NCBI GenBank assembly: GCA_014239555.1 | Contig: JAAZYR010000002.1 | Location: forward strand, 62,001 to 126,000 | Direction of reading: 5' to 3' | Source of the DNA: Acidimicrobiales bacterium | GTDB taxonomy: Bacteria > Actinomycetota > Acidimicrobiia > Acidimicrobiales > Poriferisodalaceae | Length of the DNA: 64,000 bases | In this document: positions 1 to 64,000 of the stretch, in pieces | Layout of the letters: each line of letters opens with the position of its first letter | How positions within the stretch are numbered: position 1 is the stretch's first letter | The notes under the pieces: generated by a model | What the model saw: the letters and a program-made list of their open reading frames with translations, nothing else | The model's database searches: none | What the model was told of the DNA's origin: nothing | Made by a program: the position numbers and the translations under genes

Positions 1-141
1 TTCCTTTTTCATAAACGACATCTCTCGGATGATGTCTTCGTTCAAACCCTTTTGAGGCTTGAATACATAGTCCTCTTCGTCGCTCCAACCGAGTTCGTAT
101 TTGCCTAGATCGATTGCGACATTTGGTTCAGTGTCAGTCAC
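1..141 (-). CDS. sufB: Fe-S cluster assembly scaffold SufB (N-terminal fragment)
   Basis: The first 47 codons of a gene that runs off the left edge. The GTG start at 141-139 is preceded by GGGAG at about 7 nt spacing. The peptide contains LGKYELGWSD and then GLNEDIIREMS, which matches the start of SufB (a short acidic lead, G-K-Y-x-x-G-W, then G-L-x-E-x-x-V/I-R-x-I/M-S). SufB is the scaffold subunit of the SufBCD complex that builds Fe-S clusters in the cytosol. The stop of the 350-residue gene upstream lies only 27 bp away on the same strand, so the two may be cotranscribed. The usual actinobacterial neighbour upstream of sufB, an ArsR-like SufR regulator, is not seen here. The call rests on a short stretch. 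Confidence 0.72.
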   Translation of the reverse strand, partial: MTDTEPNVAIDLGKYELGWSDEEDYVFKPQKGLNEDIIREMSFMKKE

Positions 142-168
142 AAAGACTCCCGTGTTAAGGACGTACCA

Positions 169-1221
169 CTATGAGGATAGTGGTAATTGGATTCCCGACC
201 CACTACGGGCGCCTGACCAGGAGTCCGCGTCGTCGATATGAAGATACCCCGGTACCTGATTGTGAGGTGTATCTAGATACACCTTTGCCTCGGGAGCTTG
301 TGCGAAACGCCCATGACTCCACCGAACCTCAACGTGCCCATCGACGTTGGTCTCCGTTGCAGCTTCGTGATCGCGAACGGTGGCGCGCCACCCGACTTTT
401 GGTTGACCCGCTTCTTCGCCCCACATTTCTAAGTCACGGAATTCGAAACGACGACGCCAATCCCAAGGGGTCGTTACTAAAAGCCTTAGCGATCGATCTT
501 TCGCTGATCCGAGCACGTAATAGGGTGCCGGACCGATGCGTAACAACCGCCATAGAAGAGCTTCTCTTTGACGTTTGGTAGCCACTGATTTACGCCACTG
601 GCTAGCGGTAACACGGCCAACTTCGGCCGCTAGCTCGCGATAGGCCGCAGCACACTTAGAACTCCATTCGTTTTGGGCCAAAACAGTTTTGATTTTGATT
701 CGATGATGTTTTGCTAAATCACCTACAAAGGGCGGCAAATCAAAGTTCGTGTCTATTTCAGCTCGAACGGCCGCGTACAGCGCTTGGTGCTGTTCCGGAG
801 CGGCGTGGTCATACCAGTCCCCCACATCTCGGCTTGCTGCGAAGAGGTTCGACGGAGCTGCGTTCAGCAAAATTTTGGACGAATATTTACAGGAGATCAG
901 GTACACGTGGTCGACCCGCAGATCGATCGGCAGCTGGTCGTGACCGGGGCTTCGATGGCTGCCCTTCCATTCGATTATGAGCGGAGGACGGCCCCTCAAT
1001 CCGTCGCGGGCTTGCAGGAAAACTTGGCCGTTTCGGTACGCGCCTGCAAAATCGACGCGATGAAGTGACTCGTCAACGGCCTGAGCAAACTGTTCCCAGA
1101 CTCTTTCGGTTACGTCAACGAATTGTTCGGGAAGGCGATCCACAGCTTTAGTCGGGCTGTCATATCCGAGCATTCCTAGGCCTGTCGCGAGTTCGGTGAT
1201 TTCAGTGCGAACGGAAGCCAA
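169..1221 (-). CDS. Unrecognised 350-residue protein upstream of sufB
   Basis: I do not recognise the family. The protein looks soluble, with no signal peptide or membrane segment. It has two segments that resemble a nuclease-like beta core: IIEWKG near residue 85 and DLRVDHVYLISCKYSSK near residues 100-116. The second has the D-x(n)-hydrophobic-x-C/E-x-K look of PD-(D/E)XK enzymes, but the acidic residue before the lysine is replaced by Cys, so this is only a suggestion. A Trp/Arg-rich middle (PWDWRRRFEFRD) and a polar C-terminus follow. Its start lies 4 bp after the stop of the LLM gene upstream, and sufB follows 27 bp downstream, which suggests one transcript. Function unknown. Confidence 0.6.
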   Translation of the reverse strand: MASVRTEITELATGLGMLGYDSPTKAVDRLPEQFVDVTERVWEQFAQAVDESLHRVDFAGAYRNGQVFLQARDGLRGRPPLIIEWKGSHRSPGHDQLPIDLRVDHVYLISCKYSSKILLNAAPSNLFAASRDVGDWYDHAAPEQHQALYAAVRAEIDTNFDLPPFVGDLAKHHRIKIKTVLAQNEWSSKCAAAYRELAAEVGRVTASQWRKSVATKRQREALLWRLLRIGPAPYYVLGSAKDRSLRLLVTTPWDWRRRFEFRDLEMWGEEAGQPKVGWRATVRDHEAATETNVDGHVEVRWSHGRFAQAPEAKVYLDTPHNQVPGYLHIDDADSWSGARSGSGIQLPLSS

Positions 1222-1225
1222 GGTT

Positions 1226-2116
1226 TCAGCCGATCAGCACCGGGGCAAGCGTTCGCCATCCGTCAGGGACCTGTTTGGGTTCTTCAGTGAGAACCTGCAC
1301 GCACACGTGATCAGCTCCAGCGTCGAAGTGTGCCTGCACCCGAGAGCGGATCGAGTCCATCGTTCCCCACACGACCACCGCATCTACAACATTGTCAGAG
1401 AGGTTTTCGATATCCCCAGCGTCGTAGCCGAGACGCATCAGATTGTTCGCGTAGTTCGGAAGCGCCACATAGGTTTTCATGTGTTGGCGCGCTATCGATC
1501 GCGCCGTGTCAGGGTCTTCTTCAATCACAACCATTTGTTCGGGGTATAGCAGAGCATCTGGACCCATAACCTCTCGAGCAAACTCTGTGTGCTCGGGAGG
1601 AACGAAGTACGGGTGCGCACCCGCGGTCTCAGATGCTGCCAGTTCGAGCATCTTGGGGCCTAGCGCAGCAAGCACTATCTCAGGAAGGTCATTGGGGCCC
1701 ACGGCCATGAAGCGGGCTTTGTGCATCAACTCGAGGTACTCGCGCATGTAGGTAAGCGGTTTGGAATAGTCGTGCTTTCGGACCCATTCAACTAAATGGA
1801 GGTGGCTGACTCCCAACCCAAGTAAGAATCTTCCGGGGTGTGCTTCTTCAATACTTCGCTGAGCGTTCGCCATGGTCATGGCGTCACGCGCATAAATGTT
1901 CGCTATGCCCGTAGCTATCTTCACATTCGTCGTGTTTTCGAGCACCCGCATTGCCGTGACGAAGGGGTCACGGCCCACAGCTTCGGGGATCCAGATCGTC
2001 TGGAAGCCGAGTTCAGCAGCCTCGGCGCAGAGTTCATTTGCCGCTGACGACGGCATGCTGTCAAGCACACCTGTCCAAAGACCAATTCTCCCTAGATCAA
2101 CCGACGCATTCGCCAT
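1226..2116 (-). CDS. LLM-class F420-dependent oxidoreductase (TIGR03620-like)
   Basis: A luciferase-like TIM-barrel oxidoreductase of 296 residues, expected to use coenzyme F420 as hydride carrier; the substrate is unknown. The N-terminus (IGLWTGVLDSMP) followed by GFQTIWIPEAVGRDPF fits the TIGR03620 type, as do TGIANIYARDAMTMA and GRFLLGLGVSH, the usual cofactor-site segments. The C-terminal VVVWGTMDSIRSRVQAHFDAG segment is the typical last barrel helix. The start is ATG at 2116. It is the first of four F420-type LLM genes in this window, in keeping with an actinobacterium rich in F420 enzymes. It precedes the unassigned 350-residue gene by only 4 bp. Confidence 0.85.
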   Translation of the reverse strand: MANASVDLGRIGLWTGVLDSMPSSAANELCAEAAELGFQTIWIPEAVGRDPFVTAMRVLENTTNVKIATGIANIYARDAMTMANAQRSIEEAHPGRFLLGLGVSHLHLVEWVRKHDYSKPLTYMREYLELMHKARFMAVGPNDLPEIVLAALGPKMLELAASETAGAHPYFVPPEHTEFAREVMGPDALLYPEQMVVIEEDPDTARSIARQHMKTYVALPNYANNLMRLGYDAGDIENLSDNVVDAVVVWGTMDSIRSRVQAHFDAGADHVCVQVLTEEPKQVPDGWRTLAPVLIG

Positions 2117-2147
2117 GCGCCGACCCTAGGGCATCCGACGCTGCTTC

Positions 2148-2666
2148 TCATTCGATAAGACGTAACTGCTCGCGAAAAGTGCCACCGCGCCGAATGTATT
2201 TTTCGATGCCGGGCAAGATGAGCGGGTCAGTATCGACACCTTCCCGTATTTTCGCCGGGGTTCCTAGCGCCATCGAACCCGGGGGGACGTGAATGCCTCC
2301 CGGGACTACTGCGCCGGCCCCAACTAGCGCTCGAGCTCCGATAACTGCGTCATGGAGAACAATCGCTCCGCTTCCCACCAACGCTTCATCCTCTATCGTG
2401 CATCCTTCTAAATGAGCTAAGTGACCAATTGTGCAGCGACGCCCAACCACGGTCGAGAACTCATCTGTGACGTGTAACACAGCATTGTCCTGCACTGAAC
2501 TTTCTTCACCAATGACGATGGTGTTGTCATCACCGCGCAGCACCGCCCCCGACCAAATAGTGGCGCGAGCGCCAACTCGGACACGTCCGATAATCACTGC
2601 TTCGGGCATCACCCACGCATCGGGGTGGATTTCAGGTTGATATTCGCCTAGCGCATAGATCGGCAT
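2148..2666 (-). CDS. Gamma carbonic anhydrase-like left-handed beta-helix protein
   Basis: A 172-residue hexapeptide-repeat protein of the gamma carbonic anhydrase/PaaY group. I chose the ATG at 2666 because GAGG lies about 8 nt upstream and the peptide then starts MPIYALGEY, as in relatives; a longer reading adds 13 residues. Repeats such as IIGRVRVGARATIWSGAVLRGD build the helix. Zinc ligands expected from the archaeal enzyme are seen at His65 (AVLHVT) and His82 (TIGH). The third, normally five residues after the second, is Glu87 here, while a His occurs at position 85 (GHLAHLEGC). The same H-x-x-H arrangement occurs in PaaY-like relatives as I recall them, so activity cannot be assumed either way. 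Confidence 0.85.
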   Translation of the reverse strand: MPIYALGEYQPEIHPDAWVMPEAVIIGRVRVGARATIWSGAVLRGDDNTIVIGEESSVQDNAVLHVTDEFSTVVGRRCTIGHLAHLEGCTIEDEALVGSGAIVLHDAVIGARALVGAGAVVPGGIHVPPGSMALGTPAKIREGVDTDPLILPGIEKYIRRGGTFREQLRLIE

Positions 2667-2769
2667 GTTGATCCTCGGTCGATCACGTGGGACAGCAACC
2701 AGCAAACTACAGGGCAGAAACGCTACCTACGCTGAGTTCTGATGGTTCTCGGCCGCTAACGTCCAGCCG

Positions 2770-4836
2770 ATGGCTTCGTCTCAGAACACAGCCCCGATAG
2801 CTTCTCGTCGAGCCCACACGCGTCTGACCCATGGAAAAACCAAAGAAGATCCCTGGTTTTGGTTACGTCATCGCGACGATTCAGACGTTCTCGACTACTT
2901 ACGCGCCGAAAACAGTTGGACAGATCAATCCACAGCTCATCTCGAGAATTTGCGTAACATTCTTTTCCACGAAATCAGATCAAGGGTGAAGGAATCGGAT
3001 CAATCCGTACCGGTACCAAAGGGCTCTTGGGAATACAGAGTTAAAACGGGAGAAGGTCTTCAGTACCCCCTTCATGTCCGTCAACGGCGTGGGAACCCTG
3101 AGAGCGAAGAGGTTTTGCTCGACGAAAATAAGGCTGCGGAGGGCGCCGATTATTTCGCTGTCGGTGACCTTACAGTGAGTCCCGACCATCGATTTCTTGC
3201 TTACACGACCGATACCGAAGGTGACGAAGAGTACGACCTCACGGTCATCGATCTTGCTACCCGAGAAGTCATCGATAGCGGTATCCGACAACTGTCATAT
3301 GGTTTGGTTTGGGCCAATGATTGCCGAACCCTATTCATGGTTCTCACTGATACTGCCCGACGACCCAACAGGATCATCCGCCATGTAGTCGGCGATTTAC
3401 CATCAGAAGATGTCACGGTGTTCACCGAACCAGACGAGCGATTCTGGGCCGGAGTTGGGGGTACTAGGAGCGAAAGGTTCGTGGTAATTGGCAGTGAGTC
3501 CAAAACCTCGTCCGAATATTGGCTACTCGATGCTGACGCACCCAACGATGAGCCATCACTAGTCGAACCTCGACGCGAGGGTCACGAATACCGGGTGTGT
3601 CATCAAGGTGATCGTCTATTGATTTTAACGAACGACGACGCAGTCGATTTTCGACTGGCAGAAACTCCACTTGACGCTCTCGGATCTAGTAACTGGCAAG
3701 AACTCATTGCACATCGTGAAGGGGTACGGATCGAGGACGTCGACGCGTTTGAAACTTTCACGGTGGTTACCGAACGCCGCCACGCGGTTCCTGTACTTCG
3801 CGTCTTGGACCATGCGACCAACAGCGAATTTGAGGTGGAGATGGATGAACCCGTCTTCGAGGCGGGGCCTGGGGCAAATGCTGAGTATGAGACACGCGTA
3901 TTTCGTTATGGCTACACATCGATGGTGACGCCCCCTTCGACGTTCGAAATTGATGTTGATACTCAGAAGCGCCGGCTACTTAAACAACAAGCAGTTCTGG
4001 GCGACACGGATCTAACCGCATACAAAAGCCAGCGAACGTGGTCCAAGTCGGCTGATGGGGTTGAGGTTCCCGTGAGTATTGTTTGGCGACCGGACACCGT
4101 CACGTGGCCGGCTCCAACCTTGCTCTATGGATATGGGGCGTATGAGGTGGGAATACCAGCATCATTTTCGTCGGCGCGTCTATCGCTTTTGGATCGAGGA
4201 GTTGTTTTCGCCATCGCTCATGTTCGCGGCGGCGGGGAACTTGGGCGAACCTGGTACGAGCAGGGCCGTCTAGAACATAAGCAAAACACGTTTACGGACT
4301 TTGGGAGTTGTCGGGATCATCTCGTTAGTGAAGGTTGGGCAGATGCGGACCGTGTTGTTGCTCGTGGAGGCAGCGCTGGGGGCCTTTTGATGGGGGCGAT
4401 GGTCAATCAGCGACCTGATGCTTTTGCTGGCGTCATCGCAGAAGTTCCCTTTGTCGACAATGTGAACACGATGCTCGATCCGACGATTCCACTCACAATC
4501 ACCGAGTACGACGAATGGGGAGACCCAAACGATCGGTTGACCTTCGAGTTGATGTCGGCTTATGGGCCCTATGAGAATGTGGCAGCTGCTGATCACCCGG
4601 CACTACTGGTCACCGCCGGGCTGAACGACCCAAGAGTTCAGTACTGGGAACCAGCCAAGTGGGTTGCCAAACTTCGTTCCTTAAGTACCTCTAAGCGACC
4701 AATTTTGCTTCGAACCGAACTCGACTCGGGCCATGGCGGACCTTCTGGTCGCTACGACGCGTGGCGAGACGAAGCCTTCATCTTGTCCTTTACTCTGGAC
4801 ACATTGAATTTGGCGGAGCATTCAGAAACCGTTTGA
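2770..4836 (+). CDS. ptrB: Oligopeptidase B (S9 family serine peptidase, protease II)
   Basis: A 688-residue prolyl-oligopeptidase family enzyme that cleaves short peptides after basic residues in the cytosol. An N-terminal beta-propeller (about residues 75-400) gates a C-terminal alpha/beta-hydrolase domain. Ser535 lies in RGGSAGG, the catalytic Asp in NDPRVQYWEPAKW, and the His in SGHGGPSGR near the C-terminus. The propeller has the family signature EDPWFWLR near the N-terminus. The length and triad positions agree with E. coli OpdB. The ATG at 2770 lacks a clear Shine-Dalgarno sequence. The gene diverges from the carbonic anhydrase gene and its 3' end overlaps the convergent MauE-like gene by 15 bp. 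Confidence 0.93.
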   Translation: MASSQNTAPIASRRAHTRLTHGKTKEDPWFWLRHRDDSDVLDYLRAENSWTDQSTAHLENLRNILFHEIRSRVKESDQSVPVPKGSWEYRVKTGEGLQYPLHVRQRRGNPESEEVLLDENKAAEGADYFAVGDLTVSPDHRFLAYTTDTEGDEEYDLTVIDLATREVIDSGIRQLSYGLVWANDCRTLFMVLTDTARRPNRIIRHVVGDLPSEDVTVFTEPDERFWAGVGGTRSERFVVIGSESKTSSEYWLLDADAPNDEPSLVEPRREGHEYRVCHQGDRLLILTNDDAVDFRLAETPLDALGSSNWQELIAHREGVRIEDVDAFETFTVVTERRHAVPVLRVLDHATNSEFEVEMDEPVFEAGPGANAEYETRVFRYGYTSMVTPPSTFEIDVDTQKRRLLKQQAVLGDTDLTAYKSQRTWSKSADGVEVPVSIVWRPDTVTWPAPTLLYGYGAYEVGIPASFSSARLSLLDRGVVFAIAHVRGGGELGRTWYEQGRLEHKQNTFTDFGSCRDHLVSEGWADADRVVARGGSAGGLLMGAMVNQRPDAFAGVIAEVPFVDNVNTMLDPTIPLTITEYDEWGDPNDRLTFELMSAYGPYENVAAADHPALLVTAGLNDPRVQYWEPAKWVAKLRSLSTSKRPILLRTELDSGHGGPSGRYDAWRDEAFILSFTLDTLNLAEHSETV

Positions 4837-5196
4837 CACGGCGGCTAATGCCAGGAGTATCAAGTTACGAACGACCGAGCTGCTGCCCACCGGGCGAGCT
4901 GACCATCGGCCAAAACATGCACACACTGGTCGCTCGCTCAGCGGGCGGCGCATGGCACGCAATATCGCGATGGTGAAGACTGCCAGTGCTAGCTCTGCCA
5001 GTAGTGATGGGACCGGAGCAGCTACGCCAGCGACGAGCAGAGCTCCCAGAGCGATCTCCGCTGGAGCGATTAACCGAACTATTTGGCGCGGCGCGCCCAA
5101 CGTCATCGCCGCAGCGGGCCAAGATTGGTCGCGAAGTTTCAATGCCCCAGCAAGTAAGAAAACTGCGCCTAGCGCTATTCGCGCCGCTACCGACAC
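4822..5196 (-). CDS. MauE/DoxX-type membrane protein
   Basis: A small membrane protein of 124 residues with about four transmembrane helices (around 5-20, 41-60, 64-80 and 108-122). The C92-x-C94 pair in RPVCACFG before the last helix is the MauE hallmark; MauE-like proteins are thought to help thiol-disulfide or quinone-linked redox maturation in the membrane. It follows the flavin reductase gene by 9 bp on the same strand, so the two are probably cotranscribed. Its 3' end overlaps ptrB, which is convergent. A thioredoxin-domain gene lies just across the divergent promoter region, which makes a redox role plausible but not shown. Confidence 0.75.
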   Translation of the reverse strand: MSVAARIALGAVFLLAGALKLRDQSWPAAAMTLGAPRQIVRLIAPAEIALGALLVAGVAAPVPSLLAELALAVFTIAILRAMRRPLSERPVCACFGRWSARPVGSSSVVRNLILLALAAVSNGF

Positions 5197-5205
5197 TGGC
5201 TTAAC

Positions 5206-5682
5206 TCAGCCGAAGGTGCCGTAGTTGCCTTGAAAGAAAAGCAGTGGTTCTTTACTTTCCAATACTTCAAGTTCTATGACCCGACCTACAACAATGTGGT
5301 GATCGCCGCCATCGTGTATCGCCTCGATCTCGCAATCAATATAGGCAATCGAGCCAGCGATAATTGGCGACCCAGATGGGCCTGGGGACCACTCTACGTC
5401 GGCGAATTTGTCATCTGAACGGCTTGCCATTACTCCGCAAACCTCCATTTGATCTTGACCCATGACGTTGACGCAAAATGAACCCGAGGCACGGATTTCT
5501 TCCCAGGATCCGGACTCTTTCCCAGGCAAAAAAGCCACCAAAGGAGGGTCAAGGGACACGGACGTGAAAGAGCCGATGGCCATGCCGACTGGCTGCCCAT
5601 CATTGACCGCGGTCACTGCAGTGACCCCTGTAGCAAAATGCCCCAACACGTTTCGGAAAACTCCAGAATCGATATCGCTCAC
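5206..5682 (-). CDS. Flavin reductase family protein (FMN-binding split barrel)
   Basis: A 158-residue flavin reductase-like protein, expected to use NAD(P)H to reduce free FMN or FAD, often for a partner monooxygenase. I chose the GTG at 5682 because AAGGAG lies 6 nt upstream and the peptide then begins with the family start (FRNVLGHFATGVTAVTA). SFTSVSLDPPLVAFLPGKES is the classical flavin-binding segment and GGDHHIVVGRVIELEV the conserved histidine segment. It diverges from the thioredoxin-fusion/UGSC operon across about 94 bp that should carry both promoters. Two-component monooxygenase partners could be the FMN-type enzyme at 42 kb, but that link is a guess. Confidence 0.9.
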   Translation of the reverse strand: MSDIDSGVFRNVLGHFATGVTAVTAVNDGQPVGMAIGSFTSVSLDPPLVAFLPGKESGSWEEIRASGSFCVNVMGQDQMEVCGVMASRSDDKFADVEWSPGPSGSPIIAGSIAYIDCEIEAIHDGGDHHIVVGRVIELEVLESKEPLLFFQGNYGTFG

Positions 5683-5776
5683 CGTGGCTCCTTGTTCGAA
5701 GACTCCGCCGGAGCGTAGCGCCGGAAGCAAGCCCGCTGTTTCGAACTCGTCATCGGATGCGATTATCGTCGCCTGT

Positions 5777-7225
5777 ATGAGTCAAACCGAGGTACCTGAT
5801 TTACCAGATGGTCTCGTGGCGGTCGTAAAGCAAGATTGCCCTACGTGTGAGTTGATCACTCCTGTTCTTCTCGAGTTAGCGGAGAAGTCTGATCTGACGG
5901 TCTTCAGTCAGGACGATCCGAGTTTTCCCGCAGAAATCAGCAACCGACTGTTGGACGTTGATTTAGCCATCTCTTGGCATCACGACATTGAAACGGTTCC
6001 AACACTTCTGCTCGTCCGAAATGGCGAAGAAATAGATCGAACTGTCGGTTGGTCACGTCCTCAGTGGGAACGAGTGTCTGGAGTGTCAGAACTTGGGATT
6101 GACTTGCCAGACCAGCGGCCGGGCTGCGGTTCAATGTCCGTCGATCCGTCATTAATCACTGAACTCACTGTCAGATTCGGTGGATCCGAACTCCTGGGAA
6201 GGCGCATCGAATTCGCGTCTCTGGAGGACACCCATGAAGCTTTGTTTGAAAGAGGCTGGACGGATGGGCTACCTGTAGTTCCGCCCACCGAGGCCCGCGT
6301 ACTCGCGATGCTTGAAGGCACTACTCGTTCACCTACGGACATTGTTGCAACTGTCCCACCCAACTTAGTGCCGTGCACTGTCGAAAAAGTCGCCGTTAAC
6401 GCTGTGATGGCTGGGTGCCGACCCGAATATCTTCCCGTGGTGCTTGCGGCTGTGGAGGCAGTGTGTACAGATGGGTTCAACATGCATGGCTTGTTGGCAA
6501 CGACCATGCCTCATGCTCCAGTGCTCGTCATCAACGGGCCGATTGCCACACAAATTGGCATGAACTCCGAGAACAACGCGTTCGGTCAGGGAAACCGGGC
6601 TAACAGCACCATTGGGCGTGCCCTTCAACTAGTTATACGAAACATCGGGGGCGGACGACCGGGGGAAGTTGACCGAGCAGCGCTTGGTTCTCCCGCCAAG
6701 GTCGGATTCTGTTTTGCTGAACGAGAGGCGGACTCACCCTGGACACCGATTTCGACGATGTACGGATTCCCGAGCGGAACGAACACAGTTTTAGCTTTCC
6801 CAGGGGAAGCCCCAAGAAATGTCGTGGATCAGTTATCACGAGACCCTGAGTCTCTAGCCCGCACCTATGCCGCAAATCTGATCTCGATTCAGCACCCAAA
6901 ACTTATTCTGGGCTTCGACGCAATCTTGGCGGTGGCACCTGACCACTCCCGGATCTTCGGTGATGCGGGTTGGTCACGAGAGAAGCTAGTTGATCGGATT
7001 GTTGCACTGACCGTTAGACCTGGGAAGGAATTGATCCGAGGGGCAGGGGGGATTCCAGAAGGCCTACCTGAAGCAATGGCAGACCTCGATCTTCCAAAAT
7101 TCCGCCCTAATGGGTTACACATAGTGCATTGTGGTGGCGGAGCCGGACTGTTTTCGGCAATTATTGCGGGGTGGGTGAACGGCGAAATGGGGTCGGACCC
7201 AGTTTGCGTCGAAATCATTCCGTAA
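5777..7225 (+). CDS. Thioredoxin-domain fusion protein, partner of the UGSC selenoprotein
   Basis: A 482-residue two-part protein. Residues 1 to about 105 form a thioredoxin-like domain with Cys21-Pro-Thr-Cys24 and a cis-proline at Pro75 (ETVPTLLLV). A linker with PGCGS (Cys117) leads to a large domain of about 350 residues that I cannot assign to a named enzyme. That domain begins WTDGLPVVPPT and contains NAVMAGCRPEYLPVVLAAV, MNSENNAFGQGNRAN and a glycine-rich GGGAGLFSAIIAGW near the end. I recall similar sequences as conserved hypothetical proteins near UGSC proteins. The stop is 13 bp before the selenoprotein start, so the two form an operon. A role in delivering electrons to the selenocysteine is inferred. 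The ATG at 5777 is chosen because an earlier start would run into the divergent flavin reductase gene. Confidence 0.72.
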   Translation: MSQTEVPDLPDGLVAVVKQDCPTCELITPVLLELAEKSDLTVFSQDDPSFPAEISNRLLDVDLAISWHHDIETVPTLLLVRNGEEIDRTVGWSRPQWERVSGVSELGIDLPDQRPGCGSMSVDPSLITELTVRFGGSELLGRRIEFASLEDTHEALFERGWTDGLPVVPPTEARVLAMLEGTTRSPTDIVATVPPNLVPCTVEKVAVNAVMAGCRPEYLPVVLAAVEAVCTDGFNMHGLLATTMPHAPVLVINGPIATQIGMNSENNAFGQGNRANSTIGRALQLVIRNIGGGRPGEVDRAALGSPAKVGFCFAEREADSPWTPISTMYGFPSGTNTVLAFPGEAPRNVVDQLSRDPESLARTYAANLISIQHPKLILGFDAILAVAPDHSRIFGDAGWSREKLVDRIVALTVRPGKELIRGAGGIPEGLPEAMADLDLPKFRPNGLHIVHCGGGAGLFSAIIAGWVNGEMGSDPVCVEIIP

Positions 7226-7238
7226 CAAGGGAGAACCT

Positions 7239-7754
7239 ATGACCAAGGTGCTAGATCCAACCAACGAGACGGAACCTGCAAAGATTCCGCGAGTTGATCG
7301 CCCGACCAGCCTTGATGGCCTAACCGTGGGTTTACTGGACATCAGCAAACCTAGAGGCGACCGCTTTCTCGACCGGATCGAAGAACGCCTGGTCGAGCGC
7401 GGACTTCGCGTGGAGCGGTTTCGTAAGCCAACTTTCACCAAACCAGCTCCTGTTGATTTACGTCACGAAATCGCCACTAAGTGCGATGTGGTGATCGAGG
7501 CCCTAGCCGATTGAGGCAGTTGCACGTCATGCAGTGTGCATGACATCGCTGACCTGGAACGACGTGGGCTTCCAGGGGTTTTTGTAGCTACGACCCAGTT
7601 CATTGATGGAGCCGAAGTGCAAGGAAAGTCTCTGGGGTTTGATCCGGCCGCTGTTTGGGTCGAACACCCGATTCAGGATCGTACTGACGACGAGATGGTG
7701 ACGATTGCCGACAAAGCAATCGACGAGCTACTTGATCAAATCACCAAGCAGTAA
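7239..7754 (+). CDS. UGSC-family selenoprotein (TGA at 7512-7514 read as selenocysteine)
   Basis: One 171-residue gene interrupted by an in-frame TGA. Reading TGA as Sec92 gives ALAD-U-GSCTSCSVHD, the defining U-G-S-C motif of the UGSC (seleno)protein family, whose function is unassigned. Both flanks are in the same frame and both look like real protein: before it, TVGLLDISKPRG starts a Rossmann-like fold, and after it comes LERRGLPGVFVATTQF. The start ATG at 7239 has GGGAG 6 nt upstream. A hairpin of bacterial SECIS type follows the TGA. The motif U92-x-x-C95-x-x-C98 resembles the U-x-x-C-x-x-C centre of glycine reductase protein B. It is the second gene of an operon with the thioredoxin fusion, and its 3' end overlaps mutY by 27 bp. 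Standard gene calling would give two fragments (7239-7514 and 7536-7754). Confidence 0.9.
7515..7549 (+). promoter_or_regulatory. Bacterial SECIS element of the UGSC selenoprotein
   Basis: Immediately 3' of the TGA, GTCATGC (7526-7532) pairs perfectly with GCATGAC (7538-7544) around the 5-nt loop AGTGT. The loop starts 18 nt after the TGA and has G as its second base, which meets the known bacterial rules (about 16-37 nt spacing, short apical loop with G among the first two bases). A lower GC/GC pairing (7522-7523 with 7548-7549) across a small internal loop extends the stem. The element lies inside coding sequence, as bacterial SECIS elements do, and would recruit SelB charged with Sec-tRNA. 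Confidence 0.85.
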
Positions 7755-8636
7755 CACATCGCCTTGAGATGCAACGAGACCTTCGTCTCGGAGATCATTT
7801 ACCAGTTGAACTGCGCGACGTTGTTCGTCAACCAGTCCCATGACTGAAGCCGCATCGGACATTTCCACTGAACCTTGAGCTAACGCCGACAACAGCCGTC
7901 CCCTCGCTTCACGATTACTTCCACGGAATGGTTGTTGTCTTTTACTGACTCCCGCGCTTCCTTCGGCAGGGTCCTTACCTGTTCCTTGCCACGCACACCA
8001 TGACTCCACGGGGCAGCTACGACATTGGGGATTTCGTTTAGTGCATACGGTCGCAGCCAGGTCGAACAGCCCCTGGTTCCAGTCCCATGACTGGCCAGGT
8101 GCCACGATCTTGTCGGCTAGCTCCTGGGCATCTTTTGGACGCAGGGAATTACCACACCAACGAGCGAGCAATCGACCCACGTTGGTGTCCACCACACCCA
8201 GTTGTTTTTCGAAGGCAAAAACCATTACCGCCCTCGCCGTATATGGACCCACCCCCGGTAGTTGCAGAAGTTGATCTAACTCCTGTGGGACTCTGCCTTG
8301 ATGCAGGTTCGTTATCTGTTGCGCCGCCTGATGAAGGTTTCGGGCTCGGCGCGGGTATCCGAGCCCTGTCCAAAACTTCAGTAACTCGGAAAGCTGGACC
8401 CGAGCAAGATCTTCGGGCGTTGGCCAGAAATTCAAAAATTCTAAGTATTTGGCTTCGGCTCTACTGACCTGTGTCTGTTGGAGCATCACCTCCGAGACCA
8501 ACACGGCCCAGGAGTCTCGTGTTGAACGCCACGGTAGATCGCGTCGCGATTTGGCTGCCCAACGAAGGAGGGCGCTGGTAAAGCCACTCCCTTCTAGCGT
8601 GCCTTGAAACTCAACGATTTCAGGTGTTGACGCCAT
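7728..8636 (-). CDS. mutY: A/G-specific adenine DNA glycosylase MutY
   Basis: A base-excision repair enzyme that removes adenine mispaired with 8-oxoguanine. Of the 302 residues, the HhH-GPD domain carries Glu49 (SEVMLQQTQV), the helix-hairpin-helix LPGVGPYTARAV and catalytic Asp151 (VVDTNVGR). Four cysteines at 199, 206, 209 and 215 have exactly the spacing of the MutY [4Fe-4S] cluster. The protein is about 50 residues shorter than E. coli MutY and ends with a winged-helix-like segment instead of the usual NUDIX-like 8-oxoG recognition domain, as in some actinobacterial forms. The 3' end overlaps the convergent selenoprotein gene by 27 bp. Confidence 0.93.
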   Translation of the reverse strand: MASTPEIVEFQGTLEGSGFTSALLRWAAKSRRDLPWRSTRDSWAVLVSEVMLQQTQVSRAEAKYLEFLNFWPTPEDLARVQLSELLKFWTGLGYPRRARNLHQAAQQITNLHQGRVPQELDQLLQLPGVGPYTARAVMVFAFEKQLGVVDTNVGRLLARWCGNSLRPKDAQELADKIVAPGQSWDWNQGLFDLAATVCTKRNPQCRSCPVESWCAWQGTGKDPAEGSAGVSKRQQPFRGSNREARGRLLSALAQGSVEMSDAASVMGLVDEQRRAVQLVNDLRDEGLVASQGDVLLLGDLIK

Positions 8637-8739
8637 AAGAAAAGTTTCGTTTCATCTCTGCCTCTTGCTTACGCATCGTGATGTGACACCAAAGATAGGT
8701 ATTCAACGATTCCTCAGGTTGAGGTAAAAGGCGTGAATA

Positions 8740-8751
8740 ACGATGCATCGT
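8740..8751. promoter_or_regulatory. 12-bp perfect palindrome upstream of the acyl-CoA dehydrogenase gene
   Basis: ACGATGCATCGT is a perfect palindrome about 130 bp before the start of the 526-residue dehydrogenase gene. A partial copy (ACGCATCGTGATGTG) lies some 65 bp further upstream. The 245-bp gap (8637-8881) holds no convincing gene and must contain the promoters of both the dehydrogenase and mutY. This could be an operator for a dimeric regulator of the TetR or FadR kind. Only the palindrome itself is seen; a binding protein is not. Confidence 0.35.
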
Positions 8752-8881
8752 AGAGAACCACCTCCATCTGAGCGCAACACTTCCATCTAGAGTTCACCGT
8801 GCTCGATAGAAACTTTGTGTCTTCGAGTCCCGTGCCCATAGCCTGTGTCATTGTCCCATCTTGACGAAGTGGTGAAGAACT

Positions 8882-10462
8882 ATGACTGCACCGGATCTCC
8901 AAGCCGCTGCTGACGCGTTAGCAATTGGTGTCTCGATAATTGATCGCGCTGTCAGTCACGCAGCTGCTTTACCTGATGCGGACGAGCATCAAAGCCTTCT
9001 ATATGACCTCGCACATGCTGCATCTGCAATCGAAATCAGTCGCTCACTGCTCGATTACGGGGCCAAGGGAGAGAATGAAGGGAAACTAGCTTGCGCATTT
9101 ATTGCTGATGTCTTGGCAGACCTCCACTCCAAGCTCTTTGGTCGCGAAACCGCGTGGGGAGCGAAAAACGGTGAATTGGATCCCGCTCGGGAATTCATTC
9201 GCCTTTTCCGAGATCCGCAATTCGTGGCTCAGCTAGCTCTGTTGGAAGCACCTCGACACCTTGACGAAGACTTCGAAATGGTGGCAGATACTTTTCGCCG
9301 TTTTGCCAACGACAAGATTGCACCGCAAGCGGAGCACATCCATCGACAGGACACTGACATTCCCGAAGACATCATCGACGGTTTAGCTGAACTCGGATGC
9401 TTCGGCTTATCGGTCCCCGAAGAATACGGCGGTTTCGCTACAGGGAGCGAGAGCGACTACATGGGAATGGTAATCGCGACTGAAGAGCTTTCTCGGGCGT
9501 CGTTAGGTGCCGGAGGTTCTCTCATCACGAGGCCGGAGATCCTGACTCGAGCACTCGAACGTGGCGGAACAGAAGAACAAAAGCGTGAGTGGTTTCCAAA
9601 AATCGCGACCGGCGAGACAATGGTCGCTGTCGCCGTCACTGAACCCGACTACGGATCTGACGTTGCAAATTTAAAAGTCACGGCAACTTCCGTCGATGCC
9701 GGTTGGGTCATAAATGGGGTCAAGACGTGGTGCACATTTGCTGGAAGAGCAAACGTGTTGATGTTGCTGGCCCGCACCGACCCTGACCGCAGCAAGACTC
9801 ATCGCGGACTCAGTTTATTTATCGTGCCCAAGCCCGAGGCAAAAGGTCACAGTTTCGAATTCTCCCAAGACAATGGCGGCTCTATGGAGGGGCGAGCGAT
9901 ACCAACGTTGGGCTATCGAGGCATGCACAGCTTCGAAATAGCGTTCGACAATTGGTTCGTTCCCGAGCAAAATTTGATCGGCGGCGAGGAGGGACTGGGC
10001 AAAGGCTTTTACATGCAGATGGCTGGTTTCGAGAACGGCCGACTCCAAACTGCCGCTCGAGCAGTAGGCGTTATGCAAGCGGCGTACGAAGAAGCTCGTG
10101 CCTATGCGCAAGACAGGTCAGTTTTTGGCCAACCAGTCATCGAGTACCAACTCACTCAGGCAAAACTGGGGCGCATGGCTGCGATTATTCAGGGTTCGCG
10201 CCAATACAGCTATTCGGTGGCTCAAATGATGGCAAAGGGCGAAGGAAGCCTGGAAGCTTCCATGGTAAAAGCTTACGTTTGCAAAGCTGCTGAATGGGTT
10301 ACGCGCGAGGCTCTTCAAATCCACGGCGGTTTTGGCTTTGCCGAGGAGTACACAGTCAGTCGTCTTTTTGTTGATGCCCGCGTGTTGTCCATCTTCGAAG
10401 GTGCGGACGAAACCTTGTGCCTGAAGCTGATTGCGCGTCGGTTGTTAGCTGACGCGCGTTAA
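8882..10462 (+). CDS. mcd: Probable (2S)-methylsuccinyl-CoA dehydrogenase (extended acyl-CoA dehydrogenase)
   Basis: A flavin-dependent acyl-CoA dehydrogenase with an extra helical N-terminal domain of about 130 residues, 526 in total. That extension is characteristic of methylsuccinyl-CoA dehydrogenase of the ethylmalonyl-CoA pathway; ordinary acyl-CoA dehydrogenases are near 380-400 residues. The catalytic core shows CFGLSVPEEYGG, AVTEPDYGSD, TWCTFAGRANV, DRSVFGQP and IHGGFGFAEEY, and a catalytic-type Glu in FEGADE near the C-terminus. GAAG lies shortly before the ATG at 8882. No other pathway gene (ccr, ecm, mch) is in the window, so the substrate is inferred from architecture alone; another branched acyl-CoA is possible. 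Confidence 0.62.
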   Translation: MTAPDLQAAADALAIGVSIIDRAVSHAAALPDADEHQSLLYDLAHAASAIEISRSLLDYGAKGENEGKLACAFIADVLADLHSKLFGRETAWGAKNGELDPAREFIRLFRDPQFVAQLALLEAPRHLDEDFEMVADTFRRFANDKIAPQAEHIHRQDTDIPEDIIDGLAELGCFGLSVPEEYGGFATGSESDYMGMVIATEELSRASLGAGGSLITRPEILTRALERGGTEEQKREWFPKIATGETMVAVAVTEPDYGSDVANLKVTATSVDAGWVINGVKTWCTFAGRANVLMLLARTDPDRSKTHRGLSLFIVPKPEAKGHSFEFSQDNGGSMEGRAIPTLGYRGMHSFEIAFDNWFVPEQNLIGGEEGLGKGFYMQMAGFENGRLQTAARAVGVMQAAYEEARAYAQDRSVFGQPVIEYQLTQAKLGRMAAIIQGSRQYSYSVAQMMAKGEGSLEASMVKAYVCKAAEWVTREALQIHGGFGFAEEYTVSRLFVDARVLSIFEGADETLCLKLIARRLLADAR

Positions 10463-10490
10463 TTGGCCTTTTGGCCTCCGCCTTAGAGCG

Positions 10491-11303
10491 TTAGAGACCC
10501 GGGCGAAGAAGTTCGGCTGCAACGCCACAGTCCTCTCTCATCGCGTCGGTGGACAGAGTCAATCCTTTGGGTCCAACGACGTGAGTGATCACGGTCATAG
10601 GAACAACTTCTTCATCGGCTTCTAGGGGATTTTCTTTCGCTAACTCGTCTTCTATTACTTTGAAGAAGCGTTGTGGGAGGGCTCGGCCGGCCCCTACGAC
10701 AACCCACGTCTGCTTGCCTGCGTGTAGTCCACAAATCGCAGCTGCATAGGAACCCGATGGAGCTATCAGGGCCTCAGGACCCGCCGCAGCTGCTTCGATA
10801 ATGACTACGTCGGCCGTGGCGCAGGCTTGTCCTAGTCCAGTTAACGGAACTTCGGTTACCTCGACTTCACGTTGCATGAGTGCCCGAGCAAGTCCTGCTC
10901 CTTCCCCATAGGCATCTATTACCCGCACGCTGACATCACGGCGAAGGTGAATGCTTTCCATGGCTAGGTCAGGCCAGCCGATGACGGCTACCGTCGCTCC
11001 ATTCGGAAGGGCAGAAGCGACACGGCTTGGTGTTAGGTCAACGTCGAGTTCTTGTACAAAGTCCGCGGCTGCCCTCCGGGCATCTGTTGCAATCAACACC
11101 TTGCTAGTCATCGACCAGAGAGACCCAGCGAGAGGGTGGTGATGCAAGATCCGTCGGCACGCATTGACTAGCTCCGCTGGTTCACCCCAAAGTGAGGTCA
11201 ACGCGTCAGCCGCTTCACGGGCTAAATCCAGTTGGTCAACGCCACCGGCGCGCGCTACATACCGAAGCCGTTCGATGGGATGCACGAGAGCAGACTGCCA
11301 CAT
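10491..11303 (-). CDS. IF-2B-like fold protein (eIF-2B alpha/sugar-phosphate isomerase-related)
   Basis: A 270-residue protein with an all-helical N-terminal third and a Rossmann-like C-terminal part. The segment GPEALIAPSGSYAAAICGLHAG followed by TWVVVGAGRALPQ resembles the eIF-2B/ribose-1,5-bisphosphate isomerase pattern (hydrophobic-x-A-D-A-x-x-x-x-G-x-x-x-N-K-x-G-T-x-x-L-A-x-x-A), although the usual Asn-Lys is not conserved. That divergence makes catalysis uncertain. It converges on the dehydrogenase gene with 28 bp between them, where a short GGCC-TTTT-GGCC hairpin sits. Its start is only 14 bp from the divergent thioredoxin-fold gene. Biological role unknown. Confidence 0.5.
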   Translation of the reverse strand: MWQSALVHPIERLRYVARAGGVDQLDLAREAADALTSLWGEPAELVNACRRILHHHPLAGSLWSMTSKVLIATDARRAAADFVQELDVDLTPSRVASALPNGATVAVIGWPDLAMESIHLRRDVSVRVIDAYGEGAGLARALMQREVEVTEVPLTGLGQACATADVVIIEAAAAGPEALIAPSGSYAAAICGLHAGKQTWVVVGAGRALPQRFFKVIEDELAKENPLEADEEVVPMTVITHVVGPKGLTLSTDAMREDCGVAAELLRPGL

Positions 11304-11317
11304 GTCTTAGCTACAGG

Positions 11318-11872
11318 GTGAACTCAATTGAATTTGGATCCAAGTGGGTACTGAGCATCCAGCGCGCTAGCTTGGCTCTCGTGGCGACTGACCCTTCGAA
11401 TCAGCTGACAGTTGCAACCATGGATGGTGCTGAACAGACCTTGTCTCAATGGTTGACATACTTCAATCTTCTCACCGTTGTGCTTGATCCCTATACCCAT
11501 GAAAGCGGGTGGATCATTCCGACCGCTGACCGGATTTTCGCGCATTACAAGGGAGCCGATGTGCGCTGTGCTTTTGTCGTGACGAGCGACGGAGATGGGG
11601 CGCGCGAGTACTTGGGGAAGTATTCCGAAGATTGGCTGGTCTTGGTCGACGAGGACCGAGAGCTAGTGAGTTCGCTGGAGCTTGAGCGTCTTCCGGCGCT
11701 TGCCCATATTTCTCAAGATGGCTCTTTGGCTGGTTTCGCTGAGGGATGGAACCCGGCAGATTGGAGAGACGTGTTGGCAGGAGTTGAGGAGGACATGGCT
11801 TGGCGTTCCCGACCACTTCTTCCGGCTCCCGAAGATCCTGGTGCCTTTGAGGGAACACCCGCTCTTAGTTAA
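11318..11872 (+). CDS. Thioredoxin-fold protein lacking CxxC
   Basis: A 184-residue soluble protein with a TlpA/thioredoxin-like arrangement. An opening beta strand (LALVATD) and a DGAEQTLSQWL turn lead to VVLDPYTHESGW at the place where C-x-x-C normally sits. A cis-proline-like LPALAHISQDGS and a helical C-terminus follow. With both active-site cysteines missing it cannot be a standard disulfide reductase; a binding or chaperone role is possible. The GTG at 11318 is chosen because it keeps the first strand; the ATG at 11419 is the alternative. The stop overlaps the convergent GGDEF gene by 4 bp. The divergent partner starts 14 bp away, so promoters must lie within the coding regions. Confidence 0.6.
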   Translation: MNSIEFGSKWVLSIQRASLALVATDPSNQLTVATMDGAEQTLSQWLTYFNLLTVVLDPYTHESGWIIPTADRIFAHYKGADVRCAFVVTSDGDGAREYLGKYSEDWLVLVDEDRELVSSLELERLPALAHISQDGSLAGFAEGWNPADWRDVLAGVEEDMAWRSRPLLPAPEDPGAFEGTPALS

Positions 11873-12552
11873 AGCCGCATTTTTATTCGATACATTTCTG
11901 CGTCGGCGCGGGTCAAAACTTCTTCAGCATTGTTACGGGTTCCGTAGCCAACGGTGAAGCCGATACTGGCCTTTGCTGTTAAAGAATGGCCACCGATCAC
12001 AAAGGGCCGCTCCATGGCAATTCCCAGCCGGTCGGCAACGAGCCCCACATCGCTTGCATCTCTTAATTCAGGGCAAACGACAACGAACTCGTCGCCGCCA
12101 TATCGGGCGACAGTGTCTGTGGGCCTCACCGAGTCGGCGAAGCGTGCGCCAATCGCAGCTAGCAAGCGATCACCGACAGTATGCCCGTACACGTCGTTCA
12201 CGACTTTGAAGTCGTCAACGTCACAAAAGACAACGCCGACAGCTCGTCCGGTTTGGCGGGACCGTTCCAGAGTTTCTTCTAGCCGAGAAACAGCTTGCAG
12301 GCGGTTGCCTAGCCCAGTTACCGGATCGTGGCGGGCGGCACGTGCAAGTGCTGCTTCTTGTTGTCCACCCGTCCACAAGACTGCGATAGAACTGCACAGC
12401 AGCAACAGAGAGACCCCGACCGGTACCACAACCGCTAACCATCGGAAGATACTTGGTTGAGGTTGTGGATCCAGCAGTAACCACGCGCTCGCAAGCAGAA
12501 CAGCGATAGAGGATGGTACAGCTACGAAGAAAAGGATTCGTCGAGGCATCAT
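11869..12552 (-). CDS. Membrane-bound diguanylate cyclase (GGDEF domain)
   Basis: Makes the second messenger c-di-GMP from two GTP. The 227-residue protein has two N-terminal transmembrane helices (about residues 5-27 and 37-60) with a very short loop between them, so it has little outside sensor domain. A GGDEF domain follows, starting at HDPVTGLGNR. The active-site motif GGDEF is at 152-156, and an RPTD inhibitory site (143-146) lies exactly five residues upstream, so product feedback inhibition is expected. The metal-binding VFCDVDDFKVVND is intact. No EAL or receiver domain is present. It is a single gene between a convergent thioredoxin-fold gene and an SDR gene. Confidence 0.9.
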   Translation of the reverse strand: MMPRRILFFVAVPSSIAVLLASAWLLLDPQPQPSIFRWLAVVVPVGVSLLLLCSSIAVLWTGGQQEAALARAARHDPVTGLGNRLQAVSRLEETLERSRQTGRAVGVVFCDVDDFKVVNDVYGHTVGDRLLAAIGARFADSVRPTDTVARYGGDEFVVVCPELRDASDVGLVADRLGIAMERPFVIGGHSLTAKASIGFTVGYGTRNNAEEVLTRADAEMYRIKMRL

Positions 12553-12598
12553 CGCAACAACCGAGGGTACGGGTATCTGGCTTGCTGGGCGAGAACCC

Positions 12599-13375
12599 TT
12601 ATCGCGCTACCCAGCCACCATCGACTGGGAGTGGAATTCCAGTGACATAACTGCTGGCGCCGCTAGCCAGAAATAAGAGAGCACCATCTAGTTCTTCTAC
12701 GGAGCCGCCGCGGCCCATAGACGCATTGCGGGCAATCCATTTCGTCGAACGTTCATCTTCGAACATGCCATGGGTCAACTCAGTATCGAAGTATCCGGGG
12801 CACAGCGCGTTCACGCGCACGCCTCGCTTAGCCCACTGGACTGCGAGTTCTCTGGTCAAATTCACCAGACCCGCTTTGCTCGCCGCATAGGCCGGCTGAA
12901 GGTTGGGGGCTGACGCCACCAGCCCATGAACCGATGCGACGTTAATGATGCTTCCTTCTCCACGGGTCAACATGTCCTGGGCGGCCAGCGCCGATAGAAG
13001 GAAACACGCGTTGAGATTCACATCGACAACATTTCGAAAGGTTTCGATCTTCGCTTCTTCTGCAGCATGCACGGCATCAGTAATGCCGGCGTTATTTATC
13101 AACACGTCGACTTGGCCGTAATGAGAAACGGTTTGGGAAATAAGTTGTCGGCATTGATCATCGTCACTCACGTCGCACTGAACTGCTAAAGCCTCAGGGA
13201 GTTCCGACACCAGCTTTTTGAGTCGATCGTGGCGGCGCGCAGCAACAACGACTTTCCCTCCAGCTGCGGCTAGCACTCGGGCGAATCGATCACCAAAGCC
13301 GCTAGAAGCGCCAGTTACGACGCAAACTTTGCCGTCAAGCCGATACAGGGCCTCGATATTGGGAGTTTCGCTCAT
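12599..13375 (-). CDS. SDR family NAD(P)-dependent oxidoreductase
   Basis: A classical short-chain dehydrogenase of 258 residues counted from the ATG at 13375, which I prefer over an upstream TTG that adds seven residues. The Rossmann motif TGASSGFG lies near the N-terminus, NNAG in the middle, the catalytic Ser in INVASVHG, and YAASK gives the Tyr and Lys. ALCPGYFDTELT and a C-terminal VTGIPLPVDGGW complete the FabG-like pattern. The basic residues after strand 2 (AARRHDR) favour NADP(H). The substrate is unknown. It diverges from an LLM oxidoreductase gene across about 73 bp. Confidence 0.9.
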   Translation of the reverse strand: MSETPNIEALYRLDGKVCVVTGASSGFGDRFARVLAAAGGKVVVAARRHDRLKKLVSELPEALAVQCDVSDDDQCRQLISQTVSHYGQVDVLINNAGITDAVHAAEEAKIETFRNVVDVNLNACFLLSALAAQDMLTRGEGSIINVASVHGLVASAPNLQPAYAASKAGLVNLTRELAVQWAKRGVRVNALCPGYFDTELTHGMFEDERSTKWIARNASMGRGGSVEELDGALLFLASGASSYVTGIPLPVDGGWVAR

Positions 13376-13448
13376 ACATCCAGAGACACTAGGCAAACAT
13401 ATGGCGTCTCACACGGCGTAGTGGAGTTGGCTGCTCTAGGGTCTTGGC

Positions 13449-14345
13449 ATGAAGATTCGCGTTGGCTTTGGTCTAGGAACCCGCAGTTTCACCAACGATC
13501 ATTCGACTTTTGAACCCTTCGTCGATTCCCTGGAGCAACTGGGGTTCGATTCGCTATGGCTCAGCGAACGTCTAGGTGGCGAATGCCCCGACCCAATCGT
13601 CGGGGTGGCGTACGCCGCTGGCAGAACAACGAGGATTAAGTTCGGATTTTCTGTGATGGTCCTGCCCGGTAGGAACTTGGCCGTTCTGGCGAAAGAGCTC
13701 GCTAGTCTCGACAGACTTTCCAACGGTCGTCTTCTGCCGGCGTTCGGACTCGGAGTCGCAGACGTTCACGAGCAAGCCGCTTTTGGGGTTGAACGCAAGC
13801 AACGCGCCAAAATTTTTAATGAGGCTCTCCCTTTACTAAAGCGAATGTGGGAGGACGGGCCGGTAACCCATCAAGGGGATTTCTACGAATACGAGGATGT
13901 GGATCTCCTGCCCAAGCCGATGCAAAAACCAATGGATATTTGGCTGGGAGGAGCCGCCGACGTTGAACTGCGTCGATGTGGGAGATTTGGCGACGGCTGG
14001 CTCCCTTCGTTCTGCACACCAGAGATGGCAGCACAAGGGTGGCGAATAGTAAACGACGCTGCAGATGAGCATGAAAGATTCATGGATCCCGAACATTTCG
14101 GCGTCCTTGTTCCGTACAGCCATGGCGAGTTACCGGCCAGTTATCGAACGATTCTTGAGCGCCGTGCGCCGGGGGTCGCTGCCGAGGAAATTATTCCCAT
14201 TGGCCACGACGGGCTGAGGACTCAGCTCGAAAAGTTCATCGAGGTCGGCGCCTCGAAGTTCGTGCCGATTTTGGTTGGTGAGCCAGAAGACTGGTTTGCT
14301 GAGCTCGAGGGTGTGGCTGACGTCGTCCTACCTCTCCAGAATTAA
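13449..14345 (+). CDS. LLM-class F420-dependent oxidoreductase
   Basis: A luciferase-like oxidoreductase of 298 residues. MKIRVGFGLGTRSF, then FDSLWLSERLGG, then FGFSVMVLPGRNLAVLAKELASLDRLSNGR and AFGLGVADVHE, are the standard barrel strands and cofactor segments. DIWLGGAADVELRRCGRFGDGW is the typical strand 5-6 region that faces the cofactor. Dependence on F420 rather than FMN is inferred from the closest family pattern. A P450 gene begins 34 bp downstream on the same strand behind a strong ribosome-binding site, so the two may act in the same oxidative pathway. Confidence 0.86.
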   Translation: MKIRVGFGLGTRSFTNDHSTFEPFVDSLEQLGFDSLWLSERLGGECPDPIVGVAYAAGRTTRIKFGFSVMVLPGRNLAVLAKELASLDRLSNGRLLPAFGLGVADVHEQAAFGVERKQRAKIFNEALPLLKRMWEDGPVTHQGDFYEYEDVDLLPKPMQKPMDIWLGGAADVELRRCGRFGDGWLPSFCTPEMAAQGWRIVNDAADEHERFMDPEHFGVLVPYSHGELPASYRTILERRAPGVAAEEIIPIGHDGLRTQLEKFIEVGASKFVPILVGEPEDWFAELEGVADVVLPLQN

Positions 14346-14378
14346 TCCCTTCAGCCGAGAGCTCATCGACGAGGAGGT

Positions 14379-15665
14379 ATGAAAATTTCCACAATTTCGT
14401 CTCTTCGTTCTCCCTGGGCCCCCGACTACACATCCGTCGATCTTCATGATCCAGCAAACTTCGCCGACGGGCCTCCTTATGAAGCCTTCGCAGCGTTACG
14501 AGAGAATGCGCCGGTCGCGTTCCATCCGGAACCTCCCCGCCGTCAAGGGGGACGAGAGGGGCCAGGATTTTGGTGCATCACTCGCTATCAAGATGTCCAA
14601 ACGGTGTCCAAAGATCCGGAAACGTTCTCCTCTTGGTTAGGTGGCTTTACCGGAGCCGATCTCAGCGGAACGGTCCTAGAGGAAACGCGCCTCAACATGA
14701 TGGGCATGGACCCTCCTGATCACACCCTTTTACGCCATTCAATTCGAAAACCATTTGGTCCAGTTTGGATCCAGGGCCTCGAAGCGCACATCACTCGTTT
14801 CGCTTGCGAAATTCTCGACGAGGTGTCAGACAAAGGTGAAATCGACTTCGTTTCAGAAATTGCAGCCGAACTGCCATTGCGAGTTCTCGCACACATCATG
14901 GGTGTTGGATCTTCAGATACTGACTTGCTCTTTGATTGGTCTAATCGAATTATCGGCAATCATGATCCTGATTTCGGGGGTTCCGTAACAGATTTTCTGG
15001 CGGCGAAAGACGAACTCTTTTCTTACGGGCGTGAAGTCATCGCTAGCAAAAGACGACACCCCGGAGATGACATGGTTTCGTATTTCGTGTCTGCTCAAGT
15101 CGAGGGCGAGAAACTTGATGACGAACGACTGATTCTTCTTTGGTTCTTGCTACTGGTGGCGGGAAACGAGACGACACGCTCTTCCTTAACCGGGGCGATG
15201 GAGGTTCTCTCAAAATTTCCTGATCAACGGGCCGTGCTAGCTAACGACCTGCCTGCGAACCTTCCAGGATTTATCGAAGAGACGCTGCGTTACACCAATC
15301 CGGTTCTCCATTTTCGTCGGACAGCTACGGCCGATGTCAACCTCGGCGAGGCTCACATCAAAGCGGGAGACAAGCTGCTCTTGTGGTACCCCGCCGCGAA
15401 TCGAGACCCCCGAGTATTTAAGAATCCGGACGGGTTTGATTTATCTAGATCTCCAAACAGCCATGTTGCCTTTGGAGTTGGTCCGCATTTTTGCCTCGGA
15501 GCGAGGTTGGGGAGACTTCAGATGCAGGTAATGCTCACGGCGCTACTCACGCGGCTTCCTGACATCGAAGTTGCAGGTCCGGCACAAAGAACTCACTCCA
15601 ATTTTCTCAATTCAGCGAAGACCTTGCCAGTTTCGTTTACCCCTGTAACGGCTGGAGATGTTTAA
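14379..15665 (+). CDS. Cytochrome P450
   Basis: A soluble bacterial P450 of 428 residues. The I-helix motif is LLVAGNETTRSS, the K-helix motif EETLR, and the heme loop AFGVGPHFCLGARLG places the axial thiolate at Cys372. The N-terminal FWCITRYQDVQTVSKDPETFSS and the C-helix DPPDHTLLRHSIRKPF are typical of actinobacterial CYPs that hydroxylate steroids, fatty acids or terpenoids. GAGGAGG lies close before the ATG at 14379. It follows an LLM oxidoreductase gene and its stop overlaps livF (convergent) by 4 bp. The electron donors are not encoded nearby and the substrate cannot be read from the sequence. Confidence 0.94.
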   Translation: MKISTISSLRSPWAPDYTSVDLHDPANFADGPPYEAFAALRENAPVAFHPEPPRRQGGREGPGFWCITRYQDVQTVSKDPETFSSWLGGFTGADLSGTVLEETRLNMMGMDPPDHTLLRHSIRKPFGPVWIQGLEAHITRFACEILDEVSDKGEIDFVSEIAAELPLRVLAHIMGVGSSDTDLLFDWSNRIIGNHDPDFGGSVTDFLAAKDELFSYGREVIASKRRHPGDDMVSYFVSAQVEGEKLDDERLILLWFLLLVAGNETTRSSLTGAMEVLSKFPDQRAVLANDLPANLPGFIEETLRYTNPVLHFRRTATADVNLGEAHIKAGDKLLLWYPAANRDPRVFKNPDGFDLSRSPNSHVAFGVGPHFCLGARLGRLQMQVMLTALLTRLPDIEVAGPAQRTHSNFLNSAKTLPVSFTPVTAGDV

Positions 15666-16399
15666 GCGTTACCGCTTTCGCCTAGGTAGCTAGCACGCAA
15701 ATCTGGATTCGAAAGAAGAGCTTCCGCTGTGTCGTCAAGAACGACTTTCCCTGTCTGCAACACCCATCCTCGGTCAGCGATAGAGAGCGCCATGTTGGCG
15801 TTTTGTTCGACCATAAAAATTGCCACTCCCTCTTCGTGGATCTGCTGGATTAGTTCAAAGTTTGTTTGAACCAGAGCGGGGGCTAGACCCATAGATGGTT
15901 CATCCATCAAGAGAACTCGGGGGTCGGACATAAGTGCGCGTCCCACCGCAACCATCTGTTGTTCCCCTCCAGACAGGGTCCCAGATTTTTGGTTCAGGCG
16001 TTCCTTCACCCGAGGGAACATTTCGAATACTCGCTCTAGGTCATTAGCTATTCCATCGCGATCAGTACGTAGATAAGCCCCGAGTTCTAAATTCTCTTTC
16101 ACTGACAGCCGCTTGAAAAGCCGGCGGTTCTCGGGAACCATTGTCACCCCGCGCTCAACGCGGTAACTCGTCGACTGATGCGTGACTATTGCACCATCGA
16201 GAACTACATCTCCCGTCGTCGGCGTCACCATGCCAAGCAATGTCTTTAGCGTCGTGCTTTTCCCGCTAGCGTTTCCTCCCAGCAGGCAGACAAGTTCTCC
16301 CGCGAAGATGGCAAGGTCCACATCTTTGAGTATGTGGACAGCGCCGTAGTGGGTGTTAATGCCGCGGAGCTCAAGGAGAGGGACCTGATTTTCGGTCAA
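15662..16399 (-). CDS. livF: Branched-chain amino acid ABC transporter ATP-binding protein LivF
   Basis: One of two ATPases of a Liv/HAAT-type importer, 245 residues. The Walker A motif is GGNASGKST, with the usual first Gly-Pro-Asn replaced by Gly-Gly-Asn. The signature is LSGGEQQM, and Walker B is LLMDEPSMGLAP. VERGVTMVPENRRLFKRLSVKENLELG is a LivF hallmark. It overlaps livG by 4 bp and is the last gene of the livKHMGF operon on this strand. The actual ligand (branched-chain amino acid, amide, urea or another small molecule) is set by the binding protein at 20.3-21.6 kb. Confidence 0.93.
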   Translation of the reverse strand: MTENQVPLLELRGINTHYGAVHILKDVDLAIFAGELVCLLGGNASGKSTTLKTLLGMVTPTTGDVVLDGAIVTHQSTSYRVERGVTMVPENRRLFKRLSVKENLELGAYLRTDRDGIANDLERVFEMFPRVKERLNQKSGTLSGGEQQMVAVGRALMSDPRVLLMDEPSMGLAPALVQTNFELIQQIHEEGVAIFMVEQNANMALSIADRGWVLQTGKVVLDDTAEALLSNPDLRASYLGESGNA

Positions 16400-17202
16400 G
16401 ATGACGTCTCCTCGTCGGCATTCTTATCTTTCACCTGTCGGCCCAAATAGGCCTCCACCACCTTTGGGTCGTTCGCAACACGATCGTACGAACCTTGAGC
16501 GATAGTCTCACCGTGATCGAGGACCACTACACGGTCCGACACATCGCGGACCACGCTCATATCGTGCTCGATCATGACGATCGTGAAGCCCCATTCGCTT
16601 CGTAGCCGACCAATTAGACCAGTTAGCTCAGCTGATTCTCGTGGATTCATCCCTGCTACTGGCTCGTCAAGAAGTAACAACCGGGGTCGAGTTGCCATTG
16701 CTCGCGCTATCTCAAGTCGGCGCCGGTTGGCATATGACAGAACTGATGCCGGCTGGTTAAGCCGATATCCGGTCAGACGCGAGCCGAAGAAGGAGAGCAC
16801 TTCTTCGCCATATTCTCGAATCGCGATTTCCTCCGACTTGAAAGCTTTGGTTTGTAATAGTGCGCCAAAAATCTTTTGGCCGGTCCGACAGTGCTGGGCA
16901 ACCATGACATTTTCCAGAATCGTCATATTCGCGAAGAGGCGAACGTTCTGAAATGTCCTGGCTATGCCGCGCTCAGTCACCTGACTGGGATCTAGGTTTA
17001 GGAGAGACTCCCCTTCGAAAAGGATCTCCCCTGAGGTCGGAGTGACCATCCCACTAATCATGTTGAAGAAAGTCGTCTTGCCAGCTCCATTGGGTCCAAT
17101 GACACTGACAATTTCGCCCTCTTCGACATGGAAATCCAGGCTCCTCAGGGCATGGAGACCACCAAATGTGACACTTAGATCGCGGATTTGAAGCATGTTC
17201 AC
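16396..17202 (-). CDS. livG: Branched-chain amino acid ABC transporter ATP-binding protein LivG
   Basis: The second ATPase of the importer, 268 residues. Walker A is GPNGAGKTT. The LivG-type segment GIARTFQNVRLFANMTILENVMVAQH is present, the signature loop reads LSYANRRRLEIARAM, and Walker B is LLLDEPVAGMNPRE. DHGETIAQGSYDRVANDPKVVEAYLG is the standard C-terminal tail. It overlaps livM upstream and livF downstream by 4 bp each, so the three are translationally coupled. Confidence 0.94.
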   Translation of the reverse strand: MNMLQIRDLSVTFGGLHALRSLDFHVEEGEIVSVIGPNGAGKTTFFNMISGMVTPTSGEILFEGESLLNLDPSQVTERGIARTFQNVRLFANMTILENVMVAQHCRTGQKIFGALLQTKAFKSEEIAIREYGEEVLSFFGSRLTGYRLNQPASVLSYANRRRLEIARAMATRPRLLLLDEPVAGMNPRESAELTGLIGRLRSEWGFTIVMIEHDMSVVRDVSDRVVVLDHGETIAQGSYDRVANDPKVVEAYLGRQVKDKNADEETSS

Positions 17203-18983
17203 GGCGAATCCTCGTCGTCGGTGTCAATCTCACCTTTTAGCCAGGCGTCTTGGAGAAACTCGTCTTGGTGAAGTTCTCGGCTACGTCGCACATTGGGAAC
17301 CAGACCTTCGGGACGTTTGAGCATCATCCATATAAGTAACGCACCGTAAATCAGAAGTTTGAATTGGCTGAACTCCTGCAACAAACCCGGCTGTTTCGGG
17401 CCGCCTAATACGCCGATCAGTACCAGAGCACCGACGATGACCCCGGCAATGTTTCCCATACCACCAACGATGACCACGACGAGGATGATGATTGATACGA
17501 GCATGAGGAAGCTGGTCGGAAAGATCGAACCGACCTTTGCTGAGAAAATTGCGCCAGAAAAGCTCGCTAGTACTGCGCCAACAACGAAAGCCATCAATTT
17601 GGTGTTTGTGGTGTTCACTCCCATCGCTTCAGCGACGTCCTCGTCTTCTCGGATCGCCATCCAGGCACGACCAAGTCTTGAATTTTCGAGACGCCATGAG
17701 ATGTATACCGCGATCCCACAGAAAACCAAGACCAGTAAGAAGACTGATCTGGGGTCGGTACCTTTTACTGTCCCTATTCCAACGTCGACTCCAGGAATGT
17801 TGGTAATTCCTTGAGCCCCACCGAACCAGCCAGATAACCAGTCGCTCAAGAACAACAATCGAATAATCTCACCGAATCCGAGAGTCACGATCGCTAGATA
17901 GTCGCCGCGCATTCGGATAACGGGCGCGCCGATGAACAGCCCTACTAACCCGGTCAAGACAATGACGATGATTAACGCGATCGGCCATGGCAACTCAGGT
18001 GAGAATCCAGGCGAGTTGGGAGAAGTAAGTACCGCTGTGGTGTAACCCCCAACTGCAAAGAACGCGACATAGCCAAGGTCAAGGATTCCCGCCAACCCGA
18101 CGACAATATTGAGACCCAAGGCCAGCAAGACGAACATGCCAACATTGGCCAGCAATTCGTTAGTGATTTTTCCGAGAAAGAACGGGAGGATCAGTAGCAG
18201 TGCTGCGCCAACCCCTAGGAGAACTAGGTTGACTCGACTGCGCTCATCTGGGGGCATCTTCTGAACGCGAGCACGCACTCCCTTGATCCGGCTGCCTACC
18301 AATAGGGGGATTGCGATCGCGAGCACAGCTACGAGGAGAGCTCCAAGGATTTCTAGACCACCACGCTTGTAGTAGATGAAGTCGGTCAAGACCTCCAGTC
18401 CGAATCCCTCAAGTAAGTCAGTAAGGAACGTTTCTAGAACGGAAACTAGGAGGACAGAGAGTACGACGGTCATCGTCTTGGCCCGAATCGTCGCAGGCAC
18501 TACATGCATCGCTCCGCCCAAAAGCCCCAGTGTCGTCCCAAGAACGACCCAGATCAACATGCCCAACGTCGTAGAACGATTGAAGGAAAGCAGGTCGAGA
18601 AGTTGAGGACTCCAATTCACCAGCGGATCTCTAAGATCGAAGTTCTTCACCAGGATCATCAGTCCGACCAGACCAAGCGCACTGCCAAGTCCAACCAGCG
18701 CTCCGGCAGCTAGGTCTCTGGTATCTCTTTCTCTTTCGCCCATCCCCTCCAATACGACCTGACTACCGGCAAGGGTGGCTAACACAAAGGGAACCCAAAG
18801 AAGTGACAGGTACCCCAGACTCAAGACGGGGTAAACGATGCTTCGTCGGTCAAGTCCTATCGGCATCCCAGCCAGGGCGATAAACGCGCAGCTCAACGCC
18901 CCAATCAATGAGAACCTGATCTGCCGACGCCAGTCAAGCCCTGGGGCTTCGAAAGTCGAGGTGTCGTTGGTCGTCGCCGTCAT
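17199..18983 (-). CDS. livM: Branched-chain amino acid ABC transporter permease LivM (long form)
   Basis: An inner-membrane permease subunit of 594 residues, nearly twice the usual LivM length of about 300-420. The C-terminal half is the classical permease (LALGLNIVVGLAGILDLGYVAFFAVGGY, then RMRGDYLAIVTLGFGEIIRL, then RLGRAWMAIREDEDVAEAMG). The N-terminal 260 residues form an extra block of about six to seven hydrophobic helices, known from some actinobacterial LivM proteins. It overlaps livH and livG by 4 bp. A charged C-terminal tail (WLKGEIDTDDEDSP) ends the protein. Confidence 0.9.
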   Translation of the reverse strand: MTATTNDTSTFEAPGLDWRRQIRFSLIGALSCAFIALAGMPIGLDRRSIVYPVLSLGYLSLLWVPFVLATLAGSQVVLEGMGERERDTRDLAAGALVGLGSALGLVGLMILVKNFDLRDPLVNWSPQLLDLLSFNRSTTLGMLIWVVLGTTLGLLGGAMHVVPATIRAKTMTVVLSVLLVSVLETFLTDLLEGFGLEVLTDFIYYKRGGLEILGALLVAVLAIAIPLLVGSRIKGVRARVQKMPPDERSRVNLVLLGVGAALLLILPFFLGKITNELLANVGMFVLLALGLNIVVGLAGILDLGYVAFFAVGGYTTAVLTSPNSPGFSPELPWPIALIIVIVLTGLVGLFIGAPVIRMRGDYLAIVTLGFGEIIRLLFLSDWLSGWFGGAQGITNIPGVDVGIGTVKGTDPRSVFLLVLVFCGIAVYISWRLENSRLGRAWMAIREDEDVAEAMGVNTTNTKLMAFVVGAVLASFSGAIFSAKVGSIFPTSFLMLVSIIILVVVIVGGMGNIAGVIVGALVLIGVLGGPKQPGLLQEFSQFKLLIYGALLIWMMLKRPEGLVPNVRRSRELHQDEFLQDAWLKGEIDTDDEDSP

Positions 18984-20107
18984 GCTCGCTCATCATCCGA
19001 CAGCCGCTCGCCAAAGAGCCCGCTCGGTCGCACCAACAGGACAAAGATGAGAACGGCAAACGCTACGGCGTCACGAAGCTGTGAAACTCCATCAACTCCG
19101 AGCGGTTCCAGCAGCACCAGCGGCGCCGTTGCCTCCGCTGCACCAAGAGAAAGCCCGCCCGCCATAGCCCCGCCGAGGTTTCCAATCCCGCCGACCACTG
19201 CCGCGCTAAATGCTTTAATGCCTGGCAAGAATCCAGTGGTGTGGATCACACTCCGGAACAGAATCCCCCATAAAATTCCCGCAACTCCAGCCATAGCACC
19301 ACCGACCGCGAACGTTTTGACGATGGTTCGATTTACATCGATACCCATAAGGGCCGCGATTTCTTTGTCCTCTGCGACTGCTCGCATTGCCTTGCCGGTT
19401 CTCGTTCGTTCCACCAGAAACCACAAACCTGCCATTGAGACGGCGGCGGTCAGCAACACAACGAGTTTTGTTCCCTCGATTTGAAAACCGATCAGCGATC
19501 TTTTTTGTGACAACCAGGCCGGTAATGCCGGGTAGGACTTCGCCCCAGGGCCGAGAAGAACTACTGACATGTTTTGGAGGAAGAATGAAACACCTATAGA
19601 CGTGATCAGCGGGATGAGTCGTGGGGCGCCTCGCAAGGGACGATAGGCAATACGTTCCATGATCACCGCCGTGGCGGTCGATATCAGAATTGATGTCACC
19701 ACTATGAAGAGAAGACACAAGAGAAACGCGTCCTCCCATAGGCCGGCGTCAGCCAACTTGTTCGAGGTAATCATTCCCGACATGGCTCCGACCATGAAAA
19801 CTTCCCCATGAGCGAAGTTAATGAAGCCCAATACGCCGTAAACCATTGAGTAGCCAAGCGCTATCAGTCCATACATGGCGCCTTGGGCTAGGCCTGTGAC
19901 TAGTAGACCTTTGAATTGTGGAGCGGTTAATCCTGTTGCGTCCGGGTTAGCCCACTGCGCGAACGGGTTCTGAGGGTTGATCTGCTGGGCAACGAATGCC
20001 AGAAGACCAACCGATATAACAACGATGAACGTGATCCGTATGAGCGTGAGAAACCGGTCAACCCACAGCACTCGAGTTGTAGGTTTCGCGTCGTGCGTCG
20101 TTGTCAC
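18980..20107 (-). CDS. livH: Branched-chain amino acid ABC transporter permease LivH
   Basis: The other permease subunit of the importer. About eight transmembrane helices include GLAQGAMYGLIALGYSMVYGVLGFINFAHGEVFM and the loop GKAMRAVAEDKEIAALMGID that contacts the ATPases. The start is uncertain: GTG at 20107 gives 375 residues, TTG at 20158 adds 17 more, and neither has a strong Shine-Dalgarno sequence. The TTG lies only 17 bp from a GC-rich hairpin that separates this gene from the binding-protein gene upstream. The C-terminus overlaps livM by 4 bp. Confidence 0.88.
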   Translation of the reverse strand: MTTTHDAKPTTRVLWVDRFLTLIRITFIVVISVGLLAFVAQQINPQNPFAQWANPDATGLTAPQFKGLLVTGLAQGAMYGLIALGYSMVYGVLGFINFAHGEVFMVGAMSGMITSNKLADAGLWEDAFLLCLLFIVVTSILISTATAVIMERIAYRPLRGAPRLIPLITSIGVSFFLQNMSVVLLGPGAKSYPALPAWLSQKRSLIGFQIEGTKLVVLLTAAVSMAGLWFLVERTRTGKAMRAVAEDKEIAALMGIDVNRTIVKTFAVGGAMAGVAGILWGILFRSVIHTTGFLPGIKAFSAAVVGGIGNLGGAMAGGLSLGAAEATAPLVLLEPLGVDGVSQLRDAVAFAVLIFVLLVRPSGLFGERLSDDERA

Positions 20108-20174
20108 CTTGGTTCCAGAAAGTAGAAGCGAATTGAGACGCCGTATCAAGTTCGCCAACGTGGATAGCCGACAT

Positions 20175-20211
20175 TCGGCCCCGACCCGGCTACATGCCGA
20201 ATCGGGGCCGA
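20175..20211 (-). terminator. GC-rich hairpin between the binding-protein and permease genes
   Basis: TCGGCCCCGA (20175-20184) and TCGGGGCCGA (20202-20211) form a perfect 10-bp inverted repeat with a 17-nt loop. A second, mutually exclusive pairing is ATTCGGC (20173-20179) with GCCGAAT (20196-20202). It sits in the 118-170 bp gap after the binding-protein gene and before livH on the minus strand, and has no T-run after it. The likeliest role is protecting the 3' end of the binding-protein message or partly attenuating read-through, giving more binding protein than permease, as in many ABC operons. The role is inferred. Confidence 0.5.
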
Positions 20212-20276
20212 TATCGATTCAAGAGTAACTAATCCCTCAAGAAAGCGGATCAGCTTTACCCATTAAAGGGCGAGAA

Positions 20277-21566
20277 TCAGGGAGCGTATTCAAACACTAC
20301 GTTCTCAAGCGAAGCCCCGAAATCTGAAGAGTCATTCTGAACAACGGTGATGCGTTGAGCACCACAGTCGCCAAAGTCATCACAAGACAAGGTCCCGATG
20401 ATGCCTTTGTAACCCGTCAGGTTGTCCAAGTATTCACGGACGCCAGCTCGATCAATGACCAGATCGTCTCCGTCCGAATACGAAGCAGCCTTGATGGCCT
20501 CCAAAAGAATCGTGGTGGCATCGTAGGAGTGCGCCCAGAATGGAGCCTCTGGTGGGTTTCCGTTATTTGACTCGTAATCAGCGAGGAACTTCTCCGCTGT
20601 GGCACCGGTGCTTTGGTTGGTGTTGCTGCCATAACGAAGATCTGGACCCGAGAGGTACATGCCATCAGCTTGAGATAATTCCATGAAGCTTTGGACCTGC
20701 AGACCATCAGCGCCAAGTAGCACGGTGCCTTCAAGTCCTGATACTCCCGGAGCCTGATCGGCGACCAAGTCACCTGCGGGCTGGAAGATCGGGAAGAAAA
20801 GGGCGCCAGGTGAACCGGCAGCAATTTCAGTTAGCACTGGGACCATGTCGGTGTCTTCTTTGTTCACACCAGTGAAGCCGGTGACAGTGCCTCCGAGGCC
20901 TTCAAAAGCGTCAGCGAAGGCTTGCGCTAGTCCTTGGGTGTACGGGTCGCCGTCATGGATAGCGGCGGCGGCGGTAATACCTAGTTCGTCATGGACAAAC
21001 TTAGCCATAGCGGCGCCTTGGAAAAGGTCGTTATGGGCAGTGCGGTAATAACCTGCGTGGTAATTATCGCCAGCTGTTCCCGCCAAATCAGACGTCAGAG
21101 CTGGTGAGGTGTTTGACGGGCTGATCATCACCATGCCAGCAGCGCTAATCAATGGCGAAGCGGCTGTAGCGGCGCCGGAACACGAGGTTCCGATTACACC
21201 AACGACATCATCGTCCGCAACGATGGTTTGAGCCGCAGCCTGACCACCGTCAGCGGAACAAAGGTCGTCAAGACCTGTGCCAATAGTGACGCTAAAGCCG
21301 TGAATGTCACCGAAGTCGGTAATGGCCTGCTCAACGCCACGCTGGTTTGGAATGCCCAGGAATGCGACGTCACCCGTAATTGCGTTCAACGAACGAATTT
21401 GGATGTCATCGCCAGCCTCTACGGTGACGGTTCCAAGGGAACCATCACCCAAGCTGTTTTCTTTATCGACGGCTGAACCTGAATCATCGTCAGACCCACC
21501 GCATGCAGCAGCGACTAGTGCAAATGCAAATAACACACTCAGTAGTCGCAGGAACTTGAACTTCAT
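20277..21566 (-). CDS. livK: ABC transporter substrate-binding lipoprotein (Leu/Ile/Val-binding family)
   Basis: The ligand-binding component of the importer, 429 residues. The ATG at 21566 is chosen because GGGGAGGG lies 7 nt upstream; a lipoprotein signal follows at once (basic MKFKFLR, a hydrophobic stretch, lipobox VAAAC with Cys22, then Gly-Gly and an acidic linker). The type-I periplasmic fold shows GIPNQRGVEQAITDFG, VVGVIGTSCSGAATAASPL and FWAHSYDATTILLEAIKAA. The ligand cannot be named from the sequence. It is first in the operon and separated from livH by a hairpin, which fits higher expression of this subunit. Confidence 0.92.
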   Translation of the reverse strand: MKFKFLRLLSVLFAFALVAAACGGSDDDSGSAVDKENSLGDGSLGTVTVEAGDDIQIRSLNAITGDVAFLGIPNQRGVEQAITDFGDIHGFSVTIGTGLDDLCSADGGQAAAQTIVADDDVVGVIGTSCSGAATAASPLISAAGMVMISPSNTSPALTSDLAGTAGDNYHAGYYRTAHNDLFQGAAMAKFVHDELGITAAAAIHDGDPYTQGLAQAFADAFEGLGGTVTGFTGVNKEDTDMVPVLTEIAAGSPGALFFPIFQPAGDLVADQAPGVSGLEGTVLLGADGLQVQSFMELSQADGMYLSGPDLRYGSNTNQSTGATAEKFLADYESNNGNPPEAPFWAHSYDATTILLEAIKAASYSDGDDLVIDRAGVREYLDNLTGYKGIIGTLSCDDFGDCGAQRITVVQNDSSDFGASLENVVFEYAP

Positions 21567-21720
21567 GAATGCACCCTCCCCGGGCGTAATAACGTGGCGC
21601 TGGAAGACGGTCCATCCAATGGACTTCATTGCACAACGCCGTGAACCTTCCGGAGTCTATGTGCCGCGACGAGCCATAGCGACCCCTTTGCTCATACAGC
21701 GTGCTCAAGACAGCTTTTCG

Positions 21721-22653
21721 ATGACTAGCCTCTCGACGATGGAGCGCACCACTCACAGCGCGATAGTTGATGATCGCAATGAACACATTGAGATTTGGAT
21801 CAATGGCGAATTTTTCGCGCGCCATGAAGCCAAGATCTCGGTATTCGACAGCGGATTTCTCGTTGGGGATGGAGTTTGGGAAGGAATACGACTACACAAG
21901 GGCAAATTCGCTTTCCTCAACAGGCATTTAGACCGGCTCTACGCTGGAGCCGCAGCTATCGACCTGGACATCGGACTTAGTCGCGACGAACTCTCAACTG
22001 CCCTGAACGCGACAGTGGAACGCAACTCGATGAGGGATGGCGTCCATGTCCGCCTAATGGTCACCAGAGGTAACAAAACAACTCCATCACAACACCCTTC
22101 TAATTGTGCTGGAGGACCAAATATCGTAATCATCGCCGAACACAAGACAGCAGATCCTGAGGTACGGCGAAATGGCATCACGTTGTTTACGACCACTGTG
22201 CGCCGGCCTGGACCCGAAATTCTCGACCAAAGGCTGAATTGCCACTCGAAACTGCACGAGGTCATCGCCTTAATTCAAGCAAACAAAGCCGGAGCAGATG
22301 AGGCCCTCATGCTCGACCCGACAGGGGCGGTCGCAACCTGCAACGCAACTAACTTCTTCTGCGTTAGTAACGGCAAATTACTGACTTCTTCAGGCCACTA
22401 CAACCTCAATGGCATAACTAGGCAGGTGGTATTGGAGGTTGCTCAAGCCAACGGGATTCGATCAGGAGAACAACCTTTCTCTCTCACTGATGTTTATTCC
22501 TCAACTGAGGCATTTGTTACCGGGACCTTTGGAGGGCTTACTCCCGTCGTCGAAGTAGACGGACGAGTCATCGGCGCGGGTAGCGAGGGACCAATGACAC
22601 GCCGACTACGAGATTTGTATGAATCAGCCGTAGAGGCGGATATCGAATCGTGA
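21721..22653 (+). CDS. Class IV aminotransferase (branched-chain/D-amino acid type)
   Basis: A PLP-dependent fold-type IV enzyme of 310 residues. IWINGEFFARHEAKISVFDSGFLVGDGVWEG is the family N-terminus, followed by GVHVRLMVTRG. The PLP lysine is probably in LNCHSKLHEVIA, ahead of GADEALMLD and NATNFFCV. The start ATG 21721 is one choice; 21739 is an in-frame alternative, and longer readings upstream would overlap the divergent livK region. The stop overlaps the GTG start of the sulfotransferase gene in GTGA, so the two are coupled. The pairing of this aminotransferase type with a sulfotransferase is seen in other bacteria and as fusions in eukaryotes, but no reaction is assigned. Confidence 0.82.
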   Translation: MTSLSTMERTTHSAIVDDRNEHIEIWINGEFFARHEAKISVFDSGFLVGDGVWEGIRLHKGKFAFLNRHLDRLYAGAAAIDLDIGLSRDELSTALNATVERNSMRDGVHVRLMVTRGNKTTPSQHPSNCAGGPNIVIIAEHKTADPEVRRNGITLFTTTVRRPGPEILDQRLNCHSKLHEVIALIQANKAGADEALMLDPTGAVATCNATNFFCVSNGKLLTSSGHYNLNGITRQVVLEVAQANGIRSGEQPFSLTDVYSSTEAFVTGTFGGLTPVVEVDGRVIGAGSEGPMTRRLRDLYESAVEADIES

Positions 22654-23360
22654 CCTTGCGGATCAACTGCTGGTCAGGGCCACGAAACATTTCGACCGCG
22701 TTGATGTATTCGTTTCGCGAGCGCTCTGATACCACTGTCGTTGATGAACCTCTCTACGCGCATTATTTACGGGTAACGGACAGAGACCACCCTGGGCGTG
22801 ACCAAGTTCTTAACGCCCAGAATCCCGACGGCGAGGTGGTCGTGCGCGACGTGTTGTGGGGTGAGTACAACTCTGACATCGTTTTTTTTAAACAGATGGC
22901 CCACCACCTCGTCGAACTAAACGAAGATTCCCTAGTCGGTTTCAAGAACATTCTCTTAACCCGAGATCCTCGAGACATGCTGCCATCGCTCGCCATACAG
23001 CTACCTGATGCGACGCTCGCAGACACAGGTTTGGCAAATCAGGTCCACTTGCTAAACAGTATTGTTGAGCATGGCGAAAAGCCGATTGTGATTGATTCCA
23101 GTGCCCTTTTAGGGAACCCCGAAAGTTTCCTGCACAGTCTTTGTGATCGCTTGGATATCAAACAGGACCCTTCGATGCTGTCGTGGGCTGCAGGTCCAAA
23201 GCCTGAAGACGGAGTGTGGGCTCCGTTTTGGTATCAGAATGTTCATAGTTCCACAGGGTTCGATCGTGGCCTTCCGTCTCGCCGCACGGTGCCGTCGAAT
23301 CTCGTTCCCGTCTTGGACGAAGCAATTGGCCTTTTCGACCGACTAATTGAGTTTGCGTAA
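22650..23360 (+). CDS. Sulfotransferase-family protein coupled to the aminotransferase
   Basis: A 236-residue P-loop sulfotransferase-like protein. The N-terminal WSGPRNISTALMYSF takes the place of the 5'-phosphosulfate loop that binds PAPS, and LTRDPRDMLPSLA is the 3'-phosphate site. DEPLYAHYL after the first helix carries the acidic/His residues typical of this subgroup. The C-terminus contains WAPFWYQNVHSSTGF. The start is GTG at 22650, overlapping the aminotransferase stop by 4 bp. It likely acts on the same metabolite as the aminotransferase. True sulfonate transfer is not shown; some members of this subgroup may act differently. Confidence 0.78.
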   Translation: MTLRINCWSGPRNISTALMYSFRERSDTTVVDEPLYAHYLRVTDRDHPGRDQVLNAQNPDGEVVVRDVLWGEYNSDIVFFKQMAHHLVELNEDSLVGFKNILLTRDPRDMLPSLAIQLPDATLADTGLANQVHLLNSIVEHGEKPIVIDSSALLGNPESFLHSLCDRLDIKQDPSMLSWAAGPKPEDGVWAPFWYQNVHSSTGFDRGLPSRRTVPSNLVPVLDEAIGLFDRLIEFA

Positions 23361-23371
23361 GTACTTCTCTA

Positions 23372-24349
23372 ATGCTTGTTCTTTCCGCAGAAGACGTAAC
23401 TGTGTGTCTGTCCATGGAAACCGCTATCGAGGGCATGCATCACGCGTACGCCGCATGCACCTCTGGTGACGCTGAAATGCCACTACGAACGGTCATTCCG
23501 TTAAGCGCGTCACCGAATCTTGCGATTTTCATGCCGGTGCACATCAAGGACTCTTCGGAAGTCGCTCTGAAATCGGTGATGTTCTCGCCGAACAATGAGC
23601 GGTTAGGTCTACCTGCAATCCAAGCCACGGTTCAAGTCTTCGATGCGGCGACCGGCACTCCCGTCGCCCTGATAGATGGAAGTGAACTTACTGCTATTCG
23701 CACAGCGGCCGGCGGTGGGGCTTCGATGGAGCTCTTAGCTCGAGAAGAGAGTCATTCACTAGCAATGTTGGGCAGCGGAACCCAGGCACGAGCAGGTATC
23801 GAAGCCGCATGTTGTGCCCGCGATATTGAGGTAATTCGACTGTTTAGCCCAACATACGGCAATGCTCAAAGGCTCGCTGACCGGCTTAGAGAAGAAGATT
23901 GGTGCCCTGAGATTCAGGTAGTCGGTAGTTCTAGCGAAGCGGTGTCGGACGCTGACGTCATATGGACTGCGACCACTTCCATATCCCCCACATTTCTGAA
24001 CGAGTCAGTCAAACCTGGAACCCACATTGTGGGGGTCGGGTCCTTCCAAACGTCCATGGTGGAAATACCCCCTACTTTGCTCGGAAGGGGCACGGTGTTC
24101 GTCGACCACACTGATGCATGTTGGGCTGAAGCGGGAGAAGTGATCGCTGCACGTGCTGAGGGGCTAATTCAGTCCGAAGATGTAAGGGAATTGGGGGAAG
24201 TGGTCTTAGGTAACCATCAGGGACGTTCCAGCGACGACGAAATCACGATTTTTAAGTCAGTCGGGATTGCCTGTCAGGACGCGGTGGCGTCTTCCTTAGT
24301 TGTTGCAGCAGCCAAACGGCTCCACATCGGCACAACGATAGATATCTGA
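23372..24349 (+). CDS. Ornithine cyclodeaminase/mu-crystallin family protein
   Basis: A 325-residue NAD(P)-binding protein of the OCD/mu-crystallin family, members of which act as ornithine or alanine dehydrogenases, ketimine reductases or imine-forming enzymes. The family features are LKSVMFSPNNERLGLPAIQATVQVFD, GSELTAIRTAAGGGASMELLA and the Rossmann motif LAMLGSGTQARAG. Near the C-terminus GVGSFQTSMVEIP and DHTDACWAEAGE complete the pattern. It follows the sulfotransferase gene by 11 bp and overlaps the next gene by one base. A ketimine reductase role beside an aminotransferase would make sense, but the substrate is unknown. Confidence 0.85.
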   Translation: MLVLSAEDVTVCLSMETAIEGMHHAYAACTSGDAEMPLRTVIPLSASPNLAIFMPVHIKDSSEVALKSVMFSPNNERLGLPAIQATVQVFDAATGTPVALIDGSELTAIRTAAGGGASMELLAREESHSLAMLGSGTQARAGIEAACCARDIEVIRLFSPTYGNAQRLADRLREEDWCPEIQVVGSSSEAVSDADVIWTATTSISPTFLNESVKPGTHIVGVGSFQTSMVEIPPTLLGRGTVFVDHTDACWAEAGEVIAARAEGLIQSEDVRELGEVVLGNHQGRSSDDEITIFKSVGIACQDAVASSLVVAAAKRLHIGTTIDI

Positions 24350-25179
24350 TGGCAGGCACGCGGCAACCACCGCCAGAAGCTCTTTTTGTACTCGGTGGCA
24401 TCTCTCAATATCTTGGCGCGGCTACCGCAGTGGGCCTGTTTTCTCAAATAGCGCCGGCAAGCGTGGCGCTGCTACGAGTGTTCGCCGCGAGCCTTATATT
24501 GATCGGCTTCCGTCGATCATGGCGACGCGCGTGGAATAAGCAGGACGTTATGTGGGCAGGCGCGTTCGGTGTCGTCCTGGCCTCGATGAACCTGTTCATT
24601 TATTTGGCCATGGATCGACTCCCGTTGGGAAACGCAGTGGCTATGGAATTTCTCGGTCCTGTAGCAGTGGCCGCTATTGGTTCACGCACTATTAGATCGA
24701 CACTTGCACTGATACTGGCCACTTCCGGAGTACTCATCTTGGCTGGACTTCAAAGTGAAGGCACGTCGCTCGGCGTTGTTTTTGCGCTGCTGGCAGGGGC
24801 GATGTGGGCCGGGTACATCGTCTTAGGTCACCGCGTCGCCCAAGACGGTCCCGCCGTCGACGGCTTAGGGGTAGGCATGTTTATCGGGGCCTTGGCCATA
24901 AGCCCATTGGGGATCGGGGGAGTCGGTGACGCTTTTACTAGTCCCGGTCTTCTGGGTCTCGCCCTCGCAACCGGCCTGCTATCCAACGTCATTCCGTATG
25001 GCATTGACCAGGTAGTAATGAAGAAAATTACTCGAGCAAGATTTGCCCTACTTCAGGCGCTGTTACCGGTGACTGCAGTGATAATAGGGTTCCTCGCGCT
25101 TAGTCAATCCCCCAGCGTCGCTGAGTGCTGCGGGATCGGCGCTGTGATGCTCGCCATAGCCGTCAGTGCGACGGAGTAA
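24349..25179 (+). CDS. EamA/DMT-family permease (RhtA-like)
   Basis: An inner-membrane permease of 276 residues with about ten transmembrane helices in two EamA repeats. LRVFAASLILIGFRRSWRRAW and LDRLPLGNAVAMEFLGPVAVA are the hallmarks of the RhtA/YdcZ-like exporters of amino acids or their metabolites. The ATG overlaps the TGA of the OCD gene (TGATG), so it is translationally coupled and the last member of the four-gene set beginning at 21721. Export or uptake of the product of that pathway is inferred. Confidence 0.88.
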   Translation: MAGTRQPPPEALFVLGGISQYLGAATAVGLFSQIAPASVALLRVFAASLILIGFRRSWRRAWNKQDVMWAGAFGVVLASMNLFIYLAMDRLPLGNAVAMEFLGPVAVAAIGSRTIRSTLALILATSGVLILAGLQSEGTSLGVVFALLAGAMWAGYIVLGHRVAQDGPAVDGLGVGMFIGALAISPLGIGGVGDAFTSPGLLGLALATGLLSNVIPYGIDQVVMKKITRARFALLQALLPVTAVIIGFLALSQSPSVAECCGIGAVMLAIAVSATE

Positions 25180-25212
25180 CAATTACCCAAGCAAGTGGAG
25201 CAGAATGAGGTC

Positions 25213-25692
25213 ATGACGGAGCCCGCCTACGAGCCGATGGAACACGAAGAAAAGCTCCAGTGGATGCTCGAAACCCACGGGTGGGGAATAGAGCCGGTCG
25301 CACCCTCGGACCGGGAGCACCTTCGCGCTGCGTACTCCTATACCTTTGGCCTTGAGGCATTGCTTGGGCATCCCGAGCTGGTCATTTTCGGTCTCGCTCC
25401 GGTCGCAGCTCGTGGATTACTCGACTTGATCGTTAACCACTTACGCTCCGGCGGATCGCTGCCTACGGGAGAGCTTTTCGATGGGCTACTCGATAACCAG
25501 CTTGTTAGCGCTCTCCTCGACATCGAAGTTTCTGAATTCGGTGACTATTTTCCGACGCTACCCCTGATTTATGGCGATCAACCGTGGCGTGTTCGTCAAT
25601 TTGTGTGGCCTGACCGGTCGGGTGCTTTGCCATGGGATAACCACTGGCCAGAAAACCTTAAATATGCACAACCCGTTATCGGCAATTGGTAG
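25213..25692 (+). CDS. DUF4262 domain protein
   Basis: A soluble protein of 159 residues, assigned to DUF4262 from its pattern: an N-terminal THGWGIEPV segment, AYSYTFGLEALLGHPELVIFGL, and a C-terminal FVWPDRSGALPWD. The function of the family is unknown. The ATG at 25213 has GAGG about 4 nt upstream; an upstream GTG at 25195 is less likely. It is 33 bp after the EamA permease gene on the same strand and could be on the same transcript, with no obvious functional link. Confidence 0.82.
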   Translation: MTEPAYEPMEHEEKLQWMLETHGWGIEPVAPSDREHLRAAYSYTFGLEALLGHPELVIFGLAPVAARGLLDLIVNHLRSGGSLPTGELFDGLLDNQLVSALLDIEVSEFGDYFPTLPLIYGDQPWRVRQFVWPDRSGALPWDNHWPENLKYAQPVIGNW

Positions 25693-25756
25693 CTCTTCTT
25701 GCTAGGTGCGCACAAGTGTGGCGGATCAAAGCGACACTTCGATGCCCTTAGAAGTT

Positions 25757-26440
25757 TCAGAAGAGGGGGTCTATCCATCTTGCTGCCGCTATCAGGCCGA
25801 ACGTAAATCCACATATTCCTAGCAGTGGGAGCAGTATCCAAACGCGAATGGGCGAGCGCCTTCGTTGGTCTCCCGCAACCCAGCCAGCTAGCAAGCCCCC
25901 TACGAGACCGCCTAAGTGACCTCCTACTGAGATACCTGGAACGACGAAGGAGAGAACGACGTTAATCACGATCAGGGTCCCCAAACCTTCACTCCACGGG
26001 TCCCTGCCGGATAACCGCTCTACGACGTAAACCGACGCCATGATCCCGTAGACGATTCCTGACGCGCCCACGACTGCTGTATTGGGCGCCGCAACCAATG
26101 CTCCAGCCGAACCCCATAGCATTGAGTTCAGGCAGACCGCCCCAAATAGAGCCGAGCCGATTTGTCGCTCTAATCTTTTTCCTAACAGGAAAAACATGAT
26201 CAGGTTCAAGATGAGATGCCGAATATCCGCGTGGAGAAATGCTCCCGTTGCGAGACGCCACCACTCCCCCACTTCTGATATCGGGAACCCGTAGGTCGCC
26301 CAATCCACGATGACGTTTCGACGCAACGAGGTGTCTCCTATGCGCGTCATGTCGTGTGTGAAGGCAAACAACGCTGCGTTCGCGGCAACAAACATGACCG
26401 TCACCGGCGGTAACGGGTTTTTCGCGGTACTAGTAAGCAC
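25757..26440 (-). CDS. Rhomboid family intramembrane serine protease
   Basis: An integral membrane protease of about 227 residues with six to seven helices. The catalytic Ser127 is in GASGIVYG and the catalytic His175 in GGHLGGLVGG. The conserved HADIRHLILNLIMFF after the first helix matches the rhomboid H-x(4)-H-x(3)-N. The start is taken as GTG at 26440 because the longer reading runs through the divergent LLM gene and is not protein-like there. The reading frame extends upstream without a stop, so the start is uncertain. Substrates are unknown. Confidence 0.88.
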   Translation of the reverse strand: MLTSTAKNPLPPVTVMFVAANAALFAFTHDMTRIGDTSLRRNVIVDWATYGFPISEVGEWWRLATGAFLHADIRHLILNLIMFFLLGKRLERQIGSALFGAVCLNSMLWGSAGALVAAPNTAVVGASGIVYGIMASVYVVERLSGRDPWSEGLGTLIVINVVLSFVVPGISVGGHLGGLVGGLLAGWVAGDQRRRSPIRVWILLPLLGICGFTFGLIAAARWIDPLF

Positions 26441-26487
26441 CCTTGCACCGTAGAGCCCAAAAGGTGCTAGCCCACTAGGGTCATCCC

Positions 26488-27339
26488 ATGAAGTTTGGAG
26501 TGATGTTTGCCAATACTGGTCCCTTCGTGGAGCCCGATGCGGCCGTAGAACTGGCCCAGGCAGCCGAAGAAGCTGGATGTGAGTCGATTTGGACCGTTGA
26601 ACATGTAGTTGTGCCAGCGGGTTACAAATCCCAATATCCCTACGCAAAAGATGGACGAATGCCGGGCGGTAAGGAAGACTTCGACATTCCCGATCCGTTG
26701 ATTTGGCTGGCATACATCGCTGCCGCCACTACCAAAATTCGCCTGGGCACCGGCGTCATGATTGTTCCCCAGCGGAACCCTCTGGTCACCGCCAAGGCGG
26801 TAGCGACTCTTGATCGGCTCTCCAAGGGCCGAATGATTCTGGGGGTCGGGTCCGGTTGGCTGGAAGAAGAGTTTCAAGCACTTGGAGTTCCCTTCGAACG
26901 CAGAGGGGATCGCACTGACGAGTATCTCCGAACGATGAGAGCGGCGTGGAGCGACGAAACAGCCAGTTTTCATGGCGATTTCGTGCAGTTCAGTGATGTT
27001 TACAGTCGCCCTCAGCCAGTCGACCGTCACGTGCCGATAATTGTCGGCGGACATAGCAAGAGGGCTGCGCGTCGTGCTGGCGAAATTGGTGATGGGTTCT
27101 TCCCTGGGCGCGGCCGGCCTGAGGAGCTTTCGGCCCTGTTTGATCACGCGCGCCGAATCGCAGAGGAATGCGGAAGAGACCCAGATGCTCTCGAATTCAC
27201 GGCGGGAGGGCCAACCACTCGAGAATACGTTGAGCAGTTAGCCGCAATAGGCGTCAGCCGTATGATTGTCCCCCCTATGGATCCTTCTCAATTCACCAAA
27301 TTGGGTGACGAAGTCATCGCACCGTTTTCGAGCATCTGA
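26488..27339 (+). CDS. LLM-class F420-dependent oxidoreductase (TIGR03619-like)
   Basis: A luciferase-like enzyme of 283 residues. MKFGVMFANTGPFVEPDAAVELA, SIWTVEHVVVP and RLGTGVMIVPQRNPLVTAKAVATLDRLSKGR are the family's cofactor and barrel segments. The short form with PLIWLAYIAAAT and IVGGHSKRAARRAGEIGDGFFP fits TIGR03619. F420 rather than FMN as cofactor is inferred from this match. The divergent rhomboid gene starts 47 bp away, and the M18 aminopeptidase gene begins 8 bp after the stop, suggesting cotranscription. Substrate unknown. Confidence 0.87.
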   Translation: MKFGVMFANTGPFVEPDAAVELAQAAEEAGCESIWTVEHVVVPAGYKSQYPYAKDGRMPGGKEDFDIPDPLIWLAYIAAATTKIRLGTGVMIVPQRNPLVTAKAVATLDRLSKGRMILGVGSGWLEEEFQALGVPFERRGDRTDEYLRTMRAAWSDETASFHGDFVQFSDVYSRPQPVDRHVPIIVGGHSKRAARRAGEIGDGFFPGRGRPEELSALFDHARRIAEECGRDPDALEFTAGGPTTREYVEQLAAIGVSRMIVPPMDPSQFTKLGDEVIAPFSSI

Positions 27340-27347
27340 GATGACAA

Positions 27348-28628
27348 ATGTCTGACCTGATACTTGATGGACTCTTGGCCTGGATCGACGCATCACCATC
27401 GCCGTACCACGCTGCGCACAATGCGTCTAACGACCTTGTAGATGCGGGCTTCACGAAGTTCGAAAACAGCGCACAGTGGGGAGATAGTGATCGTGTCGTC
27501 GTAAGCTGGGGCGGAGTTGTGGTGGCTGCGGTTTTCGGTAACCGAATCAACCCAGATCGGCTTCAATTTCGCTTGATCGGTGCTCATACAGATAGTCCAA
27601 ATCTGAGGGTGAAACCAAACCCCGATGTGGGCAGTGTCGGTTATCGGCAGCTAGGCGTTGAGGTCTACGGCGGTGTTCTATTGAACTCTTGGCTTGATCG
27701 TGACTTGGGGCTTTCCGGGCGAGTCGTGGTGCGAAACGGGACCTCTCGAGAGACCTTGCTGCTGAAAATCGATAAACCAGTTCTTCGAGTGTCTCAATTG
27801 GCAATTCACCTAGATCGCGAAGTGAACGAAGGGCTGAAATTAGACCGCCAGTCACATCTTTCACCGATCTGGGGTTTAGGCGATGTCGACGAGGGTGGAT
27901 TTAGATCATTTGTCGCAGAACAACTCGGCGTTGAATCCTCCCAAGTCTGTTCATGGGACGTCATGTGTCACGATCTGACTGCGTCGGCGGTTTTAGGGCG
28001 CCATGAGGAGCTTTACGCGGCACCGAGAATAGACAACCTTGCCTCTTGTCATGCCGCGGTGCAGGCCCTGCAGGAGATCGAAACTCCCGCTGATGACACA
28101 ATTTCAGTCATAGCGCTCTTCGACCACGAGGAAATCGGAAGTGAATCTTCGAGCGGCGCTCGAGGGCCGATGCTTGCCAACGCTTTAGAGCGCCTAGCGA
28201 CTACGCGTTCAGTAACGCGCGATCAATTTCTTCGCGCTTTGACCAGGTCGTGGTGCGTTTCCGCGGACGGCGCCCATGCTGTGCATCCCAATTACGTCGA
28301 TCGCCATGAGCCAGAGCATCGTGTCATTTTGAACGGCGGCCCGGTTATCAAACTCAATGCCAACGTTCGCTATGCCACTGATGCTGAGGGTAGTGCTCTA
28401 TTCCAATCTGCTTGTCGTGATGTCGGGGTTCCCTTTCAGCAATACGCGCATCGAACCGACTTGGCGTGCGGCAGCACTATTGGTCCGATAACGGCAGCAC
28501 AGTTAGGCATGTCGGTCGTGGATGTAGGGAGTGCCCAATTGTCGATGCATTCTGCGCGCGAACTCGGGGGTGCCGCCGATCCGCAATACCTCACTTCCGC
28601 GCTGGGGGCTTTTCTAGCTAGCGACTAG
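27348..28628 (+). CDS. apeB: M18 family zinc aminopeptidase
   Basis: A cytosolic dodecameric-type aminopeptidase of 426 residues, expected to remove acidic or neutral N-terminal residues. Signature segments are ASPSPYHAAHNA near the N-terminus, the metal-binding IGAHTDSPNLRVKPNP, the central APRIDNLASCHAAVQAL, DHEEIGSESSSGA (base and metal ligand) and RTDLACGSTIGPITAAQLGM. The final LSMHSARELGG carries the last His ligand. The length matches the DAP/M18 family. It is 8 bp after an LLM oxidoreductase gene and converges on a histidine phosphatase gene. Confidence 0.94.
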   Translation: MSDLILDGLLAWIDASPSPYHAAHNASNDLVDAGFTKFENSAQWGDSDRVVVSWGGVVVAAVFGNRINPDRLQFRLIGAHTDSPNLRVKPNPDVGSVGYRQLGVEVYGGVLLNSWLDRDLGLSGRVVVRNGTSRETLLLKIDKPVLRVSQLAIHLDREVNEGLKLDRQSHLSPIWGLGDVDEGGFRSFVAEQLGVESSQVCSWDVMCHDLTASAVLGRHEELYAAPRIDNLASCHAAVQALQEIETPADDTISVIALFDHEEIGSESSSGARGPMLANALERLATTRSVTRDQFLRALTRSWCVSADGAHAVHPNYVDRHEPEHRVILNGGPVIKLNANVRYATDAEGSALFQSACRDVGVPFQQYAHRTDLACGSTIGPITAAQLGMSVVDVGSAQLSMHSARELGGAADPQYLTSALGAFLASD

Positions 28629-28642
28629 CTCCACCACGCCCA

Positions 28643-28663
28643 CACGGATTCGAGTTATCCGTG
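28643..28663. terminator. Hairpin between convergent M18 and phosphatase genes
   Basis: CACGGAT and ATCCGTG form a perfect 7-bp stem with a 7-nt loop between two convergent genes; it overlaps the stop codon of the phosphatase gene. It lacks a T-run, so it may be a two-way transcription barrier or simply an mRNA 3' end structure. Intrinsic termination is plausible but not certain. Confidence 0.35.
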
Positions 28664-29356
28664 GTGAAGTTGTTCATACAAGTGGCTGCTGTCGTTGAAG
28701 CGTCGAATGATCCACTGACCTTCGCTACAGACAATCTGGCTGATTGAGCAGTTATCAGCGCCTCCGAACGCAAAGGGGCGCGATTTAGCGATTCGAGCAA
28801 GAGTGGAACCGATTACCCCGCCGTGCACCGTGCATAACACCAGCTCGCCTAGATGTCGCGCAGCTATTTTTTCGAGAGCGCCGAGGCAACGGTCACCGAA
28901 CTCTTCATTGGTTTCAGCCCCTGGGATGGCATCCCAGCGTTCTTCGAGGAGCATCTTTTGGTAGGTGGGATGATTCTCAGCGGCTTTTTGTCGAAGTAGT
29001 CCACCTTCCCATTCCCCTAAACAAATTTCTCGTAGATCTCGTTCAATTGTCACGTCGAGACCAAGTAACTCCGCAAGGGGCGCGACGGTTTGTTGGGTTC
29101 TTTCCATGTTCGTCGCGTAAAGCGCGTCAATAGGTTCTCGCTTCAAGCGGTGAGCTGACTTTTCAGCTTGGGTTAACCCGACTGCCGACAGTGCCGGGTC
29201 GCCTTGTCCTTCAACTAGAGGAAACGGTTCTCCAGGTACAAAAGGCTGGGACGCTCCATGGCGCAGCAAAATGATTTCGGTGGAGTTAGGCGTTCGCTGC
29301 CAACGTAATTGAGCGAACTGTTCTGGGCCTTCAGCATCTGTTGTCACGGGCTGCAA
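28655..29356 (-). CDS. Histidine phosphatase family protein
   Basis: A 233-residue member of the phosphoglycerate mutase-like superfamily. The catalytic RHG is at residues 32-34 (LLRHGASQPF), the second arginine segment is ALYATNMERTQQT, the acidic base is in EICLGEWEGG, and the second histidine is in VLCTVHGGVIG. These make it a phosphatase of unknown substrate, not necessarily a mutase. The start is uncertain: TTG at 29356 or GTG at 29347, neither with a good ribosome-binding site. It lies downstream of amt on the same strand. Confidence 0.86.
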   Translation of the reverse strand: MQPVTTDAEGPEQFAQLRWQRTPNSTEIILLRHGASQPFVPGEPFPLVEGQGDPALSAVGLTQAEKSAHRLKREPIDALYATNMERTQQTVAPLAELLGLDVTIERDLREICLGEWEGGLLRQKAAENHPTYQKMLLEERWDAIPGAETNEEFGDRCLGALEKIAARHLGELVLCTVHGGVIGSTLARIAKSRPFAFGGADNCSISQIVCSEGQWIIRRFNDSSHLYEQLHHG

Positions 29357-29363
29357 CGTAGCA

Positions 29364-29393
29364 AGTCTGCACCAGTTTTCACCGATGCAGACT
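29364..29393 (-). terminator. Hairpin after amt
   Basis: AGTCTGCA (29364-29371) and TGCAGACT (29386-29393) are a perfect 8-bp inverted repeat with a 14-nt loop. Past one mismatch the pairing continues for two more bases. It lies between the stop of the ammonium transporter gene (29449) and the phosphatase gene on the same strand, where a transcription end would be expected. No T-run follows, so a Rho-independent terminator is likely only in a relaxed sense. Confidence 0.4.
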
Positions 29394-29448
29394 CGCTTGT
29401 TGGAATATCGATACCCAAAGGAGGTGTGTGAACTACTTGGTTGTTGCG

Positions 29449-30651
29449 CTATCCGTCGATCACGTAAGCGGCCTCACCGTGGTCGCTGACATCAAGTCCA
29501 GCCATCTCGGTGCTTTCCGAGACCCTAAGACCAATGACTTTGTCCAACACCTTGGCAATAACGAAGGTCGCAACGAATGAAAAGGCAGCTACCACCACGA
29601 TTGAGAGGATCTGGTTCCATAGCAGCACCCCACCACCGAAGAAGACCCCATCGATGAAATCACCACCGGGGACCGCTGAGGAATCAGCCATGAAGCCCAG
29701 GAGGACACCACCAACAACTCCGCCGACAAGGTGGATACCCACTACATCAAGGCTGTCGTCGAAGCCAAGACGGAACTTGGCTTCAATGGCATAGAAGCAG
29801 ATCACGCCAGCAAAAGCACCAAATACTAGGGAGTGCATCGAACCCACGAAACCAGCGGCTGGAGTGATAGCGACTAGCGCCGCGACTACGCCCGATGCCA
29901 TTCCGATGGTGCTCGCCTTACCGGTCTTAGCTAATTCGACGAGCATCCAGGCAACCATGCCTGCCGCAGCAGCGAGGAAAGTATTCACGAAGGCCTGAGC
30001 CGCAGCGCCATTTGCGGCAAGCGCTGATCCGGCATTGAAACCAAACCAACCGAACCAAAGGATGCCCGCGCCGAGCATGACGAACGGCACGTTGTGAGGC
30101 GCCGGCCGATTCTGTGGCCAGCCCGACCTCTTCCCTAAGACAATTGCAAGCGCTAATGCTGCCGCACCGGCGTTGACGTGAATAGCGGTGCCGCCCGCAA
30201 AGTCATGAGCCGGCAAATTGAAGATCCAGCCATCGGCTCCGTAGATCCAATAGACGACCGGCGCGTAAACAACTAATGACCAGATTGGCACGAATACCAT
30301 CCAAGCCGAGAATTTCATACGATCCGCTACCGCACCAGAGATCAGGGCTGGTGTGATGCAGGCGAAAGTCATAAGGAACGCAAAGCTCGCCAAACCTTCG
30401 ACATCGTGCACTCCCTTTAATCCGACGACACTCAGGTCTCCTAACCAGGAGCGCCCACTGTCCCCTGATGCCAAACTCCAACCCAGCAGCACCCACACCA
30501 CAGGCACAATTCCTAAACACCACATGTTCATGTTCAACATGTTGAGTGCATTTTTGGCCCTGACCATTCCTCCGTAGAAGAGGGCGAGCCCTGGCACCAT
30601 AAAGAGCACCAGAGCAGCTGAAGTCAAGATCCAGGCAGTATTGCCTTCCAT
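29449..30651 (-). CDS. amt: Ammonium transporter AmtB
   Basis: An inner-membrane ammonium channel of 400 residues with about eleven helices. The pore histidines are in HDFAGGTAIHVNAG and VVGIHLVGGVVGG. MVRAKNALNMLNMN and WFGFNAGSALAANG are standard family segments. The start ATG at 30651 has AAGGA 9 nt upstream. No glnK gene sits beside it, as it does in many bacteria. The upstream region carries a GlnR-type site (30725-30751), which would tie expression to nitrogen limitation. Confidence 0.95.
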   Translation of the reverse strand: MEGNTAWILTSAALVLFMVPGLALFYGGMVRAKNALNMLNMNMWCLGIVPVVWVLLGWSLASGDSGRSWLGDLSVVGLKGVHDVEGLASFAFLMTFACITPALISGAVADRMKFSAWMVFVPIWSLVVYAPVVYWIYGADGWIFNLPAHDFAGGTAIHVNAGAAALALAIVLGKRSGWPQNRPAPHNVPFVMLGAGILWFGWFGFNAGSALAANGAAAQAFVNTFLAAAAGMVAWMLVELAKTGKASTIGMASGVVAALVAITPAAGFVGSMHSLVFGAFAGVICFYAIEAKFRLGFDDSLDVVGIHLVGGVVGGVLLGFMADSSAVPGGDFIDGVFFGGGVLLWNQILSIVVVAAFSFVATFVIAKVLDKVIGLRVSESTEMAGLDVSDHGEAAYVIDG

Positions 30652-30715
30652 CGGCTTTTCCTTCCGCGCGGGTACTGAGATCCCGCTTGTGTAGGAAAGA
30701 TTAGATAACGAGCGT

Positions 30716-30764
30716 CAGCGGACAGTTTCATCTGTGTTACGACAATGTGAACTGTTGTCCGCTG
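30716..30764. repeat. Inverted repeat flanking the GlnR-like site
   Basis: CAGCGGACA (30716-30724) and TGTCCGCTG (30756-30764) are perfect 9-bp inverted copies 31 bp apart, surrounding the nitrogen-control motif. The repeat begins 11 bp after the cystathionine lyase stop (30776), so it may also act as that operon's transcription end. Which of the two roles applies cannot be read from the sequence. Confidence 0.5.
30725..30751 (-). promoter_or_regulatory. GlnR-type nitrogen-control operator in the amt promoter
   Basis: Read on the minus strand this is TTCAC-n6-GTAAC-n6-GAAAC, three half-sites at 11-bp periods. GTAAC-n6-GAAAC (30725-30740) equals the actinobacterial GlnR half-box consensus GTnAC-n6-GAAAC. 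It ends about 75 bp before the amt start, and TTATCTAAT, which could be a -10 hexamer region, lies between it and the start codon. GlnR itself is not in the window. Nitrogen-responsive control of amt is a well-known GlnR function in actinobacteria. Confidence 0.6.
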
Positions 30765-30775
30765 GCTTCGCGAAG

Positions 30776-31966
30776 TTAATCCGCCTGATCCAAGGCCTGA
30801 AGGAGATCATCAACTAAGTCATCGGTCGATTCGATCCCTACCGAAATTCGTACAAGGTCGTCGGGCACCTCTAGTGCGGAACCGGCTACCGAGAGGTGTG
30901 TCATTACTCCGGGATGCTCAATCAATGACTCAACTGCCCCAAGTGATTCTGCGAGTGTGAAGACTTTGGTACTCGTTACGACCCGCTCAGCGGCAGCTTG
31001 CCCTCCGCTGAGACGAAAGCTCACCATCCCGCCGAAGTTACGCATTTGCCTTGAGGCGATTCGGTGACCTGGATGTTCTTCGAGTCCTGGGTAGAGCACT
31101 TCACTCACCGAAACGTGCTCCCTGAGGACTGAGACGATGCTCTTCGCGTTCTCACAGTGCCGATCCATACGAACCGCCAACGTCTTTAACCCGCGCAACG
31201 CTAGATAGCAATCGAAAGGACTAGGGATAGCGCCCACCGCGTTCTGCAGAAACACCAAGTCCTCAGCGAGGGTGTCATGGTTAGTAGCAATGAATCCACC
31301 GACGACGTCGCTATGGCCACCTATGTACTTTGTTGCGGAATGTACGACGGCATCCGCGCCCATAGTTAATGGTTGTTGCAGGTAGGGGGTCGCGAAGGTG
31401 TTGTCAACAACGACCAGCCCTCCTAATTCGTGAACGACTTCCGAAATCGCCTGTATGTCAAAGACTGAGAGCATGGGGTTCGTAGGAGTCTCAAGCCAGA
31501 CCATCCGACAATCGGGGTTCCATACATCTCTAATTTGATCAGGCTTTGTGAGGTCAACGGCGGCGTTACCAACGCCAGATTTTTTCCCATGAATTTGGTC
31601 AATTAAACGAAAGGTGCCCCCATATGCGTCATTACCAAGCAGGATTTGAGATCCTGGCGTCAACTGGCGGAGCAATGCATCTTCCGCTGCAAGGCCGCTC
31701 GCGAACGCGAAGCCGTACTTGGCCCTTTCAAGCGACGCAACGCAAGCTTCATAGGCATGGCGCGTGGGGTTTCCGGTTCGTGAGTATTCATAACCGTGTT
31801 TAGGCGAGCCTGGAGCATCTTGAGCGAAAGTGGTCGACATAGCGATTGGCGTAACCACGCCACCGGTTCGCTGATCGTGAGGCTGTCCCGCTCTAATCGC
31901 GCGAGTTTCAAATCCATATTCTTCTGGATCTTCAAAGCCTGAGAGGAGGGGGTCGCCGCCCATCAT
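30776..31966 (-). CDS. Cystathionine gamma-lyase/gamma-synthase (PLP enzyme)
   Basis: A Cys/Met-metabolism PLP enzyme of 396 residues. YEYSRTGNPTRHAYEACVASLE and the PLP lysine in SATKYIGGHSDVVGG are the family signatures. The neighbour upstream is cystathionine beta-synthase, overlapping by 4 bp, so the reverse transsulfuration role (cystathionine to cysteine) is the natural reading; the sequence alone does not separate it from gamma-synthase (metB). It is the last gene of its operon. Confidence 0.9.
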   Translation of the reverse strand: MMGGDPLLSGFEDPEEYGFETRAIRAGQPHDQRTGGVVTPIAMSTTFAQDAPGSPKHGYEYSRTGNPTRHAYEACVASLERAKYGFAFASGLAAEDALLRQLTPGSQILLGNDAYGGTFRLIDQIHGKKSGVGNAAVDLTKPDQIRDVWNPDCRMVWLETPTNPMLSVFDIQAISEVVHELGGLVVVDNTFATPYLQQPLTMGADAVVHSATKYIGGHSDVVGGFIATNHDTLAEDLVFLQNAVGAIPSPFDCYLALRGLKTLAVRMDRHCENAKSIVSVLREHVSVSEVLYPGLEEHPGHRIASRQMRNFGGMVSFRLSGGQAAAERVVTSTKVFTLAESLGAVESLIEHPGVMTHLSVAGSALEVPDDLVRISVGIESTDDLVDDLLQALDQAD

Positions 31967-33360
31967 TTCGCCTGCACCTCCGCAAGGTTGTCAGAAATAG
32001 ACTGCAGTACTTCTGCACGCGTCAACAAGGTACGCGGCTTCCCGGCGTCAAGCACGAGAACTACCGGGCACTGTTCAAACTTGTGAGCAACAGCGTCTAC
32101 CGCTTCGCCGACGCCAACGACAGGTAACGGTTGGTCCATGAGTTCTTCGACTGCACGATCGAGAATGCCATTTGTCTCAAAGGACTTCTCCCTCAAGGAA
32201 TCTTCCGATACCGAACCGATTACCTCTGCGGCAGCAAGGGGCATTTCCCCCTTGGCGACAGGAACGTGTGAGAGACCGAACTGTGTCATGAGTCCCACGG
32301 CCTCACGCACAGTTGCGTCGGGATTCACATACTTCAGCCCCAATTTTTCGTTAGGTTTTGCGCTGATTAAGTCCGCCACGATTAGGCCTGCTTGCTCCGT
32401 AAACCCCATCTTGACCATCCAGTTTTTATCGAACACTTTGCTCAGATAGCCCCTCCCGCTGTCAGGGATGAGAACGACTACCAAGTCATCGGCTGTAAGT
32501 CCTTCAGCTATTTGCAAGGCGGCGGCGACTGCTGTTCCGCCCGAGCCACCAATGAGAATGCCTTCTTCCTTGGTCACCCGATGTGCCATAGCAAATGATT
32601 CGGCGTCACTTATCGCAATAGTCGTGTCGACCACCTTGGGGTCATACGTGTCAGGCCAAAAATCTTCACCCACGCCTTCGACCAGATACGGTCGCCCATC
32701 ACCGCCTGAGTAGACCGAGTTCGTTGGATCCGCAGCAATTATTTGAACTGTTGGGTTTTGCTCTTTTAGGAACCTTCCCACCCCAGTGATGGTGCCGCCG
32801 GTTCCCGCCCCAGCAACAAAATGTGTGACCTTGCCTTTTGTTTGTTTCCATATTTCGGGCCCCGTCGACTCATAGTGAGCTTTCGGGTTTGCCTGATTGT
32901 GATACTGGTTGGGTCGATACGCGTTGGGGACTTCCTTCACTAGCCGCTCAGCGGTCGAGTAGTAGGAGCGTGGGTCGTCCGGGGCGACCGCAACGGGACA
33001 CACAACAACTTCAGCGCCGTACGCCTCCAACAAACTCACCTTTTCGCTGCTGACTTTGTCCGTCATTACGAACAGGCATTTGTAGCCCCGTTGAGCCGCA
33101 ACGATGGCGAGGCCCACGCCTGTGTTTCCCGAGGTTGGTTCAATAATCGTCCCACCCGGCTTCAGCAGTCCGGCCTTCTCAGCTTCATCAATCATCGTGA
33201 CGGCTGGACGATCCTTTGAACTTCCACCAGGGTTAGTGGTTTCGAGTTTCGCGACGACTGGACATGGCAACCCTGCGCCCACTCGAGGCAATTGCACCAT
33301 CGGTGTGTTACCAATCAGATCAAGTACTGATTCAGCAACATCCAGTTCAGGGATTTTCAT
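31963..33360 (-). CDS. Cystathionine beta-synthase with CBS domain pair
   Basis: Condenses serine (or acetylserine) with homocysteine. A PLP domain of about 320 residues carries LIGNTPMVQLPRV and the lysine in NPGGSSKDRPAVTMI. TSGNTGVGLAIVAAQRGYKC and GAGTGGTITGVGRFLKE bind the cofactor phosphate. The C-terminal 130 residues hold a pair of CBS domains (MTQFGLSHVPVAKG, then DAVAHKFEQCPVVLVLD), as in human CBS, which may sense adenosyl ligands. The start is taken as ATG at 33360; ATG at 33390 adds ten residues and remains possible. It overlaps the lyase gene by 4 bp. A short GATGG-CGTG-CCATC hairpin lies about 55 bp upstream. Confidence 0.92.
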   Translation of the reverse strand: MKIPELDVAESVLDLIGNTPMVQLPRVGAGLPCPVVAKLETTNPGGSSKDRPAVTMIDEAEKAGLLKPGGTIIEPTSGNTGVGLAIVAAQRGYKCLFVMTDKVSSEKVSLLEAYGAEVVVCPVAVAPDDPRSYYSTAERLVKEVPNAYRPNQYHNQANPKAHYESTGPEIWKQTKGKVTHFVAGAGTGGTITGVGRFLKEQNPTVQIIAADPTNSVYSGGDGRPYLVEGVGEDFWPDTYDPKVVDTTIAISDAESFAMAHRVTKEEGILIGGSGGTAVAAALQIAEGLTADDLVVVLIPDSGRGYLSKVFDKNWMVKMGFTEQAGLIVADLISAKPNEKLGLKYVNPDATVREAVGLMTQFGLSHVPVAKGEMPLAAAEVIGSVSEDSLREKSFETNGILDRAVEELMDQPLPVVGVGEAVDAVAHKFEQCPVVLVLDAGKPRTLLTRAEVLQSISDNLAEVQAK

Positions 33361-33545
33361 AGGCCCAGTGTGGTCCTTCTGTCTCGGCATTACACACTCG
33401 ATATCTACATCTCAGATGGCGTGCCATCCTGACCACTTCAATGAACGAAACACTCAACGCATTAATGCCCCTACTTACGATCGGGCCCCAAAAATATGCA
33501 GCCAATCATCGCCGAAGAAGTCATACCTGTATCGGCAGATATCTC

Positions 33546-36500
33546 TTAACCGATTAGAGCTTTTGCGGCCTGTCGGAATTTCTCCACATTGGCTTCTTTG
33601 ATTTCCTCATAACCGCGAATCATGTCGGGCAACTCGGCCGCCTCTAGGGCCTTGTCGTAATTTTCGGGACTCAGGTCAGTGAGCAGTTGTTCGATCATTT
33701 CTTGATACTCCCCGACTAAGGCCCGTTCCATCTTTCGGTGAGCCGTGCTGCCAAATAAATCCAACGGTGTTCCACGCAAGAATTTCATTCTGCGCAACAG
33801 TCCGAAGGCAACATCGCCCGATCGACCAAGTCCTATTTTTTGGTCTAACCCAAGCCGCCTCATTGACGGCGGGTGGAGCTTGTAGGTGACCTTGCTTCCA
33901 TCACCAAACTGTTCTCGGACAGCGCTATGGAACTCTTTGGATCGATGGAGTCGCGCCACTTCATATTCATCTTTGTAGGCCATCAGCTTGTAGAGATAAC
34001 GGGCATAGGTTTCCGACAAACGAGTGTCGTCGCCTAATGCCGCTTCAGCGGATCTAATCTGACTCACGCTCTCCACGTACTTCTGCGCATACTTGAAGTT
34101 CTGGTACGCCACCAGATCCGCTGCTCTGATCTTCAGGAGCCGCTCAAGTTCTTCTGAAGGACTCGGCACAGATTGGATAAGAGCCTCAACTGCTGCCGAC
34201 ACCTTAGCTTCGCGGCCCACTTTCCCAATTCGCTCAATTCCCAACGCATCGACGAAGTCAGGTTCGATAACGATCTGTCGGCCGATTCTGAATGCTTGGG
34301 TGTTCATTTCAACGGCAACACCGTTCAGTTCGATCGCTCGTTCGATAGCGGAAGCGCTAATCGGTACTACGCCACTCTGATATGCAGAGCCGAGCACGAT
34401 GATGTTGGCTGGCATGTGAGACCTGAAGAGATTGTCCGAAAGATTGCCTGCGTCGTAGTACACGTTTTTTTCGGCGACTGTGGCGCCATCAATGGTGGAC
34501 TGCAGGGCCGACCATTCGGGGTATTCGGCGGAAGTGTCACGAACCATCGCGCCGGTGGGCACCTTGCTCGACGACACCAGGGCAACGGTACGTCCGGGCA
34601 TCGCCTTTTCAAGATTGACCGGGTTTGTTCCACTCAACAAGTCGAACACGATGTACGCGTCAGCCTCTCCGGTTGCGATCTTGTTGGCTTCTCCGAGCTC
34701 GAGCTCGCTGTCGGGCCTACGAATCTTCAGATTCGACACTACCGGTCCGCCTTTTTGAGCAAGTCCGGTCTGGTCCAATCCATGTGCCTCCTTCCCATCC
34801 AAAAGAGCCGCCGTTGCCAGCAACTGATTCACGGTGACGACCCCTGTTCCACCAATTCCCATCATCAAGACATTGCCCTCATCCAGTCGGTCAGGTTCGG
34901 GCTGATCGTCGGCGATCTCGGCTAACGCCATAGCTGATTTTTCAGGGACCGAGCCACCTGGAATTACTTCTATGAACGCCGGGCAATCTCCGTCAAGGCA
35001 AGTGAAGTCTTTGTTGCACGAAGACTGGTGAATTGTGGTCTTACGGCCAAATTCAGTTTCGATAGGTTGAACTGATAGGCAACTAGATTTCTCCCCGCAA
35101 TCACCGCACCCCTCACAAACAGCTTCGTTAATGAAGACCCTCATTGCCGGCTCAGCGACCTTGCCTCGCTTTCGATCACGACGCAGTTCAGCCGCACAGG
35201 GTTGGTCATATATCAGGACCGTGCATCCAGGAATATCACGCAAAATTCTTTGGGCCTCGTCCAATCGATCTCGATGCCATACTTCTGTGCCGGCAGCGAA
35301 GTTTGGTGCGGTCCCATATTTTTCGGTGTCGTGGCTGAGAACCATGATCTTCGACACGCCTTCTGCATCGAGAGATCGGGTGAGTTCAGGGACCTCCATC
35401 CCTCCATCAACGTCTTGGCCGCCAGTCATGGCTACGGCCGCGTTATAAAGAATCTTGAAAGTGACGTTGGTTTCGGCAGCAACTGCTTGCCGAACCGCTA
35501 ACGATCCAGAGTGATGGAACGTACCGTCGCCGATGTTCTGAAAGCGGTGTTCCAGGGTGACAAATGGAGCTGCGCCCACCCATTGCACTCCTTCACCACC
35601 CATCTGTGTGGTGCCTTTAACGTTTCGTGTCGGAGTCATGGATGCCATGCCGTGGCAACCGATTCCACCACCAGCTTCGGAACCTTCAGGGACCCACGTC
35701 GAGCGGTTATGTGGACAACCTGAACAGAAGTTCGGCGTCCTATTTGACTGCTTTTTGGTGTCAGGTGCCCCAAGGGCAACAGGCACAATTACGCGCTCGC
35801 GCACCGCTGGCCCAACAGCGGCATCCCCCAACTTTTCAACTAAGAATGGTCTGATTTTGCGTGCAATCAGATCAGCGTCCATCTCTCCATGACCAGGGAA
35901 CCAAAAACCGTTGTCGCTGTCGCGCTTACCAAAAATCTCGGGAGAGTCTGTTGAGCCGTAGAGAATTTCTCTCATAAACATCTCGATGAAGGCGCGTTTT
36001 TCTTCGACTACGACAATTGTTTCAAGACCTCGAGCGAACTCTCGCACCCCGCTTGGTTCCAATGGCCATACAACTGCGGGTTTATAGATTCGTATTCCCC
36101 GTTGTTTGAGGGTCGACTCGTCGAGGCCCATGCGATCCAAGGCTTCTCGAAGGTCGTAGTACGTCTTGCCAGCTGCGACGAGTCCGATGCGGGCGTCAGA
36201 TGTTGCGCCGCTAGTGGTATTTAGACGATTCAGACGAATGAAAGCATCGGTCGCCTCAAGACGCCCCTCATGAATTTCAAGTTCCTGACGCACGGCGAGG
36301 GGTCCGAATAACGAATCTTGCTGAGTGTGTTGCCAAGGTCCACCGTTCCACTCGAAGCCGGGTCGCTGCATTTGCACTCGGCCGGGGCCAACTTTGATAG
36401 TTGAGTAGCCGTCAGCCACATTCGTCACAATTTTTAGTGACACCCAAAGACCGCTGTACCGCGAGAGTTCGTATCCAATTCGCCCGTAATCAGCAACCTC

Positions 36501-37031
36501 TTGCACACTTCCGGGGTAGAGAATGGGGGTTTGAAAGTGGAGCAGCGCGAATTCCGATTCGGAAGCCAACGTTGATGATTTTGAAGCTGGGTCGTCGCCA
36601 GCAACGAGTAACACTCCGCCTTTGGGGTCTACGCCGCAAACGTTCGCGTGTCGGATGGCATCCCCAGAACGGTCGACTCCGGGGGCTTTGCCGTACCACA
36701 TTCCTAGAACGCCATCGAACTTACCGTCGAAGTTCCGATTCGCTAACTGCGAACCCCACACAGTGGTGGCTCCCAGGTCTTCGTTAAGTCCAGGGATAAA
36801 TTCGATGTTGTTGGCTGCGAGTTCTTCCGCATTACCGTGCATCAACGTGTCGATGCCACCGAGGGGCGACCCTCGGTAACCAGAAACCATGGCGGCGTTG
36901 TTCAGTCCGTCGCGTCGATCTGCGCGCAGTTGGTCCAAAAGAACACGCAACAACGCCTGGACGCCAGACATAGCAACGTCACCTTCATCCCGTACGAAGC
37001 GATCCTCAAGTCTGAAGTCAGCAAGTGCCAT
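33546..37031 (-). CDS. ior: Fused indolepyruvate ferredoxin oxidoreductase (IorA-IorB type)
   Basis: A 1161-residue fusion that oxidises aryl- or branched 2-oxoacids to acyl-CoA with ferredoxin as acceptor. The N-terminal part binds substrate (VSGYRGSPLGGIDTLM), followed by the TPP-binding region (GGIGCHGMASM, preceded by CSGCPHN). A ferredoxin-like stretch with clustered cysteines (CEGCGDCGEKSSC, then CNKDFTCLDGDCP) lies near residues 650-720. The IorB part follows with MMGIGGTGVVTVNQLLATAA. The ATG at 37031 has AGGGAGG 7 nt upstream, better than an upstream reading. As such fused enzymes in aerobes are thought to work in amino-acid degradation, aromatic or branched amino acid catabolism is plausible. 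Confidence 0.9.
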   Translation of the reverse strand: MALADFRLEDRFVRDEGDVAMSGVQALLRVLLDQLRADRRDGLNNAAMVSGYRGSPLGGIDTLMHGNAEELAANNIEFIPGLNEDLGATTVWGSQLANRNFDGKFDGVLGMWYGKAPGVDRSGDAIRHANVCGVDPKGGVLLVAGDDPASKSSTLASESEFALLHFQTPILYPGSVQEVADYGRIGYELSRYSGLWVSLKIVTNVADGYSTIKVGPGRVQMQRPGFEWNGGPWQHTQQDSLFGPLAVRQELEIHEGRLEATDAFIRLNRLNTTSGATSDARIGLVAAGKTYYDLREALDRMGLDESTLKQRGIRIYKPAVVWPLEPSGVREFARGLETIVVVEEKRAFIEMFMREILYGSTDSPEIFGKRDSDNGFWFPGHGEMDADLIARKIRPFLVEKLGDAAVGPAVRERVIVPVALGAPDTKKQSNRTPNFCSGCPHNRSTWVPEGSEAGGGIGCHGMASMTPTRNVKGTTQMGGEGVQWVGAAPFVTLEHRFQNIGDGTFHHSGSLAVRQAVAAETNVTFKILYNAAVAMTGGQDVDGGMEVPELTRSLDAEGVSKIMVLSHDTEKYGTAPNFAAGTEVWHRDRLDEAQRILRDIPGCTVLIYDQPCAAELRRDRKRGKVAEPAMRVFINEAVCEGCGDCGEKSSCLSVQPIETEFGRKTTIHQSSCNKDFTCLDGDCPAFIEVIPGGSVPEKSAMALAEIADDQPEPDRLDEGNVLMMGIGGTGVVTVNQLLATAALLDGKEAHGLDQTGLAQKGGPVVSNLKIRRPDSELELGEANKIATGEADAYIVFDLLSGTNPVNLEKAMPGRTVALVSSSKVPTGAMVRDTSAEYPEWSALQSTIDGATVAEKNVYYDAGNLSDNLFRSHMPANIIVLGSAYQSGVVPISASAIERAIELNGVAVEMNTQAFRIGRQIVIEPDFVDALGIERIGKVGREAKVSAAVEALIQSVPSPSEELERLLKIRAADLVAYQNFKYAQKYVESVSQIRSAEAALGDDTRLSETYARYLYKLMAYKDEYEVARLHRSKEFHSAVREQFGDGSKVTYKLHPPSMRRLGLDQKIGLGRSGDVAFGLLRRMKFLRGTPLDLFGSTAHRKMERALVGEYQEMIEQLLTDLSPENYDKALEAAELPDMIRGYEEIKEANVEKFRQAAKALIG

Positions 37032-37225
37032 CGATACCCTCCCTATTAGAAGCAAACAATAGTGCCGAGAAAGGCAGTAGCGCCTATACGGGTGTCTTCA
37101 TCGTGTTAATTCGGTGTTTCTGACTCATTAAGTTGCAGGAGACGCGCGCCGTTCCAGTGGCGCACCGCCTCAAGTTCTGTCCGCGGTCTCGGAGAGATAC
37201 GGGGAAACATTTTGAGAAATCACGT

Positions 37226-38467
37226 TCAGCGATTGCTGGTGTTTGCCGAGCCAGGTAGACGTGTCGCTAGCAACAGGGCGCATGCGTTGGCCAACCCGGC
37301 AAACAGAAAAGGCCACCGGTAAGCCCCTAAAGCATCATGAAGAAGTTGGGCCGCGTACGGACCTATTGCAGACATGGTTCCCGCTGTGGCAAAGATTCGC
37401 CCGACGATAGCGCCGGCGTGGGCCCGTCCGAATAGGTCGGCGACAAGAGGTGGAAACACCACTACCCCGCCGCCATATGCAAAGCCAAAGGCTGCTGCTG
37501 AGGGGTAAAGCAACCAAAGCCCGTTGCTGAAAGCCATACCTATAAACGCCAGTGTTTCGATCGATAAAGCCAAAGTCACCGCAGACTTGCGACCAATACG
37601 ATCCGATACCGGTCCCATGAACAACCGGCCAATCAGTCCACCAATTCCGATGGCTGAAATCACGGTAGAAGCAGTCTGGAGCGAAGCGCCCAAACTCTGA
37701 GCAAACTGGACCCCATGTACGAAGGGAATGAACACGGCCAGAAATGTCAGGGCATACATCCCAAAAATCTTCCAATAATTGACGCTTCTCCAGGCCTCTG
37801 CTGGGCTGACTCCAGAAGGATCATTTTGGGCAGAATTTGTGCGTGTCGTCTGTGCCCCATCGGGTAGTTGTCCGACGTTTTCGGGGTCGCGCTCAAGGAC
37901 GAACGAGCTCAACATCATGCAAACACCTCCGAAGATTGACATGCCAATGATTGCCACTCGCCATCCGTAGGCACCAACGAGGAGTGCCGCAATTGGAGGG
38001 ACGATAATGTTCGCCAAACTCCCCCCCGACGTGGCGATAGCTGTCGCTAGACCCCTACGTGCAACGAACCAGCGCACCACGGTGGCGTTGCACGGTACCC
38101 AAGAACAACTCATTCCTAACGGTGCGACAATTGCCATGCCAATGGCGACGACGACCAGGCTGTTTGCCGTTGCCCACAGCAAATACCCAGATGTAAGAAG
38201 GATTGCCCCCGACGCGACGACTGGGCGCGGGCCCCAGCGATCCGTCAACCAACCAGTAATCGCGGACAGGGCACTGTATAGCCCAATATAAATTGCAAAG
38301 ATGAGTTGAAGGCGCGTCTCAGGCCATCCAGTTTCTTCGACAACGTCCCCTACGAACGTTCCAAAGCTGAACTGGATGCCGTACACGACAAACAACACCG
38401 TGAACGCGGCTCCGACAATGCGCCAACCGTGAAAGGCACGTGGAATTGCTGAGACCGAGAAAATCAC
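37226..38467 (-). CDS. MFS permease, last gene of the selenoprotein operon
   Basis: A 12-helix major facilitator of 413 residues, related to oxalate/formate-type or monocarboxylate MFS proteins. FHGWRIVGAAFTVLFVVYG starts it, GWLTDRWGPRPVVASGA is the classic loop 2-3 motif, and GPVSDRIGRKSAVTL the equivalent in the second half. The start is taken as GTG at 38467, 8 bp after the selenoprotein stop; a TTG at 38506 would overlap that gene. Uptake of an organic acid or betaine-like substrate for the selenoprotein is an inference from position. In frame after its TGA stop lies a 34-residue reading (37210-37106) that I do not call. Confidence 0.88.
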   Translation of the reverse strand: MIFSVSAIPRAFHGWRIVGAAFTVLFVVYGIQFSFGTFVGDVVEETGWPETRLQLIFAIYIGLYSALSAITGWLTDRWGPRPVVASGAILLTSGYLLWATANSLVVVAIGMAIVAPLGMSCSWVPCNATVVRWFVARRGLATAIATSGGSLANIIVPPIAALLVGAYGWRVAIIGMSIFGGVCMMLSSFVLERDPENVGQLPDGAQTTRTNSAQNDPSGVSPAEAWRSVNYWKIFGMYALTFLAVFIPFVHGVQFAQSLGASLQTASTVISAIGIGGLIGRLFMGPVSDRIGRKSAVTLALSIETLAFIGMAFSNGLWLLYPSAAAFGFAYGGGVVVFPPLVADLFGRAHAGAIVGRIFATAGTMSAIGPYAAQLLHDALGAYRWPFLFAGLANACALLLATRLPGSANTSNR

Positions 38468-38475
38468 AACCTTGG

Positions 38476-39621
38476 TTAACGGTCCCCCGGGGCCATATAA
38501 AACCAAATGGGTTCTTTTTCGCCAGCATCGGCCATGGCTTGCCTAGCATTCATCAAGACTTTTCCCGCCTCGGTGTGGTCTAAAAACCAGCGCGTGCCGG
38601 CCCAAGCTGCCGGGGCGTGATCCGACAACGCGAGTGCCGCAGTTTCGTAGTAACCACGAATGTCCTGGCTGACTCGAGCCGGGATTCCGGGAACATTTGC
38701 CTCTTTCCAGGGGACGCCGCCAGCGATTTTTATGAAGGCGTCTATAGCGCTAGTAATGCCTTCCGCTTCCACTGTGCGACCGGCCCCAACCCTATTTCCG
38801 TATTTGGCGATGGCTCTGTCATATGCCGGTCGCAGTCCATTGGCCTCGTCGATAGCGGGGTGCGCATTTGGGTCATGCCTCGCTGGTAACGGACAGGCCA
38901 TTACTTCGCTGCCGTCATCCACGATGCTGACGTCGTATTCAGCAAATACCGGCTCGGAACTGGATAACAAATCGAATGCCGCGCTCAATACTCGGTGCTG
39001 GAACTCTGGGTCTAAGGGGACACCCAGCGGCCTACCCAAGGGGAAGTCGCACCACAGGCCCCTCGGGGGTGCAGTCGATTCAATTTGGTTCTTGATCGAC
39101 CCAAGCGCAACAGTGGCGATGCCTTCGGCCTCAAAAACGTGTGCAAGCGTACTCACGGTACGGGTACAGAGTGGTCAGACCGGCGTCAGTATGACTACGT
39201 CGACACCTTGTTCTTTCAGAAACTTCGCTCCGGCCGGTCCACTGTCTAGCCTCACCGCCGAAAGGTCAAATTGGTTGCCTGCGTAAGCTAGATGCTCATC
39301 AGCCACCGAGCCGATGGTCCCATTTGCAACAAGTTCATCTAGCCGATCGATGGGGAAAACCGTGTTGATGTCGAGAGCAAAACCGGTCACGTCGAAGTTC
39401 GGACTCCAATGGCCCATGACGTAGTCACGAGGTTGCGACTTCAGAATCCGGTAGCCCGTATCAGCCGGGGCAAAGTCCTCATCATGTGGGTGGTGCAACG
39501 ATGCCGAGGTCACGATCGCAACTTTTGCCTCGTTGAGGGGAACGGGAATGGTGAAAGCCGTCTCTTCGAATTCAATTCGATCTAAGCCAGCTGTCATTGC
39601 CTTAACGTCGCTGTCTGCCAT
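38476..39621 (-). CDS. Selenoprotein of the glycine/sarcosine/betaine reductase B family (TGA at 39177-39175 as Sec)
   Basis: A 381-residue gene split by an in-frame TGA. Reading it as Sec149 gives ILTPV-U-PLCTRTVSTLAHVFE, the family's Sec motif (hydrophobic-x-T-P/S-x-U-x-x-C-T-R). Sequence on both sides fits the GrdB/PrdB-like family: VAIVTSASLHHPHDEDF and a proposed Zn/substrate segment DINTVFPIDRLDELVANGTIGSVAD before it, and WCDFPLGRPLGVPLD after. A SECIS-type hairpin follows the TGA. No GrdA or GrdC gene is near, so it is an orphan B-like protein as found in other aerobes; the reaction is unknown, possibly reductive cleavage of a C-N or C-S bond. It is the fourth gene in the run from PhyH to MFS. 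Ordinary calling gives two fragments (39621-39175 and 39156-38476). Confidence 0.9.
39142..39168 (-). promoter_or_regulatory. Bacterial SECIS element of the GrdB-like selenoprotein
   Basis: On the minus strand, 3' of the TGA, CGTAC (39162-39158) pairs with GTACG (39152-39148) around the loop CGTGA (39157-39153). The loop begins 17 nt after the TGA and its second base is G, as bacterial SECIS rules require. Below a 2x2 internal loop a lower stem continues (T-A, G-C, T-G wobble, A-T). It lies within the coding region and would bind SelB. Confidence 0.82.
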
Positions 39622-39662
39622 GAAGAAAGGCTACGTCAGTTCATGATTTGGTGCTGTGACGA

Positions 39663-40574
39663 TCAGCGCGAGTCCGTTGAAAGGACCGCAACGCCGCCAA
39701 TGACCAGAAGTCCACCGCACAGCTCTAAAACGCTGAATCGGTCACCCACCAAGATCCAACCAAAAAGCACTCCGAAGAACGGTGTCAAATATGCGACTGC
39801 TGCGCCTTGAATCGCTGGTGCGCGCCGTAGAACGGTTGCGAACAAAACAAAGGTCACAGCTAGCGAGGGAATCCCCGCGTACAGGAGCGGTATTGCGAGT
39901 CCCAAAGACCAGTCTGTATCGGACCATCCTCCGATTAGGGGGACCATGGCGTGCAGACAACAAGCAGAAATTGATATCTGGCAGGTGACCAGCATTAACG
40001 GGCTGATTTCCAGAGCGGCTGGAAGCCGTTTGTTTAAAACTGCGCCAAGAGCCCAGCTAATCCCCGAAATTAGAGAGAAAAGAATCCCCACCGCAGTGTT
40101 TCCGGCTCCTAATGCTGGGATTGCGAGAAAAACCGCCCCAAGAAGACCGATGAGTAGACCGCTATAACCTCGAAGCCCGGGACGTTCAGCAAGCAATGCC
40201 ACTGCGATAATGGCGGTGAACAGCGGCATGGTCGCTGACAACATTGCCGATAGTCCAGGCGACAAACGCTCAATCGCCAGTACCAAGAACGCGCTAGACA
40301 CCGTCGTGATAGATAGTGAGATCCACCAAACCGCTAGCCATTGTTGGCGAGTATTCGGTAATCGCTCTCCGCGCGCAAAGGCCACTAGCAAAAGGAAGGG
40401 CGCTCCGACTGTTGCCCGAAGAGCTGCGAGAGCCAAGGGCGACGTGTGATCGAGAGCGCTTTTCATCACCGTGTAGTTCAAACCGATCAAAAACGCTGTG
40501 AGAACAACGAGTCCAATTGTTATTAGGTCCGGCGGATTCGCTGTTTTGGAATTCACTTTGGGCGGATTAGTCAC
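39663..40574 (-). CDS. EamA/DMT-family permease
   Basis: A second EamA permease, 303 residues and about ten helices. TVMKSALDHTSPLALAALRATVGAPFLL and AERPGLRGYSGLLIGLLGAV in the first repeat, and RLPAALEISPLMLVTCQ and VAYLTPFFGVLFGWILVGDRF in the second, show the duplicated EamA fold. Its start overlaps the SDR stop by 4 bp, and the selenoprotein gene follows 41 bp downstream. It is probably an exporter for a metabolite of the same pathway. Confidence 0.88.
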   Translation of the reverse strand: MTNPPKVNSKTANPPDLITIGLVVLTAFLIGLNYTVMKSALDHTSPLALAALRATVGAPFLLLVAFARGERLPNTRQQWLAVWWISLSITTVSSAFLVLAIERLSPGLSAMLSATMPLFTAIIAVALLAERPGLRGYSGLLIGLLGAVFLAIPALGAGNTAVGILFSLISGISWALGAVLNKRLPAALEISPLMLVTCQISISACCLHAMVPLIGGWSDTDWSLGLAIPLLYAGIPSLAVTFVLFATVLRRAPAIQGAAVAYLTPFFGVLFGWILVGDRFSVLELCGGLLVIGGVAVLSTDSR

Positions 40575-41347
40575 GCTCCCTCAAGCAGGTCAAAGGAACG
40601 TCTGCGCAACCGACGCATACCCTTTAGCCACCGGTCGGGATCCCCGGCTTTGCGCTCAACGTAGGTCTGTACCTCAGGGTGAGAAAGAATCAGGAACCGT
40701 TCTTCTCTCACTGCCTCTGTGATTACCTCGGCGACATACTCAGCTTCGACGATCCCGTCAGTTCCACCGTCGCCAAGTTGTTGGGGCGCCATGGCGGTAT
40801 TCACACCTTGGGGGCAAAGAACCGAAACTTTGATGCCATCGTCGCCATGGCTTATTGCGAGCGTTTCCGCGAGTTTGATGCAAGCAGCTTTAGTAACCGA
40901 ATAAGGGACGGAACCGACAGCCGCTAAGAGTCCAGCTGCGCTCGCCGTTTGAATGAGGTAGCCATCTCCACGCGCTGTCATAGATGGCAGCACGGCGCGC
41001 GCCGCGTAGACGTGGGACATGACGTGCAATTCCCACTGGGACTGCCACGCCTCGTTGCTTGCCTCTACTCCGCCTTGCGCGCCAGCGCCCGCGTTGGAGA
41101 AAAAAATGTCAACGGGCCCAAGGGTGGATTCAGTCTCTTCGACTAGTTGCTCCAAGGCTTTTTCATCGGTGACGTCGAGCCCTACTCCGACACAACCCAG
41201 TTCAGATGCAACCGAAGCGGCGGCTTCTTCGTCATAGTCAGCTACGACGACAGCTCGAGCTCCCTCCGCAATCCATTTTCGTGCTGTAGCGGATCCAATA
41301 CCGCCGCCACCGCCAGTGATAATTGCAATGCGATCCTTAATCTCCAT
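40571..41347 (-). CDS. SDR family NAD(P)-dependent oxidoreductase (in selenoprotein operon)
   Basis: A short-chain dehydrogenase of 258 residues. The nucleotide motif is TGGGGGIGSATAR, the central motif NAGAGA, the catalytic serine in TASAAG and the pair YSVTK. DYDEEAAASVASE after strand 2 points to NAD(H) use, as an Asp follows the second strand. It lies between the PhyH gene (35 bp upstream) and the EamA gene (4-bp overlap), so it likely oxidises an alcohol formed in that pathway. The substrate is unknown. Confidence 0.9.
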   Translation of the reverse strand: MEIKDRIAIITGGGGGIGSATARKWIAEGARAVVVADYDEEAAASVASELGCVGVGLDVTDEKALEQLVEETESTLGPVDIFFSNAGAGAQGGVEASNEAWQSQWELHVMSHVYAARAVLPSMTARGDGYLIQTASAAGLLAAVGSVPYSVTKAACIKLAETLAISHGDDGIKVSVLCPQGVNTAMAPQQLGDGGTDGIVEAEYVAEVITEAVREERFLILSHPEVQTYVERKAGDPDRWLKGMRRLRRRSFDLLEGA

Positions 41348-41382
41348 GGGCTTGACCCTAGGGCGAGGACACTAGGAGGTGC

Positions 41383-42219
41383 TCAACTCTCAGCAACTCC
41401 GTTCGTTGTACGCATTGCGGCGTATGCAATTTCATCGACATCGCTCGCGCCTAAAAATCTTCCCGGGCTGGCTCCGTCGACATGACCCATGATTCCCTTA
41501 TAGAGACTGAAACCACAGAGGGCTGCCAGACGTTGCGGCATTGCTCTGACGTCATTAGGAGCAAGGCTGTAATACTGATTTTGTTGCTGGCGCAAATACC
41601 CCTGGCAATATTGAACGCTGACGCCCAGCCGCCACTCATCTTCTGATGTGTTGGCGCCGCCACAATGCCAGGTTCCCCCGTTAACGACGAGCACGGAGCC
41701 CGCCTTCATTTCGGCCGGTATGTGCTCTATTTGCTGGCCTTTGCGGGGTTCGTGGTCAAATTTGTGGGACCCGGGAACGATTCGAGTTGCCCCGTTTTCG
41801 TCAGTGAAGTCCGTGAACGCCCATATTGTCGTGACCATGAAGGGGATCCGGGGGCGTTTGACGCTGACTAGCCCATCGTCGCTGTGAAGACCTTGATGAA
41901 CTTCACCCGGTCCAATGTTCATGCATGTCGTGCCCGACAAGATGCATTCGTCGTCGAGGAGGTACTCGGGAAAAGGGAGCACATTTTCATGTATCGGTAG
42001 CTTCCAAAACGCCCGGTCCTTCGCTAAAAGGTTGTACATGCGCTTAGTTGCGTATCCTTCAGCTCGATTACCTCGCGGTTGCACGTCGAGTTCGGTTTCA
42101 AGTCGAGCAACGCTTTCACGCACTTCTTTGATTAGGTCCTCTTCAATTACGTTTTCAAGGATGCAGTATCCGTCCTCCTCGAGGGTTTCGAAGTGTTGGG
42201 ACATGGTGGCTGTATCCAT
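41383..42219 (-). CDS. Phytanoyl-CoA dioxygenase (PhyH) family protein
   Basis: An Fe(II)/2-oxoglutarate-dependent hydroxylase-like protein of 278 residues. The metal ligands are the H-x-D of GLHSDDGLVS and the distal His in NGGTWHCGGAN; the 2-oxoglutarate arginine is probably in DEWRLGVSVQY. The N-terminal FETLEEDGYCILENVIEEDLI is the standard start. Members hydroxylate osmolytes (ectoine), acyl-CoAs and many others. It is the first gene of the minus-strand run with SDR, EamA, the GrdB-like selenoprotein and MFS, and would fit a hydroxylation step before dehydrogenation. Confidence 0.86.
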   Translation of the reverse strand: MDTATMSQHFETLEEDGYCILENVIEEDLIKEVRESVARLETELDVQPRGNRAEGYATKRMYNLLAKDRAFWKLPIHENVLPFPEYLLDDECILSGTTCMNIGPGEVHQGLHSDDGLVSVKRPRIPFMVTTIWAFTDFTDENGATRIVPGSHKFDHEPRKGQQIEHIPAEMKAGSVLVVNGGTWHCGGANTSEDEWRLGVSVQYCQGYLRQQQNQYYSLAPNDVRAMPQRLAALCGFSLYKGIMGHVDGASPGRFLGASDVDEIAYAAMRTTNGVAES

Positions 42220-42270
42220 AAGAAGATTCTCGCACCTTAAAAGCGCCTATGACGGTTTACTGCGAGACTG

Positions 42271-43635
42271 ATGTCTGTGGCGGGTACTTCTGAGCCAAGA
42301 AGAATGATTCTGAACGCCTTCTCAATGAACTGCGTGAGTCATATTCAACAAGGAATGTGGACCAGAAAAGATACCCGCCAGGTCGAATTTGGCTCGCTTG
42401 ATCCCTGGATCGAGCTAGCGAAAATTGCTGAAAAGGGCTGCTTCGACACCATTTTTCTAGCCGACGTGATTGGGCTGTACGACAATTACAAAGGATCAGC
42501 GAGCACGTCGTTTCGAGAAGCAATGCAAGTGCCAGTCAACGACCCGATGCTTCTGATTCCAGCGATGGCCTCGGTGACTGAACACCTTGGATTCGCTTTC
42601 ACTAGTTCCGTCTTACAGGCACACCCTTTCACCTTCGCACGACAGCTTTCGACTTTGGATCATTTAACAAAAGGACGTGTCGCGTGGAACGTTGTGACTT
42701 CGTACCTACCTAACGCGGGCACCAACCTGGGCTTTGAGGGTCTTCCTACTCATGAGGAACGTTATGGGCGAGCTGAGGAGTATCTCGAAGTCGTCTACAA
42801 ACTTCTCGAAGGAAGTTGGGCTGATGACGCAGTTATCGACGATCGAGAGCGGCGGGTGTATGTCGACCCTGATCGCGTTCGACCGATCAACCACCATGGA
42901 CCATATTACGATGTCGCAGGACCTCACCTGTCAGCGCCTTCTATTCAAAGAACCCCGGTCCTATTCCAAGCCGGGATGTCGGAACGAGGTAGAGATTTTG
43001 CCGCTCAACACGCTGAATGTGTGTTTGTCGTTGGCTCGTCGCGCAGCGGGTCTTCAATAGCTGCGGACCTGCACACACGGGCACAGGCCTATGGAAGGGC
43101 TGCCTCCGATCTGAAACTAATCGGGGGTGTCGCCCCCATTGTGGGAGGCACGGAAGCTGAAGCTATGGCCAAGCGCGATGAGTACGAAAACGACTTGTCG
43201 ATCGAAGCGGGCCTAGCTCACATAAGCGGCAACACAGGCGCAGACGTTGGCGACATCGATCCAGATCAGCCCCTCGAAACTTTTCAGACAGAACGCGTGC
43301 AAGGCTTTCTTAAGAACTTGCTGGATTCGGCGCCACCAGGGACAAGGACGATGGGCGACTTGATCAAATCAAACCTTGCAGGTGCTTGGCTGGTGGGATC
43401 CGCTGAACAAGTAGCAGACGAACTGCAGCGCCGGTTTGAGAACGGTCTCGACGGATTCAACTTGACCTATACGGTGACCCCGGGAACTTTTGTCGATTTT
43501 GCTGAAGGAGTCGTACCTATCCTGCAAGAACGCGGGTTGGTCCAAAGCGAATATCAAGCTGGCAGTCTTCGTCAAAAGTTGTTCGGGAAGGACAAATTGC
43601 CGACCACTCATCCGGCTGCAACATTTCGTTTTTGA
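42271..43635 (+). CDS. FMN-dependent LLM monooxygenase (NtaA/SnaA/DszA type)
   Basis: A 454-residue member of the nitrilotriacetate/EDTA/dibenzothiophene-sulfone monooxygenase group, which needs FMNH2 from a separate flavin reductase. CFDTIFLADVIGLYDNY, TSSVLQAHPFTFARQLSTLDHLTKGRVAWNVVTSY and VLFQAGMSERGRDFAAQHAECVFV are its signatures. Relatives cleave C-N or C-S bonds, which makes the neighbourhood to a GrdB-like selenoprotein operon (divergent, 51 bp away) notable. The stop lies 2 bp from the convergent MFS gene. An in-frame ATG at 42304 is a possible later start. Confidence 0.9.
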   Translation: MSVAGTSEPRRMILNAFSMNCVSHIQQGMWTRKDTRQVEFGSLDPWIELAKIAEKGCFDTIFLADVIGLYDNYKGSASTSFREAMQVPVNDPMLLIPAMASVTEHLGFAFTSSVLQAHPFTFARQLSTLDHLTKGRVAWNVVTSYLPNAGTNLGFEGLPTHEERYGRAEEYLEVVYKLLEGSWADDAVIDDRERRVYVDPDRVRPINHHGPYYDVAGPHLSAPSIQRTPVLFQAGMSERGRDFAAQHAECVFVVGSSRSGSSIAADLHTRAQAYGRAASDLKLIGGVAPIVGGTEAEAMAKRDEYENDLSIEAGLAHISGNTGADVGDIDPDQPLETFQTERVQGFLKNLLDSAPPGTRTMGDLIKSNLAGAWLVGSAEQVADELQRRFENGLDGFNLTYTVTPGTFVDFAEGVVPILQERGLVQSEYQAGSLRQKLFGKDKLPTTHPAATFRF

Positions 43636-43637
43636 GA

Positions 43638-44855
43638 TCAGGTCCCCTGTTCTCTTACTCGGCCGCTTCTTCGGGCGAGAGTCGCGGCGATCAACGACAG
43701 CAGGAGTAAGCCGGCCCATGCTGTCTCGTATCCGCCTGTCGCGTCGACTGCCAAGCCGGTAAGGAACCCCCCAGCGGTAAGCCCTGTCATAAAGCCCATC
43801 ACAACCCGACCGCTAGCGCGCCCCGATTGTTCTGGCGGCACTCCAATAATGACCGACAGCATTGCTACGGCATTCCAGGCATTTAGACCAATAGCGGAAA
43901 GGACGGCAACTGGCCACATAATCCATTCGCCAATTCCAACAGCAACCAGAAGCATGCCCATGACGAGGGCTGTGAGTAATGCCTGCGTCGTTAACGCAAA
44001 TGCGGGCGTAACCCGGTGTTCTGCCCAATGCGCCCACAAGATTCGCGTTCCGATGGCAAGGCCACCAGGAAGACCTGCGACTATGCCGGCCTTTACGTTC
44101 GACATCGCCAGCGCGTTTTCAGCGAATAGCACTAAGTACCGGCCAACGCCGCCCACTACGCACCCCATACACAGGGCATAAAACGAAAGCAGGATCACGG
44201 CGCGAGGAAGCTGTGTTTTTATGGATGTCTTGTACGCGCCACTCGTGCCGTTGGGCTCTCGAACTCGGCTGTCGGGAAGTGCGCATGCTGTTACGACCGC
44301 CATTACGAGGGCTAGGACCGCGTATAAACCGATAGCTAGGCGCCAGTTGAACCAGATACTCAAAGCCGGAAGTGTGAAGCCGCCCAGCAGGATTCCGAGT
44401 TGCACACCAGATTGCTTTATACCGGTCATTGTTCCGCGACGGCCTTCAGCCGCTCGTTCTGCCACCAGCTTGTTAGTTGCGGGATTACACGCGCCTTGCC
44501 CGTATCCAGCGACTAGCAGCCCCAACATGAGACCAGTCACCGAGGTTGCGTAAGCGACTATTAACAGACCTAGCCCCGCAGAAAGCAACACCAAAACACA
44601 CGACCATTTCCCACCATATCGATCACTAAATCGCCCCGAAGGCGGTGCACATACAGCGCCGACTGCAGTGTTGACTGCCACGCCGGCGCCGAACATGGTG
44701 AGCGACATACCGAGATCGTTTGCTAAAGCTGTAGCGACGACCGCCGTACCAACTATCGGGAAAGCTCCTAACCCCATTGTCAAAACCAAAACAGTAATGA
44801 GGAGGGGGGTGCCCAGTCGCGTTGACGAAATCTTTGAAGCGTCAGACAGCGGCAC
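43638..44855 (-). CDS. MFS permease
   Basis: A 12-helix major facilitator of about 405 residues. LNDL-like MSLTMFGAGVAVNTAVGAV and the loop SGRFSDRYGGKWSCVL in the first half are standard; a second loop near HWAEHRVTPA is divergent. The start is taken as GTG at 44855, where TAGGGTG lies 6 nt upstream; a longer reading begins at 44888 and would overlap the divergent gene. The neighbours are an FMN monooxygenase and a D-2-hydroxyacid dehydrogenase, so a small organic acid substrate is plausible but not shown. Confidence 0.85.
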   Translation of the reverse strand: MPLSDASKISSTRLGTPLLITVLVLTMGLGAFPIVGTAVVATALANDLGMSLTMFGAGVAVNTAVGAVCAPPSGRFSDRYGGKWSCVLVLLSAGLGLLIVAYATSVTGLMLGLLVAGYGQGACNPATNKLVAERAAEGRRGTMTGIKQSGVQLGILLGGFTLPALSIWFNWRLAIGLYAVLALVMAVVTACALPDSRVREPNGTSGAYKTSIKTQLPRAVILLSFYALCMGCVVGGVGRYLVLFAENALAMSNVKAGIVAGLPGGLAIGTRILWAHWAEHRVTPAFALTTQALLTALVMGMLLVAVGIGEWIMWPVAVLSAIGLNAWNAVAMLSVIIGVPPEQSGRASGRVVMGFMTGLTAGGFLTGLAVDATGGYETAWAGLLLLSLIAATLARRSGRVREQGT

Positions 44856-44880
44856 GGTGTGCACCCTACGCTGACGGGCT

Positions 44881-45861
44881 ATGTCCAAGCGTCAAGTCCT
44901 CATTCCCCTGGCTGTCTATGACCGGCTTCAGTCACGACTCGAGGCCTCACCAAATGAATTCAATGTTTTACGTTGGTCGCCTTCTGAGATCACCTGGCCA
45001 GATGGGTCTCCAGTAGCTGCATCGGACTACAACCCAGAGGTCGGCTGGATACCCATCGATCTCCTGTTCTCCGGAGACTTCGTTTCATTCGTCGACTCTC
45101 TACTTGAGCCCGGAACTGTTCAATGGGTTCAGTCGTGTCTCGCAGGTGGAGACGCTCCCCCATTGCAGAAGATTCTTTCTGCCGGAGTTCGTCTCAGTAA
45201 CAGTGACTCTCCTAATGCGGGAGTTGCCGAGTACGTCATGGCAGCGGTCATGAACGTTGTGCATGACTGGCCCCAACGCTCTGAAGATCAAAAAACCGCA
45301 CGATGGGCGCAAAAAGGCTGGACAGAGATCAACGGGGGAACATGGCTAGTTGTTGGTTTTGGTTCCATCGGAGGCGAAATAGCGAAACGAGCTCGGCCTT
45401 TCGGCGTTGAAGTAATCGGGGCGCGCAGAACCAGGGTGGAAGACGATCGCGCAGACCGCATGATCACCATGGAGGAACTCGGCGATGTTCTCCCATCAGC
45501 GGACGTGGTTGTCATCGCGTGCCCTTTGACAGACACCACGCGTGGCTTGGTAGACAAGGAATTTCTCAACCAAATGAAAACCAGTTCGATTCTTGTGAAC
45601 GTTTCACGGGGCCCTGTTGTAGATACAGGAGACCTTTTGGAGGCGTTAAATTCAACTGGGCCGGGGCGGGCAATCCTGGACGTTTTTGAAACAGAACCGT
45701 TGGAACCCTTGAGCGCTCTTTGGAGTCACGACAGTGTGACCCTTACATCCCATATCGCGGGCGCAGGGTCCGGCATAACAAGGCGGGGCGACGACGTCTT
45801 CATCGAACAGTTAAACGCTTATCTTGAAGGGCGTGAACTGCGACTGGAGATCCAGCCATGA
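44881..45861 (+). CDS. D-2-hydroxyacid dehydrogenase family protein
   Basis: A Rossmann dehydrogenase of 326 residues that interconverts a D-2-hydroxyacid and a 2-oxoacid with NAD(P)H. The nucleotide loop is VVGFGSIGGEIAKRA followed by GARR, which favours NADP(H). Catalytic Arg is in LVNVSRGPVVDTG, Glu in LDVFETEPLEP and His in LTSHIAGAGS. Its stop overlaps the ATG of the following LLM gene by 4 bp, so the pair is coupled. It may process the keto or hydroxy acid arising from the local catabolic genes. Confidence 0.9.
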   Translation: MSKRQVLIPLAVYDRLQSRLEASPNEFNVLRWSPSEITWPDGSPVAASDYNPEVGWIPIDLLFSGDFVSFVDSLLEPGTVQWVQSCLAGGDAPPLQKILSAGVRLSNSDSPNAGVAEYVMAAVMNVVHDWPQRSEDQKTARWAQKGWTEINGGTWLVVGFGSIGGEIAKRARPFGVEVIGARRTRVEDDRADRMITMEELGDVLPSADVVVIACPLTDTTRGLVDKEFLNQMKTSSILVNVSRGPVVDTGDLLEALNSTGPGRAILDVFETEPLEPLSALWSHDSVTLTSHIAGAGSGITRRGDDVFIEQLNAYLEGRELRLEIQP

Positions 45862-46931
45862 AATCGGAAACAATGCTTCCTCTAGGCAAAGTCGATCCTG
45901 GCCTACGAGAACCCGATACTCCACTTGACGTTCGAACCATCGCCGAAGGAGCAGCTCTCATCGAAACGCTCGGTTATGACGGGTTAGCGGTTGAGGAGTG
46001 CAAGGACGATCCCTACCAGCAGCTGGCTCTCGCGTCGGTGAACACTACGGAACTGAGCCTGGCTACGTCTATTGCTATGGCTTTTCCAAGATCGCCCACG
46101 ATCACCGCAATGTCGGCTTGGACACTTCAAAAGGTTTGCGAAGGTCGTCTGATCTTGGGTCTAGGTTCTCAGGTGCGCGGTCACATCAGACGCAGATATG
46201 GCATGGAATGGACTGCACCGGCGCCTCGGATGCGCGATTACATCTTGGCGATGAGAGCGGTTTGGCAGTGCTGGCAAAACCGAGAGCCTCTCAAACACGA
46301 TGGTGACCATTACAAACTCGATTTGATGGTTCCTCTCTTCGATCCGGGACCTATAGAGCACCCCGATATTCCGGTGCACATCTCCGCTATCAATACGAAC
46401 ATGTGTGCTGTGGTTGGCGAGGTAGCAGACGGAATCCGCCTTCATCCGGTTTGCTCACCTAAATACATAGAAGACATCATGGTTCCTGCCGTGGAGCGCG
46501 GCGCCACTCGAACTCAACGTGACCCTGATGTCGTTGACTGGTGCATGAAACCCCTAGTCGCAACCGCTCCCGATCAGGGGCGTTTGGAGGTTGTTGCCGA
46601 GAGCGTGCGGGCAAGGGTGGGATTTTATCTAGCTACTCCCGCCTACAAGGCAGCGTTCGATGTGCACGGCTGGGGGGACCGAGTCGATCAAGCGGCTGCG
46701 TTGTCTCGAGAACAGAGGTGGGAGGAAATTCCACCGTTAGTAGATGATGAGATGCTTCACACCATTGCGACCGTCGGGACGTACGACGAAATTGCGACGT
46801 TGTTGAACAAGCGATTTGGTCATCTCATCGATCGAGTCGAGTTCAGCATTCCGGTGAATGACCCTGACGACGCAAGTTTGTTGAGTTCCATGGTCAAAGA
46901 GCTCGGAAAGAGCGACGCGCTTCGGCCCTGA
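45858..46931 (+). CDS. LLM-class F420-dependent oxidoreductase (TIGR03617-like)
   Basis: A luciferase-like enzyme of 357 residues. GYDGLAVEECKDDPYQQLALAS, SLATSIAMAFPRSPTITAMSAWTLQKVCEGRLILGLGSQVRGH and DIPVHISAINTNMCAVVGEVADG are the core barrel segments. VGTYDEIATLLNKRFGHLIDRVEF is the standard C-terminal helix. The match to TIGR03617 suggests F420 dependence. It is translationally coupled (ATGA overlap) to the D-2-hydroxyacid dehydrogenase gene and converges on ino1. Confidence 0.88.
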   Translation: MKSETMLPLGKVDPGLREPDTPLDVRTIAEGAALIETLGYDGLAVEECKDDPYQQLALASVNTTELSLATSIAMAFPRSPTITAMSAWTLQKVCEGRLILGLGSQVRGHIRRRYGMEWTAPAPRMRDYILAMRAVWQCWQNREPLKHDGDHYKLDLMVPLFDPGPIEHPDIPVHISAINTNMCAVVGEVADGIRLHPVCSPKYIEDIMVPAVERGATRTQRDPDVVDWCMKPLVATAPDQGRLEVVAESVRARVGFYLATPAYKAAFDVHGWGDRVDQAAALSREQRWEEIPPLVDDEMLHTIATVGTYDEIATLLNKRFGHLIDRVEFSIPVNDPDDASLLSSMVKELGKSDALRP

Positions 46932-46978
46932 CATTCCGCCGCTGATCATGGGATGTCAGGCAGATCGCGAGGAGAGCA

Positions 46979-48280
46979 TTACCCGGCTTCTGAATGGGTA
47001 ACAGGTTCTTCTCCCATCCATTCACGCAGTGTGTTCTTTAATTTCGTCTGCTGAATGAAGATGTCATGTTCGGGGCCTGAGCTATTTGCCGACTGCGGGG
47101 CTTTCAGATAGAAGGACAGCCATTCTTGGATCCCAGATTCACCTGCGCGTTGAGCTAGATCTAAGAACAGTGCCAAGTCGAGAACAATCGGTGCAGCAAG
47201 AATCGAGTCGCGACATAAGAAGTCAATTTTGATCTGCATCGGATAACCGAGCCATCCGAAGATGTCGATATTGTCCCAACCTTCTTTGTTGTCGCCCCGC
47301 GGCGGGTAGTAGTTGATTCGAACGACGTGATCAATGTTTCCGTAGAGCTCTGGGTAGACCTTCGGCTGCAAGATGGTGTCGAGAACACCAAGTTTCGACA
47401 CTTCTTTGGTTTTAAAGTTTTCAGGATCGTCGAGTACTTCACCGTCACGGTTCCCCAAAATGTTGGTGCTGTACCAGCCTCGCAGTCCCAACATTCTCGC
47501 CTTGAGGCCGGGAGCGATGAGCGTCTTCATCATGGTTTGGCCAGTCTTGAAATCTTTGCCCACGATGGGCACACCTCGACGCTCAGCCAACTCGATCATG
47601 CACGGAAGGTCGACACTCAGGTTCGGTGCTCCGTTTGCGAACGGCACGTCGCTCATAAGGGCCGCGTATGCATAAATCTGACTCGGCGAAATATTGTCGT
47701 CGTTTGCTTCGAGGCCTGCTTCAAATGCTTCGAGAGTTTCATGCACCGCACTTGACTCTTGGTATGCCTCTGTAGATCCGCACCAAACCATGACAAGTCG
47801 TTCACATTCATTCTCGGTTCGGAAGCGTTCGATATCCGCCATCAACGCCTGCGCCTGATCCAATTTCGAATCCAACAATTTGACGCGGTTGCCGTCCAGC
47901 CTTTTGACCCATCGTTGATCAAACACAGCCTCCATAGCAACAATGCCTTCTAGTTCACCGGAGATGGCACCCAGATCTTTTTCTTCGAGAACTCCAGCGG
48001 CTTGGGCTCCTTCCAAGGCGTTTGAGGTAATCGGATCCCAGCCCCCGAACACAAGGTCGTCTAAGCCGGCAAGAGGAACAAAATCTTTGATCAGGGGATT
48101 ACGGGCATCATCTTTCTTTCCCAGACGAATGTGCGCCATTTGGGTAACAGAGCCAATTGGGGCAGCAAGACCCTGCCGAGCTGCAAGTACCCCTGCGATA
48201 AAAGTCGTAGCGACGGCTCCCATTCCAGGAGTGAGGACACCGAGTTTGCCTGTAGCAGGCGCAATGCTGGCTGTTGTCAT
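46979..48280 (-). CDS. ino1: Inositol-3-phosphate synthase (long form)
   Basis: Converts glucose 6-phosphate to 1D-myo-inositol 3-phosphate, the first step to inositol lipids and mycothiol. At 433 residues it is of the longer, eukaryote-like class. GKLGVLTPGMGAVATTFIAGVLAAR is the NAD loop, and NLSVDLPCMIELAERRGVPIVGKDFKTGQTMMKT the catalytic core with conserved lysines. MLGLRGWYSTNILGNRDG and YYPPRGDNKEGWDNIDIFGWLGYPMQIKIDFLCRDSILAAP complete it. A divergent LysR gene starts 79 bp away and is the candidate regulator. Confidence 0.94.
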   Translation of the reverse strand: MTTASIAPATGKLGVLTPGMGAVATTFIAGVLAARQGLAAPIGSVTQMAHIRLGKKDDARNPLIKDFVPLAGLDDLVFGGWDPITSNALEGAQAAGVLEEKDLGAISGELEGIVAMEAVFDQRWVKRLDGNRVKLLDSKLDQAQALMADIERFRTENECERLVMVWCGSTEAYQESSAVHETLEAFEAGLEANDDNISPSQIYAYAALMSDVPFANGAPNLSVDLPCMIELAERRGVPIVGKDFKTGQTMMKTLIAPGLKARMLGLRGWYSTNILGNRDGEVLDDPENFKTKEVSKLGVLDTILQPKVYPELYGNIDHVVRINYYPPRGDNKEGWDNIDIFGWLGYPMQIKIDFLCRDSILAAPIVLDLALFLDLAQRAGESGIQEWLSFYLKAPQSANSSGPEHDIFIQQTKLKNTLREWMGEEPVTHSEAG

Positions 48281-48359
48281 ACCAAAAGCATAAGTGTTTA
48301 AAGAGTATTTGAGTATTAACTTTAGGTAATCTTATGTTTACGGATACGATAGTGAACTG
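48281..48359. promoter_or_regulatory. Divergent AT-rich ino1/LysR promoter region
   Basis: A 79-bp region much richer in AT than its surroundings. It contains an inverted repeat CATAAG (48289-48294)...CTTATG (48331-48336) and a direct repeat AGTATT (48304-48309 and 48312-48317). These are candidate LysR-type sites that would overlap both promoters. No consensus could be fixed by eye. Confidence 0.45.
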
Positions 48360-49250
48360 ATGAGGTCATCACGCCCCCGGCTCCCGGACGTCTCAGTTAC
48401 CCAACTGGAATATCTCGTCGCAGTAGACCAGGCGGCCACCTGGGCCGACGCAGCCAAATCGCTTGGAGTCAGCCAATCAGCTCTTTCGCAAGGATTAGCC
48501 CAACTTCAACGTCGACTCGGCATCCAACTATTTAGCTGGGAGGGTAGGCGCCGCGCACCACTTGAAGCCGCGCAACACGTAACTGACCACGCCCGCTCGA
48601 TTCTGGCCCAAACCGGCGATCTTGCAGCGTGGGCGGAACGGATCCGTGCTGGGTCTGCTGGCAAGCTCCGGGTGGGCATGATCGATGCCGCCGCAGTGGA
48701 CCACTTCGGCGAAACATTGAGAGAATTTCGAGAGAACCGCCCGGAGCTGGATCTGCATGTGATTGTTGGTCCCTCGAGCCAACTACTACAAGGTTTGGGC
48801 ACCGGTGACCTAGATCTAGCCATCTGTGTTCAGCCCGATGATCCAGAGGTGACGCATGTTCCTCTGATGGACGAAGAACTTCTTGTTTACGGACCTCCAG
48901 GCGTTCGTCAATCCGAACCAACTCGTTGGGGACCGTGGGTAACGTTCCCGCAAGGGTCCTTAACCCGGGAACTCATAGGAAAGGCGCTTCGGTCATTGCG
49001 TGCGCCATTCGAGGTCGTCGCTGAGTCCAACCAACCTGAAGTGTTAAGCGAGATGGTGTTGATCGGCATGGGCTGGACTGTTCTCCCTCGCATCCAGGCC
49101 GAGCGTCCGCCCGCTTCTCTCACTCCCGTCCAACAAACACCTCTTCTCAAACGCACACTTGTAGCGGCGACACGACACACAGGGTTAGCTAATCCCGCTG
49201 CTATTGAACTGACCGAAGAACTTCAACGCCACGCAACCTCTATGCCCTAG
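48360..49250 (+). CDS. LysR family transcriptional regulator
   Basis: A 296-residue regulator. The N-terminal winged helix-turn-helix is VTQLEYLVAVDQAATWADAAKSLGVSQSALSQGLAQLQRRLGIQLF, followed by a linker helix. The effector domain starts at GKLRVGMIDAAAVDHF and has the usual two lobes (LDLHVIVGPSSQLLQGLGTGDLDLAI, then MVLIGMGWTVLPR). The ATG at 48360 reads away from ino1 across 79 bp, so self- and ino1-regulation are the usual prediction. The inducer is unknown. Confidence 0.92.
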   Translation: MRSSRPRLPDVSVTQLEYLVAVDQAATWADAAKSLGVSQSALSQGLAQLQRRLGIQLFSWEGRRRAPLEAAQHVTDHARSILAQTGDLAAWAERIRAGSAGKLRVGMIDAAAVDHFGETLREFRENRPELDLHVIVGPSSQLLQGLGTGDLDLAICVQPDDPEVTHVPLMDEELLVYGPPGVRQSEPTRWGPWVTFPQGSLTRELIGKALRSLRAPFEVVAESNQPEVLSEMVLIGMGWTVLPRIQAERPPASLTPVQQTPLLKRTLVAATRHTGLANPAAIELTEELQRHATSMP

Positions 49251-49299
49251 AACTCCTGCAACAACTCCTCTAGGCCCTAGATCCCAAGCGCTCTTGTCC

Positions 49300-50190
49300 T
49301 TAGTTCCCCGCTGGGTTCGAATTCCGGATATGACTAAGTATGGAATCAACCACTACGGGCCACAGTGCTTCGGGAAGATCGTGACCCATATCGCTCAGAA
49401 ACAAAAAATTCGATGCCGGAATCACCTCCGCGGTACGCATTCCCAAAGCCGGCATCAGCAACCGGTCATCTCGCCCATGAATCACTAAAGTCGGAACCGT
49501 CAACTCAGCTAAGGCAAGCTCGCGATCTCCACTAGCCAACATCGCGGCGATTTGGCGGCCTGAGCCATCTGGGTAATGACAGCGGTCGTACGCAGCTTCA
49601 GCATGCTCTCTGGCAAGCTGAGGGTCAAAATACTTCTTGCTGCACCAGATCCTATATTCGGCCGAGTAGTCCAGATATGCCTCTCGTTCTATCGGGACGG
49701 GAGCAAGCAGCAACGTAAGCGAATCATCTGGAATATCGATGACCTCTCGCGTTCCGGTGGCGGACATCATTGACGTGAGCGAAATCAATCGGTCAGGTCG
49801 CTCTATGGCCATGGTCTGAGCAATCATCCCTCCGAGAGAAGCGCCAACCACATGGGCCTGCTCGATCTCCAGCGCGTCAAGCACACCAAAGGCGTCATCG
49901 GCCATGTCAGACAAGTCATATGGGGTGTCGGTGACTTCTTGACCTTCAAGGGCCGCAGCAACAAGGGCGAGAAAATCAACTTCAACACCATCCAGTTTCG
50001 TCGAGAAACCCGCGTCTCGGTTATCGAATCGGATGACGCGGAACCCGCCGTTAGCAAGCATCCGACAGAATTCATCGGGCCAGTGAATCAACTGTGCCCC
50101 TAAGCCCATCACCAACAAGATCGCCGGGTCATCCGAAGACCCAACCGTGTCATATTCCAGTTCGATCGACCCCGAAGACGCGCGAGGCAT
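49300..50190 (-). CDS. Alpha/beta-hydrolase
   Basis: A soluble alpha/beta-hydrolase of 296 residues. The nucleophile elbow is GASLGGMIAQTMA, the acid in VIHGRDDRLLMP and the His in LSDMGHDLPEALWP. The oxyanion region is VMGLGAQLIHWPDEF. It overlaps the P450 gene upstream by 1 bp (same strand), so the two are cotranscribed, suggesting an ester or lactone produced in a hydroxylation pathway as substrate. Confidence 0.9.
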   Translation of the reverse strand: MPRASSGSIELEYDTVGSSDDPAILLVMGLGAQLIHWPDEFCRMLANGGFRVIRFDNRDAGFSTKLDGVEVDFLALVAAALEGQEVTDTPYDLSDMADDAFGVLDALEIEQAHVVGASLGGMIAQTMAIERPDRLISLTSMMSATGTREVIDIPDDSLTLLLAPVPIEREAYLDYSAEYRIWCSKKYFDPQLAREHAEAAYDRCHYPDGSGRQIAAMLASGDRELALAELTVPTLVIHGRDDRLLMPALGMRTAEVIPASNFLFLSDMGHDLPEALWPVVVDSILSHIRNSNPAGN

Positions 50191-51455
50191 CAGCTTGACC
50201 TGACGGGGGTGAACTCAGCCTTCATGTGTTTTACTCCATGAATGAAGGACGACTGAAGTGGGTCTGGATTCTCCGCGGCATGAATATCTGGCAATGTGCG
50301 GAAGAGTTCCCGAAACAACACAGTGATTTCTCGGCGCGCTAAATGAGCGCCTAAACAAAAATGTGGGCCAGGGCCACCGTATCCATATTGAGGATTTGGG
50401 GCCCTTCGGACGTCGAATCGGTACGGGTCATCAAACACCGCTGGATCTCGATTAGCTGCCAGATAGAACATCGCTACTTTTTCCCCTGAGGAAATTTCTT
50501 GTCCACCCAACACCGTGTCCTGGGTGAGTGTGCGTCGCATATAGGTGACGGGGCTGGCTAGCCGAACTATCTCTTCTACAGCCGTCGCAGCGACACCTTC
50601 AAAATCAGAGGCCCATATGGCTCGCTCTGCGGGGTTATCCGTTAAGTATCTCAATCCCCATGAAATCGCGTTTCTCGTCGTTTCATTTCCTGCAACCACT
50701 AGGAGAACAAAAAAACTGGCCAGATCAGCTTCGTCTAAATAGTCATCTTCCAGATCGGCGTTTACTAAGACACTTGTTAGATCGCCTCCGTCTCCACCTT
50801 TTTTTGTTGCCGCTACTTCCCCCATCAACTCGGCAAGCTCGGCGCCCGCGTTAAGGAGAGCAGTCACGAAATCAACACCTTCTGGCGCAAATTCTGGATC
50901 CCCGATACCGAGAATGATGTTCGTATTCGCGAAAACCATCTCGTACGCGGAGTCAGGTACCCCCATGAGATCGCACACGATCTTGAGTGGGAGAGCCGCA
51001 GCAACGTCAGTAACGAAATCGCACTCACCTCTCTCTCCGATTTCATTAACGATGGCTGCCGCCACGTTTTGAACCGACTCTTCCAATGCGCCAAGCATCC
51101 GAGGGGTGAACCCCTTCGAGATGATCCGGCGTAACCGCGCATGGCGCGGATCATCCATAGCAATCATCGAACTGAAAAACTCAAGAAACTCTGGAGGTGT
51201 GTCGGTGATAGTTATTCCTTGAGCAGAGCTGTAGATCTGCGGGTTTCGTGACACCGTGGCGATGTCTTCGTGACGTGTAACGCACCAATATCCCGGTCCC
51301 GCCTGAAGATATGGATTCTCAGGAAGCGGCTCCTCAAACCAATCCAATGGAGCCTCAGCATGGAGCCTGGCGATAGCTAAATCGCACTCAGCTGCGGGTT
51401 GCAGCCAGAACAAAGGGTCCATCAGATTGGAGTGGGTCGTATTCCAGTTCCGCAT
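50190..51455 (-). CDS. Cytochrome P450 (CYP125/142-like pattern)
   Basis: The second P450, 421 residues. The I-helix motif is LVVAGNETTRNAISWG, the K-helix EEIVR, and the heme loop GYGGPGPHFCLGAHLARRE with axial Cys367. DDPRHARLRRIISKGFTPRM in the C-helix and ISSGEKVAMFYLAANRDPAVFDDPYRFDVRRAPNPQYGYG are typical of actinobacterial P450s that oxidise the side chain of sterols or bile-acid-like compounds. That substrate class is suggested only by resemblance. A hydrolase gene follows directly; redox partners are not nearby. Confidence 0.93.
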   Translation of the reverse strand: MRNWNTTHSNLMDPLFWLQPAAECDLAIARLHAEAPLDWFEEPLPENPYLQAGPGYWCVTRHEDIATVSRNPQIYSSAQGITITDTPPEFLEFFSSMIAMDDPRHARLRRIISKGFTPRMLGALEESVQNVAAAIVNEIGERGECDFVTDVAAALPLKIVCDLMGVPDSAYEMVFANTNIILGIGDPEFAPEGVDFVTALLNAGAELAELMGEVAATKKGGDGGDLTSVLVNADLEDDYLDEADLASFFVLLVVAGNETTRNAISWGLRYLTDNPAERAIWASDFEGVAATAVEEIVRLASPVTYMRRTLTQDTVLGGQEISSGEKVAMFYLAANRDPAVFDDPYRFDVRRAPNPQYGYGGPGPHFCLGAHLARREITVLFRELFRTLPDIHAAENPDPLQSSFIHGVKHMKAEFTPVRSS

Positions 51456-51495
51456 GTCGCGACGCTAACACCGCCGCTTCTGCAAACATGAACCC

Positions 51496-51876
51496 GTGAA
51501 CATCGCCAAACCAACGCCTGCCGAAATCGTCGACCGTTACACCGAAGAGCTTTATCATCAGCGCAACCTTGACGCGCTCGATGACTTGATGGCGGACCCC
51601 ATGGTTCGTCATGAGCCTGATGGGACTCGAGTGGCGCTCACCCTCAAGGAAGCAAAGGTTCGCGTTGCATCATTCCATGAACAATTTCGGTCGATGCGAT
51701 TCACCAACCGAAAAATCGTTCAAAATGAGGACTCAGTGGCAGCCGCCTACGAAGCAGACTTAGTTGACCAAGACGGAGATGTCGTAACTATTTGCGGGAT
51801 AGAGATGTTCACCGTTCGCGACGGGCGCATTACCGAAATTTGGAATCCTCCGGCGGGCAATGGACCGTGGGGATGA
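51496..51876 (+). CDS. SnoaL-like/NTF2-fold protein
   Basis: A small alpha+beta-barrel protein of 126 residues with the SnoaL-like pattern: IVDRYTEELYHQRNLDALDDLMADPMVRHEP at the start, a central MRFTNRKIVQNEDSVAAAYEADLVDQDG, and ICGIEMFTVRDGRITEIWNPP at the end. Members are isomerases, hydratases or lipid-binding proteins; the catalytic type cannot be told. The start is GTG at 51496. Its stop overlaps the ATG of the next gene by 4 bp, and it diverges from the P450 gene by 40 bp. Confidence 0.84.
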   Translation: MNIAKPTPAEIVDRYTEELYHQRNLDALDDLMADPMVRHEPDGTRVALTLKEAKVRVASFHEQFRSMRFTNRKIVQNEDSVAAAYEADLVDQDGDVVTICGIEMFTVRDGRITEIWNPPAGNGPWG

Positions 51877-52877
51877 CATCACCTAATTACGTCGTCCATG
51901 GGGCAGGCGGCATCGGGTGCGTTGTCGCTGGCCGGTTGGCAGCCACAGGACGCAAGGTCCAGTTAGTAGCACGAGGACCTCACCTTCAAGCCCTGCAATC
52001 TGACGGATTAACCTTGACGCACAACACTGAAGGGCACTGGTTTCTTCCGGCTTCGTCAACCGCCCATGATCTCGATGTGGACGACCAAACCATCGTTCTC
52101 CTTGCTATGAAGACTGACGACACATTCGCAGCGGTTGAAGAGCACTCGTTGCTGTACAAAGAGCTACCGCTGGTTTGTCTCCAAAATGGGGTGACAAATG
52201 AAGAGTGGCTGTCCCAAGAGGGGTACCGGACTTATGGATGCACCGTGATGGTAGGAGCCGGGATCCTTGAGCCGGGAAAAGTTCGACATTCGGGTGGTCG
52301 TCTGTTGGAAGTTGGATGTTGGCCAACTGGGAGCGACTTGACCTGCCATGAACTGACATCTGACCTAACCGAGGCGGGCATGAAAGCTGTAGTTGACGAA
52401 CGTGTCGTCGACGGCAAGTGGGGGAAGCTCGCTCGAAACTTGGCAAATGCGTACTTGGCATTGGTGAACCTTTCGGTTCAAGAAGCGTCCTGTGATCCGT
52501 TGGACCGCCAGTTCATTAGTGATGTCAATGAAGAAGCTGCGGATGTTTTCGACGCGGCTGACATTTCAGCTCGAACTGTCGGAAAGAAAAATCTACGACA
52601 GCAAATCGCTCGCCTCCGTGAGCCGGGCGAGTGGCCAGCTGAACCGCCGGTAACAGACTCGACAAGGTCGTACCCGAGCACCTGGCAAGATCTCGCTTCT
52701 CAGCGAGGACAGGTTGAAGTGGATCACTTCAATGGTGTCGTTGTTCGGCTTGGAGAGACATACGGAATCCCCACACCTCTCAATCGGATACTGCGAGATC
52801 GTTGTATTTCCGCAGCGCGCCATCGGACCATGCCGGGATCCGAGACCGCTGAGTCGCTTCGGTCCGCGGCTTCTTAG
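51873..52877 (+). CDS. 2-dehydropantoate 2-reductase family protein
   Basis: A ketopantoate reductase-like NADP-dependent dehydrogenase of 334 residues. VVHGAGGIGCVVAGRLAATGRKVQLVARG is the Rossmann N-terminus with basic residues for NADPH. VCLQNGVTNEEWL is the conserved second motif, and KWGKLARNLANAYLALVNLS carries the catalytic lysine. The C-terminal domain with STWQDLASQRGQVEVDHFNG matches ApbA/PanE. In pantothenate biosynthesis it would reduce ketopantoate, but the family often acts on other 2-oxoacids. The ATG is in an ATGA overlap with the SnoaL-like gene. Confidence 0.88.
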   Translation: MTSPNYVVHGAGGIGCVVAGRLAATGRKVQLVARGPHLQALQSDGLTLTHNTEGHWFLPASSTAHDLDVDDQTIVLLAMKTDDTFAAVEEHSLLYKELPLVCLQNGVTNEEWLSQEGYRTYGCTVMVGAGILEPGKVRHSGGRLLEVGCWPTGSDLTCHELTSDLTEAGMKAVVDERVVDGKWGKLARNLANAYLALVNLSVQEASCDPLDRQFISDVNEEAADVFDAADISARTVGKKNLRQQIARLREPGEWPAEPPVTDSTRSYPSTWQDLASQRGQVEVDHFNGVVVRLGETYGIPTPLNRILRDRCISAARHRTMPGSETAESLRSAAS

Positions 52878-52880
52878 CGT

Positions 52881-52964
52881 GCCCGGAGTGGGATTCGAAC
52901 CCACACGCTCCGTCAGGAACGGAGGGTTTTAAGCCCTCTGCGTCTGCCATTCCGCCATCCGGGC
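52881..52964 (-). tRNA. tRNA-Leu (UAA anticodon)
   Basis: An 84-nt class II tRNA on the minus strand. The acceptor stem is GCCCGGA paired with TCCGGGC. The anticodon loop CTTAAAA gives the anticodon TAA (for UUA), the long variable arm CGTTCCTGACGGAG is typical of leucine tRNAs, and the T arm is GTGGGTTCGAATCCCAC. The 3' CCA is not encoded. The gene begins 3 bp after the stop of the ketopantoate-reductase-like gene on the opposite strand. Confidence 0.97.
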
Positions 52965-53017
52965 TGATGAACTAGGCGTTGCTAAGCCTAGGGGCCAAGA
53001 TTCCTAACGACGTCCTT

Positions 53018-53479
53018 CTAAGCGGCTGCAGTCCTATCGGCATGGCTTGAACGGTGGATTAACGCAGTTGGTCTACGAGTCGATGTGGAGTGGGACTTCT
53101 GCTCCACGTGAATTGCGGCATCCCACAACGTGTTTCGGACATCTCCTGCTTCTCTTTGGGTCAGACGGTTGCAGACAATCACGCCTTCAACAAGATCTGC
53201 AATGACGGCGCCAAACGGTCGATCTTTGACGCGTACGGCGACGATCGATCCAGAACTATGGCGACGCAACGTTCGGTCTAAATCGCCATCATGAGGTGGG
53301 CTACGGAAGCTAGGAACATTGAGCCCTAAGCGCTTACCGGCGTCGGTTATCGCTCTTGCGAACACAGAAAAACGGACCGATGGGGCATTCTCGATGCCGG
53401 AAACCTTCGCCGGAGTATTTTCTTGGATCGGACTGAGGTCTGTGGCCGTATTTCTCCTTTTATCAGTTTCGTTATTCAT
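53018..53479 (-). CDS. Actinobacterial conserved hypothetical protein
   Basis: A basic, polar protein of 153 residues with no membrane segment. The core SFRSPPHDGDLDRTLRRHSSGSIVAVRVKDRPFGAVIADLVEGVIVCNRL is reminiscent of a conserved actinobacterial hypothetical family; function unknown. N- and C-terminal tails look disordered (charged start; His/Ser/Arg-rich end). It lies between a tRNA gene and a divergent nuclease gene. Confidence 0.6.
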   Translation of the reverse strand: MNNETDKRRNTATDLSPIQENTPAKVSGIENAPSVRFSVFARAITDAGKRLGLNVPSFRSPPHDGDLDRTLRRHSSGSIVAVRVKDRPFGAVIADLVEGVIVCNRLTQREAGDVRNTLWDAAIHVEQKSHSTSTRRPTALIHRSSHADRTAAA

Positions 53480-53616
53480 TGAGTCAAGCTTCCACTAGGG
53501 GTCAGACAACTAAATGAGCAAGTTGACGTCAATAACTCGGTAACGACAGGCCTGCGTCGCATCGAATTGATCCCAACACCTTGGGTGGCGACCGCTGTTG
53601 GTTATCGAGGGCTACC

Positions 53617-54600
53617 GTGGCATCTGTGGAATGGAGTGGCGATTTAGAGGCTAGGGGTCACGCCCCAGACGCATCGCTGACTCCCGCTCAGTTAGCGACT
53701 CTCGAATTAATTCGGCTGCCGAACGAAGACCGCATCACCCACCCTTCAACTTTGAGAGCCCAAATTGAACTTGAACTCGAAAAAGAGACCGTCGATCTTG
53801 TTGAGCTCCTAGATGAACCACTGTGGGTGTCAAAACGCCAACTTCACGCGGTGAATAGTTGCGAAGCCCTGTACGAGGCCCAAGAGGAAGAGCCGTTTGA
53901 ATGGCGTATCCCGATGACAAGGGGCCAAATTTTCCATAAGTGCGTGGAACTATCGATACACCTTTCGCCCAAGCGCACCGCGTCCGAGTTAGTCGACGAG
54001 GCATTACAAAGCATCATGAGTCGCGGCGATGGATTAGCAGAATTCCTTCTCGGCTTAAGTGACGTGGACCGCGCAGAGATACGAAGCGAGGTGGCTGCGC
54101 TCCTTCAAACTTTTTTCGACACGTTCCCCCCACTAAAACGAGGTTGGCAGCCAACCACCGAGCCGCCCCGGAAAGTGTCGCTTCATCGGGGAATGATCGT
54201 GCTTCAAGGAAGATTCGATCTGACAGTCGGGCGGCCTGAGGAGCTAACAGCCGGGCGCGTCATTATCGAACTCAAAACAGGGCGTTCTGTGCCGCACCAC
54301 CTCGATGACCTTCGTTTCTACGCATTATTAGAAACCCTCGTCGTTGGGGTTCCACCTGCGTTGCTGGCAAGTTTTTACGTCGATGCCGGAAGGGTTCAGG
54401 TTGAAACCGTAGATGAAGATCTAATACGCGCTGCGATACGTCGCACAGCTCAAAGTATCCAACGATTGATCGAGCTTCGACTTGGTCAAGCCCAGGCAGC
54501 GAGACGACCAAGTGGCGCTTGTAAATGGTGCCCCGTCGCCGCGAGTTGTGGTCCCGGCCAATCTTGGCTTGAGGAAATGGAAACGCGCGGGGCCTGGTAG
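53617..54600 (+). CDS. Fe-S PD-(D/E)XK nuclease family protein (RecB/Cas4-like)
   Basis: A stand-alone nuclease of the Cas4/AddB-type superfamily, 327 residues from the GTG at 53617, which has GAGGG 6 nt upstream. The active-site elements are H107 (GQIFHK), D201 (QGRFDLTV), E218-x-K220 (IIELKTGR) and Y235 (LDDLRFYALL). Cys82 plus Cys302, Cys305 and Cys311 (CKWCPVAASC) have the C...C-x2-C-x5-C spacing that binds a [4Fe-4S] cluster in these enzymes. No helicase, Cas or phage gene is near, so it is probably a host DNA repair nuclease. Confidence 0.8.
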   Translation: MASVEWSGDLEARGHAPDASLTPAQLATLELIRLPNEDRITHPSTLRAQIELELEKETVDLVELLDEPLWVSKRQLHAVNSCEALYEAQEEEPFEWRIPMTRGQIFHKCVELSIHLSPKRTASELVDEALQSIMSRGDGLAEFLLGLSDVDRAEIRSEVAALLQTFFDTFPPLKRGWQPTTEPPRKVSLHRGMIVLQGRFDLTVGRPEELTAGRVIIELKTGRSVPHHLDDLRFYALLETLVVGVPPALLASFYVDAGRVQVETVDEDLIRAAIRRTAQSIQRLIELRLGQAQAARRPSGACKWCPVAASCGPGQSWLEEMETRGAW

Positions 54601-54616
54601 GCACGCGTGTGCGTTG

Positions 54617-55228
54617 TCAGGTGGAGGCGCTGACGGTGATATCAGAAACGAATTGCCATAGTTCTTCTCGTCGTTCCTCCCACTCCTCAGCAGTAATTCC
54701 GAAATGCATGTGGTCTTCCCAGACGCCAGCGATTCTCAGATAGCCCTCAGCTAAACCTTCGTAACGCACGCCCAACTTTTCGACTACTCGACGACTCGCG
54801 CTGTTACGGGGAATAATCGATATTTGAAGGCGGTGTAAACCGGCGCGGTCGAAAGCGTGACCAAAAACAGCAACGAGCGCCTCTGGGACGAAGCCGTGAC
54901 CCGCCCAACGTTCATCTACCCAGTATCCGATATGTCCACTTTGGAACGCACCTCGAGCAACGTTATTGACGTTAATTTCGCCACAAAAGTGGCCTCTGTG
55001 CCACATAGACCACGCGAAACCCGTTCCTAGCTGTCGTTCACGTTCCCGGGCACTGCAACGGGATGAAAAGGCTGCGGGGTCCTGAGTTGGATCTGCAGCG
55101 CCGTCAACCGACGCTGGCTCCCATTGAGTCAACCAAGATGCGCAACGTCGCCGGACCTCGCTCCATTGCGCGAAATCGTGCGGCCGTAGACCCCTCAGAA
55201 GTAGGCGCTGGGTGTGTAGGTCGGTCAC
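54617..55228 (-). CDS. GNAT family N-acetyltransferase (RimJ/RimL type)
   Basis: A 203-residue acetyltransferase. The N-terminal LHTQRLLLRGLRPHDFAQW and the acetyl-CoA region HIGYWVDERWAGHGFVPEALVAV are RimJ/RimL-like; IIPRNSASRRVVEKLGVRYEGL is the usual C-terminal motif. It probably acetylates a ribosomal protein N-terminus or a similar target. The start is GTG at 55228; a TTG one codon earlier is the alternative. Confidence 0.88.
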   Translation of the reverse strand: MTDLHTQRLLLRGLRPHDFAQWSEVRRRCASWLTQWEPASVDGAADPTQDPAAFSSRCSARERERQLGTGFAWSMWHRGHFCGEINVNNVARGAFQSGHIGYWVDERWAGHGFVPEALVAVFGHAFDRAGLHRLQISIIPRNSASRRVVEKLGVRYEGLAEGYLRIAGVWEDHMHFGITAEEWEERREELWQFVSDITVSAST

Positions 55229-55267
55229 CAACCGAACACTAGCGTGCAGCCGCTACCCCTATTCGAG

Positions 55268-56179
55268 CTAGAGAAGCTCCGCTGCAATTCCGTCGAGAAG
55301 GTCGCGTTCGCGAACAACGCAACTGTCGAGATCCCAGTGCCGCATGACTGCCACAAGAATGCAGCAGCCGGCCACGATGACATCGGCTCGGGCAGGGTCA
55401 AGTCCAGGGTTGTGTCGTCGGTCTTCAAGACCTTCTGTTGCGAGGGTCCGGAATACGTCCTCCGCTGCTTTTCGTCGCAAAACGAAGCCGTCGATCACTT
55501 TCGGGTCGTAGGGTTCAAGACCGATTTCGACTGCCGCGATGGTAGTAATCGTCCCGGCAACGCCTACGAGAGTCGCCGGTTTCTTCATCGACGGATGATC
55601 TCGATCGACATCATCTAAATGTAAGCGCGCAACCTGGATCGCTCCGCTCAGCTCCTCAGGCCTGGGCGGATCACTCACTAGAAACTGCTCCGAATAGCGC
55701 ACAGAGCCCATATCCACCGACTGGTACAACTCCGGTGAGATTCGCCCAAATGAAAATTCGGTTGACCCTCCACCTATATCGAGAACGAGAAATGGCCCAT
55801 CACATGGGTCTAAGTCTGCGGTAGCGCCCAAAAAGCCGTAGCGCGCTTCCTGCTCTCCGGTGAGTAGTTCGAGTTGGTAACCAAGCATGGCGGAGGCGGG
55901 GCCGAAGAACTGATCCCGGTTTTTTGCGTCGCGCGCCGCACTGGTAGCTACGGCCCGAACGTTTTGAACGTCATGGGCCTTAATGACGTCGGTGAATTCA
56001 CTCAACACTTCTAGAACTCTTCCGATACCAGCTTCACTGAGTTCTCCTGATTGATGTAACCCGCGACCGAGTCCTGTTACGCGATGCATACGAATATCAA
56101 GTGATTGGCCATTAGTAATCAACAACCGCGTGGTGTTGGTGCCAAAGTCCAGTACCGCAACTGGTTTGATCTCAAGCAT
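55268..56179 (-). CDS. ppx: Exopolyphosphatase/GppA-family phosphatase
   Basis: An actin-like ATPase-fold phosphatase of 303 residues that hydrolyses polyphosphate or pppGpp. VLDFGTNTTRLLI is phosphate loop 1 and FLVLDIGGGSTEFSFG loop 2. TLVGVAGTITTIAAVEIGL and a C-terminal SCVVRERDLLDGIA follow, giving the short single-domain actinobacterial form. It overlaps the DUF501 gene by 8 bp, a typical actinobacterial pairing, but eno and the septum gene ftsB/divIC that usually precede DUF501 are not here. Confidence 0.92.
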   Translation of the reverse strand: MLEIKPVAVLDFGTNTTRLLITNGQSLDIRMHRVTGLGRGLHQSGELSEAGIGRVLEVLSEFTDVIKAHDVQNVRAVATSAARDAKNRDQFFGPASAMLGYQLELLTGEQEARYGFLGATADLDPCDGPFLVLDIGGGSTEFSFGRISPELYQSVDMGSVRYSEQFLVSDPPRPEELSGAIQVARLHLDDVDRDHPSMKKPATLVGVAGTITTIAAVEIGLEPYDPKVIDGFVLRRKAAEDVFRTLATEGLEDRRHNPGLDPARADVIVAGCCILVAVMRHWDLDSCVVRERDLLDGIAAELL

Positions 56180-56663
56180 GGTTATCCGCTTCTAGTTGCT
56201 GGACAACCCAAGCGCCAACAGGGTCACCACCCACCGCCAGATGATGGGCCAGATGCGTATGCAAACACTTAACTCCGGTACGCGTCCCTCCAACACCTCC
56301 AGCTGGTCGTGGCCCAACGTGACCTTCGGGAATCTGGGCATCACGTTCGGCGGCGTACCGCTGATGAGTCGCAGCAAGTTCACTTGCATCTACGGCTATC
56401 TCCGCAGCCCGTACTCCCCCTCCACCTTCTAAACGGGCTACCCATCGCGACAAATCACGGCCTACCAACCAATAGCGCGTGGGCATGGGCCGCCCATTAT
56501 TCATGATCGGCCCGTTGCGAATAACAACAGGATTTCCTCCCCTGTCAGTCACCACAACTTCGAAATCGACCTCGGGGTTTCGACCGAGTAGCGCCGCTAC
56601 TTGGCTCACTTCGTCTGCCGATGGGAGTCCTATGGGAGATACTCTCACGGCATCGATATTCAC
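56172..56663 (-). CDS. DUF501 domain protein
   Basis: A 163-residue protein of DUF501. DEVSQVAALLGRNPEVDFEVVVTDRGGNPVVIRNGP and the middle PMPTRYWLVGRDLSRWVARLEGGGGVRAAE are the domain; HVGPRPAGGVGGTRTGVKCLHTHLAHHLAVG is the conserved His-rich end. Function unknown. The GTG start at 56663 has GGAAGAG 7 nt upstream. It overlaps ppx by 8 bp and follows coxG by 19 bp. Confidence 0.92.
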   Translation of the reverse strand: MNIDAVRVSPIGLPSADEVSQVAALLGRNPEVDFEVVVTDRGGNPVVIRNGPIMNNGRPMPTRYWLVGRDLSRWVARLEGGGGVRAAEIAVDASELAATHQRYAAERDAQIPEGHVGPRPAGGVGGTRTGVKCLHTHLAHHLAVGGDPVGAWVVQQLEADNHA

Positions 56664-56682
56664 GGTTGGTCTCTTCCGGTAG

Positions 56683-57357
56683 TTACCGCTTACGGCGCCG
56701 AAGAAGTATTAACAGTAAGGCAACGATCGCAAGGGGACCGAACCGCCTTAACAGGGGTGCGCCGGCGGTGTCCAACAAATCAACAGGCTCGGGTTCGGGC
56801 ATATCGATTTTCCGAGGCCCCGAATTTTCTTGCGCCGAAGTGTCGTCTTGAGAGTCAGCGTCTTGGTCGGGCGGCGTTTCGGAATCTTCGTCGCCATCAG
56901 CAGCGGTAGCTGCGGATTCCAGAAGCTTCTGCTCGAGACTTTCGACGAACTGACCAATCAATTTTTCTGATACGTCGGCCATTACTCCGCGACCGAATTG
57001 GGCAACTTTGCCGGTCACTTTCAACTCAGTGGTAATCACGATGTGGGTTTCATCACCGTGAGCGATCATTTCGGCAGTTACTTCCGCTGCAGCGTTACCC
57101 GCTCCACGACTATCGCGTCCACTTGCATCGAGCACAACTCGGTGCCGGCTTTCATCTTTCTCTTTGAACTTGGCAACGCCGTTATATTGGGCCGTGATTG
57201 GTCCAACTTTGATCTTTACTTGGCCCTTGAATTCCTCGCCATCAATCTCTGTGAGTTTTGCTCCTGGCATACACGGGGCGATGTATTCCAAGTCAGTCAG
57301 AGTTGCCCATGCCTGCTCGATAGGAACGCCGACTCGGAATTCGTTTTTCAACTCCAT
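56683..57357 (-). CDS. coxG: CoxG-like membrane-anchored SRPBCC protein
   Basis: A 224-residue protein with an SRPBCC lipid/ligand-binding fold (residues 1-150) starting MELKNEFRVGVPIEQAWATLTD and containing GRGVMADVSEKLIGQFVESLEQKL. A long acidic, Glu/Asp/Ser-rich linker (about 155-200) leads to one C-terminal transmembrane helix (FGPLAIVALLLILL) followed by basic residues. In Oligotropha CoxG is needed to recruit CO dehydrogenase to the membrane, and this architecture fits that role. It lies in the cox-type cluster and overlaps the cytidylyltransferase gene by 10 bp. Confidence 0.88.
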   Translation of the reverse strand: MELKNEFRVGVPIEQAWATLTDLEYIAPCMPGAKLTEIDGEEFKGQVKIKVGPITAQYNGVAKFKEKDESRHRVVLDASGRDSRGAGNAAAEVTAEMIAHGDETHIVITTELKVTGKVAQFGRGVMADVSEKLIGQFVESLEQKLLESAATAADGDEDSETPPDQDADSQDDTSAQENSGPRKIDMPEPEPVDLLDTAGAPLLRRFGPLAIVALLLILLRRRKR

Positions 57358-57911
57358 CGTCGGAGATCCTCCACAGTATCTATGTCGTCGGGCGATCCTT
57401 CGCAGGCTACCCGCTCAACCAGTTCCGGCCTCGTCCGCAACAGAACACGCGCTCCTTCGTCCCCGGAATCGGGCAGTAGCGGCCAAACTGAACTACCCAA
57501 CCGGACGGGGTTTCCGACGCGCCCGTCATAAGTGGCGACAGCGATTGGCGAGTTACTAGCAGCAACCGCTTGCCATGCGGTACCCAATACTCCGGGTTGG
57601 TCTCCCAAGCCGACGATAAGCGCGTCGAAACCACCTTTGTGAGCCCAAGATATTGCTATTCCCAGTGAGGTTGCGATTCCTTGTTCATGGTCAGGATTCT
57701 CGAGGACTATCAACTCAGGCCAGTCCGACAAGACTGCGTTTAGGGGCGTTGAACCAGTGACCACCAATAAATCCGTCAGTCCCGAATTCACCATCGAGCG
57801 GGCAGCGCGCGTCACTACCGCCTCGCCATCTAATTGGGCGAGCAGCTTGTGGCTGGGACCGGTGTATCGCGAACCGAGCCCAGCTGCGAGTAGAGCACCT
57901 GCAACTTTCAC
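57348..57911 (-). CDS. Molybdenum cofactor cytidylyltransferase-like NTP transferase (MocA family)
   Basis: An NTP transferase of 187 residues. GALLAAGLGSRYTG is the nucleotide loop with HKLLAQLDGEAVV after it, and VGLGDQPGV is the metal-binding motif. By context, beside coxG, coxE, coxD and xdhC-type genes, it should make molybdopterin cytosine dinucleotide for the CO-dehydrogenase-like enzyme. A purine or sugar nucleotide role cannot be excluded. The start is taken as GTG at 57911, 4 bp past the stop of the acyl-CoA dehydrogenase; an upstream TTG would overlap that gene. Confidence 0.85.
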   Translation of the reverse strand: MKVAGALLAAGLGSRYTGPSHKLLAQLDGEAVVTRAARSMVNSGLTDLLVVTGSTPLNAVLSDWPELIVLENPDHEQGIATSLGIAISWAHKGGFDALIVGLGDQPGVLGTAWQAVAASNSPIAVATYDGRVGNPVRLGSSVWPLLPDSGDEGARVLLRTRPELVERVACEGSPDDIDTVEDLRRWS

Positions 57912-57915
57912 AACT

Positions 57916-59082
57916 TCAGTATGACCTCGGCAGACCAAGCACTTTGTTTGACACGTAGTTCATAACCATCTCCTGGCTGACGGGCGCGATCTTCATGAGA
58001 CGGCTCTCTCGCCAATAGCGCTCGACGTCGTACTCTTTGGCATACCCAAAACCGCCATGGGTTTGCATAGCTCTGTCAGCACACTCAAATGCTGCTTCAG
58101 ACGCTAAATACTTGGCCAGGTTTGCCTGTTCTCCGCAGTCGAGTCCCTGGTCGTAGCGCCATGATGCATCACGAATAACTAGTTCCACCGCGTGAAGCCG
58201 AGCATGACTATCAGCCAAAGGGAACGCCAAACCTTGATTTTGACCGATCGGGCGCCCGAAGATGACTCGACTATTTGCGTACGCGACCGCTTTCTTGAGG
58301 GCTGCTCGTCCAATTCCGAGCGCTTCAGCTGAAATAAGAATTCGCTCAGGGTTTAGCCCGTCCAAAATGTATCTGAAACCCTCGCCTTCCTCCCCCACCC
58401 GACGGCTCACCGGAACCCGTAGACCGTCGTACCGAACTTCACATGAGACGACTGCGTTGCGTCCGACCTTGGGAATCGGAGTTATGTCGACCGCCGGGTC
58501 CTGTAGATCAACCAACAGCAGGGTCATGCCTTGGGTCGGTCCGTCGCACAATTCTTTAGGTGTGGTTCTGACAAGCAAAAGGCAGACATCGCAGTAGGGG
58601 GCTTTCGTGGTCCACACCTTGGCGCCAGTCACCACGTACTCGTCACCGTCGCGTTCAGCTCGGGTGCGGATCGAGGTCGTGTCGGTGCCTGCGTCAGGTT
58701 CCGTGACACCAAAAGCAGCATGGAGCGAACCATCTGCGACCTTGGGCAAAATCTCGTTGACTAGCTCAGGCGAACCGTATTTACGTACCGGTTCCATTCC
58801 GAAAATCGAGAGGTGAATCGCCGAACAACCATTCATCGCGGCACCGCTTGCGGCTACTTCTTCTAAAACAATCGACGCTTCAGTAATTCCTTGGCCTCCA
58901 CCTCCATATTCCTCAGGGATGGCTATACCCACCCATCCTCCATCGGCCATGGCCTGATAGAAGTCCCAAGGGAACTCATGTTGTTCGTCTTTTTCCCGCC
59001 AATACTTGTCGGGAAATTGAACACAAACCCGACGTACGCCGTCGCGGATGGCTTCGTGGTCTTCGGAAGGAGAAAAGTCCAT
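57916..59082 (-). CDS. Acyl-CoA dehydrogenase inserted in the cox cluster
   Basis: A standard-size acyl-CoA dehydrogenase of 388 residues from the ATG at 59082; the longer reading adds 53 residues of poor fit. The family core is present: IPEEYGGGGQGITEAS, FGVTEPDAGTDTTSIRT and MQTHGGFGYAKEYDVERYWR. Near the end, at the place where catalytic Glu usually sits (IYEGT), it reads IAPVSQEM. As in several relatives, the base must be elsewhere or the reaction differs. It lies between the xdhC gene and the cytidylyltransferase, where it has no obvious role in molybdenum enzyme maturation. Confidence 0.9.
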   Translation of the reverse strand: MDFSPSEDHEAIRDGVRRVCVQFPDKYWREKDEQHEFPWDFYQAMADGGWVGIAIPEEYGGGGQGITEASIVLEEVAASGAAMNGCSAIHLSIFGMEPVRKYGSPELVNEILPKVADGSLHAAFGVTEPDAGTDTTSIRTRAERDGDEYVVTGAKVWTTKAPYCDVCLLLVRTTPKELCDGPTQGMTLLLVDLQDPAVDITPIPKVGRNAVVSCEVRYDGLRVPVSRRVGEEGEGFRYILDGLNPERILISAEALGIGRAALKKAVAYANSRVIFGRPIGQNQGLAFPLADSHARLHAVELVIRDASWRYDQGLDCGEQANLAKYLASEAAFECADRAMQTHGGFGYAKEYDVERYWRESRLMKIAPVSQEMVMNYVSNKVLGLPRSY

Positions 59083-59116
59083 GAAGGGAAAGGTAGTGGG
59101 CAGTTCGCCACTTGGC

Positions 59117-59899
59117 TCAGTGAATCGAACCTTGCCCTTCGCTGAGGCTGGGTGCGTTTCGGCCTGTTCGTAGGGCAATGATCTCAGCAACGATCGAAAC
59201 AGCTGTCTCTTCGGGTGTTCGACCACCGATGTCGAGACCAATAGGTGATCTCACGCGTTCGAGCTCTTCGGTTGTTACCCCTTCTTCAATCAGTCGTTTA
59301 ATCCGTTTCTCATGAGTTTGGCGAGAACCCATTGCCCCGAGGTATCCGACACGAGTCGGCAATGCTCCAACGATCGCCGGCACGTCAAACTTCGCGTCAT
59401 GAGTGAGAACGCACACCGCGTCTCGAGGACCGAGATCGCTTCCAATTTGTTTAAGTAATCGGTCAGGCCAGTCGACCACAACTTCATCTGCCATCGGAAA
59501 CCGCCGACGAGTCGCAAACACTTCTCGCGCGTCGCAGACCGTCACCCTAAAGCCCAGAAGTTTGCCTTGACTCGCGAGTGACCGTGTGAAGTCGACAGCA
59601 CCAAAAATCACCATGTGAGGCCGCCGAGCGTGACATTCGATGAAAACGCTCAAATCGTGTTGTCGAGCTTCACCCTGGGGGCCGTAGTGGCGAACTTCGC
59701 TCGTGCCTGCGTCGAGCATCGCTATTGCGTCTCGCCCTACCACCCGATCTAATTGTTCGCTTCCCAACCCACCTAAAGTCGACCCAGATTCCTCAACCAG
59801 CAGTTTCGCTCCGACGTCGGGTCCGTCAATCAGCGTCGCGAGTGCAACAGGTACCTCTGACCGAAGTAAATCTCGAAAGCGTTCGTAGATCGACGTCAC
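59117..59899 (-). CDS. XdhC/CoxF-type accessory protein with Rossmann domain
   Basis: An XdhC-like maturation factor of 260 residues from the GTG at 59899, which overlaps the upstream stop in GTGA with GAGG ahead of it. An N-terminal domain looks like a degenerate XdhC_CoxI domain (LDGL-like SEVPVALATLIDGPDVGAKLLV). The Rossmann part follows with VIFGAVDFTRSLA, VCDAREVFATRRRFP and VCVLTHDAKFDVPAI, then LGAMGSRQTHEKRIKRL. XdhC/CoxF family proteins bind molybdenum cofactor and insert it, or help sulfurate it, in xanthine/CO dehydrogenases. It is coupled to a separate XdhC N-terminal domain gene. Confidence 0.88.
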   Translation of the reverse strand: MTSIYERFRDLLRSEVPVALATLIDGPDVGAKLLVEESGSTLGGLGSEQLDRVVGRDAIAMLDAGTSEVRHYGPQGEARQHDLSVFIECHARRPHMVIFGAVDFTRSLASQGKLLGFRVTVCDAREVFATRRRFPMADEVVVDWPDRLLKQIGSDLGPRDAVCVLTHDAKFDVPAIVGALPTRVGYLGAMGSRQTHEKRIKRLIEEGVTTEELERVRSPIGLDIGGRTPEETAVSIVAEIIALRTGRNAPSLSEGQGSIH

Positions 59900-60213
59900 C
59901 AATCCAATTCCTCGATAAAAAGATGGATCGTACCGCCACAAGTCAAACCGACTGCGAATGCCTCATCGTCGCTGTAACCGAACGAAGTAATGCCAGCTGT
60001 ACGACGTCCTTCTAACAGCTCAAGAGCTTCGCCAACGACCGCTCCCTCTACACAGCCACCCGACACCGAACCCGCAACTTCGCCGACGCTGTTGACGGCC
60101 ATCGCTGCCCCGGGATCGCGAGGACCACTGCCCTCAATGTCAACAACGCGGGCAATTGCAACCTTTTGATCAGCTGCGCGCCACCTTTCGATGTCGTCGA
60201 AGATCTCATGCAT
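59896..60213 (-). CDS. XdhC/CoxI N-terminal domain protein
   Basis: A 105-residue single-domain protein. VDIEGSGPRDPGAAMAVNSVGEVAGSVSGGCVEGAVV is the XdhC_CoxI signature with the cysteine loop. The following FAVGLTCGGTIHLFIEELD matches the domain's end. It may act with the larger XdhC gene downstream as a split cofactor-binding factor. The stop and the next start overlap by 4 bp. It starts 18 bp after the coxE stop. Confidence 0.9.
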   Translation of the reverse strand: MHEIFDDIERWRAADQKVAIARVVDIEGSGPRDPGAAMAVNSVGEVAGSVSGGCVEGAVVGEALELLEGRRTAGITSFGYSDDEAFAVGLTCGGTIHLFIEELDW

Positions 60214-60231
60214 AGCTGAATGCTCCCATGT

Positions 60232-61368
60232 TTAGGCTGAAACCACCGCAGCCAGGCGTTCCAGCGACTCGAAAGAGTGGCCTTCAATAAAGTCATCTGT
60301 GTAAGGAAGGGCAGCAGCCATACCACGGGCTAGCGGCGCGTATCCCGGGGTGTGTTTCAGGGGGTTAACCCAAACTTGCCGGTAGGTCACCCTGTGTAAA
60401 CGCTCCATCTGCTCAGCTAAGACCTCGGGCTCTCCGCGATCCCAACCATCAGAAAGAAGCACGACTATCGCTCCACGGGCCATACCTCTCAGCCCCCAGG
60501 AGTCATTGAATTCTCGTAAAGTTACGCCTAAGCGGGTACCTCCGGACCAGTCAGCCACAGCGGTAGAGGCAGCTCTGAGCGCAGCGTCTGGATCTCGAGA
60601 AGACAACTCACGTGTGATCCGCGTCAATCGAGTGCCAATAGCGAAAGCTTCTACGCGCGTTCTTCCCACAACCGTCGCATGAGCGAAGCGAACTAGGGCT
60701 CGCGCATAGGGCTCCATTGACCCCGAAACATCCAGCAACAGAACTAGACGACGAGGCCGACGATCCATTTCGAGAAACTGCCGGTGGATCGGTTCTCCGC
60801 CCGTTACGAGAGCGCGGCGAACCGTGCGACGTAAGTCAGGAAGACGGGTCTGGTGTTTAGAAGAAACCTTTCTCCGAGAAGGCCGAGTCGTCGAGGTAAA
60901 CCTAAGGTCCGCCATTAGGCGTTGAAGTTCGCGCAGTTCGCCGTCGCTGCACTCGGCAAAGTCTTTTTCTCGAAGGGTCTCTAAAGCGCTGTACCTGACT
61001 CTCAGAGTTGGCCCCGTCTCGCGTGCATCGAGATCAGACTGATCCGCTTCTTCATCACCAGTGTCTGTAGCAAGCGTTACCGATATCGGGGGCAACTCAA
61101 CCGCAATACCCGACGCGCTTTTTCCCTCCCAAAACACAGCGAAGGCTCGGTCAAAGGCAACTAAATCTTGTGGGTCAGAAACGAGGGTTGACCTACCCGC
61201 CCAATAAACGTTTTCTCGAGATCGGAGGCCCAGCAATCCCAGAGCTTCGACAAATGACATCACCCTGCTGACTGGAACCTCGAAACCGACTCCTCGAAGA
61301 AGCCGACCAAAAGCCGCTGCGATTTGTGCTGGATCATTGATGCGGTCGGCTGTCAGAACCTCAGCCAT
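60232..61368 (-). CDS. coxE: CoxE-like VWA domain protein
   Basis: A 378-residue protein of the CoxE family with a von Willebrand A domain. The metal-ion-dependent adhesion site is LDVSGSM, with the second motif in VLLSDGWDRGEPE. The N-terminal half (about 1-200) is charged and includes FAVFWEGKSA. CoxE works with the AAA+ ATPase CoxD to mature the [CuSMoO2] centre of CO dehydrogenase. The genes overlap by 8 bp with coxD upstream. Confidence 0.9.
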   Translation of the reverse strand: MAEVLTADRINDPAQIAAAFGRLLRGVGFEVPVSRVMSFVEALGLLGLRSRENVYWAGRSTLVSDPQDLVAFDRAFAVFWEGKSASGIAVELPPISVTLATDTGDEEADQSDLDARETGPTLRVRYSALETLREKDFAECSDGELRELQRLMADLRFTSTTRPSRRKVSSKHQTRLPDLRRTVRRALVTGGEPIHRQFLEMDRRPRRLVLLLDVSGSMEPYARALVRFAHATVVGRTRVEAFAIGTRLTRITRELSSRDPDAALRAASTAVADWSGGTRLGVTLREFNDSWGLRGMARGAIVVLLSDGWDRGEPEVLAEQMERLHRVTYRQVWVNPLKHTPGYAPLARGMAAALPYTDDFIEGHSFESLERLAAVVSA

Positions 61369-62266
61369 TGGTTACGGCGGTCATAATCATTTCAAGCCCT
61401 TGAGTAGTGACACGCTCCTGGTCCTCCCGATATTTGAGTACAGCGCCAAGAGTCGCTGTAATTGTCTGTTCGTCAAGGCAGGTCTCTCCTAATGTTCCTA
61501 ACGCTGTCGCCCAATCAATTGTTTCAGCAACGCCTGGCGGCTTGTACAAACCCATACCCCGCATAGCTTCGACCGCGCCAGCGACTTCGCGAGCCAGCCT
61601 GCGGTCTACGTCGGGTGCCTTAAGTCGAATTATTTCAACTTCGCGTTCGAGGCTCGGGTGATTCACCCAGTGATACAAACACCGTCGCTTCAGAGCGTCG
61701 TGTACATCTCTCGTTCGATTCGAAGTAATCACTACTAACGGCGGCTTTTCACCACCGAAGGTTCCCAATTCGGGGATCGTGACGGTATTGTCCGATAGAA
61801 CTTCCAGAAGGAAGGCTTCGAATTCGTCGTCGGCTCGATCGACTTCATCGATTAACAAAACCGGGCGTTCGGAATCAGAATGATCAATAGCCCGAAGCAA
61901 TGGCCGGCGGATCAAAAAGCGCTCCGAATAGAGTTCGTCTTCGACGACTCCACTGTCGTTGTCGGTACGGCCTGCCGCTTCAGCGGTCCGAAGATGCAAC
62001 AATTGGCGGGTGTAATCCCATTCGTAAAGCGCTTGTGCCGAATCGATGCCCTCGTAGCACTGAAGCCGAATGAGTTCACCACCAGTCCAAGCTGCTAATA
62101 CTTTGGCGAGTTCGGTTTTCCCAACACCAGCGTCACCTTCAAGAAAAAGAGGACGTTGCATACTCATTGACAGATAAACGACAGTGGCAAGGCCTTCATC
62201 CATCAAGTAGCCATGATTACTCAAGGCGGCACTAACTTCGGCGGGGGAATTGGGGACATTGAACAT
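61361..62266 (-). CDS. coxD: CoxD-like AAA+ ATPase (MoxR type)
   Basis: A MoxR-like AAA+ ATPase of 301 residues. Walker A is GDAGVGKTELAK, Walker B LLIDEVDRAD and sensor 1 VVITSNRTRDV, with the arginine finger in KRRCLYHW. It partners with the VWA protein downstream in maturation of the copper-molybdenum site. The ATG at 62266 is 111 bp from the divergent SDR gene, and this gap holds both promoters. Confidence 0.92.
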   Translation of the reverse strand: MFNVPNSPAEVSAALSNHGYLMDEGLATVVYLSMSMQRPLFLEGDAGVGKTELAKVLAAWTGGELIRLQCYEGIDSAQALYEWDYTRQLLHLRTAEAAGRTDNDSGVVEDELYSERFLIRRPLLRAIDHSDSERPVLLIDEVDRADDEFEAFLLEVLSDNTVTIPELGTFGGEKPPLVVITSNRTRDVHDALKRRCLYHWVNHPSLEREVEIIRLKAPDVDRRLAREVAGAVEAMRGMGLYKPPGVAETIDWATALGTLGETCLDEQTITATLGAVLKYREDQERVTTQGLEMIMTAVTNG

Positions 62267-62377
62267 GCTCCATAAAGAATACGACCTCGGACCTATTTAG
62301 CCCTCACTGGACGTCAATTCGGCACGACACCCCTGGTAGCCGATATCTTGCCGCGAGACGTTAGAAGGGATTTAGAG

Positions 62378-63124
62378 ATGGATCTGGGTATCAGTGGACG
62401 GACGGCCGCGGTTGCTGCGGGATCTGCAGGGCTGGGGCTTGGTGCGGCCAAGGCTCTTGCCGCCGATGGAGTTCGAGTCGCTATCTGCGGACGCGATTCT
62501 GCAAAGCTGGCGGCGGCGGCGGCAACTATCGATGGTGACGTAATCACCCTGGAAGCAGATTTGTCGATGCCGGACTCAGGTCGCCAGTTCGTTGAAAACG
62601 CCACTGCCGCGTTGGGTCACTTAGACATACTCGTCACCAATGCAGGCTGTCCCCCTCCGGGCACATTCGCAGACACCGATCTTGATGCTTATCAAACTGC
62701 TTTCGACATGAATTGCAGATCAATGATCGAAATGTGTCGCACTGCCATACCCGCTATGCGAGAGCGTGGCTGGGGACGGGTATGTGCCATCACTAGTGTC
62801 GGCGTCAAACAACCAATCGGCTACCTGATGGCCAGTTCCGTAGCCCGAGCGGGGTTGACCAGCTTTCTCAAAATTACTGCCAGAGAAGTCGCAGCCGACG
62901 GAGTCACAGTTAATTCTGCTCAGCCGGGAACTCACTGGACAGACAGGGTCGCAAAGATTGTGCCAGATCGGGAAACCGCAGCCGCCTCCGTGCCTGCGCA
63001 AATTACCGGTGACCCCGATGACTTCGGTGCCGCAGTGGCGTTTCTGTGTTCTGAGCAGGCGAAATTTATTACTGGGACAGGGCTGCTCATTGACGGCGGC
63101 CAAGCCGCTGGGCTCCTTGACTGA
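62378..63124 (+). CDS. SDR family protein lacking the Tyr-Lys pair
   Basis: A Rossmann-fold protein of 248 residues, from the ATG at 62378 with GAAGGGAT upstream. The nucleotide loop is AGSAGLGLGAAKALA; VTNAGCPPPG and the C-terminal ITGTGLLIDGGQ are intact. The catalytic YxxxK is not: the corresponding stretch is MASSVARAGL with Ser for Tyr and Arg for Lys. I recall such SDRs as a known divergent subgroup. It is on the opposite strand to the cox-type genes and interrupts them between coxD and coxM. Confidence 0.86.
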   Translation: MDLGISGRTAAVAAGSAGLGLGAAKALAADGVRVAICGRDSAKLAAAAATIDGDVITLEADLSMPDSGRQFVENATAALGHLDILVTNAGCPPPGTFADTDLDAYQTAFDMNCRSMIEMCRTAIPAMRERGWGRVCAITSVGVKQPIGYLMASSVARAGLTSFLKITAREVAADGVTVNSAQPGTHWTDRVAKIVPDRETAAASVPAQITGDPDDFGAAVAFLCSEQAKFITGTGLLIDGGQAAGLLD

Positions 63125-63196
63125 CCAGTTCTTAAGCGTAGGAGGGCAGTCCTACATAACAATTAAAAACCTGGTTGTTGCGCTCGCGCTATTTCG

Positions 63197-64000
63197 TCAA
63201 GAAATTCCTGCGGCTTCCAACGCCCTCCGAGTGAGGACTCGGGCCAGATGCGCTCGATACTCCGGCGACGCGTTCAGATCTGTGGGGGCATCAGTTCCTT
63301 CTGCAGCCTGCTCGGCGGCTTCCGCAGAGGAGGCCCCTCCAGCTAACGCGGCCTCAACCGCTGCAGCGCGCAGCGGAGTTGAACCCATGTTGACTAAGGA
63401 AACCTGAGTTGTGCCCTGCACCTGGACTGCCGCGACCCCTACGATCGCCCAATCCTGTGCGCGTCGATTGAACTTTTGATAATTCCACGAAGCGCCTGGA
63501 GTCTTCGGCAGTCTGATTTCAGTGAGCATCTCATCATCTGAAAGAGCGGACTCAAAGTACCCAGTGAAGAAATCTGAGACCTGAACCTCGCGCTCACCAT
63601 TGGGTCCCTGAGCAATCAGGGAACCGCCTAAAGCTAATACGGCTGCAGGGAGATCAGATGCCGGGTCTGAATGCGCCAACGAACCGCCTATGGTTCCTCG
63701 ATGCCGAACCTGCGGATCGCCGACCTTGCTCGCCACATGGGCGAGAATTGGACACTCCGCTATCAGAAGTTCGCTCGTCTCAAGGCTTCGGTGCGTTGCC
63801 AGCGCTCCGATCGCAATATGATCGTCTCGGTCGTCGATATAACTGAGGTCCCCGACGCGCCCTATATCCACCAGCACGGTTGGAACAGCAAGTCGGAGCT
63901 TCATCATGGGAAGAAGAGAGTGGCCTCCTGCAAGAAACTTCGCTTCGTCGCCGTATTCAGCGATCAGAGCGACAGCCTCTTCAGATGAGCCGGCTCTCTT
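63197..64000 (-). CDS. coxM: CoxM-like FAD-binding subunit (partial, N-terminus beyond the window)
   Basis: The medium, FAD-binding subunit of a xanthine/CO dehydrogenase family enzyme. It runs through the right edge; 267 residues are visible. The segment just after the edge contains FLAGGHSLLPMMKLRL, the first FAD motif. TIGGSLAHSDPASDLPA is the second. The C-terminal SLVNMGSTPLRAAAVEAALAGGAS fits subunit M. It probably transfers electrons from the [2Fe-2S] small subunit to acceptors. The coxS and coxL genes are expected just outside on the right. The SDR gene on the other strand separates it from the maturation genes. Confidence 0.92.
   Translation of the reverse strand, partial: KRAGSSEEAVALIAEYGDEAKFLAGGHSLLPMMKLRLAVPTVLVDIGRVGDLSYIDDRDDHIAIGALATHRSLETSELLIAECPILAHVASKVGDPQVRHRGTIGGSLAHSDPASDLPAAVLALGGSLIAQGPNGEREVQVSDFFTGYFESALSDDEMLTEIRLPKTPGASWNYQKFNRRAQDWAIVGVAAVQVQGTTQVSLVNMGSTPLRAAAVEAALAGGASSAEAAEQAAEGTDAPTDLNASPEYRAHLARVLTRRALEAAGIS

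Follow-up and report, generated by a model that had tools for sequence, protein, structure and literature searches.

A UGSC-family selenoprotein with an adjacent thioredoxin-linked partner gene: candidate subunits of a reductase of small-molecule catabolism

The window analysed here is a 64,000-nucleotide stretch of an Acidimicrobiales genome, and it carries at 7239..7754 on the forward strand a gene of the UGSC selenoprotein family. The gene starts with ATG (7239-7241) behind a ribosome-binding-like GGGAG (7229..7233, +), ends with TAA and is open in frame apart from a single TGA at 7512..7514 (+). Read through, it encodes 171 residues plus stop, with selenocysteine (Sec) at position 92 within ALADUGSCTSC. 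An initial annotation of this DNA had joined two in-frame halves across the TGA and assigned the product to the UGSC family, and both proposals held. The protein scored 151.7 bits against NF041046 ('UGSC family (seleno)protein', NCBIfam equivalog; cutoff 125, profile positions 1-146 of 147) and 145.7 bits against PF24696 (Pfam UGSC; cutoff 25, positions 1-171 of 172). By these matches it is an authentic member of an already known family: like the 'UGSC-containing protein' of the relevant passages of PMC2398784, it carries the U-G-S-C motif, whose first position is taken by Sec or Cys, it matches the family profiles over their full length, and no feature sets it outside the family. Those passages put the family on record in 2008, with 255 Sec sequences in GOS, which places it among the most abundant selenoprotein families in aquatic microbes. 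No function had been assigned to it in the literature searched. The motif reads UGSC in the window protein and 80 relatives and CGSC in distant homologues. Cys95 (codon 7521..7523, +), the putative resolving thiol of the U-x-x-C motif, is near-invariant in the distant alignment A4, unlike C98. The 3' end of the gene (7728-7754) overlaps a convergent MutY-type gene (7728-8636, -) by 27 bp.

We scanned GTDB genomes and obtained 80 relatives of 65-99% identity, giving 81 loci with the own-genome copy. All 81 have TGA at the position of residue 92, which rules out a sequencing error. Distant homologues carry a Cys codon (TGC or TGT) exactly there, as the initial annotation had anticipated; these comprise L103, L119, L122, L123 and six plasmid copies. 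Among 11 close relatives, codons past the TGA differ by 367 synonymous and 42 non-synonymous changes, so that this half, previously described as protein-like, is on codon evidence under purifying selection.

A SECIS-type hairpin follows the TGA on the same strand, with stem 7526-7532/7538-7544 and loop AGTGT at 7533-7537. Its 7-bp stem, its loop beginning 18 nt past the TGA and the G at loop position 2 agree base for base with the earlier description. The folding check proposed at that time gave a divided answer: RNAfold forms the stem, additionally pairing A7533 with U7537 to give 8 bp and a GUG loop, but the energy is unremarkable (z -1.7; 15 of 200 shuffles equally good), and a search of Rfam returned no SECIS match in the window. 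Because folding energy alone is unexceptional, we judged the hairpin by comparative evidence. The third positions of the S97 and H101 codons covary, both synonymously, with TCA/CAT at 25 of the 81 loci, TCG/CAC at 46, ACG/CAC at nine and the single G-U intermediate TCG/CAT at one, while C98 (TGC), S99 (AGT) and V100 (GTG) are codon-invariant (81/81). In more distant relatives with C98W, the partner base in codon 100 changes too, compensating a C-G pair to G-C. Over the whole stem, 94.6% of cells are paired in 37 distinct sequences, and the covariation score of 0.155 (shuffled mean 0.066) was reached by 0 of 500 shuffles. The stem is not kept in the actinobacterial Cys-type homologues that were folded.

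The Sec machinery expected by the initial annotation was found in full. The own genome (2.72 Mb, 95.6% complete) carries selA, selB, selC (tRNA-Sec, anticodon TCA) and selD, together with two further UGSC paralogues, each with one TGA. The selD gene (L021, G000:C44:173025-173966) itself reads through a TGA, making SelD a selenoprotein as well. Among 27 UGSC genomes, selA is present in 23. Of the four others, G102 and G150 have UGSC copies without TGA, in keeping with the Sec assignment, and G036, a 94% complete MAG, has a Sec-UGSC with no selA detected, probably a gap. The fourth, G136, bears a divergent UGSC-partner fusion (L171:7414-9024) with 'GDMGTS' in place of 'GDUGSC', apparently a Sec- and Cys-free variant judging by its sequence. 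Homologues lacking both residues had been named in advance as evidence against the Sec assignment; U or C does occupy position 92 in the relatives and in Cys-type distant homologues, and G136 has neither, so the outermost members of the family need not use this residue.

These results almost certainly mean that residue 92 is selenocysteine, inserted with the help of SelB, tRNA-Sec and the hairpin that directly follows the UGA, as far as comparative genomics can indicate. On the contrary reading, the TGA would be a genuine stop, a reassigned codon or an error in the sequence, and translation with Sec would not continue into the frame beyond it; this reading draws on the default meaning of the codon and on the weak folding energy. 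We give it a negligible probability against the TGA kept at every locus, the purifying selection beyond it, the covarying stem, the complete Sec machinery and three TGA-bearing UGSC paralogues in one genome.

Immediately upstream of the UGSC gene lies a gene for a 482-aa protein (5777..7225, +), here called the partner, whose AlphaFold2 model divides into a thioredoxin-like N-terminus and a C-terminal domain of about 320 residues. The first 110 residues match TIGR01068 (E 1.4e-4) and, in Foldseek and VIA-align, thioredoxins; they contain a CPTC motif (residues 21-24, 5837..5848, +) of which C21, T23 and C24 are invariant in alignment A2. The C-terminal domain (residues 163-482, 6263..7222, +) is common to all UGSC-linked partners and conserves DGLP, AGCxP, RANxxIGRA and E315, with the Cys214 of AGCxP (codon 6416..6418, +) 97% conserved. 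Its 320 residues gave no Pfam match even at E 10 and no NCBIfam match; the Foldseek and VIA-align lists for the whole partner were filled by matches of the thioredoxin domain, and neither the partner nor UGSC had a relative among the sequences of solved structures. A flavin reductase-like gene (5206-5730, -; PF01613, E 1.8e-44) is divergently oriented to the partner gene in close relatives, and many other relatives have it no more than a few kb off; it could supply electrons or simply be a neighbour.

The partner adjoins UGSC in 79 of the 80 relatives, and in the 80th the contig ends beside UGSC. A survey of 396 actinobacterial genomes found UGSC in 27; every one of these also has the partner, which is present in just one genome besides. 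The C-terminal domain also adjoins both other UGSC paralogues of the own genome, and every distant actinobacterial locus fetched and above cutoff has it beside UGSC or fused to it. The same adjacency recurs in Acidovorax, Roseovarius, Arthrobacter, Embleya and three haloarchaea. The partner stop overlaps the UGSC start in many relatives, and in G136 the two genes form one stop-free frame of 583 aa. Because the linkage is universal and a natural fusion exists, UGSC is very probably the small Sec-bearing subunit, and the adjacent partner product the other subunit, of a two-subunit enzyme. A UGSC fusion with an uncharacterised 'Unknown_1' was reported from GOS (PMC2398784, Figure S1A), and this is probably the partner domain described here; the fusion is common to both accounts, and the main-text passages of that paper bearing on it do not describe a universal gene linkage.

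Several loci depart from this one-to-one arrangement. Two haloarchaea (L181:6888-9587 and L182:6920-9582) have a Cys-type UGSC gene with partner homologues on both sides, a gene order that would fit a complex with two distinct large subunits. A fourth partner copy of the own genome, with thioredoxin and C-terminal domains (L204:5422-6994, G000:C2), has no UGSC beside it and stands directly after tpiA within a gap-pgk-tpi-secG region; it may share a UGSC subunit from another locus. One genome (L205, G183:C272) has several partner-like domains, two of them consecutive in each of two long frames, and no UGSC above cutoff.

Thioredoxin recurs around the pair in different forms. In the lineage of the window, a CPTC thioredoxin is fused into the partner; the gene order is trxB-trxA-partner-UGSC in Arthrobacter and partner-UGSC-trxB in Roseovarius. 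These fused or neighbouring genes link the UGSC-partner pair to thioredoxin, whether UGSC is of the Sec or the Cys form.

The UGSC protein is also related to the Sec subunits of glycine and proline reductases. As a single sequence it matched TIGR01917 (GrdB) around the Sec with E 2.9e-4, at 19.9 bits against a cutoff of 602, and a Pfam scan up to E 0.1 returned no whole-protein match to PF07355. In profile comparison, hhalign aligned the UGSC profile with GrdB/PrdB-like selenoproteins of the same class, Sec on Sec, at 92% probability (E 5.6e-7), with a score of 53.5; none of 40 column-shuffled controls exceeded 19.7. Masking Sec and Cys95 left E at 4.5e-5, and neither a reversed profile nor the comparison of UGSC with the partner's thioredoxin domain gave similarity. 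The similarity spans only about 88 columns, over which the Sec domain is homologous to that of GrdB/PrdB (PF07355, TIGR01917) and shares the following G-I/L-P and HP segments; a U-x-x-C type motif is common to UGSC and PrdB-like members. Thioredoxin, the probable reductant of UGSC, also serves glycine reductase. It differs from GrdB in lacking the large N-terminal part, in scoring below the family cutoffs, in adjoining a partner other than GrdE and in its hosts, which are of aerobic type and include haloarchaea. We considered the partner as a relative of GrdE and rejected this (hhalign probability 0.1%; no PF09338 in the own genome). Since the partner is unlike GrdE, the substrate half differs; UGSC is not a glycine reductase and has only the Sec domain in common with it.

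The AlphaFold2 model of UGSC is confident (pLDDT 90.8). Strand and helix alternate in it five times, and Sec92 falls where strand 3 (84-90) gives way to the helix that follows (93-108). Flavodoxins are among its top Foldseek matches, and VIA-align listed generic Rossmann-like folds with Z up to 11; a search by sequence found no solved GrdB structure for comparison. The predicted fold is thus flavodoxin-like, and model and matches speak against the Trx-like fold that PMC2398784 proposed in 2008. The reading that goes with that suggestion, UGSC as a Trx-like oxidoreductase, can appeal to the published statement, to the U-x-x-C motif and to the thioredoxin genes near the Roseovarius and Arthrobacter copies. 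We regard it as unlikely, given not only the model but also the missing profile similarity to the partner's thioredoxin domain, the clear similarity to GrdB/PrdB and neighbourhoods that are catabolic rather than of stress genes.

Those neighbourhoods bear on function. Short-chain dehydrogenases (SDR), amidohydrolase-2, class III CoA-transferase, enoyl-CoA hydratase and transporters recur among the 102 genes around distant copies, within which no single recurrent pathway was found. The neighbours of paralogues and distant copies further include isopropylmalate/tartrate-type dehydrogenase, HpaI-type aldolase, isocitrate lyase/PEP mutase and TRAP, TTT and ABC transport. They differ between paralogues and name no single pathway. 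Given this catabolic setting, we prefer a reductive step that thioredoxin drives and that acts on small metabolites.

A different use of the same parts would be protection. Selenocysteine together with thioredoxin is typical of peroxidases, and UGSC and the partner could form an enzyme that removes peroxides or electrophiles and guards catabolic pathways, Sec being peroxidatic. Besides this combination, a paper to which PMC3091704 refers reports, by its title, peroxidase activity of GrdB, which speaks for such a role. Profile scans gave no peroxidase family match, however, and the paralogues are associated with transporters and with pathways for a variety of substrates, so we consider protection improbable, somewhat more so than the Trx-like reading.

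The best overall explanation, to which we assign a probability of roughly 60%, is that UGSC and the partner constitute a thioredoxin-driven two-subunit Sec reductase of small-molecule catabolism that works in a GrdB/PrdB-like manner. Sec92 would act as the attacking selenolate from the end of strand 3 in a domain that is flavodoxin-like and related to the Sec domain of GrdB/PrdB. Cys95 would resolve the selenium once oxidised, and re-reduction would fall to thioredoxin, which is part of the partner here and encoded alongside it elsewhere. Taken jointly, these three steps are probable; Sec92 and Cys95 are the only near-invariant Sec/Cys pair. That Sec92 would be the catalytic residue of a redox enzyme had already been inferred in the initial annotation, and the role is strengthened by the GrdB/PrdB homology, the thioredoxin linkage and the near-invariant UxxC pair. 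The partner domain would hold the substrate, with the conserved Cys214, RANxxIGRA and E315. For the reaction itself, we tentatively suggest that thioredoxin drives the reduction, or the reductive cleavage, of a small organic acid or of a metabolite from CoA pathways, by analogy with glycine or D-proline reductase.

A bolder version, which we hold to be rather doubtful, would make UGSC and the partner a third branch in its own right within the glycine/proline reductase superfamily, one that tolerates oxygen. Its enzyme would have two subunits, use Sec or Cys, be driven directly by thioredoxin and reductively cleave a bond in metabolites of aerobic catabolism. Such a branch would be spread across Actinomycetota, Pseudomonadota and haloarchaea and be common in aquatic microbes. 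Glycine-reductase-type Sec chemistry may, then, operate in aerobes. As a selenoprotein the window protein is ordinary, and the interest lies in its partner, its connection to thioredoxin and its kinship with GrdB/PrdB, which together give a concrete, testable hypothesis for a widespread family. To the published picture of that family these three points are additions, the partner being obligate, and so is a predicted fold that differs from the Trx-like guess in print.

The partner gene, the UGSC paralogues and a second selenoprotein gene of the window were absent from the initial annotation. This second gene, at 38476-39621 (-) with its TGA at 39175-39177, encodes a short PrdB/GrdB-like protein in which 148 aa precede the TGA and the frame continues as ILTPV-U-PLCTRTV, with a UxxC motif and a small hairpin after it. 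Two more copies lie in the genome, at C7:30623-30976 and C1:118127-118495.
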